A stretch of 38,532 nucleotides of DNA from assembly GCA_949747905.1 (NCBI GenBank), contig CATKEF010000033.1:1-38532 (forward strand), given 5' to 3'. This stretch comes from an uncultured Eubacteriales bacterium. GTDB taxonomy: Bacteria > Bacillota > Clostridia > Christensenellales > Borkfalkiaceae. The translations under genes and the position numbers were made by a program. The notes under the pieces were generated by a model. That model worked only from the letters and a program-made list of their open reading frames with translations, made no database searches and had not been told where the DNA came from. This document shows positions 1 to 38,532 of this stretch, piece after piece (position 1 is the first letter of the stretch; each line of letters begins with the position of its first letter).

Positions 1-35
1 AACAGGACTTCGATTTGAAATCCTGTTCTTTTTCA
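1..35 (+). terminator. Hairpin with T-rich tail at window edge
   Basis: AACAGGA at the left edge pairs with TCCTGTT at about 21-27, followed by a T-rich tail (CTTTTT). It looks like a rho-independent terminator for a plus-strand transcript entering from outside the window. The minus-strand flank lies outside the window, so a bidirectional role cannot be judged. Confidence 0.45.
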
Positions 36-115
36 TCGCTTGAAAGTGCAACTCTTATAAAATTTTTGTTTTTTAATCCCTATGGGAATTGCGCTTTACT
101 CAGCGGGATATTTTT

Positions 116-1567
116 TTATTCATTTTCGAGAGGCACCGAAGGAAAATCAACCCAGAATGTAGAGCCTTTACCCCGTTCGCTCTTTACACCGAACTCGAAA
201 GAATGGTTTTCAAGTATAACCTTGACGATATTCAGTCCGAGCCCTGTTCCTTTTACGGGGCGCTGATGATTTTCTTTTACGCGATAATATCTGTTCCAGA
301 TTTCCGGTAAATCCTCCCCGGCGATACCTTTACCGGTATCCCGTACGGAAAATTCCGCACGCTGTCCGTCCATACTCGATTTAAGACTTATATACACGGT
401 CTTGTCTTCGCCGGTATAATTTGCCGCGTTGCCCAAGAGATTGTAAATAACCTGCCTTATTTTTTCTTCGTCGGCGCGTGTGTAAATTCCGGAATCGATA
501 TCCACCATAAAGCTATAACCCTGCGACTCCTGCAAATATCCGAATTTGTTGATTATTCCATACACAAGTTCTGTGAGATTGAACACTTTCGGATTGATTG
601 CGTCGATGTGCGACTGTAATTTGGAAACGCTCAGAACGTCGTTAACGAGCCCGGTAAGCCTGTCCGCTTCGTCGATTATTACCTGTAAATGCTTTTCGCG
701 CTTTTCGGGATTGTCTCCGGAAATCTCCTTAACCATAGACGCATACGCTTTAATCATAGTCAGCGGCGTTTTCAAATCGTGCGTGACGTTGGCGAGAATT
801 TCATGCTGAAAATCTTCGCTTTTTTTAACTTCGTCCCGCATATGATTGAGCGTTGCCGAAAGTCTTGCCAGTTCCTTGTAGTCTGTATTGGTAAAGTTTG
901 CGGCGTAATTCCCTTTGGCAAGTTCGAGCGCGGTATCCGACATGGTTTTAAGACCGCCCGTAAGTTTCTTCGACACGGCAAAGGACACGAGCAGAGCAAG
1001 CGCCATAGCCGATATACCTATTAGCAACAAGTATAACTGAATATTGCTTACCGTCTCTTTTATAACACTCAAAGAATAAGTAACCAGAACGTATCCGGGT
1101 CCCCTGTATCTGATATTATCAAACGGGACGACGGTCGCGTAATTTAAGGCGTTACCATAGCGGTAAATGATGTTATAGCCTGTTTCAACGTTTTCAAGTC
1201 GGCTTTTCATCTCACTGAATCTGCCTCCGTCCGACTCCGCGTCCGCAAGCTCCGGAATATCCGGAATAATCACGTTACCTTTCTCGGTAAAAACGTATAC
1301 GGTGATTCCCTCTTTATAATATCTCATTATGCGCTGCTGCAAGTCCGCCGTTCCCTTTGCAATTTCCACGGTAACTTCTGTACCTATACGTTCGAGACTT
1401 AAACGCGCTTTCGATTCGAAAGTACCCGAAACGACGAAATAAAATACAGCTTCCACAAGACAGATAATCAAAACGGCAAACAGACAGAAATTGCGCCACA
1501 AAACAAGATTGACGCTCTTCGGCTTTTTAAGTTTTTTCGGTTTTTCCTCTATTATCTCAGACTTCAA
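116..1567 (-). CDS. Sensor histidine kinase (HAMP/HisKA/HATPase_c)
   Basis: Membrane sensor kinase of 483 residues, partner of the response regulator just upstream. After a basic N-terminus come TM1 (about 21-47), an extracytoplasmic sensor region of about 130 residues, TM2 (about 177-199) and a HAMP linker. The HisKA H-box HDLKTP has its phospho-acceptor His near residue 262. The ATPase domain shows an N-box (NLLGNAANYTG, about 380), G1 (DTGKGI, about 410) and G2 (GTGLGLNIVK, about 440). The only start giving the full TM1 is a TTG at 1567, which overlaps the regulator gene by 11 nt, so translational coupling is likely. It resembles the PhoR/VanS class. The signal is unknown: the sensor region has no motif I recognise. 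Confidence 0.93.
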   Translation of the reverse strand: MKSEIIEEKPKKLKKPKSVNLVLWRNFCLFAVLIICLVEAVFYFVVSGTFESKARLSLERIGTEVTVEIAKGTADLQQRIMRYYKEGITVYVFTEKGNVIIPDIPELADAESDGGRFSEMKSRLENVETGYNIIYRYGNALNYATVVPFDNIRYRGPGYVLVTYSLSVIKETVSNIQLYLLLIGISAMALALLVSFAVSKKLTGGLKTMSDTALELAKGNYAANFTNTDYKELARLSATLNHMRDEVKKSEDFQHEILANVTHDLKTPLTMIKAYASMVKEISGDNPEKREKHLQVIIDEADRLTGLVNDVLSVSKLQSHIDAINPKVFNLTELVYGIINKFGYLQESQGYSFMVDIDSGIYTRADEEKIRQVIYNLLGNAANYTGEDKTVYISLKSSMDGQRAEFSVRDTGKGIAGEDLPEIWNRYYRVKENHQRPVKGTGLGLNIVKVILENHSFEFGVKSERGKGSTFWVDFPSVPLENE

Positions 1568-2219
1568 ACTTGTATCCCAAACCTCTCAGGGTAACTATGA
1601 ATTTTCTGTATTGTTTGAGATTGGAACGCAACATTTTTATATGCGTGTCAACCGTTCTGTCGTCACCGTAGAAATCAAAACCCCATACATCCATGAGAAG
1701 TTTTTCCCTTGTAAGCGCTATCCCCTTGTTTTTTACAAAGTAAAACAGTATTTCGTACTCCTTTGGCGTAAGTTCCGCTTTCTCCCCGTCCACGTAAACG
1801 TTTCTGCCTGCAATATCTATCGTCAGCCCCTCAAACGTCATCAAATCGTTTGTATTTTCTGATATACCGCGCTTTAACACCGCATGTATGCGCGCCATAA
1901 CTTCCTTAGGAGAAAAAGGTTTCGTAACATAATCGTCCGCCCCGATTTCGAAACCGAAAAGTTTATCGTACTCCTCGCCGCGGGCGGAAAGCATAATCAC
2001 GGGTATATTCTTGATTTTTTTGATTTCCTTTACCGCGGAAAAGCCGTCAAGCTTAGGCATCATAACATCCATAAGAATTATATCGAAGTCGTTTTCCCTG
2101 CAAAGTTTAACCGCCTGCATACCGTCGACCGCCTCGTACGCAGTACCGCCTTCGAACTCGACATACTCTTTAAGCACACCGCGAATCATCTCTTCGTCGT
2201 CTACTATAAGTACTTTCAT
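1557..2219 (-). CDS. OmpR/PhoB-family response regulator
   Basis: DNA-binding response regulator of 220 residues. The receiver domain has acidic residues in VDDEE (7-9), phospho-acceptor Asp51 in LMDVMMPKLDG, Ser79 and Lys100 in VTKPF. From about 125 to the end is a winged-helix domain of the OmpR type (LTPKEYEILFYFVKN, then TVDTHIKMLR). An AGGAG Shine-Dalgarno lies 6 nt before ATG. It is first in a two-gene operon with the kinase. Its promoter is at 2318-2346 and its target genes cannot be inferred from the neighbourhood. Confidence 0.95.
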   Translation of the reverse strand: MKVLIVDDEEMIRGVLKEYVEFEGGTAYEAVDGMQAVKLCRENDFDIILMDVMMPKLDGFSAVKEIKKIKNIPVIMLSARGEEYDKLFGFEIGADDYVTKPFSPKEVMARIHAVLKRGISENTNDLMTFEGLTIDIAGRNVYVDGEKAELTPKEYEILFYFVKNKGIALTREKLLMDVWGFDFYGDDRTVDTHIKMLRSNLKQYRKFIVTLRGLGYKFEV

Positions 2220-2317
2220 TTCAATCTCCTGTAAATTTTTATACCGATTATACCCCGCGAGTATAAACGCCTTTTAAAACCGCAATGAAAAGTTTGTGAA
2301 ATTTTCACCTTAAATTC

Positions 2318-2346
2318 ATTTTAACATAATAATTTTTTCAAGTCAA
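2318..2346 (-). promoter_or_regulatory. Sigma-A promoter for the two-component operon
   Basis: On the minus strand TTGACT (2341-2346), a 17-nt spacer and TAAAAT (2318-2323). The predicted start is near 2311, about 90 nt ahead of the regulator ATG. An interrupted palindrome, GTGAAA-T-TTTCAC (2296-2308), lies within the first 15 nt of the transcript and could be an operator or autoregulatory site. Confidence 0.6.
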
Positions 2347-2360
2347 CAGCAACGAACGTC

Positions 2361-2389
2361 TTGACAAAATACCGCGCCGATGATATAAT
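2361..2389 (+). promoter_or_regulatory. Consensus sigma-A promoter for the rSAM repair pair
   Basis: TTGACA (2361-2366), 17-nt spacer and TATAAT (2384-2389): a perfect consensus promoter. It diverges from the two-component promoter, whose -35 box is 15 bp away. The predicted start is near 2396, at the first base of a 16-bp palindrome. Such a strong promoter would fit a repressed gene. Confidence 0.8.
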
Positions 2390-2395
2390 AGCTTG

Positions 2396-2411
2396 GCAAA
2401 CATATGTTTGC
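2396..2411 (+). promoter_or_regulatory. 16-bp perfect palindrome, LexA-box-like
   Basis: GCAAACATATGTTTGC is a perfect palindrome at the predicted transcription start of the repair operon. The Gram-positive LexA/DinR box is CGAAC-N4-GTTCG; this differs by one base per half-site (AAAC for GAAC). The ATAT core and position fit a repressor blocking initiation. LexA control is inferred. Confidence 0.5.
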
Positions 2412-2438
2412 AATACGTGACAACGGTGACTTTTCGGT

Positions 2439-3695
2439 ATGATTGACATAAAAAAACTGGAAATTCTGACAGAAAGCGCAAAATATGACGTAACCTGCTC
2501 GTCTTCCGGGTCGAAACGGGCAAACCGCGCAGGCGGACTGGGAAACGGCGCCGCGGAAGGCATATGCCACTCTTTTACCCCTGACGGCAGGTGCATTTCG
2601 CTTTTGAAAATTCTTATGAGCAACGAATGCGTATACGATTGCGAATACTGCCCGAACCGCCGCAGCGCGGACGTTCCCAGGGCGCGTATTACGCCCGACG
2701 AAATCTGCGAACTCGTAATTAACTTTTATAAGAGAAATTACATCGAAGGACTTTTTCTCTCTTCCGCCGTATTCGAAACGCCCGACAGAACCATGGAGCT
2801 TTTGACGGAAACCGTAATAAAGCTGAGAAAAGTTTATAATTTCAACGGATATATTCATTTAAAAGGCATACCGCACTCCGACGGAGCGCTTGTAATGCGG
2901 GCGGCGCGTCTGGTCGACAGAATGAGCTATAACGTAGAACTGCCCAGCGAGAGTTCGCTCAAACTTTTAGCACCGCAAAAATCGAAACAAAGTCTGCTGC
3001 TTCCCATGAAGAATCTCAAAGAAGCGATAATTTACGACAAAGAGAACGGAGTTCGCAGAAACAGAGTTCTGCCTGCGGGACAGACAACCCAGATGATTAT
3101 AGGCGCTTCGCCCGAAAGCGACGGTCAGATTCTCAGGCTGACCGAAGCGCTTTACAGAAACATGAATCTGAAAAGAGTCTATTACTCCTCGTATATCCCC
3201 GTAGTAAAAAGCAATAAGTTGCCCGCCGTCGGCGCAGGGCTGTTGCGCGAACACAGACTTTACCAAGCCGACTGGCTCATAAGATTTTACGGCTTCGACG
3301 TTTCGGAAATCTGTAACAAACAGGAAAATCTGGCACCCGAATACGACCCGAAATGCGCATGGGCGCTTAAAAATATGCACCTTTTCCCCGTCGAAATAAA
3401 CAGAGCGCCTTTGGAAGTGCTGCTGCGTGTGCCGGGGATAGGGGCAAAAAGCGCATATAAAATAGTTGAAGCGAGAAGATTTTCGCAACTTGGCTTCGAT
3501 AATCTCGCAAAAATGCGCATAGTATTAAAGAGAGCAAAGCACTTTATTACGTGCAAAGGTAAATTTTACGGCGCGGATAATTTTGCGCAGGTAAAAACTT
3601 CCCTTCTTCTTGACGGAAGAAAGGAAATCGACGAACAGCTTACAATGTTCTCCTCACCCGATACGGCGCTTTCCGCTCTCACGGGTAATATATGA
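2439..3695 (+). CDS. Putative DNA modification/repair radical SAM protein
   Basis: Radical SAM enzyme of 418 residues. The cluster-binding motif CVYDCEYC places Cys64, Cys68 and Cys71 (Cx3Cx2C), preceded by a conserved Gly-rich N-terminal stretch. A helix-hairpin-helix element (VPGIGAKSAYKI, about 328-345) indicates DNA binding. This is the layout of the family usually annotated as a DNA modification/repair radical SAM protein, which occurs next to a DUF4130 or uracil-DNA-glycosylase-like partner, as here. The partner starts inside the stop codon (ATGA overlap). A GGTGA element about 9 nt before ATG is the only ribosome-binding site. The chemistry is not established; spore photoproduct lyase is a more distant relative. 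Confidence 0.88.
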   Translation: MIDIKKLEILTESAKYDVTCSSSGSKRANRAGGLGNGAAEGICHSFTPDGRCISLLKILMSNECVYDCEYCPNRRSADVPRARITPDEICELVINFYKRNYIEGLFLSSAVFETPDRTMELLTETVIKLRKVYNFNGYIHLKGIPHSDGALVMRAARLVDRMSYNVELPSESSLKLLAPQKSKQSLLLPMKNLKEAIIYDKENGVRRNRVLPAGQTTQMIIGASPESDGQILRLTEALYRNMNLKRVYYSSYIPVVKSNKLPAVGAGLLREHRLYQADWLIRFYGFDVSEICNKQENLAPEYDPKCAWALKNMHLFPVEINRAPLEVLLRVPGIGAKSAYKIVEARRFSQLGFDNLAKMRIVLKRAKHFITCKGKFYGADNFAQVKTSLLLDGRKEIDEQLTMFSSPDTALSALTGNI

Positions 3696-4420
3696 AAATT
3701 TACATTTGCGACGGCTCCTTACAATCGTTCTTCACGGCCGTATTCGACGCATTCGGCGACGAATCGAGCATTATAACATCGGACAATGCAATTCAGCTTT
3801 CGCTTGAAAGCGAAATAATCAAAGTAGGTTTCGACCGCGAAAAAGCTGAACGGGTTATACGCGGAATCGAAAAAATAGACAGAGAAGCCGTACAAGACAT
3901 ATCGTTTGCACTCAGAAGCTGCGACGGACTAAAAGAACAGACCTGTTTAGGATATATACGAAGAATTTTCGAACGAAAAAGGCCTGTAAAAAAAGCATAT
4001 AATTTCCCGGAAGTGACGGAGTTCAACGATATTCTTTATAAAGTGACGGGCGAGACGCACCGTTTGAAAGGACTTTTAAGATTTATGGAGAGTGCAAGCG
4101 GCGCGTACTACGCCCCCTATTCTCCCGACAACGACATTACCGAACTGCTGATGCCGCATTTTGCGGAAAGATTCAAATCGGAAAAATTCGTAATTCACGA
4201 CTTAAAACGAAAACTTGCGGGAATGTACGACGGGCACGAATGGTTTATAGGCTACGCGGGCGAAGCCGAAGTGTATCTTTCGGAATACGAAAAAGCATTT
4301 GAAACGCTATGGAAAAAGTATTACAAAGCGGTAAACATAAAAGAGCGACCGCATGAAAAACAAATGAAAGGGTCAATGCCCGTGCGCTATTGGAAATATC
4401 TGCCTGAAAAGAAAGATTAA
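3692..4420 (+). CDS. DUF4130 DNA metabolism protein, radical SAM partner
   Basis: Protein of 242 residues matching the family that accompanies the radical SAM repair protein (TIGR03915/DUF4130 type). Recognisable stretches are the ETHRLKGLLRFME region at about 120-132 and a C-terminal MPVRYWKYLPEK segment. In many bacteria the same domain is fused in front of a uracil-DNA glycosylase, which suggests it hands DNA or lesions to a base-excision step; here there is no fused glycosylase. It overlaps the upstream gene by 4 nt (ATGA), so it is translationally coupled and shares the promoter and LexA-like site. No catalytic motif is evident. Confidence 0.8.
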   Translation: MKIYICDGSLQSFFTAVFDAFGDESSIITSDNAIQLSLESEIIKVGFDREKAERVIRGIEKIDREAVQDISFALRSCDGLKEQTCLGYIRRIFERKRPVKKAYNFPEVTEFNDILYKVTGETHRLKGLLRFMESASGAYYAPYSPDNDITELLMPHFAERFKSEKFVIHDLKRKLAGMYDGHEWFIGYAGEAEVYLSEYEKAFETLWKKYYKAVNIKERPHEKQMKGSMPVRYWKYLPEKKD

Positions 4421-4424
4421 CGGA

Positions 4425-4580
4425 TATTTTGCTTACGCTCAACATGACAAAAATTAACGCGCTACCGTCATTTCGGGCGGAATATGCTGTTCTCGGCGTA
4501 TTTGTCATTTCGGGGCTGTCCCTCTGGCACTTCGAGGCTTGCCGGGAAATCAGATGTTTCGCCGTCACTCGTCATGACAA
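4425..4580. repeat. Decayed dispersed intergenic repeat
   Basis: Non-coding spacer between convergent genes holding degenerate copies, in both orientations, of the GCTCGGAATGACA repeat seen elsewhere in the window (for example TCATTTCGGGC, CTTCGAGGCTTGCC, CGTCATGACAAAG). Open frames across it have no ribosome-binding site. Confidence 0.55.
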
Positions 4581-4581
4581 A

Positions 4582-4620
4582 GGCGCGCGGGTTCATACCC
4601 GCGCGCCTTTTATTTATTTT
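4582..4620. terminator. Bidirectional terminator, rSAM operon / mrp
   Basis: GGCGCGCGGG (4582-4591), loop TTCATA, CCCGCGCGCC (4598-4607), then TTTTATTTATTTT. It ends the plus-strand repair operon. It overlaps the 3' end of the convergent mrp-like gene and may act in both directions. Confidence 0.85.
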
Positions 4621-5444
4621 ACTTTATTCAAAATTTTATCGGCAAATTCGGAAAGATAATTGTTTTCGAATTTCTCGATTTTACCCGCGTCGGCAGCCTT
4701 CGTAAGTTCTCCGTCCACGGGAAGTTTCGCAACAACGGGAATTCCGTTTTCGAGCGCGATTGCATCTACAGAGCTTTCACCGAATACGGAAATTCGACGT
4801 CCGCAGTCGGGGCATTCGATATAACTCATATTTTCCACAATGCCGAGAATGGGAACGTTCATCATGTGCGCCATATTGACGGCTTTTTGAACAATCATTC
4901 CGACCAAATCCTGCGGAGTGGTCACAATAACCACACCGTCTATGGGAATGCTTTGAAAAACAGTCAAAGGCACGTCGCCCGTACCGGGAGGCATATCGAT
5001 AAACATAATATCAACTCCCGTCCATATAACGTCCGTCCAGAATTGCAGAACGGTCCCGGAAATAAGCGAACCGCGCCAAACAACGGGTTCCGCCTCGTTT
5101 TCAAGCAGAACGTTCATCGACATTATCTGAACACCGCTTTCCGTCACCACCGGAAGAATTCCGTTATCGCTGCCCATCGCACGTTCTTTAACTCCGAACA
5201 TGCGGGGAATCGAAGGTCCCGTAATATCGGCGTCCATAATCGCAGTGACGAGCCCCTTTTCCTGAGCTGCCGCGGCAAGAAGGGAACATGTCATAGATTT
5301 ACCTACCCCGCCCTTACCGGAGACAACGGCGATAACCTTTTTAATATCGCTGAATTCGTGAGGTTTTTTGATTAAACTTTTTTTATCGCGCGAGGAACAG
5401 TTTTCACCGCACGAAGAACAATCGTGAGAACAATTTTCAGCCAT
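4614..5444 (-). CDS. Mrp/NBP35-type Fe-S carrier P-loop ATPase
   Basis: Cytosolic ATPase of 276 residues in the MRP/ApbC/NBP35 group, which binds and transfers iron-sulfur clusters. The deviant Walker A motif SGKGGVGKS lies at about 42-50, and a conserved DMPPGTGD follows mid-protein. A C-terminal CPDC (about 211-214) supplies the bridging cluster cysteines. The N-terminus carries an extra cysteine cluster (Cys5, 9, 12 and 16), as in NBP35-like members. AGGTGA precedes ATG by 4 nt. It stands alone on the minus strand, with no suf or isc genes beside it. Possible clients in the window include the Fe-S fumarase and the radical SAM enzyme (inference only). Confidence 0.9.
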   Translation of the reverse strand: MAENCSHDCSSCGENCSSRDKKSLIKKPHEFSDIKKVIAVVSGKGGVGKSMTCSLLAAAAQEKGLVTAIMDADITGPSIPRMFGVKERAMGSDNGILPVVTESGVQIMSMNVLLENEAEPVVWRGSLISGTVLQFWTDVIWTGVDIMFIDMPPGTGDVPLTVFQSIPIDGVVIVTTPQDLVGMIVQKAVNMAHMMNVPILGIVENMSYIECPDCGRRISVFGESSVDAIALENGIPVVAKLPVDGELTKAADAGKIEKFENNYLSEFADKILNKVK

Positions 5445-5814
5445 AATTCACCTGTAAAATAATATCTTTCGACGTTATATCTTTAAGTTTGCCGCATTTA
5501 AATGACTTTCTCCGTAATGTTAAGCGGCAGAAACCATAAGATTTCTCGGTAAGCCTCGAAATGAAAGCGGAATATTGTTTCGTGATGACATAGAGGCATT
5601 GCCCCGAAACGACCGTGTCACTCAAAATGACCAAGCAACAGATGCGCCAGACACAACGAAAGGGTTGACGCTTTAACCCGCCCGGAAAAAAAGATGCTGA
5701 GAGCATCTTACCCGTTTCGAAACGACAGAGACTATCGATACGAAACAGTGTTTTTATATTTTAAATTATGGACAATGAAAAGTCAAGCTAAAAGCAATTT
5801 TGTATTAAATTTAC
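5445..5814. other. Gene-free spacer with repeat remnants and GTTTCG/CGAAAC sites
   Basis: No credible coding frame: the only open frames lack start signals and cross repeat remnants (CTCGAAATGA, CTCAAAATGACC). Visible structure includes the hairpin AAGATGCT-GAG-AGCATCTT (5691-5709), a GGGTT/AACCC hairpin near 5663-5679 and the palindrome CGTTTCGAAACG (5713-5724). Further GTTTCG or CGAAAC half-sites lie near 5578, 5605 and 5740. Confidence 0.45.
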
Positions 5815-5843
5815 TTGCTAAAATTAAAGTTTTCTGTTAAAAT
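5815..5843 (+). promoter_or_regulatory. Promoter of SRP RNA gene
   Basis: TTGCTA (5815-5820), 17-nt spacer, TAAAAT (5838-5843). The predicted start at about 5850 coincides with the first base-paired nucleotides of the RNA. Confidence 0.8.
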
Positions 5844-5849
5844 GATTGC

Positions 5850-6121
5850 ACTGTGCTAAGTGGGGAGTTAGCGGTGCCCTGTACCTGCAATCCGCTATAG
5901 CAGGACCGAATGTCTTTCCCGACGTAACAAATGGAAGGCCGCGCTTTATAAGGAATGTTGATAGCAAGGTCTTATGCAACCGACAACTGCGAACCGTGTC
6001 AGGATAGGGATATAGCAGCACTAAACAGTATCGTCGGTGTGCCATAGGGGAGCTTTGGAGGAGTTACCTGTAAGGCTAACGTTTCGGTTTGTTCCGGCAA
6101 AAAAGACTGCACAGCTTTTTT
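5850..6121 (+). ncRNA. ffs: Signal recognition particle RNA, large bacterial type
   Basis: RNA of about 272 nt, close to the roughly 270-nt scRNA of Bacillus. The 5' Alu-like domain (GGGGAGTTAGCGGTGCCCTG then AATCCGCTATAGCAGG) is characteristic of clostridial large SRP RNA. Helix 1 closes the molecule: CTGTGC (5851-5856) pairs with GCACAG (6109-6114), followed by T6. The S-domain symmetric loop is intact, with TCAGG (5999-6003) facing AGCAGCA (6014-6020). The apical hairpin is unusual: an AUA/UAU stem caps a GGGA tetraloop (6007-6010), where the usual sequence is UCC-GGAA-GGA. It scaffolds Ffh for co-translational membrane targeting. Confidence 0.92.
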
Positions 6122-6152
6122 GAAATTTTCCGCAAAATGTTATTTAAGCGGT

Positions 6153-6181
6153 AAAAGGGAGAATTCACTCTCCCTTTTTTC
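6153..6181 (+). terminator. Terminator downstream of SRP RNA
   Basis: AAAAGGGAGA (6153-6162), loop ATTCAC, TCTCCCTTTT (6169-6178), continuing into a T-run. A strong rho-independent terminator that can end the SRP transcript if the weaker T6 at 6116-6121 does not. Confidence 0.85.
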
Positions 6182-6205
6182 TTTTTACGTTTGCTTTCAT
6201 AAAAT

Positions 6206-6246
6206 CGGCGCCCGCGCAAAATTGCGCGGGCGCTTTTAATTATTTT
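6206..6246. terminator. GC-rich terminator hairpin after the ABC permease
   Basis: The inverted repeat CGCCCGCGCAA / TTGCGCGGGCG lies between the SRP terminator and the end of the ABC permease gene. The T-rich flank is better on the plus side (CTTTTAATTATTTTTT) than on the minus side (GATTTTATG), but position suggests it also ends the minus-strand operon. Confidence 0.6.
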
Positions 6247-7373
6247 TTGAACATTATTTTTTCGCTCTTGAACATAAATGCAAGCAACACTACAAGCAGC
6301 GCCGCAACGACAAGATTGCTTATTATCGCAAGCGCAACACCCAACGGCGACGCTGTCATACTCATTATCGCAGCCATTGCAAGTCCGCTGCCGGCAAGCG
6401 GTATTGCGTAAAGCCCCACGGAAGCAGACGGAGCAAAGATGGAAACCATACCGAGCACAATAACCGCCATCATCATCGGACCAATCAAAGCACCCGCTTC
6501 TTTAACGCTTTTTGCAAGCGCGGACAGCACGGAAAACGCCGATATAATGACCAGCACAACGGAAATGATTATTCCGAACAGCATAAAATATTCTCCGACT
6601 CCGTAAGGCACCGCACCGAGGTTTATAGAGCTGCCCATAAGTTTCGGAAGAGACAATATAACGCCTATAAAACTGGAAATGCCGCCGAGGAGCGCAAAGA
6701 AAGTCAGACTCAATATTTTACCGAGTGCTATTTCCGAACGATTGACGGGAGTTATGAGCATTGTCGCCATTGTGCCCCTCTCCTTTTCGCCCGCTATCGA
6801 TTCGGGAGCCACAGCCATGCAAGCCGACGCAAGCAACGCGAACATGAGCACGGGAACCATCATAGACATAATCTGTTTTGTTGAACTTTCCTCACTTGCG
6901 AGATTATAAATGCCTCCACCGGCGTTTATAGTGAACGCAGGTTTTGTGAATGCACCAAGCACGGACGCAACAAGATTATATGCAAAAGAAGAATTCTGCT
7001 CCGCCGAATTGAAATAAATTTCCACGTCGGGAACTTTTACTCCGCCGTAATTATCCTCGAAATCGGCAGGAAATACCACGGCAACATCTATTGTGCCGTC
7101 CTCGACGAGAGCCTTGGCGCTGTCAACGTCGGCAATGCCGCCTTCTACTTCGAGCACAAGCCCGAGAGTCTCGCTCATTGAAGCGGGAGCACCCGAAATA
7201 TATGCCTTGGGTTTATAATCTTTGGGCGTAGCGCCTATATTTGCAAACACCGTGCCCATAAGCGAATAAATGACGTATATCATTATTCCCGGGAGAATAA
7301 CGGTCAGAATCATTCTCTTATCCCTGAAAAAGCGGGAAAATTCTTTTTTTACTATTGTAAAAACATTTTTCAT
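6240..7373 (-). CDS. ABC-2 type transporter permease (NatB-like)
   Basis: Integral membrane subunit of 377 residues of an ABC exporter. The arrangement is that of ABC-2/NatB proteins: a first membrane helix at about 21-41 (MILTVILPGIMIYVI), a long extracytoplasmic loop of about 130 residues, then a block of about five to six helices from about 170 to the C-terminus. A conserved AGEKERGTMATMLITPV segment lies on the cytoplasmic side. The ATG overlaps the stop of the ATPase gene by 4 nt (ATGA) and is preceded by GGGAG. With the neighbour it forms a complete exporter. NatAB exports sodium in Bacillus, but related pairs export drugs or peptides, so the substrate is open. Control by the divergent Xre protein is likely. 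Confidence 0.88.
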   Translation of the reverse strand: MKNVFTIVKKEFSRFFRDKRMILTVILPGIMIYVIYSLMGTVFANIGATPKDYKPKAYISGAPASMSETLGLVLEVEGGIADVDSAKALVEDGTIDVAVVFPADFEDNYGGVKVPDVEIYFNSAEQNSSFAYNLVASVLGAFTKPAFTINAGGGIYNLASEESSTKQIMSMMVPVLMFALLASACMAVAPESIAGEKERGTMATMLITPVNRSEIALGKILSLTFFALLGGISSFIGVILSLPKLMGSSINLGAVPYGVGEYFMLFGIIISVVLVIISAFSVLSALAKSVKEAGALIGPMMMAVIVLGMVSIFAPSASVGLYAIPLAGSGLAMAAIMSMTASPLGVALAIISNLVVAALLVVLLAFMFKSEKIMFKK

Positions 7374-8146
7374 ATTTTTTCTCCCGTAGTTTTTTCATAT
7401 AACTCGAAAAAAGTATCTTCAAGACTTTTTTCGCCCGTAAGTTCAGCCAAAGGCGCAAGAGCGACCAGTTTTCCGCCTATAATAACGCCCACCCTGTCGC
7501 ATAGCTTTTCCACCAAAGAAAAAATATGTGTTGAAAGAATTATGGTTTTTCCGCCTGCTTTAAGCTCTTCCAGAAAATCGGTCACGACCTTTGCGGTAAG
7601 AACGTCCAGACCGTTTGTCGGCTCATCGAATATAATCAGGTCCGGGTCGTGCGCAATGGAAACAACCAAGGAAACCTTCTGCTTCATACCCGTTGACAGA
7701 TTGGCGATTTTAACTTCGGCAAACCTGTCTATTCCGAACTTTCCGAATAAAAACCGCTTTCTGTTCGCCGCAACTGCTTTATCTACGCCGTAAAGCTCGC
7801 AGAAAAAATCGAAAATATAGTTGGGAGTAAAAAATTCTTCGAGCTTCAGTTCGCTGGTAAGAAATCCTATTTTCTTGCGGACTTCCTTCTCTTCCTTTGT
7901 TATGCTTTTTCCGCAAATAATCGCGGAACCGCTGTCCGGTTTTATCAGGGTTGCCAGCATTCTCAAAGTTGTGGTTTTACCTGCGCCGTTGGGACCCAAA
8001 AGTCCGAAAATTTCTCCGCGGTAAGCCGAAAAACTGAGACTGTCCACGGCAACTTTGACCTTTTTATCGGTCTGCTCCAGTTTGCGCTGTTTTGACGAAA
8101 GTTTAAAGCTCTTCGTCAAACCCTCTGTTTTTATTATTTCTTCCAT
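7370..8146 (-). CDS. ABC transporter ATP-binding protein (NatA-like)
   Basis: ATPase subunit of 258 residues powering the adjacent permease. Walker A is GPNGAGKTTT (51-60), the signature is LSTGMKQKVSL (about 157), Walker B is DLIIFDEPTNGLD (about 172) and the switch His is in LSTH (about 203). An insertion of charged residues sits at 15-35, ahead of the usual DSLSF strand. AGGAA precedes ATG. The promoter at 8180-8208 carries a palindrome inside its spacer, and the regulator gene diverges immediately upstream, as in many drug or antimicrobial-peptide efflux modules. Confidence 0.93.
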   Translation of the reverse strand: MEEIIKTEGLTKSFKLSSKQRKLEQTDKKVKVAVDSLSFSAYRGEIFGLLGPNGAGKTTTLRMLATLIKPDSGSAIICGKSITKEEKEVRKKIGFLTSELKLEEFFTPNYIFDFFCELYGVDKAVAANRKRFLFGKFGIDRFAEVKIANLSTGMKQKVSLVVSIAHDPDLIIFDEPTNGLDVLTAKVVTDFLEELKAGGKTIILSTHIFSLVEKLCDRVGVIIGGKLVALAPLAELTGEKSLEDTFFELYEKTTGEKI

Positions 8147-8168
8147 ATATTATTTCCTTAAAATACAA

Positions 8169-8242
8169 GTTCTACGATAATTATATAGAACAAAACGTTC
8201 AAAGTCAAATAAAACGGAACAAATTGTTCTACAATATACAAT
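8169..8242. promoter_or_regulatory. Exporter promoter with embedded Xre-type operators
   Basis: On the minus strand TTGACT (8203-8208), 17-nt spacer and TATAAT (8180-8185) form the exporter promoter. The spacer contains GAAC-AAAAC-GTTC (8188-8200, read on plus). A second palindrome, GAACAA-A-TTGTTC (8217-8229), lies 14 bp before the regulator ATG. GTTCTAC occurs at 8169-8175 and 8226-8232 and TAGAAC at 8186-8191. The repeated GAAC/GTTC half-sites suggest one dimeric repressor acting on both genes. On the plus strand TACAAT (8230-8235) sits 7 nt before the Xre ATG. Confidence 0.7.
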
Positions 8243-8449
8243 ATGAATAAGTTCTGCGAAAGGCTGAGAGAACTGCGCACGGACAACGGAATGTCGCGCG
8301 CACTGCTTGCAAAGACACTGAAAGTTTCCGAAAGACTCGTCGCATACTGGGAAAACGGTCAACGCGAGTGTAATTTCGATACGCTTATTGCTCTTGCGAA
8401 TTTATTTTCGACAAGCACTGATTATCTTTTGGGAGTAATAGATTACTGA
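8243..8449 (+). CDS. Small Xre-family HTH regulator
   Basis: A protein of 68 residues that is essentially one Cro/C1-type helix-turn-helix domain (MSRALLAKTLKVSERLVAYWENG, cut here at helices 2-3), ending in TDYLLGV. Proteins of this size usually act as dimeric repressors of an adjacent transporter. It diverges from the ABC exporter and its own start lies 14 bp from a GAACAA-A-TTGTTC palindrome, so autoregulation is likely. No Shine-Dalgarno precedes ATG; a TACAAT -10-like box is 7 nt upstream, so the message may be leaderless. The inducer is unknown. Confidence 0.85.
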   Translation: MNKFCERLRELRTDNGMSRALLAKTLKVSERLVAYWENGQRECNFDTLIALANLFSTSTDYLLGVIDY

Positions 8450-8457
8450 TAAAATAC

Positions 8458-8486
8458 GGGGACGGCTTACCGTCCCCTCTTTTTTA
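8458..8486. terminator. Bidirectional terminator, xre / uppP
   Basis: GGGGACGG (8458-8465), CTTA, CCGTCCCC (8470-8477), then TCTTTTTT. On the opposite strand the stem is followed by GTATTTTATC. It separates the convergent regulator and uppP genes. Confidence 0.85.
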
Positions 8487-9305
8487 TATATTGAAATAAG
8501 TAAAATGCAAAATAATGCAGGTTACGGAAAGCAAAACGAGATAAAGACTGAACCACTTATAATTTGCTTTCTGAATAACTTTAAGCATTAATTTGATTGC
8601 AAACAGTCCCGCCGCCGCCGCTATTACGAAACCGAGCGCTATGCTCCAACCGAATACGACGCCGTCGGCGCCCGCAAATTCGCTTTGAATTTCTCCCTTA
8701 TAGAGCTTAACCGCAAGTTCAACGACAAAACTGCCGAGAATAATAGGTATACTCATCAGAAAAGAAAACTTTGCGATATCCTCGCTTTTACCGCCTGCGA
8801 GAGTGCCCGCGCAAATCGTCGAGCCGCTTCTTGAAATTCCGGGAAGAACGGCTACCGCCTGAGCAAGCCCCATGGGAACTACCGTTTTGAAACAAAGCGG
8901 CAGTAAATTCTGTCTGCGTTTGACAACCGTTTCGGTAACAAACAGCAAAACGGCTGTAAGGAAGAAAAATACTCCGAGAAAAATTCCGATGTTTTCGCCG
9001 AGGAATACGGAATCGAGGTCGAAAGCCTCGACCAAAAGACCTATAACCGCCGCGGGCACGGAAGCAAAAACGAGAAAACCGAGAGTTTTGAAAGGCTTTC
9101 TGAACAGATTGAGAATATCTTTCCAAAATACGACACACACGGCAACTAATGTACCGAGATGCAATATAAGCATAAAAAACGTTGCGTTTTCGTCGTTTAT
9201 TCCGAAAATTCCCTGAAAAAAAGCTATATGTCCGGAGGATGATACCGGTAAAAACTCCGTCAGACCCTGTATTAGTCCGAGAACTGCCGCCTGCCATATT
9301 TCCAT
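8484..9305 (-). CDS. uppP: Undecaprenyl-diphosphate phosphatase (BacA/UppP)
   Basis: Polytopic membrane phosphatase of 273 residues that recycles undecaprenyl pyrophosphate to the monophosphate lipid carrier for peptidoglycan synthesis and confers bacitracin tolerance. Both family signatures are present: LPVSSSGHI with the N-terminal catalytic region (about 19-27) and PGISRSGSTICAG (about 154-166) with the conserved Arg-Ser. Length and about eight hydrophobic helices are typical. It follows the lipoprotein gene by 19 nt and probably shares its transcript. No good Shine-Dalgarno is visible (GGTTGG only). Confidence 0.96.
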   Translation of the reverse strand: MEIWQAAVLGLIQGLTEFLPVSSSGHIAFFQGIFGINDENATFFMLILHLGTLVAVCVVFWKDILNLFRKPFKTLGFLVFASVPAAVIGLLVEAFDLDSVFLGENIGIFLGVFFFLTAVLLFVTETVVKRRQNLLPLCFKTVVPMGLAQAVAVLPGISRSGSTICAGTLAGGKSEDIAKFSFLMSIPIILGSFVVELAVKLYKGEIQSEFAGADGVVFGWSIALGFVIAAAAGLFAIKLMLKVIQKANYKWFSLYLVLLSVTCIILHFTYFNI

Positions 9306-9324
9306 ATAAAACCAACCCGAAGGC

Positions 9325-11505
9325 TTACTGCATATCGAGTAAGTCCTGATACCTGTCTACATACTTCGTTACAGTTTTTTCAACGTTGTAACGGGTGATA
9401 ATCTGAGTTCTTCTGTTGGTGGAAATATTCGCGATATTGCTTGTTTTTACCCACTCGTAGAAAAGATTCTCAAATGTGCCTTCAACGGTAACTTTGGTCC
9501 AGTCGGGAGAATACTGTTCCGATTCGGGAGTAAATGTGTACGTTACGTAAATGAGATGCCAACCGTAATCGCCCGCACATACGCTGAACGCACCCGCGCC
9601 CTGCGCAACAGCCTGCTGAGCGGCATATTCGAATTCTTTTATATAACTTGTTTCGCCGACAGACACGGAATATCCGACGTACTGTGAAAGAACACTCGTG
9701 TCGGTGGTGTAAGCAAATTGAAGTTCGTTTACCGCGCCGAGCACTTTATTCTGTTTGGTCTCTTTATTGAAAACGTTACCGCGAAGAGCATTCGCATCCG
9801 TTTCTCCTAGTTCGATTTTACCGGAAGCATAGACAAATTTGGAATAATCGAGCTGTTTCTTGCCGTCTTTATCCAAAACATAATCATCACCGTCTTTCTG
9901 ATAGAATTCTTCGGTATCTTCGTAATTCGCAGTGTAATTTACGGTTACGTTTCCCTTTTCCGCTCCCGTAGGGTCGAGAACGAAGTCGATATATGCGGAG
10001 AACTCGTCGAGCATCTGATTAATCGTGAGCTCGTTTTCTATGAGGACGTAGCCGTCTTCCTTTTCAACGACGGTGCCGTTATAAGGATACATGCCCGCAT
10101 AGTTTTTAAGTTCTTCGTATCTATAAGTTTTTTTAAAGTTGTTTTCAAAGAACAACCAACCGTCTTTAGAAGCGGATTTACCGTAATATACATCGTCCGC
10201 GCCTGCTTTGAACGCATATTCGGTCTGACCGTTGAACCAAGCCGAACGCTGGTCGGTAGTCTTTATCTGCATAAGCAGATTATTTCTTTCCTTATAATAA
10301 CCTGCGCTGTAACCGCTGGTTTCGTCGCTGTCGGAATAAACGGACTGCAAATTTGTAAGGCTTGCGCTTTGCGACGCGCTGAACGGCAGAAGGATGTTGT
10401 ATACGAAACCGTAAGTTCCTTCCTCTCCGTCCGTATCGGGGGCATAAAGGATGAAAGAACTGTCGGACATGCTTCCCATATTCGTGTTGAAGCCGCTCGC
10501 CTTGAAAGAATCGGTCTGATTGTCGAGAATGTCGTCGTAAGTATCCTGAAGGAAACCCGTGTCTCCTTTAAGAAGCCCTTCCTCCCTTTCAGTCTCGTAT
10601 AATTCGATATATTTGTTTATAATGCGTTCTTCGAGTCTGAGAACGTATTCTTCGTTATAGTAATCGAGCGTTTTTACGTCTCTCAAATTTTCCCTCGTCG
10701 CGTCGACGAGTTTTGCCGCAACAAGCTCGCTGATATAGTCGTTGTACGCCCTGATACGGGTGGCGTTTCCGGAACCTTCGAGACGATTGTCCTCGTATAT
10801 ACCGCTGTTCTCGATTCTGTAACCCTTAAAACCGGTGAATACGTTGTAATCGATAGCGCCGTCCTTTTCGGGATAATAATCTTCACGCTCTTTATCGGTA
10901 TTGACGGGAGTCGTGCGGGTTTCGGTTCCCTCCGCGGAATCGTCGTTTTCGAGAATACGTTTTTCGTAACTGTCGAGACGACTGTTCCACGTGCTCATAA
11001 GGTTGTATTGGGCGACCATGACGTCTTCGCTGTCTTCACCGAGAAGATACTCGTATCTTTTGACTTTCTTTTTTACGTCGCTCTCGGCATCGTTGCCTGA
11101 ATCGAGATACGCCTGTACGACCTCCGCCGCGGTACTTCCCTGCACCGTCTGCTCTTTAAGAAGATACATCGTGGAGTACTGAACGAGCACGGCGTTGTTT
11201 ACGAGCGATTCCATAAGATTGTTGAAAATGGTCGCGTAGTTTCCGTTAGTACTGCCGAGCATAGAGTTGCCGGACGTTATAAAGTATGAGATAAGCTCTC
11301 TTTTTATGATTGACGTAGTTCCGACGGCGTCCTTGTAAGGCAAAAGCTCCTCGTCAAAATTTTCGGCACCGGAAATATTCACGGTGGCGATTTCCTGCTC
11401 CATATCGGCAAAGGTATCCGATGAAATCTGCGAACAGCCCGAAAGCGTAACGCCGAGTATCATCGTTCCGGCGAGCACGCCGCATATCAGTCTTTTCTTT
11501 CTCAT
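9325..11505 (-). CDS. Large lipoprotein, divergent SurA/PrsA-like foldase candidate
   Basis: Secreted lipoprotein of about 726 residues. I start it at ATG 11505, which has GGAG 10 nt upstream and gives a basic n-region, hydrophobic core and lipobox LSGCS (Cys near residue 24). The open frame extends 33 codons further but would bury the signal peptide. The N-terminal region (TTSIIKRELISYFITSGNSML and the following helices) and a C-terminal segment with GDYGWHLIYVTYTF recall SurA-N and parvulin-type tails. In Clostridia a peptidyl-prolyl isomerase lipoprotein often follows pth-mfd, which supports a foldase role. The middle is rich in Asp, Glu, Tyr and Asn and shows no clear PPIC core, so enzymatic activity is doubtful. 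Confidence 0.75.
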   Translation of the reverse strand: MRKKRLICGVLAGTMILGVTLSGCSQISSDTFADMEQEIATVNISGAENFDEELLPYKDAVGTTSIIKRELISYFITSGNSMLGSTNGNYATIFNNLMESLVNNAVLVQYSTMYLLKEQTVQGSTAAEVVQAYLDSGNDAESDVKKKVKRYEYLLGEDSEDVMVAQYNLMSTWNSRLDSYEKRILENDDSAEGTETRTTPVNTDKEREDYYPEKDGAIDYNVFTGFKGYRIENSGIYEDNRLEGSGNATRIRAYNDYISELVAAKLVDATRENLRDVKTLDYYNEEYVLRLEERIINKYIELYETEREEGLLKGDTGFLQDTYDDILDNQTDSFKASGFNTNMGSMSDSSFILYAPDTDGEEGTYGFVYNILLPFSASQSASLTNLQSVYSDSDETSGYSAGYYKERNNLLMQIKTTDQRSAWFNGQTEYAFKAGADDVYYGKSASKDGWLFFENNFKKTYRYEELKNYAGMYPYNGTVVEKEDGYVLIENELTINQMLDEFSAYIDFVLDPTGAEKGNVTVNYTANYEDTEEFYQKDGDDYVLDKDGKKQLDYSKFVYASGKIELGETDANALRGNVFNKETKQNKVLGAVNELQFAYTTDTSVLSQYVGYSVSVGETSYIKEFEYAAQQAVAQGAGAFSVCAGDYGWHLIYVTYTFTPESEQYSPDWTKVTVEGTFENLFYEWVKTSNIANISTNRRTQIITRYNVEKTVTKYVDRYQDLLDMQ

Positions 11506-11527
11506 AAAAACAACACTCCGAAAGTAA

Positions 11528-11600
11528 AATGCATGTAAAATTTTAGGGTAGCATTTCACCGCTACCCGACTATTATAATATATTTGGAATTTTAAAGCAA
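11528..11600 (-). promoter_or_regulatory. Promoter and 5' hairpin of the lipoprotein gene
   Basis: Minus-strand TTGCTT (11595-11600), 17-nt spacer, TATAAT (11572-11577). The transcript would start close to the hairpin GGGTAGC-GGTGAAAT-GCTACCC (11546-11567), at the very 5' end of the message and without a T-run. That placement suggests an mRNA-stabilising structure more than a terminator. Confidence 0.65.
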
Positions 11601-11616
11601 ACAATTTTGGGGAATT

Positions 11617-14600
11617 TTAGTTAAAACTTAGTGCAAATTTCAAAAATTTTGTCATTTCAAGCATAGTTTTTGCCGCCGTCGAGCGCGGCAAAAACACAAT
11701 CATTGGCGCCTGCGCCATAGAAAGAGTTACCCTGTCCGAATATTTTTCTATCGCAGCCGCCATACCCTTGTTGCCGAGAACGTCCAAAGACGCAAGCTCG
11801 AAGACGCCCTCCGTTCCGTCCACGCTTATTTTTCTGACGTTGAACTTTGCCGCAAACGATTTCAGAACGGCGATTATCAGAAGATTCAGAACCTCGTCCG
11901 GCATAGGTCCGTAATTGTCCTCAATAGACAGACACACGCGTTTATAATCTTCCACGGACCTTATTTCGGCTATCTGTTTATAGCAGTCAAGCCTGCCGGC
12001 GCTGCTCTCGATATAAAACTCGGGAACGTAAGCCGTCGCCTTTATTTCCAATTCGGTCGACAACTGTTTTTCCCCCGTGAGTTCCTCTTTTAAAAGTTTT
12101 GAATAAAGCTCATAGCCGACTTTATCCATATGCCCGTGCTGTTCCGCACCCAGAACGTTGCCCGCGCCGCGTATTTCAAGGTCCCTCATAGCTATTTTAA
12201 AGCCCGAGCCGAGTTCGGTGAACCGCATTATGGCTTTGAGTCTTTCCGTCGCCTCACTCGTTAAAACTTTTTCCCCTTTAAAGGTGAAATAAGCCTGTGC
12301 TAGGCGGGCGCCGCGTCCTACTCTTCCTCTCAGCTGATAAAGCTGAGAAATTCCGAGTCTGTCGGAATCTATCACGATAATCGTATTTGCATTCGGAAGG
12401 TCTATTCCGTTTTCTATGATTGTGGTTGTGACAAGAATATTTTTTTCGCCGCGGTAAAAAGAATAGATACCGTTTTCAAGCGTTTCCCTGTCCATTCTGC
12501 CGTGAGCATAACAAATTTTACCCTCGGGAACTATTTCTGCTATTCTGCCCGCGAACGTCGAAATACTCTCCACCCTGTTATAGAGTATGAAAACCTGACC
12601 TCCGCGCGAAATTTCGCGAAGGCAAGCGTCGCGAATGAGCGTTTCGCTCTCCTCGACGACATACGTCTGAACGGGCAGGCGCTTCAAAGGCGGCGTGTTT
12701 ATGGTGCTTATGTCCCTAATGCCCGCAAGCGACATATGAAGAGTTCGCGGTATCGGGGTTGCCGTCATAGTCAGACAGTCCACGTCGTTTTTGACATGCT
12801 TTATTTTTTCCTTATGTTCGACGCCGAAACGCTGTTCCTCGTCGAGAACGAGAAGCCCCAAATCACAAAACTTAACGTCAGGAGAAAGCAACCTGTGCGT
12901 GCCGACGATTAAATCGACGTTGCCTTCCGCCAGTTCTTTGATAATTTTATCCTGTTGCGCCTGAGTTTTGAAACGGTTGAGCACTTCCACTCTCACTCCG
13001 AAATCTTTGAACCTTTCGACAGCGGTATTGAAATGCTGTTCGGAAAGAACGGTGCTCGGACAAAGCAAAGCCGCCTGTTTGCCGCCGAGTACGCACAAAT
13101 AAATCGCACGGAGCGCAACTTCCGTCTTCCCGTAACCGACGTCTCCGCATAAAAGTCTGTCCATTACCTTATCGGAACACATGTCGGCTTTGATTTCGCT
13201 TATGGATACAAGCTGGTCGGGCGTTTCCTCGTAATCGAACGCGCTTTCGAATTCCTCCATCATTACCGAATGCTCGGGAAAACGGTATCCTTTCTTCCTG
13301 CCGCGTTCGGCATACAATTCTTTCAAATCGAAAGCAAGTTTTTTTATTGACTGCTTTACCCGTTCCATGACGCGCTCGAAATCGGCGCCGCCGATTCTGG
13401 AAAGAGGCGGGTTCTGCTCTCCCACGTACTTTGAGAGCACGTCCATCTGTTCGACGGGAACATATAAATTGTCGCCGCCCTTGTACTCGATGGCTACATA
13501 CTCTTTTATTCCGTCAGTGGTCTCTATTTTCCGCGTTCCGGTTATTCTGCCCACGCCGTGCTTTTCGTGAACGCAGTAGTCTCCGATTTCGGGAGACGCA
13601 AACATTTCGCCGCGGCGTTTTCTTATGCGTTTTATCACCGATTTGGTGTACAAATCGGAATTGCCTATAATTACGAGTTTACTTTCATGGATAATCAGAC
13701 CGTGAGCAAACTCCGCCGAACTTACAGCGACCTTGAAAAGGGCTTCCAGCCTGTCGGGCACGGGATAAACGGGAACATACTCTTCCGTAAGCTGTTCGGA
13801 AAGTTTTTCCTGCCTCTGTGCGTTGCCAGTAAAAGCAAGAACCCGATAACCGTTTTGAAGCCAGTTTTTTACGTCGGTAACGAACTGAGGCAAAGAGTTG
13901 ATATATGAAGGCGCGGGCGTAGCGCGGAACGAACATGTGCCGAGAGGCGTAAAAAACCGGGTAGACGACATAAACGTCTGTAACGCAAGACAACCGTAAT
14001 TTTTAAAGCCCTCCGCAATTCTCTCGGGCGACAGCAACTGTCTTTCGGAAAATCCGAAGGCTTCCCCGCCCGTAAAAAGTTCTTTAACCCTCTCACAGTG
14101 CTCCTTATAAACGGCGTTCATTCTGTCGTCGATATTCCTGCACTCGTCGAAAATTATTTTGGTTCCGGGAGAGAGAATATCGAAAACCGTTCGCGCCGAC
14201 GAAAGCAACGGAAATACGAAAGCCGCGCCCGAGAACGGCGTCTTTGCCGACATCTTTTCAAGTATTTCTTCTGAAATCTGACGTGCGCGCCCGTAGGCTT
14301 TAACGGAGGTAAATTTCTTCGCTTCCCTGTTTAAAACCTCACGAACTCTCTCTTCGTCGCCGTCCGTATAAAACACATCCGACGCGGCTATAATCGTCGT
14401 TTTTTCAAGCTCGCCGAGGCGTTCGCCGCTCGTACCGTCGTACTCTCTGATTTTTTCGACGGTATCTCCGAAAAAATCTATGCGAACGGGATTTTCCGCG
14501 CCTATCGGATATATGTCGAGAATATCCCCGCGCACGGCAAAACTACCCTCTGTTTCCGCGGCATATTCGCGGGTGTATCCGAAATTCACGAGCATTGCGG

Positions 14601-15030
14601 GAAGCCCCGCATAGTCGTAATCTTTCCCGGTTTCTATAACAACGGACGGTATTTCGGCAGGAAACAACTGCATGACCGCTTCGATTTCCGCAACCACGCA
14701 GTCGGCACCGTTCAACATGGCGTAAACGGCACATAGTCGGCGGTTAATTACATCTTTGGATAGCGCGTCTTTATACAAAACGACGTCGTCTTTAGCGGGC
14801 AGAAGCACGCAATTTTTTCCCGAAAGCGCGGATATTGCGGCGTGAGCATTCCGCGCGGAAACGGCGTCGGCTGCAATATAAAGCGTCTTATCCTTGATGA
14901 GTGAAGCGATGAGATATTTATGAGGGTCGGAAAGACCGAAAGCCGCCGTCGGCGTGCCGAGGCGGATAGCTCTTTCAAGGGCGGAGTAATCGCCCCCTAA
15001 ATTTTCGAAAGTAAAAAATTCTTTATTCAA
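11617..15030 (-). CDS. mfd: Transcription-repair coupling factor
   Basis: DNA translocase of 1137 residues that removes stalled RNA polymerase and recruits UvrA. Order of domains: UvrB-like N-terminal module, RNA-polymerase-interacting domain (EKHGVGRITGTRKI, about 490-540), RecG-like motor with Walker A GDVGYGKTEVAL (about 627) and DEEQRFG (about 729), the RGRVGRG motif VI region and a C-terminal TRCF domain (from about 990). Length is normal. The start appears to be a TTG at 15030, 12 nt after the pth stop, with only a weak GGACGG ribosome-binding site, so coupling to pth is likely. The pth-mfd order is conserved in Firmicutes. Confidence 0.97.
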   Translation of the reverse strand: MNKEFFTFENLGGDYSALERAIRLGTPTAAFGLSDPHKYLIASLIKDKTLYIAADAVSARNAHAAISALSGKNCVLLPAKDDVVLYKDALSKDVINRRLCAVYAMLNGADCVVAEIEAVMQLFPAEIPSVVIETGKDYDYAGLPAMLVNFGYTREYAAETEGSFAVRGDILDIYPIGAENPVRIDFFGDTVEKIREYDGTSGERLGELEKTTIIAASDVFYTDGDEERVREVLNREAKKFTSVKAYGRARQISEEILEKMSAKTPFSGAAFVFPLLSSARTVFDILSPGTKIIFDECRNIDDRMNAVYKEHCERVKELFTGGEAFGFSERQLLSPERIAEGFKNYGCLALQTFMSSTRFFTPLGTCSFRATPAPSYINSLPQFVTDVKNWLQNGYRVLAFTGNAQRQEKLSEQLTEEYVPVYPVPDRLEALFKVAVSSAEFAHGLIIHESKLVIIGNSDLYTKSVIKRIRKRRGEMFASPEIGDYCVHEKHGVGRITGTRKIETTDGIKEYVAIEYKGGDNLYVPVEQMDVLSKYVGEQNPPLSRIGGADFERVMERVKQSIKKLAFDLKELYAERGRKKGYRFPEHSVMMEEFESAFDYEETPDQLVSISEIKADMCSDKVMDRLLCGDVGYGKTEVALRAIYLCVLGGKQAALLCPSTVLSEQHFNTAVERFKDFGVRVEVLNRFKTQAQQDKIIKELAEGNVDLIVGTHRLLSPDVKFCDLGLLVLDEEQRFGVEHKEKIKHVKNDVDCLTMTATPIPRTLHMSLAGIRDISTINTPPLKRLPVQTYVVEESETLIRDACLREISRGGQVFILYNRVESISTFAGRIAEIVPEGKICYAHGRMDRETLENGIYSFYRGEKNILVTTTIIENGIDLPNANTIIVIDSDRLGISQLYQLRGRVGRGARLAQAYFTFKGEKVLTSEATERLKAIMRFTELGSGFKIAMRDLEIRGAGNVLGAEQHGHMDKVGYELYSKLLKEELTGEKQLSTELEIKATAYVPEFYIESSAGRLDCYKQIAEIRSVEDYKRVCLSIEDNYGPMPDEVLNLLIIAVLKSFAAKFNVRKISVDGTEGVFELASLDVLGNKGMAAAIEKYSDRVTLSMAQAPMIVFLPRSTAAKTMLEMTKFLKFALSFN

Positions 15031-15042
15031 ATCGACCGTCCG

Positions 15043-15606
15043 TCAACCGTTGAATTCGGTCATTACATTCTCCACCGTTTTACCCGAAGCTATGGCGAGC
15101 GCCGCGTTCGCCGCCCTCCCGCAAGCGGAAATAAACAAATCGTAATCGTCCCTGCGTATTTCCGAGAGAACATAATTTATAATCGGAATATTCACTTCGC
15201 AATCACGTATTCCGATTCTTATTCTCGTAAACTTCTGAGTACCGATTTCGGCGATTACCGAACGCATACCGTTATGCGTTCCCGCGCTCCCTTCGGGTCT
15301 TATTCGTATACTGCCTTTAGGAATATCGTAGTCGTCGTAAATTACGATAAGGCGGCTTGCGTCCGTCTTATATTTGGCAAGCAACTGTTTAACCGCTCTG
15401 CCGCTGCAATTCATATAAGTCAGCGGTCGTGCAACGACTATCTTTTCTCCGCCGACATACCCTTCCGCGACATAAGACTCGCATTCTTTTTTTTTGAATT
15501 TGACCCCGAGCTTATCCGCCACGTCGCCGACAGCGGTATAACCTATGTTATGAAACGTTTTAAGATATTTTTCTTCGGGGTTACCGAGACCTACGATAAT
15601 ATACAT
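15043..15606 (-). CDS. pth: Peptidyl-tRNA hydrolase
   Basis: Enzyme of 187 residues that releases peptides from peptidyl-tRNA lost from ribosomes. Signature regions are GLGNPEEKYLKTFHNIGY (catalytic His at about 20), YMNCSGRAV, IYDDYDIPKGSIRIRP with the conserved Asp, and GTHNGMRSV. The ATG is preceded by only AGG. A terminator-like hairpin lies 17-32 nt upstream of ATG, so expression probably depends on read-through from prs or a weak local promoter. mfd follows after 12 nt. Confidence 0.97.
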   Translation of the reverse strand: MYIIVGLGNPEEKYLKTFHNIGYTAVGDVADKLGVKFKKKECESYVAEGYVGGEKIVVARPLTYMNCSGRAVKQLLAKYKTDASRLIVIYDDYDIPKGSIRIRPEGSAGTHNGMRSVIAEIGTQKFTRIRIGIRDCEVNIPIINYVLSEIRRDDYDLFISACGRAANAALAIASGKTVENVMTEFNG

Positions 15607-15616
15607 ATAAACCTTT

Positions 15617-15638
15617 AAAAAAGCCGCCCGAGAGCGGC
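15617..15638 (-). terminator. Terminator hairpin between prs and pth
   Basis: Read on minus: GCCGC-TCTCGG-GCGGC (15638-15623) followed by six T residues (15622-15617). It is a small intrinsic terminator just before the pth ribosome-binding site, so it ends most prs transcripts or attenuates pth-mfd. Confidence 0.75.
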
Positions 15639-15700
15639 TGAATTTAAGTTGAAGTTCAGAAATCAGGACTTATACGCTACGATTACGCAAAAGCTGTATT

Positions 15701-16648
15701 TCAATCGTAAATTTTGGACATAGACTTGTCCAGATATACATTCTCAATCGCAGCGGCGAATATCGGCGCAGTGGAAATAATCTTGAATATCGGAAGCATT
15801 TTTTCCTGCGGAATATTTATAGTATCCAGAATCGCAAGTTCCGTTATAGGCGACGCGGCAAGTCTCTCTATTGCCGGTCCCGACAGAACGCCGTGCGAAC
15901 AGCAGGCGTAAATTTCTTTCGCACCCGCTTCTTTCAGAGCCTTTGCGCCCTGAACTATCGTTCCCGCCGTGTCAATCATATCGTCTACCATAAGACAGTT
16001 TTTGCCGTCGACGTCGCCGATAATGTTCATTACTTCCATAACATTCGCTTTTGGACGGCGTTTATCTATAATAGCCATTTTAGCATCCATGCGCGCGGCA
16101 ACCTTTCTTGCCCTCGCAACGGAACCGATGTCGGGAGAAACGACGACGAAATTATCGTCTACCTTCGGTTTGAAATAATTATAAAGCGTGGGTCCGCCGA
16201 CGAGATTGTCGAGAGGAATATCGAAAAAGCCCTGAATCTGCATGCAGTGAAGGTCCATAGTCAGGACTCTGTCCGCGCCTGCGGAGGTTATGAGATTGGC
16301 AACGAGTTTAGCCGTAATAGGCTCGCGCGAACGCGCTTTTCTGTCCTGACGGGCGTATCCGTAATAGGGAATAACCGCGGTGATTCTTCCCGCGCTCGCT
16401 CTCTTAGCCGCGTCAATCATTATAAGGAGCTCCATTAAATTGGCATTGACGGGATAGCTTGTAGACTGAACGAGAAACACGTCCATGCCGCGGATGGTTT
16501 CGTTGAAGCGAACATAAATTTCACCGTCAGAAAAATGGGTAACTTCCATTTCTCCGAGCGTGGTGTTCAGCTTTGCGGCGATTTTTTCCGCGAGCGGTCT
16601 GTTGGAATTGCCCGAAAAAATCTTGATTTCGTTGCCGTGGTTAATCAT
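15701..16648 (-). CDS. prs: Ribose-phosphate pyrophosphokinase
   Basis: PRPP synthetase of 315 residues, making PRPP from ribose-5-phosphate and ATP for nucleotide, His and Trp synthesis. Motifs: [14 protein letters not shown] at the N-terminus, [16 protein letters not shown] (flexible ATP loop), [18 protein letters not shown] with the metal-binding His, and the PRPP-binding loop [12 protein letters not shown]. Length is standard for class I enzymes. Strong GGAGG Shine-Dalgarno; own promoter at 16746-16774. Its product feeds Upp, encoded at the right end of this window. Confidence 0.98.
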
Positions 16649-16745
16649 AGGTTTTCCTCCGAAAAACTTTTGTATAATTAAGCGCAGTTTACCCTGCCGC
16701 TTTTTTACAAATCAGTATTTTTCCCCTATTCAGTTTTGCTTTTCT

Positions 16746-16774
16746 ATTGTATAATTATATAAAAATTATGTCAA
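16746..16774 (-). promoter_or_regulatory. Promoter of prs
   Basis: Minus-strand TTGACA (16769-16774), 17-nt spacer, TACAAT (16746-16751). The predicted leader is about 90 nt and contains a GCGGCAG/CTGC inverted repeat, with no recognisable riboswitch. Confidence 0.75.
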
Positions 16775-16812
16775 CTTAAATAAGCCGTTTTCACGCTTTT
16801 GCAGTTAAAAAT

Positions 16813-17292
16813 TTATTGTCGGGGTGCCTCGTCCTTGTTAGCGGACTTTGCACGCGCGCGCATCCGACCGAAAAAATCAGACAGTATTTCCGAACACTCC
16901 TCCCTCATAATACCGCCCTCTACTTCGATTTTGTGATTTACAAGGTCGGAAACGGCAAGCGCATGTGTCATAGACCTGCCCTTTGCTTCGTACGCGCCGA
17001 AGTAAACCTTTTTTATACGCGCATTGAGCATTGCCCCCATACACATGGGACAAGGCTCGAGAGTTACGTAAATTTCGCATTCGGGAATGCGCCAGCTCCC
17101 CAGTTTTTTACAGGCTTTTTCAATTGCCTCAATTTCCGCGTGGGCGGTGGCAATCTGTTTTTTAGTTCTTCTGTTATGCCCGCGCGAAATGATTTTGCCG
17201 TCCAGCACCACCACTGCGCCGATAGGCACCTCACCTTCCGCAAGCGCCTTTTTCGCGCAGGAAAGCGCGGCTTTCATAAATTTTTCAACCAT
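16813..17292 (-). CDS. tadA: tRNA adenosine(34) deaminase
   Basis: Zinc deaminase of 159 residues that converts A34 to inosine in tRNA anticodons, normally tRNA-Arg(ACG). The active site is complete: HAE (His51, Glu53) and PCPMC (Cys81, Cys84), with substrate-loop residues VPIGAVVV and GHNRR. It overlaps the end of the M14 peptidase gene by 8 nt and is probably co-transcribed. Its presence beside a tRNA-Pro(AGG) gene at 30.2 kb is relevant, because that tRNA also has A34. Free cytosine or guanine deaminases share the fold, but the motif pattern and length fit TadA best. Confidence 0.93.
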   Translation of the reverse strand: MVEKFMKAALSCAKKALAEGEVPIGAVVVLDGKIISRGHNRRTKKQIATAHAEIEAIEKACKKLGSWRIPECEIYVTLEPCPMCMGAMLNARIKKVYFGAYEAKGRSMTHALAVSDLVNHKIEVEGGIMREECSEILSDFFGRMRARAKSANKDEAPRQ

Positions 17293-17995
17293 AATATTCC
17301 GTAAACACCTTGATTAAATCAAAACATTTTTTCAATTTTCCCAGTCTTTTCAAAGGATGAACCAGTTTATCGTTTCCGCACTCTATCGTATAGGCGGGAA
17401 TTTTCATTTTCTGAATGCACCAGTCCTTGTAACCGCCCGCCGAACCGTAAATGCGTTTTACCGTATAGCCCGTAACCTTTTTTATTATCCTGGCGCCGCG
17501 TTCGTCACCCCTGCCGCAAAACTCCCAGTATATCTCTTCGCCTTTGGTATGAAAGCTCAGCGTAACATAAGGGCGTACTCTCAGCGTAAATTCGCGCAAA
17601 GCAATGGTCTCGGGCTCTGAAAACGGGCAGTCGCCGATACAATTTTCGCTACCGCGAACCGTTGTATTCAACCTTCCGCTACCCCACTCGGCATCGAAAT
17701 TACAGTTCAAATCTACGCCGCGCGCATTTGCTTTCCAAAGCGGTTTAACCGTCTCGGACATATGCGCCCCGTCCGGATTCAACAGTGGAATTATCCACCC
17801 GCCGCGTCTTGCGACTCCTTTCTTTATGTGTTTTAAAGCTAGTTTTGCCGTTATCCATTCACGACCGTGAACGGCATAAACGGCGATAAACTGTCTGCCC
17901 GTTTCTTCTCCGACGTGAAAAGCATAAATCTCTCTGCCCTGACAGCTGTATCCTATCACGCATTTCTTTTCCCTGTAGCTTTGGTAAAATCTCAT
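17285..17995 (-). CDS. M14-family zinc carboxypeptidase
   Basis: Metallopeptidase of 236 residues from ATG 17995 (preceded by a weak GAAGAAATT); the frame extends to ATG 18037, which has no ribosome-binding site but a TAGAAT 6 nt upstream. Zinc ligands His43 and Glu46 in HGREW and His149 in SFHTKG, the RGVDLNCNF substrate region and catalytic Glu205 in TIECGND complete the M14 active site. Close relatives include gamma-D-glutamyl-diamino acid peptidases acting on peptidoglycan peptides. This copy has no visible signal peptide or LysM domain, so it may act on recycled muropeptides in the cytosol. The stop overlaps tadA. Confidence 0.85.
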   Translation of the reverse strand: MRFYQSYREKKCVIGYSCQGREIYAFHVGEETGRQFIAVYAVHGREWITAKLALKHIKKGVARRGGWIIPLLNPDGAHMSETVKPLWKANARGVDLNCNFDAEWGSGRLNTTVRGSENCIGDCPFSEPETIALREFTLRVRPYVTLSFHTKGEEIYWEFCGRGDERGARIIKKVTGYTVKRIYGSAGGYKDWCIQKMKIPAYTIECGNDKLVHPLKRLGKLKKCFDLIKVFTEYYG

Positions 17996-18124
17996 AATTT
18001 CTTCGTATATCACACAATAAATTATGAAATAACCCATAAGGATATTCTACCGTGCAACGTGCGGAAACGCCCCTGACGAAAGACGGGACTTTTCGCTTTA
18101 CTCGGCATGACGGGAAACAAGTTG

Positions 18125-18562
18125 TTATTTGTGATATTCCGAACCCGAATTAATCATAAAACACCTGTAAATCTGCTCGCAGAGCACAACACGCATAAGC
18201 TGATGAGGGAAAGTCATATCCGAAAACGACAACTTAAAATCAGCCGAAGATTTAACCGTTTCCGACAATCCGCACGAAGAGCCTATTATAAAAGTCATCT
18301 CCTCACCCTTATCGCAGTGTTTTTTTATTTCCGAAGCAAAACTTTCGCTCGAAAGTTTAACGCCTTCCACGCATAATGCGAAAACATACCCTTTTGAAGC
18401 CCTTACAATGCCCGAAGCCTCCTCTTCGAGACTTCTTCCTTCGGCGATTTCCCTTATCTCCGTTTTTGCAAATCTCGAAAGGCGTTTTAAATATTCGTTA
18501 ACGGCGCCGCGAAAAAATTCCTCTTTTATTTTACCCACGCAAACAATATTGATTTTTTGCAT
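18125..18562 (-). CDS. rlmH: 23S rRNA pseudouridine1915-N3 methyltransferase
   Basis: SPOUT-class methyltransferase of 145 residues modifying pseudouridine 1915 in helix 69. The N-terminus NIVCVGKIKEEFFRGAVNEY and the C-terminal knot (FPHQLMRVVLCEQIYRCF, ending EYHK) are diagnostic. The usual IGGAxG of the cofactor loop reads IGSSCG here. It is slightly shorter than the typical 155-160 residues, the gap being in the central part. Its ATG overlaps the stop of the CPBP protease gene (TAATG), so it is translationally coupled. Confidence 0.94.
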   Translation of the reverse strand: MQKINIVCVGKIKEEFFRGAVNEYLKRLSRFAKTEIREIAEGRSLEEEASGIVRASKGYVFALCVEGVKLSSESFASEIKKHCDKGEEMTFIIGSSCGLSETVKSSADFKLSFSDMTFPHQLMRVVLCEQIYRCFMINSGSEYHK

Positions 18563-19500
18563 TATCCGACCCCGAACAAATTACTTATCCATATAACCGC
18601 AAGCAACAGAATTCCGACGGAAGCAAAAATGAAAAAGTTTTTGACTTCTCCCGGAACGGTTTTTTTCAATGCGGTTTTGTCGAGTATAAGCCAGACAAAC
18701 CCTCCGACAAAACAAGCGGCGGAAACACATATAAGCGTGATATTTCCGCTTTGAGACAAAACGAGCGACGACCCGTCTTCGGAGAAAGCGCCGCATGCAT
18801 ACAAAATAACCAACAGACCGTTATTTATAAAATGCATTAACACCGAAGGCATAATAGAACGTGAACGTACCGCGACGAATGCAAACACGCAACCCGAGAT
18901 AAACTGATAAACGGTCTGTTCGGGCGAACCGTGAAAAAGCGAAAAACAGAACCCGACAATAAATATTGCGCGTATGCTACCCACGCCGTTTTCCGTCGAA
19001 TTAAGGAGCAGCCCGCGGAACAACGCCTCTTCGAATATTGCAGGCAAAACGGCTATTACTATAAACGCAGGAATTATTTTCCACCCGGTTATATCGGGAA
19101 AATAAGATTCCTGAGTGCGAGGAACGTAGCCGAACAACTTGAAAAACATGACGGTAACGTCGTTTACCCAACCGAGAGAAAACAGCAGTCCGAATATGAG
19201 CAAAACTGCAATAAGATAATATTTCGGATGACATTTCAATGGAAACGCTTCCCTGAATTTTATTTTTCTGAATGTCATCACTCCGAAAACGGCAGGCGCG
19301 AGCGCAAGCGGCGCGGCGATATAAGAGAGATATACGAACGCATCCGAACCGGTCTCTATTGCCGATAAATTTATGATAATTCCGACCGCCAACGAAACAA
19401 AGATGTATATAACGGTCGCGGCGCTGAAAGAAACGCCGCCCGTTACGGCGTTCAGATTGGGATTCGCCTCGCGCATGGCTTCGTTATTTTGAAAATTCAT
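18562..19500 (-). CDS. CPBP-family intramembrane metalloprotease
   Basis: Polytopic membrane protein of about 312 residues with the CPBP (Abi/CAAX-like) motifs: EEALFR (EExxxR), FSLFHG (FxxxH) and MHFINN (HxxxN). About eight hydrophobic segments surround them. I choose ATG 19500 because TATAAT lies exactly 6 nt before it and a TTTACT -35 box 17 nt further up, so the mRNA probably begins at or next to this ATG. No Shine-Dalgarno is present. The frame extends 8 codons upstream, but that would overlap the promoter. Substrates of such proteases are mostly unknown; some protect against self-made bacteriocins. Confidence 0.88.
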   Translation of the reverse strand: MNFQNNEAMREANPNLNAVTGGVSFSAATVIYIFVSLAVGIIINLSAIETGSDAFVYLSYIAAPLALAPAVFGVMTFRKIKFREAFPLKCHPKYYLIAVLLIFGLLFSLGWVNDVTVMFFKLFGYVPRTQESYFPDITGWKIIPAFIVIAVLPAIFEEALFRGLLLNSTENGVGSIRAIFIVGFCFSLFHGSPEQTVYQFISGCVFAFVAVRSRSIMPSVLMHFINNGLLVILYACGAFSEDGSSLVLSQSGNITLICVSAACFVGGFVWLILDKTALKKTVPGEVKNFFIFASVGILLLAVIWISNLFGVG

Positions 19501-19506
19501 AATACG

Positions 19507-19535
19507 ATTATACAATAAAAACAACTTTAAGTAAA
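19507..19535 (-). promoter_or_regulatory. Leaderless-type promoter of the CPBP gene
   Basis: Minus-strand TTTACT (19530-19535), 17-nt spacer, TATAAT (19507-19512), then 6 nt (19501-19506) and ATG. The spacing puts the transcription start on or next to the start codon. Confidence 0.75.
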
Positions 19536-19543
19536 TTAAATAT

Positions 19544-19572
19544 TTTACATTTGAAAAGTTTTATATTAAAAT
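19544..19572 (+). promoter_or_regulatory. Leaderless-type promoter of the fumarase genes
   Basis: TTTACA (19544-19549), 17-nt spacer, TAAAAT (19567-19572), then AAATTT and ATG at 19579. It mirrors the divergent CPBP promoter, and no Shine-Dalgarno fits between the -10 box and ATG. Confidence 0.75.
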
Positions 19573-19578
19573 AAATTT

Positions 19579-20418
19579 ATGCGAAAGATTGACACACGTA
19601 TAATAGAGGAAAAAATTTACGATATGGCTTTGCGCGCGGGCACGAAACTGACCCCTTCCTGCCGTGCTGCGCTTGAAAAGGCAAAAAACGCAGAAACCTG
19701 TCGGGCGGCGAAGTTTGCGCTTGAAACCCTGATTGAAAATGCCGAAACGGCGGCGCGCGAATCGCTCCCCGTATGTCAGGACACGGGCATGGCAGTCGTT
19801 ATACTGGAAATAGGACAGGATGTTTTTCTCGAAGGGAAACCCCTTATCGCCGCGGGGAACGAAGGCGTGCGCAGAGCTTATAAGGACGGCTATTTCAGAA
19901 AATCCGTGTGCGACCCTGTTACGCGAGCGAACACTGGCGACAATACTCCCGCCGCCGTACACACGGAAATATGCGAAGGCGAAGATATAAAAATTACATT
20001 CATGCCAAAAGGCTTCGGCAGCGAAAACATGTCGGGTTTATACATGCTGAAACCGGCTCAAGGTGTTGACGGAATAATAGAGGCAATCGTCAATACCGTT
20101 AAAAATGCAGGGTCGCGCCCCTGTCCTCCCGTCTGCGTAGGGGTCGGAATAGGCGGTAGTTTCGACACATGCGCTTATCTTGCGAAAAAGGCTTTGACCC
20201 GCGACGTGGGAACTTTCAATCCGCGCGGAGATATTGCCGATATAGAGCGCATTGCGCTTGATAAAATCAACGCGCTCGATATAGGTTGTCAGGGCTTCGG
20301 CGGTGCGACTACGGCTTTGAGCGTCAACTGCGAATGGTTGCCCACACATATTGCTGGGCTCCCCGTCGCCGTCAATATTCAGTGTCATTGCATACGTTGC
20401 GAAAAGGAGACAATATGA
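19579..20418 (+). CDS. Fumarate hydratase, class I, alpha subunit
   Basis: Fe-S hydro-lyase subunit of 279 residues, the catalytic half of a two-subunit class I fumarase (fumarate to malate) or the related L(+)-tartrate dehydratase. Diagnostic stretches are LPVCQDTGMAVV (first cluster Cys), MPKGFGSENMS, PPVCVGVGIGGSFD (second Cys) and the C-terminal VNIQCHCIRC. Length matches the family. The product would hold an oxygen-sensitive [4Fe-4S] cluster, which fits an anaerobe. It overlaps the beta subunit by 4 nt (ATGA). It has no Shine-Dalgarno and is probably translated from a leaderless message. Confidence 0.92.
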   Translation: MRKIDTRIIEEKIYDMALRAGTKLTPSCRAALEKAKNAETCRAAKFALETLIENAETAARESLPVCQDTGMAVVILEIGQDVFLEGKPLIAAGNEGVRRAYKDGYFRKSVCDPVTRANTGDNTPAAVHTEICEGEDIKITFMPKGFGSENMSGLYMLKPAQGVDGIIEAIVNTVKNAGSRPCPPVCVGVGIGGSFDTCAYLAKKALTRDVGTFNPRGDIADIERIALDKINALDIGCQGFGGATTALSVNCEWLPTHIAGLPVAVNIQCHCIRCEKETI

Positions 20419-20954
20419 TTAAACTCACTTTGCCGCTTAAAAAAGACGTAGCGAAAACGCTGCGTGCAGGTGACAGCGTGCTTATCTCCGGAGTCATTTT
20501 AACAGCGCGCGACTGCGCGCACAAACGGCTTGTAGAGCTTATTAAAAACAAGCAGCCTCTGCCATTCGACATCCCGTCGTCCGTCATTTATTATGCCGGT
20601 CCTTGCCCCGCAAAGCCCGGAAAAGTTTCCGGCAGCTGCGGTCCGACCACTTCCGCGAGAATGGAGACGTTCGCTCCCGCGCTTCTCGATTCGGGACTCA
20701 ACGCAATCATAGGAAAAGGCGAAATGAACAACGACGTCAGAAAGGCGCTCATACGCAACTCGTCCGTATACTTTGCGGCAATCGGCGGCGCAGGCGCTCT
20801 TTACTCGGAATGCATAAAAAAGAGCGAATGCATAGCTTTCCCGGACCTGCTTTCAGAAGCGGTTTACAGACTGGAAGTACAAAATTTCCCCGCGGTGGTC
20901 GCTTACGACGCTTTCGGCGGTACAATTTACCGAAATTCGGTTGACATCGGATAA
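20415..20954 (+). CDS. Fumarate hydratase, class I, beta subunit
   Basis: Second subunit of 179 residues, completing the fumarase. Motifs: LRAGDSVLISGVILTARDCAHKR at the N-terminus, then GPTTSARM (about 81-88), IIGKGEMN and the C-terminal YDAFGGTIY. I start at ATG 20415, overlapping the alpha stop as ATGA and preceded by GGAG. A longer frame beginning at 20286 merely shadows the alpha gene. The last codons contain the -35 box of the pheST promoter, so the two operons interlock. Fumarase versus tartrate dehydratase cannot be settled from sequence; the lack of tartrate genes favours fumarase. Confidence 0.92.
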   Translation: MIKLTLPLKKDVAKTLRAGDSVLISGVILTARDCAHKRLVELIKNKQPLPFDIPSSVIYYAGPCPAKPGKVSGSCGPTTSARMETFAPALLDSGLNAIIGKGEMNNDVRKALIRNSSVYFAAIGGAGALYSECIKKSECIAFPDLLSEAVYRLEVQNFPAVVAYDAFGGTIYRNSVDIG

Positions 20955-20969
20955 ATTTTCAATTATAAT
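20941..20969 (+). promoter_or_regulatory. Consensus promoter of the pheST leader
   Basis: TTGACA (20941-20946), 17-nt spacer, TATAAT (20964-20969): perfect consensus. The -35 box lies within the last codons of the fumarase beta gene. The predicted start is about 20976, giving a leader of roughly 265 nt. Confidence 0.88.
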
Positions 20970-20975
20970 CAGTAA

Positions 20976-21235
20976 AAACATAAAGACAGTGAACGGGACA
21001 GACGCGGCAGATAACCTTTTCAGAGAGAGAAATCCGGAAACGGCTGAAAGATTTCTTATAGGTTTGCTTCGGTATTCACCCGCGAGTCGACGCGTGAACG
21101 GTTTGAACCAATTAGCGTGCTCCGCTACCTCCGCGTAAGTGAGAAACAAAGGCGGCTCTTGCCGCGAAATCAGGTGGTACAGCGAAACTTTTCGCCCTGT
21201 GTTTGACACGGGGCGATTTTTATATATTACGGAGG
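20976..21235 (+). promoter_or_regulatory. T-box leader controlling pheST
   Basis: tRNA-sensing leader. Stem I carries the AGAGAG and GCTGAAAG elements typical of T-boxes. A TTC triplet in the specifier region (21075-21077, in GGTATTCACC) reads phenylalanine. The T-box itself is AGGTGGTACAGCGA (21172-21185), which pairs with TCGCCCT to form the antiterminator. The alternative is a terminator at 21193-21221. Uncharged tRNA-Phe should stabilise the antiterminator and induce pheS and pheT. A second TTC nearby (21068-21070) makes the exact specifier slightly uncertain. Confidence 0.93.
21193..21221 (+). terminator. T-box regulated terminator
   Basis: CGCCCTGTGT (21193-21202), TTG, ACACGGGGCG (21206-21215), then ATTTTT. 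Its 5' arm overlaps the sequence used by the antiterminator, giving the on/off switch. Confidence 0.9.
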
Positions 21236-21241
21236 TTCGGT

Positions 21242-22264
21242 ATGCAGAATAAGATAAAAGAAATCGAAGAACAGATTGCTCTTGCCGTAAAGGAAGTCAA
21301 ATCGAGCAGAAATTTACAGGAAATAAAAATGCGCTTTCTGGGAAAAACAGGCGTAATTTCTTCGCTTATGAAGAATCTGCGCGACGTCGCCCCCGAAGAG
21401 CGCCCTTCAATGGGCAAACTTTTAAACGCGCTCAGACAGTGGTCGGAAGAAAAATTCGACGCAATCGAAGAAAGACTCAAAGACGCGGAATTAAAAAAGA
21501 AAATAGCCGAAGAGAAAATCGACGTAACGATGCCCGGAAAAGTTCGGGAAAACGGCTCATATCATCCCAATACGCTTATAAGAAACGAACTCGTTTCCGT
21601 ATTCGCGGGTATGGGATTCGAAATTTTCGAGGGACCGGAAATCGAAAACGACTACTACAACTTTACCGCGCTCAACACGCCCGCAGACCACCCCGCGCGA
21701 GATATGCAGGATACGTTCTATATTTCCGACAAATTTCTTTTACGCACCCAGACTTCCGCGGGTCAGATACGCGTTATGGAAAACAAAAAGCCTCCCATAA
21801 AAATACTGTCGCCCGGCAAAGTTTACCGCAGCGACGACGACGCTACCCATTCCCCTATGTTTTCGCAGATGGAAGGGCTTGTCGTCGACAGGGGCATTAC
21901 TCTTTGCGACCTTAAAGGAATGCTGGACGAATTCGCCCGCAAAATTTTCGGCGAAAGCGTAAAAACGCGACTGCGCCCCTCTTACTTCCCCTTTACCGAA
22001 CCTTCGGTAGAGGTTGACGTGAGCTGTTTCGAGTGCGGAGGAAAAGGTTGCCGCCTTTGCAAAGGAACGGGCTGGATAGAAGTGCTCGGCGCGGGCATGG
22101 TAAACAGGCACGTACTCGAAGGTTGCAACGTAGACCCCGATATATATTCGGGTTTCGCGTTCGGAATGGGCATAGAACGAATTGCGATGCTCAAATACGG
22201 AATAAACAATATGAAACTTTTATTCGAAGGCGACACGCGCTTTTTAAAACAGTTCAGAGGTTAA
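21242..22264 (+). CDS. pheS: Phenylalanyl-tRNA synthetase alpha subunit
   Basis: Catalytic subunit of 340 residues charging tRNA-Phe. N-terminal coiled-coil arm (about 1-85), then the class II core with [21 protein letters not shown], motif 2 region [21 protein letters not shown] and motif 3 [16 protein letters not shown]. An insert with [17 protein letters not shown] (about 260-280) is a zinc-ribbon-like feature common in bacterial PheS. Start at ATG 21242 with GGAGG 7 nt upstream; the frame runs upstream into the terminator stem and is not translated there. Confidence 0.98.
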
Positions 22265-22286
22265 AATCAAGGAGAATCACGGTATT

Positions 22287-24698
22287 ATGAAAGCACCTTT
22301 AAGTTGGTTGAAAGATTACGTAGATATAGACGTTTCCGCGCAGGAATTACAGGAAAAACTCTTCTCCTGCGGCTTCGAAGTCGAAGAGCTGATTTACCTC
22401 GGAAAGGATATTTCCGGCGTCGTAGTCGGCGAAGTCAAGGAATGCGAGCCCGTCGATGGAACGCACCTTTCGGTGTGCAAAGTCGACTGCGGAGACAAGG
22501 GCGTTTTCCAAATTTGCTGCGGAGCGGACAACGTAAAAAAAGGAATAAAAGTTCCGTGCGCTCTTGTTGGCGCAACGGTATACGCCACCGCAAAAGACCA
22601 TGTTACGGTAGAAGGCGTAACTACGATTAAAAAGGGGAAACTTCGCGGGATAGAATCAGAGGGCATGCTCTGCTCGGGAGCGGAACTGGGCGTCAACGGC
22701 GATATGTTCGACGGCGCGGATTATGTCGGGCTTGTTATACTTCCCGACGACTGCAAAAACGGCGAAGACGTCAAACCCGTTCTCGGTCTTGACGATTATA
22801 TTTTCGACATAAGCGTCACTGCAAACCGTCCCGACTGCCAGAGCATATTGGGAATCGCCAGAGAAGTTGCCGCAGTACTCGGGAAAAAAGTCAAAGAACC
22901 CGATTACTCATACTCCGTTGTCGGAGGTAAATGCGACAGCATAAAAATAACCGACGAAGCCCCCGAGCTTTGCCCCCGCTATATAGGACACTGCGTAACC
23001 AACATAAAAATCGGCGTCTCCCCTCTTTGGCTGAGAAAAAGGCTTGCACTCTGCGGTCTGAGGTCGATAAACAACGTCGTGGATATCACAAATTTCATTC
23101 TGCTCGAACTTGGGCAGCCCATGCACGCATTCGACCTGAAAACTCTTTCGGGAAAAGAGATAGTAATACGCAAAGCCAAGGACGGAGAAAAAATCAAAAC
23201 TCTCGACGGAAACGAGTTCGATTTGAAGCAAGATAATCTCGTAATCTGCGACAGGGAGAAACCCTGCGCTTTGGCGGGAATTATGGGCGGAGCAAACAGC
23301 GAAATAACCGACGACACATCAGAAATCGTATTCGAAGCCGCAAAATTTGCGCGCGACAGCGTAAGAAAAACGGCTAGAGCGTTGGGACAGCACTCGGATT
23401 CCTCCTCTCTTTTCGAAAAAGGCGTAAACGAATATACCGTGGAACACGCGATGAAAAGGGCGTTGAACCTTATTCGGAAACTGAATTGCGGAACAGTGAC
23501 CGACGTTCATATAGACGTAATTACGGAAAACAGCCGCCTTTGCGAAAAAAAGATGACTGTAAGCGTAAGTAAAATCAACAAATTGCTCGGCATAGACGTT
23601 CCCGCCGCGAAAATGACGGAAATTCTGAAAAGACTCAATTTCGTCGTCACTGAAAACGGCGATAATTTGGAATTGTTTGTACCGAGATACCGCGAAGATA
23701 TAGACGGCTACCCCGATATAGCAGAAGAAATTATACGTTTCTACGGCTACGATAACATAAAGGGTACTTTCCTGGCTTCGGGAACGATAACTAACGGCGG
23801 CTTCAACGAAGCGCAGAAAGCCGAAAACAATCTCAAAACGGCGCTCGTTTCTTTCGGACTGCACGAAATATCCACCTACTCTTTCTATTCTGAAAAAGAT
23901 TTCGATATGCTGCATTTACCCGCAGATTCCTCCGAGCGCAAAGCCGTTAAAATTCTCAACCCGATAAGCGAAGATTTATCCGTTATGAGAACCACTCTCG
24001 CGCCCTCCATGATAAATACAATCGTACGGAACCAGCGGCGAGGAAATATGGAAGGAAGGCTTTTCGAAATTGCAAAAATATATCTTGCCGACGAACTGCC
24101 TTTGAAAAATTTCCCCGAGGAGCGCAATATGCTCGCGTTCGGAACCTGGGGCAAATACGACTTCTTCGATTTGAAAGGAATAACCGAGGGTGTAGCGCAA
24201 CATTTCAATCTTAAATTCGAATATGTCGCCGCCGAAAAACCTTTCCTGCATCCGGGCGTCACCGCGGAAATAATATGCGAGAATGAAAACATAGGCTATC
24301 TCGGTCTGTTGTCGCCGACAGTTTCGCGGGAACTCGCGCTCGAACGCGCGGCATATGTAGCCGAAATCGATTATGAAAAATTACTGAAACTCGCAAAACC
24401 GTTCAGATACGTCCCCATTCCGAAATTCGCGGAAATAACCCGCGATTTGGCGCTTACATGCGACAGAAACATCACATGCGCGCAACTCGAAAAAGAGATA
24501 TACGCATCCTGCAAATACGTGTCTGACGTAAAACTTTTCGATGTTTATATAGGCGAACAGGTCGGCAGCGGTAAAAAATCTATGGCTTTCACAATAACAT
24601 TCACACCCAAAGACGAACCCATCGAAGAGAGAATCGACGGCTTTATGAACAAGATACTTAAAAATCTCGAAGCAAGACTTGACGTATTCCGCAGATAA
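22287..24698 (+). CDS. pheT: Phenylalanyl-tRNA synthetase beta subunit
   Basis: Subunit of 803 residues, partner of PheS in the (alpha-beta)2 enzyme. Domains in order: N-terminal B1, EMAP/tRNA-binding domain (about 40-150), B3/B4 editing domain (about 210-390, with AGIMGG and FEAAKF), B5 (about 400-475), the catalytic-like core, and a C-terminal FDX-ACB anticodon-binding domain (about 710-803). Length is normal. It follows pheS by 22 nt and shares the T-box. AGGAGA lies 12 nt before ATG. Confidence 0.98.
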   Translation: MKAPLSWLKDYVDIDVSAQELQEKLFSCGFEVEELIYLGKDISGVVVGEVKECEPVDGTHLSVCKVDCGDKGVFQICCGADNVKKGIKVPCALVGATVYATAKDHVTVEGVTTIKKGKLRGIESEGMLCSGAELGVNGDMFDGADYVGLVILPDDCKNGEDVKPVLGLDDYIFDISVTANRPDCQSILGIAREVAAVLGKKVKEPDYSYSVVGGKCDSIKITDEAPELCPRYIGHCVTNIKIGVSPLWLRKRLALCGLRSINNVVDITNFILLELGQPMHAFDLKTLSGKEIVIRKAKDGEKIKTLDGNEFDLKQDNLVICDREKPCALAGIMGGANSEITDDTSEIVFEAAKFARDSVRKTARALGQHSDSSSLFEKGVNEYTVEHAMKRALNLIRKLNCGTVTDVHIDVITENSRLCEKKMTVSVSKINKLLGIDVPAAKMTEILKRLNFVVTENGDNLELFVPRYREDIDGYPDIAEEIIRFYGYDNIKGTFLASGTITNGGFNEAQKAENNLKTALVSFGLHEISTYSFYSEKDFDMLHLPADSSERKAVKILNPISEDLSVMRTTLAPSMINTIVRNQRRGNMEGRLFEIAKIYLADELPLKNFPEERNMLAFGTWGKYDFFDLKGITEGVAQHFNLKFEYVAAEKPFLHPGVTAEIICENENIGYLGLLSPTVSRELALERAAYVAEIDYEKLLKLAKPFRYVPIPKFAEITRDLALTCDRNITCAQLEKEIYASCKYVSDVKLFDVYIGEQVGSGKKSMAFTITFTPKDEPIEERIDGFMNKILKNLEARLDVFRR

Positions 24699-24711
24699 GT
24701 TCAAAGTAAAG

Positions 24712-24775
24712 AGGCGAGAGAAATTCCTCACTGCGCTCGGAATGACGGTAAAACCGGAATGACGGTAAAATATGC
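24712..24775. repeat. Dispersed intergenic repeat copy with short tandem tail
   Basis: AATTCCTCACTGCGCTCGGAATGACG is a near-complete copy of the window's dispersed repeat. It is followed by a partial tandem duplication of CGGAATGACGGTAAAA. Confidence 0.7.
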
Positions 24776-24805
24776 GCGTCAATACCGAAAATCTAACGAA
24801 ATCAA

Positions 24806-24848
24806 AAACCTGCGCGGAATTAAATTCCGCGCAGGTTTAATTATTTTT
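24806..24848. terminator. Bidirectional terminator, pheT / yunB
   Basis: AAACCTGCGCGGAATT (24806-24821) pairs with AATTCCGCGCAGGTTT (24823-24838), giving 16 perfect base pairs, followed by TAATTATTTTTT. The minus side has TTTTGATTT. It separates convergent operons. Confidence 0.85.
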
Positions 24849-25512
24849 TCGGCACGAGCAGACCGTCGCTTCCGATTATCGTCGCCTGCAAATATGTATC
24901 GGGAATTTTTCCCGTAATAACGCTTTCGCATATGAGCACTTCTATTGTCGAAGCAAGATTTGTACTCTTCGACGGCATAATAATGGATATGTCAGAAACG
25001 ATTTCCAGATACAGCGAATGTTTGGTCTGATTTATGCCAGCCTCCACGAATTTGGAAACGAAACGACACTCCACGTTGCTTATTGGGATGATTTTGATAT
25101 TTATTTTCGTACCGAAACCCGCCAGAGCCTCAACACCCGTCAGTGCGCCTATTGGCACCATAATGCCTTCCGCGCTCATCTTATTCAGATTTTCCTGAGA
25201 AAGATAAGCGGTATCTCGCGCGATTCTGTTGATTTTGAGGCTGTCGGTGGTTATCGAAGTCACATTGCCCGTATCGTCCCTCTCGATTGCAATAAGGTCC
25301 TCGTAACGCATTGTGTCGTTGAGTGTATAATAAATCGCGTCGTTCACGGCAACCGTGGTTATGGAACGTATCGTAGCTTCGCTTATAGATATAAGAACGC
25401 GAGTAACGTTCTGTTGAAAATAAATCAATACACCGACTATAAGCAGGCAGAAAATGACAAGTAATACTTTGAAACGTCTGAACTTTTTATTTCTTGGTTT
25501 TTTATCGGACAT
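24841..25512 (-). CDS. yunB: Sporulation protein YunB
   Basis: Spore-formation protein of 223 residues. After a basic N-terminus there is one membrane helix (about 15-34), then the YunB domain with NDAIYYTLNDTM, the DSLKINRI region and MVPIGALTGVEALAGFG. In Bacillus the gene is under mother-cell SigE control and its loss impairs sporulation; the molecular role is unclear. Here the ATG sits in a 20-bp palindrome and a CATACAAT box, matching the SigE/SigK -10 consensus, lies 5 nt upstream. It is downstream of the spoVA genes. There is no Shine-Dalgarno. Confidence 0.9.
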   Translation of the reverse strand: MSDKKPRNKKFRRFKVLLVIFCLLIVGVLIYFQQNVTRVLISISEATIRSITTVAVNDAIYYTLNDTMRYEDLIAIERDDTGNVTSITTDSLKINRIARDTAYLSQENLNKMSAEGIMVPIGALTGVEALAGFGTKINIKIIPISNVECRFVSKFVEAGINQTKHSLYLEIVSDISIIMPSKSTNLASTIEVLICESVITGKIPDTYLQATIIGSDGLLVPKK

Positions 25513-25527
25513 ACAATATTGTATGTC
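25508..25527. promoter_or_regulatory. 20-bp palindrome with SigE-like -10 at the yunB start
   Basis: GACATACAATATTGTATGTC is a perfect palindrome spanning the spoVAEb stop codon and the yunB start codon. Read on minus it contains CATACAAT, the -10 pattern of mother-cell sigma factors. The matching -35 is poor, so promoter status is tentative. Confidence 0.45.
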
Positions 25528-25909
25528 AGTTGCGCTTGGTTCTTGATTTAAAAATCAAAGCCATTAAAAAAGCGAACACGACAGCCGCCGTTACACCCGC
25601 GCTTGCCGCGGCGAGCGAACCGGTAATCGCAGAGAAAAAGCCTTTTTCGGCTCCCTTCATCGCACCGCTCGCAAGCAGATAGCCAAAACCTGAAATAGGC
25701 ACGGTAGCGCCCGCGCCAGCGAAATCCACAAGCGGCTGATACAAGCCTATTGCGGTAAGCGCCACGCCAGCGAGCATAAAGAAAACAAGTATTTTACCCG
25801 CCGTCAAATCGGTGAAATTGATTATTATCTGAGCAATCAGACAAATTCCTCCGCCGACGACGAATGCTTTTAAAAACTGAAAAAGTATATCGAGCATTTC
25901 AGCGTCCAC
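25526..25909 (-). CDS. spoVAE: Stage V sporulation protein AE (SpoVAEb type)
   Basis: Small polytopic membrane protein of 127 residues, part of the SpoVA channel that moves dipicolinic acid into the developing spore and out at germination. Characteristic segments: LKAFVVGGGICLIAQII, FTDLTAGKILVFFM and GAGATVPISGFGYLLASGAM. I start at GTG 25909 because GGAGG lies 7 nt upstream; the longer frame from 25945 would overlap spoVAD and shows no ribosome-binding site. Only 2 nt separate it from the spoVAD stop. Confidence 0.92.
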   Translation of the reverse strand: MDAEMLDILFQFLKAFVVGGGICLIAQIIINFTDLTAGKILVFFMLAGVALTAIGLYQPLVDFAGAGATVPISGFGYLLASGAMKGAEKGFFSAITGSLAAASAGVTAAVVFAFLMALIFKSRTKRN

Positions 25910-25911
25910 TT

Positions 25912-26907
25912 TTACACCTCCAACTGTACGGCGTGGCTTATGCACGGTATACTTTCGCCCTGTCCCGACGAGACGGTGGAAAGCAGCGCGCCCGTAGCGG
26001 CAAATAGGATACGTTTATAAAGCCCCGCCTGCATTTTCGAAAATATATATGAATTGAGCACCGTAGCCGAACAGCCCGCTCCGCTGCCGCCCTGAAACTC
26101 TTTTTCAATCACTTTATAGACAATTTCGCCGCAGTCCACATGGTTTTCGGATATATCGTAGCCCTTTTCCCATGTCAAATCTTTTAAAATACGGCTTCCG
26201 AGAGCGCCCAAATCGCCCGTAAGAATCATATCATAGTCGGACGGTTCTGTGCCGGTGTCTTTAAAGTGCTGCATAATCGTATCGGCTGCCGCGGGAGCCA
26301 TCGCCGCGCCCATATTGTTGACGTCCGTGACGCCGAAGTCGCAGACCTTTCCCAAAGTTCCGTTGACAACCTTTATACCGCTTTTTTCGTCCGTAATCAC
26401 ACAACCGCCCGCGCCCGTCACAGTCCACTGTGCCTGAGGCGGACGGGTGCACCCGAGTTCGAGAGGATAGCGATACTGTCTCTCGGCGGATGCAAAGTGC
26501 GAACCGGTAGCCGCAACGGCGCGGCGGATATAACCTGCATTCACGAGCGCCGCGCCGAGAAGAATACTTTCGCTCATGGTAGAACACGCCGAATACACGC
26601 CGAGAAAAGGAAATTCGAAGTCTCTTGCGGCAAAGCTCGCGGAAATAATCTGATTGAGAAGGTCGCCCGATATAAGAACGTCCATATCCTTTTCGGTGTA
26701 ACCGCCCTTTTGCATTGCAAGACTGACAACTGTCGAAAGCATTTTACATTCGGCTTTTTCGAATGTGCTCTCCTCGTACATATCGTCCTCTAAGGTTATA
26801 TCGGCAAACGAACCGAGCACGCCTTCTTTTTCTTTGGAACCGCAAATCGCGGCAAACGAAGTTATGCAAGGAGCATTTTCAAAAAATATTGTATTACCTT
26901 TTTTCAT
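25912..26907 (-). CDS. spoVAD: Stage V sporulation protein AD
   Basis: Soluble SpoVA component of 331 residues with a thiolase-like fold, which binds dipicolinic acid at the spore inner membrane. Diagnostic stretches include GVYSACSTMSESILLGA (the Cys-containing elbow), the TGSHFASAERQYRYPLELGC region, TVTGAGGCVIT and GAGCSATVLNSYI. Length is normal. It sits between spoVAC and spoVAE as in other Firmicutes. GGGGAAAA upstream of ATG is the likely ribosome-binding site. Confidence 0.96.
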   Translation of the reverse strand: MKKGNTIFFENAPCITSFAAICGSKEKEGVLGSFADITLEDDMYEESTFEKAECKMLSTVVSLAMQKGGYTEKDMDVLISGDLLNQIISASFAARDFEFPFLGVYSACSTMSESILLGAALVNAGYIRRAVAATGSHFASAERQYRYPLELGCTRPPQAQWTVTGAGGCVITDEKSGIKVVNGTLGKVCDFGVTDVNNMGAAMAPAAADTIMQHFKDTGTEPSDYDMILTGDLGALGSRILKDLTWEKGYDISENHVDCGEIVYKVIEKEFQGGSGAGCSATVLNSYIFSKMQAGLYKRILFAATGALLSTVSSGQGESIPCISHAVQLEV

Positions 26908-26922
26908 TACAGATTTTCCCCG

Positions 26923-27372
26923 TTAAACGAATAAATAAATCAGTCCCACAAGCACGCCCGAAAAAACGCCGAATACTATTATCGCACCCGCAACGGTAAA
27001 CATCTTCGCCGCCATGCCGTATATCCAGCCCTCGGTTTTGAACTCTATCGCAGGCGAAGTTACGCTGTTTGCAAAACCCGTTATGGGCACAATCGAGCCC
27101 GCGCCCGCATATCTTCCTATCCTGTCGTACACTCCGAGACCCGTTAGAAAGCACCCGAGAAAAATGAGGACAATAGAAGTCGCGCCCGCAAGCTCATCGC
27201 CCGAAAGTCCGGCATATTGCAGCATGTATCGTATAAACTGACCTATGCAACAAATAAGTCCGCCCACGCCGAAAGCCGCCGCACAGTTCTTGAAATGCTG
27301 AGTCGGCGGGTCCTGCGTTTTTACGTAATTGAGATAATTTTTGTTGAAATTTTCAGACGTCTTTCCTGTCAT
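26923..27372 (-). CDS. spoVAC: Stage V sporulation protein AC
   Basis: Membrane channel protein of 149 residues, the mechanosensitive component of the SpoVA complex. An N-terminal soluble stretch with PPTQHFKNCAAAF precedes four to five helices; the segments GGLICCIGQFIRYML and AGAGSIVPITGFANSVTSPA are typical. Strong GGGAGG Shine-Dalgarno. It leads the operon spoVAC-spoVAD-spoVAEb; spoVAA, spoVAB, spoVAEa and spoVAF are absent, as in many Clostridia with a minimal set. Confidence 0.95.
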   Translation of the reverse strand: MTGKTSENFNKNYLNYVKTQDPPTQHFKNCAAAFGVGGLICCIGQFIRYMLQYAGLSGDELAGATSIVLIFLGCFLTGLGVYDRIGRYAGAGSIVPITGFANSVTSPAIEFKTEGWIYGMAAKMFTVAGAIIVFGVFSGVLVGLIYLFV

Positions 27373-27447
27373 TTTTAAGCCCTCCCTGTTTGGAAGTTTT
27401 TATAAAACTTTCCCTCTCGTCGCGGCGCGACATATCGAATTCCTTTC

Positions 27448-28254
27448 TCACTGGTTGTACATCCTGTCGTTTATTTTAAGGGTGAATTTTTCCGGCATTA
27501 TACGCGAAAACAATCTGAACATTGTATTCTTTGCGCCGCAGATTCTTATTACCGGCGGATTCTCCTCGGAGAGCACGTTATACACTATCTCAGCGACCGC
27601 CGCAGGCGACATTCCGCCCTGTTCCATATTCGCAAGCGCGGCGACGGCGCGATTGACATTAGAGGAATAATTCTTATTCTCGTCATCAGAATATACCTTT
27701 CTTTTGAACGTAAACTTCGTCGCCGTGCCGCCGGGGAGCACACCCGTCACATGTATTCCGTAAGGTCTCAGTTCGGAATAAGCGGAGCGGCTCAGCATTT
27801 CGAGCGCCGCTTTCGAAGCCGAATAAAAGCTATCGAAACAAATCGGCAAATCACCGCCGAGTGACCCGACAAGAATTATCCTGCCCCCGCTGTTCTTCAT
27901 AGAAGGAATGACCGCCTGCATTGCTTCCAGAGCCCCGAAAAAGTTTACGTCGAAAAGATAACGGTAATCGCTTTCCTTTGCGTACTCGATTGGCGCAGCC
28001 ATAGAGAAGCCCGCACTGTATATCAGCGCAGAAACAGGATGTTTTTCGGTTATAAGTTCGATTGCCTTTCCCAAAGCACCACGCTCCGAAGCGTCGGCAC
28101 AAATATTTGTAACTCTTTCGTTCGGACATTCCGTGCGGGAAATATTAATAACGTTCCAACTGCGGTTAACGAGTTTGAGGCACGTTTCGTACCCTATTCC
28201 CGAACTTCCGCCTACTATTACAGCCGTTCTTTTACTATTCCGTTCCATACCCAT
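27448..28254 (-). CDS. Short-chain dehydrogenase/reductase
   Basis: SDR oxidoreductase of about 268 residues from ATG 28254 (an ATG 6 nt downstream is equally possible). The Rossmann motif GGSSGIGYE is near residue 14-22, the NAG-equivalent reads YSAGFSM, the catalytic Ser is in VGSLGGD and the YxxxK motif is YSASKAA. The C-terminal part (PGGTATKFTFKRKVY) resembles classical SDRs acting on lipids or sugars. The open frame extends 50 codons upstream across a dispersed repeat and is not real there. No ribosome-binding site is evident. It lies 76 nt upstream of spoVAC, so some shared transcription is possible. Substrate unknown. Confidence 0.86.
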   Translation of the reverse strand: MGMERNSKRTAVIVGGSSGIGYETCLKLVNRSWNVINISRTECPNERVTNICADASERGALGKAIELITEKHPVSALIYSAGFSMAAPIEYAKESDYRYLFDVNFFGALEAMQAVIPSMKNSGGRIILVGSLGGDLPICFDSFYSASKAALEMLSRSAYSELRPYGIHVTGVLPGGTATKFTFKRKVYSDDENKNYSSNVNRAVAALANMEQGGMSPAAVAEIVYNVLSEENPPVIRICGAKNTMFRLFSRIMPEKFTLKINDRMYNQ

Positions 28255-28284
28255 ATGTTGCGGAAAATAAAGGTAATTATTCAA

Positions 28285-28425
28285 AAAAACGACAGATTCC
28301 TCTGCAAGCCTCAGGGTGACATAAAACGGCGCTCGGGATGACAAAAGGAACATGCCCGGGTAACGAAATTGTATCAGGATGCTAAGCAGGCTGAGGAATA
28401 ACAAAAACGGGACAAAGTGCCGATA
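28285..28425. repeat. Dispersed intergenic repeat remnants
   Basis: AGATTCCTCTGCAAGCCTCAGGGTGACA (first 20 bases diagnostic) plus GCTCGGGATGACAAA and CAGGCTGAGGAATAAC: degenerate copies in both orientations in the spacer between the divergent SDR and MurG-like genes. Confidence 0.6.
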
Positions 28426-28484
28426 TTTTCAAAATGATTTGGACAAGTCACATAAATCAAGCGAAAAATAAATATATTATTGCT

Positions 28485-29522
28485 ATGAAAAAGATTATGT
28501 TCTGCGGCGGCGGAAGCGCCGGTCACGTAATTCCGAATATAGCGATTATTGAAAGTCTCGGCAACAAATACAAGACGTCTTACATCGGTACCGACGGCAT
28601 CGAAAAACGCATTTGCAACAGTATGGATATCGAATTCCACGAATGCAGCGCAGTGAAACTGGTACGCGGGAAATTCTTCTGTAACCTCGCGCTGCCTTTC
28701 AAACTGATTAAAAGCATATCGGAAGCGGGAAAAATTCTTGACAAAATAAAACCCGACCTCGTTTTCTGTAAGGGCGGATACGCCTGCGTACCCCCTGCTC
28801 TTGCGGCGAAAAAAAGAAAAATTCCCGTAATCACTCACGAATCGGACGTCAGCGCGGGACTTGCAAACAAATTTATAGCACGAAAATGCGAAAAGGTGCT
28901 TACTACCTTTCCTTGCGCCGCAAAACAATTCAGACGCGGAGTTTGTACCGGGTCCCCTATGCGCAGAGAACTTTTCGGCAAAAACAAAGCCGACGCACGC
29001 ATAGCTTTCGGACTGGATATGCGCCCCACCATCTTGGTTTTGGGCGGCGGAAGCGGTTCGAAGATAATAAACGAAAACATACGCAAAATCGCGCCCAAAC
29101 TTTGCAGAGACTACAATATTCTTCATATATGCGGCAAGGGCAATACCGTCGACTCCAATATTTACGGATATAAGCAGATTGAATTCACAAACGATATGGG
29201 GACCGTTTACGCCTGCGCCGACGCGGCTGTTTCGAGGTGCGGCTCCAACACAGCAAACGAGCTTATCGCAATGAAGATACCCACTCTCTTTATTCCTCTG
29301 GAAAACGCGAGAAGCCGAGGCGACCAGCTGAAAAATGCCGAATACTTCCGAGAAATGGGACTTTGCAAAGTTTTAAGGGAAAACGAACTCAACGGGCAAA
29401 GCCTTATTTGCGGTCTTGACCAACTGATTAAAGACGGCAAATTGAAAAAAGCACTTGCGGCAAGCGCCGTCAAGTGCGGAAACGACAGTATAATTCAGGA
29501 AATCACAAAAGCCCTTCTATGA
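28485..29522 (+). CDS. MurG-like N-acetylglucosaminyltransferase
   Basis: GT28-type transferase of 345 residues resembling MurG, which adds GlcNAc to lipid I. N-terminal GGGSAGHVIPNIAI matches the MurG glycine-rich loop, TGSPMRREL corresponds to TGNPVR, LGGGSGSKIINENI to GGSxGA, and RCGSNTANELIAM with IPLENARSRGDQLKNAEYF to the UDP-GlcNAc site. It stands alone, not in a dcw cluster, and the last motif has GDQ for the usual HQ, so it may be a paralogue for another undecaprenyl-linked glycan. Start at ATG 28485: no Shine-Dalgarno, TATATT 6 nt upstream. The 3' end overlaps mntP by 20 bp. Confidence 0.85.
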   Translation: MKKIMFCGGGSAGHVIPNIAIIESLGNKYKTSYIGTDGIEKRICNSMDIEFHECSAVKLVRGKFFCNLALPFKLIKSISEAGKILDKIKPDLVFCKGGYACVPPALAAKKRKIPVITHESDVSAGLANKFIARKCEKVLTTFPCAAKQFRRGVCTGSPMRRELFGKNKADARIAFGLDMRPTILVLGGGSGSKIINENIRKIAPKLCRDYNILHICGKGNTVDSNIYGYKQIEFTNDMGTVYACADAAVSRCGSNTANELIAMKIPTLFIPLENARSRGDQLKNAEYFREMGLCKVLRENELNGQSLICGLDQLIKDGKLKKALAASAVKCGNDSIIQEITKALL

Positions 29523-30111
29523 GAATTTTAAGACCGATAGCAATTAGCACGACGCCGCCGACAATTTCTGCGGCGCTCGCTTTTTTTCTGAAAAGTTTAC
29601 CCACCTTTTGCCCCAAAAGCAAGCCTGCAAGCGAAATCAAAAACGTGGTTATTCCTATCGCGCACACACTGAGCCACGCGCCGAGCTCCACGTTCGCCAC
29701 CCCCGTTAACATAACGGGGAGACTGAACCCGACGGCAAGCGCGTCAATACTCGTGGCGACCCCCTGAACTAAAACCTCGGGAAACGAAAATTTTTTGAGC
29801 GTAAGCGCTTCCTCTTCCTTGGCTTTGAGTTCTTTCACTCCGTCGTAAATCATTTTACCGCCGATTATAAGCAGCAAAGCGAAAGCTATCCAGTGGTCGA
29901 ACGCATCTATCAGCTCCATAAACAGCATTCCGACGTAAAAGCCGATTATGGGCATAACCGCCTGAAAAACGCCGAACGTAAGCGGAATAAGAACTCCGTT
30001 TTTCTTATTGAGATTGTGATAAACCATTCCGTCGCATATCGATACGGCAAACGCGTCCATAGAGAGCGAAACGCCGGTTAACAACACGGAAATTATAATA
30101 CCCGCAAGCAT
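29503..30111 (-). CDS. mntP: Manganese efflux pump MntP family
   Basis: Membrane protein of 202 residues with six helices arranged as two related halves. Each half has an acidic membrane motif: SLSMDAFAVSI near the N-terminus and ATSIDALAVGFSLP in the second half, both typical of MntP/YebN exporters of Mn2+. TATAAT lies 6 nt before ATG and TTTACA 17 nt further up, and there is no Shine-Dalgarno. The transcript is therefore predicted to be leaderless, which leaves no room for the yybP-ykoY Mn riboswitch that often precedes this gene. It converges on the MurG-like gene with a 20-bp overlap. Confidence 0.92.
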   Translation of the reverse strand: MLAGIIISVLLTGVSLSMDAFAVSICDGMVYHNLNKKNGVLIPLTFGVFQAVMPIIGFYVGMLFMELIDAFDHWIAFALLLIIGGKMIYDGVKELKAKEEEALTLKKFSFPEVLVQGVATSIDALAVGFSLPVMLTGVANVELGAWLSVCAIGITTFLISLAGLLLGQKVGKLFRKKASAAEIVGGVVLIAIGLKILIEGLL

Positions 30112-30117
30112 ATTGAC

Positions 30118-30146
30118 ATTATATCATACGCGGAAATTCCTGTAAA
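30118..30146 (-). promoter_or_regulatory. Leaderless-type promoter of mntP
   Basis: Minus-strand TTTACA (30141-30146), 17-nt spacer, TATAAT (30118-30123), six bases (30112-30117), ATG. The same arrangement as at the CPBP and fumarase genes. Confidence 0.78.
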
Positions 30147-30189
30147 ATAATTGTAATATAAATTTTTTTATAAAAGGCATTAAAACTGT

Positions 30190-30217
30190 TTGCTTTTTTT
30201 TCATTTTTAAGTATAAT
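30190..30217 (+). promoter_or_regulatory. Promoter of the tRNA-Pro gene
   Basis: TTGCTT (30190-30195), 16-nt spacer, TATAAT (30212-30217), with the mature tRNA beginning 13 nt later. A short 5' leader is expected. Confidence 0.7.
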
Positions 30218-30229
30218 TATTGTTGCCAA

Positions 30230-30306
30230 TGAGGCGTAGCGCAGTTTGGTAGCGCGTCTGGTTAGGGACCAGAAGGTCGTGGGTTCAAGTCCCGTCGCCT
30301 CAACCA
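30230..30306 (+). tRNA. tRNA-Pro, anticodon AGG
   Basis: A complete cloverleaf of 77 nt including encoded CCA. Acceptor TGAGGCG pairs with CGCCTCA (7 bp, U1-A72), D-stem GCGC/GCGC, anticodon stem TCTGG/CCAGA around loop TTAGGGA, variable AGGTC, T-arm GTGGG-TTCAAGT-CCCGT. Loop positions 34-36 are AGG, and G37 and A73 fit tRNA-Pro. Two features are unusual for bacteria: A34 in a proline tRNA (most use UGG, GGG or CGG) and U1-A72 where bacterial tRNA-Pro normally has C1-G72. Confidence 0.93.
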
Positions 30307-30307
30307 T

Positions 30308-30353
30308 AAAAGTGTGCGGTTTTATTTAAAAACCGCACGCTTTTAATTTTTTT
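30308..30353 (+). terminator. Terminator of the tRNA gene
   Basis: AAAAGTGTGCGGTTTT pairs with AAAACCGCACGCTTTT, with one G-T wobble, over a short ATTTA loop, followed by AATTTTTTT. Confidence 0.88.
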
Positions 30354-30354
30354 C

Positions 30355-30545
30355 AGATTCTTCGCTATCGCTCTGAAAGACAATGGTTTCTTCGCTATTG
30401 CTCAGGGCAATAAGAAGAGCGGAGCTCAGAATGACAGAATTCACCACATTGACATAAATCACCGCAATGACAGAATACGCCACAATGACAGAAACGCTCA
30501 GAACGACGGCAATCTCCCGTCATCCCGAGGCGTAGCCGAGGGACC
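30355..30545. repeat. Dispersed repeats and an 18-bp degenerate tandem array
   Basis: Gene-free stretch. GATTCTTCGCTATCGCTCTG and a second TTCTTCGCTATTGCTCAGG are copies of the dispersed repeat. From 30429 to 30518 there are five adjacent 18-bp units: GAATGACAGAATTCACCA, CATTGACATAAATCACCG, CAATGACAGAATACGCCA, CAATGACAGAAACGCTCA and GAACGACGGCAATCTCCC. The array is imperfect but in exact 18-bp register and derives from the GGAATGACA end of the repeat. CGTCATCCCGAGG at about 30520-30531 is an inverted copy. Confidence 0.75.
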
Positions 30546-30569
30546 TTGCCCCCGCTCCGACAAAATCAA

Positions 30570-30675
30570 TTAACTTACCATGCAAAATTATGGAAAATAA
30601 AGCTCCGCTTTATGGCGGAGTGAGCAGGGCAACCTGTGGCGGTTAGCACTTCCTACTAAAGAGGAGGTGATTTTT
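30570..30675 (+). promoter_or_regulatory. Putative promoter and SD-sequestering leader of the small ORF
   Basis: A modest promoter (TTAACT 30570-30575, 17 nt, GAAAAT 30593-30598) would start RNA near 30605. The leader has a 5' hairpin CTCCGC/GCGGAG (about 30603-30620). CACTTCCT (30647-30654) then pairs over 8 bp, with one wobble, with AGGAGGTG (30662-30669), which is the whole Shine-Dalgarno. Initiation should therefore be inhibited until the hairpin opens. Confidence 0.6.
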
Positions 30676-30780
30676 ATGGGAATTGATTACATACTGCTTT
30701 TACTTAAATTAGTAGAGCAGGGAGTAGTTTCTTCGATTACGGTTTCTCAAAATATGGTTACTGTACGCATAAAAAAATAA
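30676..30780 (+). CDS. 34-residue ORF, candidate type I toxin
   Basis: Short ORF beginning MGIDYILLLLKLVEQG and ending VTVRIKK. It has a hydrophobic, partly amphipathic N-terminal helix (about 4-19), a beta-prone polar middle and a basic tail. The Shine-Dalgarno GAGGAGGTGA, 5 nt before ATG, is one of the strongest in the window yet is buried in a hairpin. The 3' UTR is opposed by a predicted antisense RNA with its own consensus promoter and terminator, and the mRNA ends at a strong terminator at 30886-30922. This is the layout of type I toxin-antitoxin pairs such as txpA/ratA and bsrG/SR4. The peptide matches no toxin family I recognise and lacks a clear full transmembrane helix; a regulated small protein is the alternative. 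Confidence 0.6.
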   Translation: MGIDYILLLLKLVEQGVVSSITVSQNMVTVRIKK

Positions 30781-30870
30781 TCGCCCGTGAGTTCGAAGCC
30801 CGGACGATTATTAATTATCTTAACTTCGGCTAACCGTCGCTGTAACCTAAACCGGTTGTTGCCTCTGTTC
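30771..30870 (-). ncRNA. Predicted antisense RNA (candidate antitoxin)
   Basis: An RNA of about 100 nt predicted between a consensus promoter (30877-30905) and a rho-independent terminator. The terminator reads on minus as AATCGTCCG (30809-30801), a 13-nt loop and CGGGCGATT (30787-30779), then A and seven T (30777-30771). It is fully complementary to the 3' UTR and the last codons of the small ORF. An internal AACCG/CGGTT hairpin (about 30831-30856) could expose a loop for kissing. Confidence 0.65.
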
Positions 30871-30876
30871 ACTTTT

Positions 30877-30905
30877 ATTATATGCAAAACCTTGACTGTT
30901 GTCAA
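30877..30905 (-). promoter_or_regulatory. Consensus promoter of the antisense RNA
   Basis: Minus-strand TTGACA (30900-30905), 17-nt spacer, TATAAT (30877-30882): perfect consensus, stronger than the small ORF's own promoter. Its -35 box lies inside the terminator hairpin of the sense mRNA. Confidence 0.8.
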
Positions 30906-30922
30906 GGTTTTTTTATTTTTTT
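30886..30922 (+). terminator. Terminator of the small-ORF mRNA
   Basis: AAAACCTTGAC (30886-30896), loop TGTT, GTCAAGGTTTT (30901-30911), then further T residues. A strong rho-independent terminator giving a sense RNA of roughly 310 nt. Confidence 0.88.
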
Positions 30923-30926
30923 GGAC

Positions 30927-30955
30927 ATTTTACAGAAACTTTGCAAAATTGTCAA
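30927..30955 (-). promoter_or_regulatory. Second upstream minus-strand promoter
   Basis: TTGACA (30950-30955), 17 nt, TAAAAT (30927-30932). It lies 50 bp behind the antisense promoter, shares the CCTTGACA start and looks like a partial duplication. RNA from here would pass the CCTTGAC/GTCAAGG hairpin before reaching the antisense region. Confidence 0.6.
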
Positions 30956-30990
30956 GGTATCGATTGATTAATTTTGGAAGATAAGAGAAT

Positions 30991-31704
30991 TTAAATACCG
31001 AGGAGATTTTTTATGTGCCAGGATAAAATATTTTCGTTTTCACTTTCAGTTAAAAAACTAATATAATAGTCAAAACTATTAAAAGTAAATATTGCATTAT
31101 ACACAAAAATATTTTTATTTACGGTTAAAGAGTAATTAATCGATAAATCTTCAATCTGCAACGACGAATCCAAATCGTTATATTTTTCAAATGCATTGAA
31201 TTTTGCATTCTTCATTATCTGAATTGATAAAGTGACATTATCAAAGCCTTCTTCGGTAATGACAATGGCGTCCTGCGATAAATACCCGATTTCGTTTGTT
31301 TCAGCGATGTAAGCACATCTCGAAACAGCTTTCTGAGAATAATATTTGACGTCGAAATTATTTTCAAGAACGAATTCTTCGAAATTTTCTACTTCCTCTA
31401 TTCTCAAAGATTCGTCTCCGAAATAAACGGTATTATCACGGCTGAGCACGCAAACAGAAACTATTACAGCCGCCACAAGCGCAAAGCTCATAGCAACGGC
31501 TGCAACTATTCCCAGCGCCCTATCGCTCACCACCGCCACGCTTCCGGACTGCGATACAAACTTATCTCCGAATACCGACTTTCGCCTTACGCTTGCGTTC
31601 CGCTTTGCAAGGTGATTTTCAATAGCCCTTTTCGCAAGGTCGGGGTTTATTTCGTATTCGTCCGTAATTTCGGTAAGTTTTTTCCACTTATCATCCCTAT
31701 TCAT
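30991..31704 (-). CDS. Single-pass membrane protein, anti-sigma candidate
   Basis: Protein of 237 residues with a cytoplasmic N-terminus of about 63 residues (helical, with PDLAKRAIENHLAKRNA), one membrane helix (about 64-87) and an extracytoplasmic domain of about 150 residues. The topology and its place as the last gene after a sigma factor fit a membrane anti-sigma factor whose outer domain senses a signal, though no zinc-binding HxxxCxxC motif is present. AGGAG lies 9 nt before ATG. The gap to the C39-like gene is 16 nt. The outer domain is unknown to me. Confidence 0.65.
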   Translation of the reverse strand: MNRDDKWKKLTEITDEYEINPDLAKRAIENHLAKRNASVRRKSVFGDKFVSQSGSVAVVSDRALGIVAAVAMSFALVAAVIVSVCVLSRDNTVYFGDESLRIEEVENFEEFVLENNFDVKYYSQKAVSRCAYIAETNEIGYLSQDAIVITEEGFDNVTLSIQIMKNAKFNAFEKYNDLDSSLQIEDLSINYSLTVNKNIFVYNAIFTFNSFDYYISFLTESENENILSWHIKNLLGI

Positions 31705-31720
31705 ATAAATTTAACTCCTA

Positions 31721-32602
31721 TCAGTCGATTGTCATTATCCAGGCGTCTTTAATGCTGGAATAATCGTTTAATTTCATATAGCCTATAGCTCCGTCGCCGA
31801 AACTGCTGCAAACCAGTAAAAAGGTTTCGTTAAGAAAATTCACTCCGTTTTTATAATAGGAATACGTTCTGTAACCGTACACCATCATCATATGTGCATT
31901 CGGAGAATCAATTTTTGACACGTGCATTTTTGACAACGAATCACTATATGTAATACTGTAAACATAGTTATACTTTGTCAAAGTTATCATAGCGACTTTA
32001 CCCTGGTCTATTGCCTCTTTGAGTTTTGCAAAGTCTACCGAGGTGCCGCTTTTATAAAAACTTGTTTTCCTGAGATTATGTCCCGTACTTTTAACGTAGG
32101 ATTCGAAACCTTCGTAAAAATTGCTTTCCGAAGTACCGTTACCGTTTTCACCCGTCTTCATAAGGGAATAGAGCGTTCTGAACACTGATTTCGTGGATGC
32201 CTCACCCAAGTCGGGATAATAATGATAGTTACCGCTTGCAAAAGTCATCCCCGGGTCATAGTCGGGAATAATGTCGGTATGCCAACGGTCGTAATAAGCT
32301 AATATGTTGAGGGCGGTTATGGGTGCGCAACCGTTCGGTCTCGCAGGGTCTCCGTTGCCGAAACTGGGAACACTGAGCAAACTTTCGTCCTCGGTTATTT
32401 TAAAATCGTCGTAATAAATGTCGTAGCTTGTCTGAACGTGTTCGGACGAACCACGGAAGTCCGCGTCGTCACAATATCCGATTTCTTCGTCTGCGTAAAC
32501 GTCTGTGACGCCTAATCCGAGATAACCGAAAGCGAACACCGCAGACGTAGAAACACATAAAAGATTAATAAAAATTAGTTTGATTGTTGCATCTATACTC
32601 AT
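31721..32602 (-). CDS. Secreted C39-like cysteine peptidase family protein
   Basis: Secreted protein of 293 residues. I start at ATG 32602 (GGAGGT 8 nt upstream; the frame extends 61 codons further into sigma-gene sequence). A hydrophobic signal segment (about 5-30, possible cleavage after VYADEE or FAFG) precedes a papain-like domain of the Peptidase_C39_2 type: NGCAPITALNILAYYDRW with Cys92 as nucleophile, HMMMVYGYR with His237, and a final CSSFGD strand. The order sigma factor, peptidase-like protein, anti-sigma candidate is striking: it may process or sense a signal for the third protein. A TGTAAC-N17-GTAT ECF-like element lies at 32628-32654. Confidence 0.75.
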   Translation of the reverse strand: MSIDATIKLIFINLLCVSTSAVFAFGYLGLGVTDVYADEEIGYCDDADFRGSSEHVQTSYDIYYDDFKITEDESLLSVPSFGNGDPARPNGCAPITALNILAYYDRWHTDIIPDYDPGMTFASGNYHYYPDLGEASTKSVFRTLYSLMKTGENGNGTSESNFYEGFESYVKSTGHNLRKTSFYKSGTSVDFAKLKEAIDQGKVAMITLTKYNYVYSITYSDSLSKMHVSKIDSPNAHMMMVYGYRTYSYYKNGVNFLNETFLLVCSSFGDGAIGYMKLNDYSSIKDAWIMTID

Positions 32603-32627
32603 AGAAATGCACCTCCGAAATGTAATA

Positions 32628-32654
32628 ATACAAATATAACATCCCGAGGTTACA
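32628..32654 (-). promoter_or_regulatory. ECF-type promoter candidate before the C39-like gene
   Basis: Minus-strand TGTAAC (32649-32654), 17 nt, GTAT (32628-32631). The pattern resembles ECF sigma -35/-10 elements (AAC-containing -35, GTA/GTC-type -10). It could be the target of the sigma factor encoded just upstream. A sigma-A alternative with a 19-nt spacer is poor. Confidence 0.35.
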
Positions 32655-32670
32655 ATTGTACAAGAGAAAT

Positions 32671-33213
32671 TTAAAATTTTCCGTAATCCTGCAATTTGCT
32701 TTCGATGCGTTTTATCCTCGCCGCCATAGTGCTCTTTGGAATTCTGAAAATCTCCGCTACTTCCGCAATAGAACTTCCCCACCAAAATCTGTAATAAATG
32801 ATTTTTTGTTCGGTTTCGTCCAGTTTGGAAAATATCTCTTTCAAAAAGACGTGGTTTTCGATATAAATATCGCTTACAAGCCGAAGAGCTTCGAACTCTT
32901 CATATTCGGGCAAAGGGTCTGTAATACGAATACGCTTTTCACGTTTGACGCGGTTGAGAACTTGATTTTTGAAAGAAATAGTAAGCCAAGCGCTCGCATT
33001 CTTGTTTTCTCTGAACTTTTTGCATTTTACAAGCAAAGTTTCAAGAAAGTCTTGAATCAGGTCTTCGATATCTTCTTTATTTTTGTAATAAACGTTTGCA
33101 ATCGTATACAATATTTTGCCGGTGAGATTATAAACCTCCACCAGAGCATTAATATTGCCGTTCGCCATATCGACAAGCAATTCACCTAATTTTTTATTAA
33201 CCGATTCTTCCAT
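32671..33213 (-). CDS. Sigma-70 family (ECF-like) RNA polymerase sigma factor
   Basis: Alternative sigma factor of 180 residues. Region 2 includes KNKEDIEDLIQDFLETLL and SAWLTISFKNQVLNRVKREKR (about 45-97); region 4 is LDETEQKIIYYRFWWGSSIAEVAEIFRIPKSTMAARIKRI (quoted in part; about 132-172), with the helix-turn-helix at its end. No region 1.1 or 3 is present, as in group IV factors. It starts 12 nt after the Xre gene stop, with only AGAAA as ribosome-binding site. Regulated genes probably include the downstream C39-like/anti-sigma pair. Confidence 0.85.
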   Translation of the reverse strand: MEESVNKKLGELLVDMANGNINALVEVYNLTGKILYTIANVYYKNKEDIEDLIQDFLETLLVKCKKFRENKNASAWLTISFKNQVLNRVKREKRIRITDPLPEYEEFEALRLVSDIYIENHVFLKEIFSKLDETEQKIIYYRFWWGSSIAEVAEIFRIPKSTMAARIKRIESKLQDYGKF

Positions 33214-33225
33214 AGTACTTTTTCT

Positions 33226-33552
33226 TTATAAATTTTCTCTCGTCAAACCACGTATCATATCAATGATAACATCTATTTGATTTTCTGTCAATTGTCCTGC
33301 AAGCTCGGTTAAAAGCATAATTTTGTCGCGCTTGCCGTCAGAAACTTCCGTTTCGAAAAAATATTCTACCGGAACTTCAAGCGCTTTTGCCACCTTTATC
33401 AGCGATTCGACAGTCGGCTCGACATCCTTCTTCGTCCATTTGTAAATCATTCCGGACGAAAGCCCCGCGCGATTTGACAACTCGTTAAGACTCCAGTTTT
33501 TTTGCGCCATCAGTTTATATAGTTTTCCGAAAAACGTTTCATCTCTCCACAT
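33226..33552 (-). CDS. Xre-family HTH regulator preceding the sigma factor
   Basis: Protein of 108 residues. HTH_3 domain at about 6-62 (SLNELSNRAGLSSGMIYKW, then PTVESLIKVAKALEV and VEYFF), followed by a short helical C-terminus (MLLTELAGQLTENQIDVII) likely used for dimerisation. I use ATG 33552 because GGTGG lies 5 nt upstream; ATG 33561 is in frame and also possible. First gene of the Xre/sigma/C39/anti-sigma operon, so it probably controls the whole cassette. Signal unknown. Confidence 0.85.
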   Translation of the reverse strand: MWRDETFFGKLYKLMAQKNWSLNELSNRAGLSSGMIYKWTKKDVEPTVESLIKVAKALEVPVEYFFETEVSDGKRDKIMLLTELAGQLTENQIDVIIDMIRGLTRENL

Positions 33553-33649
33553 GTCATCCACCGAGTTGTTCCGTCAATCATATTTTATTATGATTTTAAG
33601 ACGAACATAAATAATTTTATAACTTATATTATTTGCATAAAAGCAAAAT

Positions 33650-33689
33650 GCGCAATAAAAAATAAAGCCGCGGAAAATTCCGCGGCTTT
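33650..33689 (-). terminator. Terminator after the collagen-like gene
   Basis: AAAGCCGCGGAA / TTCCGCGGCTTT (33664-33689) is a near-perfect palindrome with a two-base centre. On minus it is followed by ATTTTTTATT. It separates the collagen-like gene from the Xre operon. Confidence 0.85.
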
Positions 33690-33744
33690 AAAATATTGCC
33701 GTTAAATTTTAAAATAAGGTTTTGTCTTTAATCGCAGCACTGAG

Positions 33745-36060
<2,316 letters not shown>

Positions 36061-36107
36061 ACTTACCCCTTTATACAGTATTACATCATATGCACGTGCA
36101 GTAAAGG

Positions 36108-36176
36108 CGGTGAGGAATACAGATTCCTCGCTCCGCTCGGAATGACAAAATGTTGTACTCGGAATGACAGAATACG
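36108..36176. repeat. Best-preserved copy of the dispersed repeat
   Basis: AGATTCCTCGCTCCGCTCGG, then AATGACA (36121-36147), followed by a partial tandem copy CTCGGAATGACAGAATACGG. Reverse-translated it gives the CHSERSEES string typical of false proteins predicted over such repeats. Confidence 0.8.
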
Positions 36177-36177
36177 G

Positions 36178-36210
36178 CATAAAAAAAAGCCCGCGCAAAT
36201 TTGCGCGGGG
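36178..36210 (-). terminator. Terminator of the uraA-upp operon
   Basis: CCCGCGCAAATTTGCGCGGG (36190-36209), a perfect palindrome, followed on minus by C and eight T residues. Confidence 0.9.
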
Positions 36211-36223
36211 CGATTGAATTATT

Positions 36224-36862
36224 TTATTTTGTACCGAACAATCTGTCACCTGCATCTCCGAGTCCGGGGAGAATGTATCCGTTCTCGTTCAGGCATCTGT
36301 CCAATGTAGAGACGTATACGGGAACGTCGGGATGAGCCGTAGCTACTTTTTCCACACCCTCGGGCGCGCCGATTATAGCCATAAACTTTATCTTCTTACA
36401 GCCGCGCTTTTTAAGCGCGTCGAGAGCGTCGCAAGCGGAACCGCCTGTCGCAAGCATAGGGTCGACGAGAAATACCGTCTTTTTCTCTATACCGTCGGGC
36501 AACTTGCAATAGTATTCCTGAGGTTCGAGCGTTTCTTCGTCGCGGTACATTCCGATATGACCGACTTTCGCAGTGGGAAATACCTTATGAACGCCGTTCA
36601 CCATACCGAGCCCCGCCCTTAAAATGGGTACAATCGCAATGCTTTCTTCGGGCACTTTATACTGGGTCGTAACTTCAAGCGGAGTTTCGATTCGAACGGG
36701 TTGCAAAGCGACGTCCGCCATGCTCTCGTACGTCATTATAGTCGTTATCTCTTCAATCAGCTCTCGGAATTCTTTCATTCCGGTATTTTTGTCGCGCAGA
36801 ATGGCGATTTTGTGTTTGATGAGCGGATGATTGAATACGTAAACGTTTTTAAACTCTTTCAT
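36224..36862 (-). CDS. upp: Uracil phosphoribosyltransferase
   Basis: Enzyme of 212 residues joining uracil and PRPP to UMP. Motifs: N-terminal [31 protein letters not shown], the PRPP loop [14 protein letters not shown] and C-terminal [17 protein letters not shown], all typical. Very strong AGGAGGAG Shine-Dalgarno. The ATG directly follows the uraA stop (TGAATG), so the transporter and enzyme are coupled. It consumes PRPP made by Prs. Confidence 0.98.
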
Positions 36863-38338
36863 TCAGTTCTCCTCCTTATCCGCTTCTTTTTCTTCGGTTA
36901 CGATGTCATCCTGAGCAGTTTCCGCAAGCACGGTATCGCCTATTTCCTCCATTACGAGCTGTTCTTCTTCCTTGCCTTTTTTACCCTTTAAATTGACAAG
37001 TAAATTGGCGACAATGCCGAGAACAAGCGCGCAGGCGACCTCGGTCATTTTAACGGGACCGAATTTGAGTGCCATGCCGCCGACACCCGCAATCAAAATG
37101 ATGGAAACGACAAACAGATTTTTATTATCGCCGAGGTCGACTTTCTGTATCATTTTAAGACCGGAAACGGCTATAAAACCGTAAAGCGCAATGCACACGC
37201 CGCCCATAACGCATTTGGGGATACTTGCAAGGAACGTCGTGAACGGAGCAAGGAATGCGCAGAGAACCGCCATACAAGCCGTTACAACGATTGTGACGAC
37301 GGACGCGTTACCGGAAATAGCGACGCAACCGACGGATTCGCCGTAAGTCGTGTTGGGACAGCCGCCGAACACGGCGCCCGCACCCGAGCCGATACCGTCG
37401 CCGAGAAGAGTTCTGGAAAGTCCGGGGTCTGTGAGAAGGTCTGTTTCGATAATACTCGAAATGTTTTTATGGTCCGCAAGATGTTCCGCAAACACAACGA
37501 ACGCAACGGGGATATAAGCCACGGCAATAGTGCCGATATACGCACCCATAGAACCTATCGACTCGCTTATTTTAAACTCGCCGATCGCGCTGACAAATGC
37601 AAAATCGGGATACCACTGCATAGAAGCAAATTTGGAGAAGTCGATTATGCGCATTGCTTCCGCGCCCTCTATATAGCTGAAACCCGTAAAAATAGCGGCA
37701 AGAATATATCCTGCGAGAATACCGATTATAAACGGTATCATTTTTATCATTTTTTTGCCGTAAACGGAACAGGCAACCGTCGTTCCGAGCGTGACTATGC
37801 CGCAAATAAGGCACAATATGGCATTGAGGTCCATAACCCACGCACCCGCTATTGCGTCGAACGAAGCGTATCCGAAACCTGAACTGACAAGGTCCTTTAC
37901 GGCGTTGCCCGCAAGCGAAAGTCCGATAATCGCAACCGTGGGTCCGATAACGACTGCGGGCATAATTTTGTCTATCCATTTAACGCACGCGAATTTGACG
38001 ATTATAGCTATTATGACGTATACGAGACCCGCAAACGCCGCGCCGATTATAAGTCCGAGATAGCCGAGCGAGGTTGAAACGTCGGTAAAAGCGACACTCA
38101 TAGACCCGAGGAAAGCAAACGAACTGCCAAGGAACACGGGGCTTTTGAAGTTTGTGAATAAAAGATAAACTATCGTGCCTATGCCTGCGCCGAATAATGC
38201 CGCGGCAGGGGACATTCCGTTACCGACAATCATCGGCACGGCGATTGTCGCCGCGAGGATAGCCAGTAGCTGTTGCAGGGAAAACAGAACCAAGCGCCCT
38301 GCTTTGGGTCTGTCTTTTACGCCGTAAATCATTTTCAT
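36863..38338 (-). CDS. uraA: Uracil/xanthine permease, NCS2 (UraA) family
   Basis: Nucleobase transporter of 491 residues with about 14 membrane segments. NCS2 hallmarks are GSSFAFLGSM near helix 3, FAEHLADHKNIS (helix 8 Glu/His), GIGSGAGAVFGGCPNTTYGESVG (quoted region about 312-334) and the ALYGFIAVSG segment. The C-terminal 40 residues are an acidic, Glu-rich extension beyond the family core. AGAGGT precedes ATG by 8 nt. Pairing with upp makes uracil the likely substrate. Confidence 0.94.
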   Translation of the reverse strand: MKMIYGVKDRPKAGRLVLFSLQQLLAILAATIAVPMIVGNGMSPAAALFGAGIGTIVYLLFTNFKSPVFLGSSFAFLGSMSVAFTDVSTSLGYLGLIIGAAFAGLVYVIIAIIVKFACVKWIDKIMPAVVIGPTVAIIGLSLAGNAVKDLVSSGFGYASFDAIAGAWVMDLNAILCLICGIVTLGTTVACSVYGKKMIKMIPFIIGILAGYILAAIFTGFSYIEGAEAMRIIDFSKFASMQWYPDFAFVSAIGEFKISESIGSMGAYIGTIAVAYIPVAFVVFAEHLADHKNISSIIETDLLTDPGLSRTLLGDGIGSGAGAVFGGCPNTTYGESVGCVAISGNASVVTIVVTACMAVLCAFLAPFTTFLASIPKCVMGGVCIALYGFIAVSGLKMIQKVDLGDNKNLFVVSIILIAGVGGMALKFGPVKMTEVACALVLGIVANLLVNLKGKKGKEEEQLVMEEIGDTVLAETAQDDIVTEEKEADKEEN

Positions 38339-38435
38339 TGTTATGAACCTCTTTGGTTATTTATTTAACGGAATGCTCCGTTTGTTCCTCTCCCTGCGGA
38401 CGACAAAAATTTCCTTTTACGCCCACACCTTGTCC

Positions 38436-38464
38436 ATAATAACATAAATGCATATGAATTGCAA
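38436..38464 (-). promoter_or_regulatory. Promoter of uraA-upp
   Basis: Minus-strand TTGCAA (38459-38464), 17-nt spacer, TATTAT (38436-38441), start near 38429 and a leader of about 90 nt. The leader contains GTCCGCAGGGAGAGGAAC, vaguely like a PyrR-binding loop, but no terminator follows, so attenuation is not supported. Confidence 0.65.
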
Positions 38465-38532
38465 TAGCAATATAAAAAAATATTGGTGATTTAAACAGAT
38501 TTTTCGCCACACTCGAAATGACAACCTACTGT

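Follow-up and report, generated by a model that had tools for sequence, protein, structure and literature searches.

Is the short open reading frame (ORF) that lies within positions 30570-30955 of this DNA, with a promoter pointing back at it from behind, part of a toxin-antitoxin system, and if so of which kind? In this study, we computed the anatomy of this locus, the coding selection on its ORF, the conservation of its promoters and terminators, the covariation of its RNA and the boundaries of the unit within the whole 38,532-nucleotide stretch analyzed (the window), which comes from a gut-type bacterium, and in related genomes. An earlier note had proposed a candidate new type I locus. We found that the type I reading is supported, but that the locus does not stand alone and forms one branch of a larger set sharing the same RNA frame. 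Our best explanation, with a probability of about three in four, is a type I toxin-antitoxin unit with a small folded peptide and a convergent antisense RNA. Other features of the window include an ordinary large bacterial SRP RNA (5851-6114, +), a weak C39-peptidase-like match below the Pfam cut-off with sigma-70-like and HTH proteins (31721-33561, -), and a long protein of collagen-like Gly-X-Thr repeats (33745-34983, -).

Layout of the locus and selection on its ORF

The unit spans about 340 bp. Its plus strand carries a degenerate candidate sense promoter (TTAACT-17-GAAAAT, 8/12, 30570-30598), a 5' hairpin of the sense leader recognized as a palindrome and in the fold (CTCCGC/GCGGAG, 30603-30620), and the 5' strand of a predicted panhandle (30622-30647), which includes CAGG[GCAA]CCTG and the segment X (GGCGGTTAGC, 30638-30647) and was placed by the fold, the alignment and the covariation of relatives. 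There follows a hairpin (30647-30669, +) in which CACTTCCT (30647-30654) forms 8 pairs with AGGAGGTG (30662-30669), and then the 34-codon ORF with its stop (30676-30780, +), which encodes MGIDYILLLLKLVEQGVVSSITVSQNMVTVRIKK. The very strong Shine-Dalgarno (SD) sequence of this ORF and its complete sequestration in the hairpin, both described in the earlier note, are present in the sequence, and the hairpin also appears in the fold. A second hairpin at the stop codon (30771-30809) forms, as had been noticed, an intrinsic terminator for the minus strand over the last codons of the ORF, and has a weaker U tract on the plus strand. It would end an antisense RNA of about 105 nt (30766-30870, -), the start of which is predicted from its promoter and the U tract of which is supplied by the IKK-stop codons. 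Further downstream lie X', the 3' strand of the panhandle, placed by the fold and by relatives (30829-30873, +, with GCTAACCG at 30829-30836), the antisense promoter (TTGACA-17-TATAAT, 30877-30905, -), to which promoter scoring gave 12/12, and the sense terminator (30886-30922, +), with a stem of 11 pairs (30886-30911) and then a T tract. The overlap of this terminator with the antisense -35 box was likewise as reported before. Just upstream of the antisense promoter there is another strong minus-strand promoter-like site (TTGACA-17-TAAAAT, 11/12, 30927-30955). The 651 bases at 30400-31050 hold five promoter-like and five terminator-like sites (1.4 and 0.6 in shuffles, respectively), and the recurrence of the layout in homologues appears to be stronger evidence than this chance level.

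Analysis of substitutions indicated that the ORF is under protein-level selection. The pN/pS ratio was 0.14 in the ORF frame versus 1.13 and 3.62 in the shifted frames, based on 122 pairs from 41 ORFs of 34 codons with DNA identity of 0.60-0.95, excluding the start codon as well as the final four codons and the stop, which overlap the antisense terminator. Differences by codon position in the same pairs numbered 746, 367 and 1250. The earlier note had named synonymous sites as a place where an untranslated ORF would betray itself, and the pattern points instead to a translated one. No significant match was found for 50 family peptides in Pfam, PHROG, NCBIfam or PDB (best E 0.046), which agrees with the previous impression that the peptide lies outside known toxin families. 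Neither Hol_Tox (PF16935; 0/50 at E up to 0.1) nor Fst was matched by these peptides, and the window element itself had no Rfam or Pfam match. IKK-stop ends 53 of 60 peptides. The window peptide is predicted to fold into a helix (3-14) and a beta-hairpin (18-23 and 28-32) with a mean pLDDT of 88 and a pTM of 0.47, and this helix plus hairpin, instead of the usual single membrane helix, would count against a type I toxin. Its best 18-mer hydropathy is 1.73 (family median 1.56), and the median of 54 other peptides in the same RNA frame is 2.43. The fold gives no function, because its best comparison reached only E 1.5 in PDB and 0.43 in a viral library.

The antisense side, the sense promoter and the panhandle

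Losing the antisense promoter or terminator while keeping the ORF was the behaviour of homologues that, according to the earlier note, would speak against the proposal; neither had been lost. An antisense promoter with at least 10/12 matches was present in 60/60 homologous elements (mean 11.6/12), 67-108 nt 3' of the stop and in 40 of them 84-92 nt; among shuffled stretches, 4.9% attained a score of 10 at some position within 200 nt. Six further loci from the order sample also have this promoter (11-12/12). The antisense terminator at the stop codon was found in 60/60 elements versus 6% of shuffles. These terminator shuffles, as well as those used below for the second sense terminator, the antisense promoter of the frame and the likeness of 3' parts, preserved base composition only; many loci are related, and the counts are thus of non-independent events. 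One locus, L038 (G056), is by eye a fragment with neither the ORF nor the antisense promoter.

The sense promoter, which was absent from the earlier note, has a different history. Across the 60 elements, the antisense promoter is the better of the two in 31 and the worse in 5, with 24 ties, and the sense promoter falls below 9/12 in 5/60, including the window, all five of which retain an antisense promoter of 10-12. Such one-sided loss is the pattern that an addiction module would show, and other causes are possible. The window's site is degenerate by comparison with that of its nearest relative, L104 (TTGACT-17-TAGAAT), and because its sense promoter is weakened (8/12 versus 12/12 for the antisense one) the window copy may be silent, decaying or under-expressed. 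It might even be a decaying relic, its sense promoter lost and its antisense RNA left as a remnant, for which we put the odds at somewhat worse than even. Two loci, L033 and L034, retain the antisense side without an intact ORF (by eye), 18 of 93 loci with the stop-codon-hairpin pattern described below have no ATG ORF of 19-45 codons (automated count, among the matches listed), and a Zot match was not found in the window's genome, all of which favor such decay. However, the ORF, the SD hairpin, the panhandle and the terminators are all intact in the window, and there is another plus-strand promoter candidate at 30449-30476 (10/12). Decay would in any case be a matter of the window copy alone and not of its family, and does not conflict with the type I explanation. 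We also observed AATGACAGAA repeats at 30430, 30466 and 30484 and a GTCATCCCGAGGCGTAGCCGAGGGA-like stretch just upstream of the element (30430-30540), in which this promoter candidate lies.

Folding of the predicted long sense RNA of the window revealed pairing between its 5' leader and its 3' UTR (z = -8.4), a panhandle that had been overlooked. Over 123 loci (the comparison of RNA forms covered 123 of 124 elements), a mean of about 26 leader-3' UTR pairs is expected. In 109 loci, the leader:X' duplex had an energy of -43.6 kcal/mol with its own partner versus -30.4 kcal/mol with swapped partners, taken from loci whose peptides were under 40% identical, and the own X' was within the top 5% in 80/109 and the best in 42/109. 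This set left out loci lacking a sense promoter score of 9.25, among them the window, because its sense promoter is degenerate. Position 4 of the panhandle occurs as A-U, G-C, U-A, G-U and C-G pairs, with 98% pairing in 97 of the 109 loci, a subset required to have a helix of 7 or more pairs and thus biased towards pairing. For the window itself, alignment with L104 gives GCGA to GCAA in the leader and TCGC to TTGC in the 3' part. Leader and 3' UTR of the sense RNA are thus predicted to form a covarying panhandle. Since the antisense RNA is the complement of the panhandle 3' strand, it would look like the mRNA's own leader. Counting contiguous helices was a poor covariation test (at least 10 pairs in 81/109 own versus 50% of swapped combinations), because the core sequence itself is conserved.

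Two observations count against parts of the type I explanation. First, the SD of the window is paired in every folded form of the RNA, and the antisense RNA would therefore not be needed to close it. A toggle, in which X' frees the SD and the antisense RNA closes it, was considered and rejected: over the 123 loci, SD openness averaged 0.165 in the long RNA, compared with 0.077 in the short one and 0.074 when X' was blocked, and 43 loci had an SD more open by over 0.1 in the long than in the X'-blocked form, against 3 loci with the opposite difference. We do not claim it for the window, because SD openness there is about 0 in all forms; in other branches, the folds would also let SD access drop once X' is occupied. 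Second, many sense transcripts may terminate at the stop-codon hairpin and never reach X'. T-rich plus-strand sequence follows this hairpin in most relatives, and weakly so in the window, which points to termination of some of the sense RNAs at this site. A scan of 90 bases detected a second sense terminator in only 23/108 other loci (versus 0.6% of shuffles), and the window also has one. Such a terminator agrees with sense transcription continuing past the stop-codon hairpin, just as the txpA mRNA extends past the hairpin complementary to the RatA terminator in passages of PMC3531473.

The sense mRNA of such a type I unit would encode a small folded peptide, probably growth-inhibiting if over-made, and would be built silent, with its strong SD shut in a local hairpin and its leader paired with its own 3' UTR. 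The convergent antisense RNA, if transcribed from the predicted start site, would begin opposite the mRNA 5' end on the panhandle, end at the stop codon and be the exact complement of the panhandle 3' strand and the stop-codon hairpin. Pairing might then start at the hairpin loops, displace the panhandle and produce a double strand for cleavage by RNase III, in the way reported for txpA/RatA.

Distribution and the RNA frame

DNA searches gave matches in 16/93 genomes of the same genus, the window's own included. A profile of 15 peptides extended this to 21/93 genus genomes (E 0.01) and to 28/398 family genomes (E 0.001) in 4/18 genera, with up to 8 matches per genome, and a profile of 50 peptides (E 0.0001) matched 7/396 genomes of an order sample, including the window's own, and 1/291 of a class sample, which was the window's own. 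Therefore, the peptide family appears narrow, although the RNA frame is wide. In five genomes, the main alignments between paralogues begin roughly 50-140 bp upstream of the ATG and finish 80-165 bp downstream of the stop codon, so that homology ends near the two promoters. One pair can be aligned over its 3' part only, and in a few pairs there are additional short matches elsewhere. The only named phage record with the element is the inovirus PQ006185.1, in which it is unannotated and lies between a CDS and the integrase, and a search of plasmids gave no match. A tRNA-Pro (AGG) gene lies at 30230-30306 in the window, 370 bp before the ORF. By eye, some relatives also seem to be located next to tRNA ends, but no complete tRNA gene was detected by ARAGORN in the loci of 15 relatives. 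A prophage at this tRNA-Pro was rejected, as the window contains no second copy of any 14 bases from the 3' end of the tRNA and its genome has no Zot match.

These distributions bear on two further explanations. The peptide could have a small regulatory or phage function, for example for filamentous prophages, and not be a toxin, with the antisense RNA setting its dose. The inovirus, the Zot matches within 4 kb on the element's contig in G007 and G169 (the latter with an integrase about 5.6 kb from the element) and the predicted helix plus hairpin, which is not a membrane helix, all favor this, but Zot matches occurred in only 5/23 element-bearing genomes searched, the same frame also holds hydrophobic toxin-like peptides and one Hol_Tox peptide, and no ORF lacked the antisense promoter (60/60); we consider it improbable. 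Less credible still is a MITE-like mobile cassette, with inverted repeats used by a transposase and with an ORF and antisense RNA that are incidental. It would explain the several copies per genome with homology confined to about 340 bp, the inverted repeats and the tandem pair in L096 (1532-2008, ORFs 372 bp apart), but not the purifying selection on the ORF, the position of the repeats inside the two promoters, or their covariation while the antisense promoter stays near consensus. The type I toxin-antitoxin unit remains our preferred explanation.

The frame was also sought through the stop-codon-hairpin pattern, which requires the IKK-stop codons and says nothing about promoters. It was found at no fewer than 130 loci (at least), 128 of which had enough downstream sequence for analysis. 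Among the matches listed, 93/128 had an antisense promoter 65-100 nt after the stop versus 2.3% in shuffles, and an X'-like motif was present in 81/93 loci with the promoter versus 7/35 others. Profile set and pattern loci together hold at least 111 distinct peptides in at least 24 clusters at 45% identity, or some twenty, because a few of the 24 are fragments or longer forms of others. Among the matches listed, 725 of 3926 peptide pairs below 0.25 identity had 3' parts whose similarity exceeded that of all 1500 shuffled controls; distant members of one cluster make up some of these pairs. One may speculate that a homologous frame (panhandle mRNA, mirror-image antisense RNA and IKK-stop U tract) accommodates some twenty dissimilar peptides interchangeably across Clostridia and Negativicutes, the window's branch carrying a folded helix-hairpin peptide with a non-membrane target, partly spread by filamentous phages; this broader idea is tentative and we regard it as rather doubtful. 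Carriers of the frame include Propionispora (L202) and Pectinatus brassicae (L120), both Negativicutes, and the cultured Ruminococcus bicirculans 80/3 (L214). No description of such a frame was found in the literature searched, mostly outside subscription papers. Amphipathic-looking peptides such as MNELSEIISRLCELLKQLELLLAQVEYIAIKRIKK also occur in the frame (L115, L130 and L218), and the strand-like peptides of L157 and L195 (MLRITITFGKVRITICIKK), 19 residues long, belong to a related frame; in its fold, the leader and the terminator arm are strongly paired. The motif does not agree with integron attC sites, an idea that was therefore abandoned. If our reading is true, the families described so far would understate both the number and the modularity of type I systems in Clostridia, and searches by RNA frame instead of toxin sequence could uncover new ones. 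One could then study how a family of antisense RNAs survives the replacement of its toxin, and would gain a set of short peptides that possibly do not target membranes.

Comparison with known type I systems

An antisense RNA gene overlapping the toxin mRNA is predicted here, with promoter and terminator in the window and in 60/60 elements, and the small, apparently translated ORF (pN/pS 0.14) has controlled ribosome access through the SD hairpin. The likeness to txpA/ratA and bsrG/SR4 drawn in the earlier note holds for the layout, and L202, which shares the frame, reaches the Rfam BsrG threshold (59 versus 55 bits), the only one of 12 loci scanned to do so. Its near-twin L167 does not; the two peptides differ by one residue (MTTYEALTFA(I/V)AFATLIVLVIKK), and that of L167 is a Pfam Hol_Tox match (23.5 versus 23.3 bits). 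In both loci the antisense promoter is weaker (TTGCAT) and lies at a greater distance (114 and 117 nt), which counts against the type I explanation. BsrG/SR4 of the Bacillus subtilis SPbeta prophage (RF01412) has in common with our locus a small toxin mRNA with SD control and, in the accessible text of PMC8309996 and PMC5848175, a convergent antisense RNA overlapping the mRNA 3' end. A stretch of A residues where the ORF ends, and pairing between the 5' and 3' parts, are also seen in the Rfam alignment of BsrG, both as here. However, the BsrG covariance model gave no match in the window even at E up to 10, short of the gathering score, and its toxin is unrelated by profile to the window family peptides. 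For the RNA, the comparison used the Rfam model and published descriptions.

TxpA/RatA shares an antisense RNA over the 3' half, a terminator complementary to an internal mRNA hairpin and an mRNA terminator further down, as far as the available portion of PMC3531473 describes it, and a very strong SD, according to the portion of PMC8167048 available. The par system (Fst/RNAII) of pAD1 shares convergent genes, a two-way terminator and repeats at both RNA 5' ends, again within what that portion of PMC8167048 covers. The par repeats are direct and those of the window type inverted, so that here the two RNA 5' ends would be alike and not complementary, unlike in par. Our predicted antisense RNA, at about 105 nt, is shorter than RatA, which we take to be about 220 nt. 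We know of no antisense RNA of AapA/IsoA or hok/Sok that is the complement of the panhandle 3' strand, and their peptides are unrelated to the window peptide. Their full-length mRNA is held inert by a long-distance 5'-3' interaction, in the part of PMC6733600 available, and such pairing is also predicted here, with covariation. The locus is not assigned to BsrG, TxpA or par, because it lacks defining features of these families among those tested. Since its frame also occurs in L202 (BsrG) and in the near-twin L167 (Hol_Tox), it is best called, judging from sequence comparison, a system of the type I kind that would work like BsrG/SR4 and TxpA/RatA, with a peptide that falls in none of the families searched.
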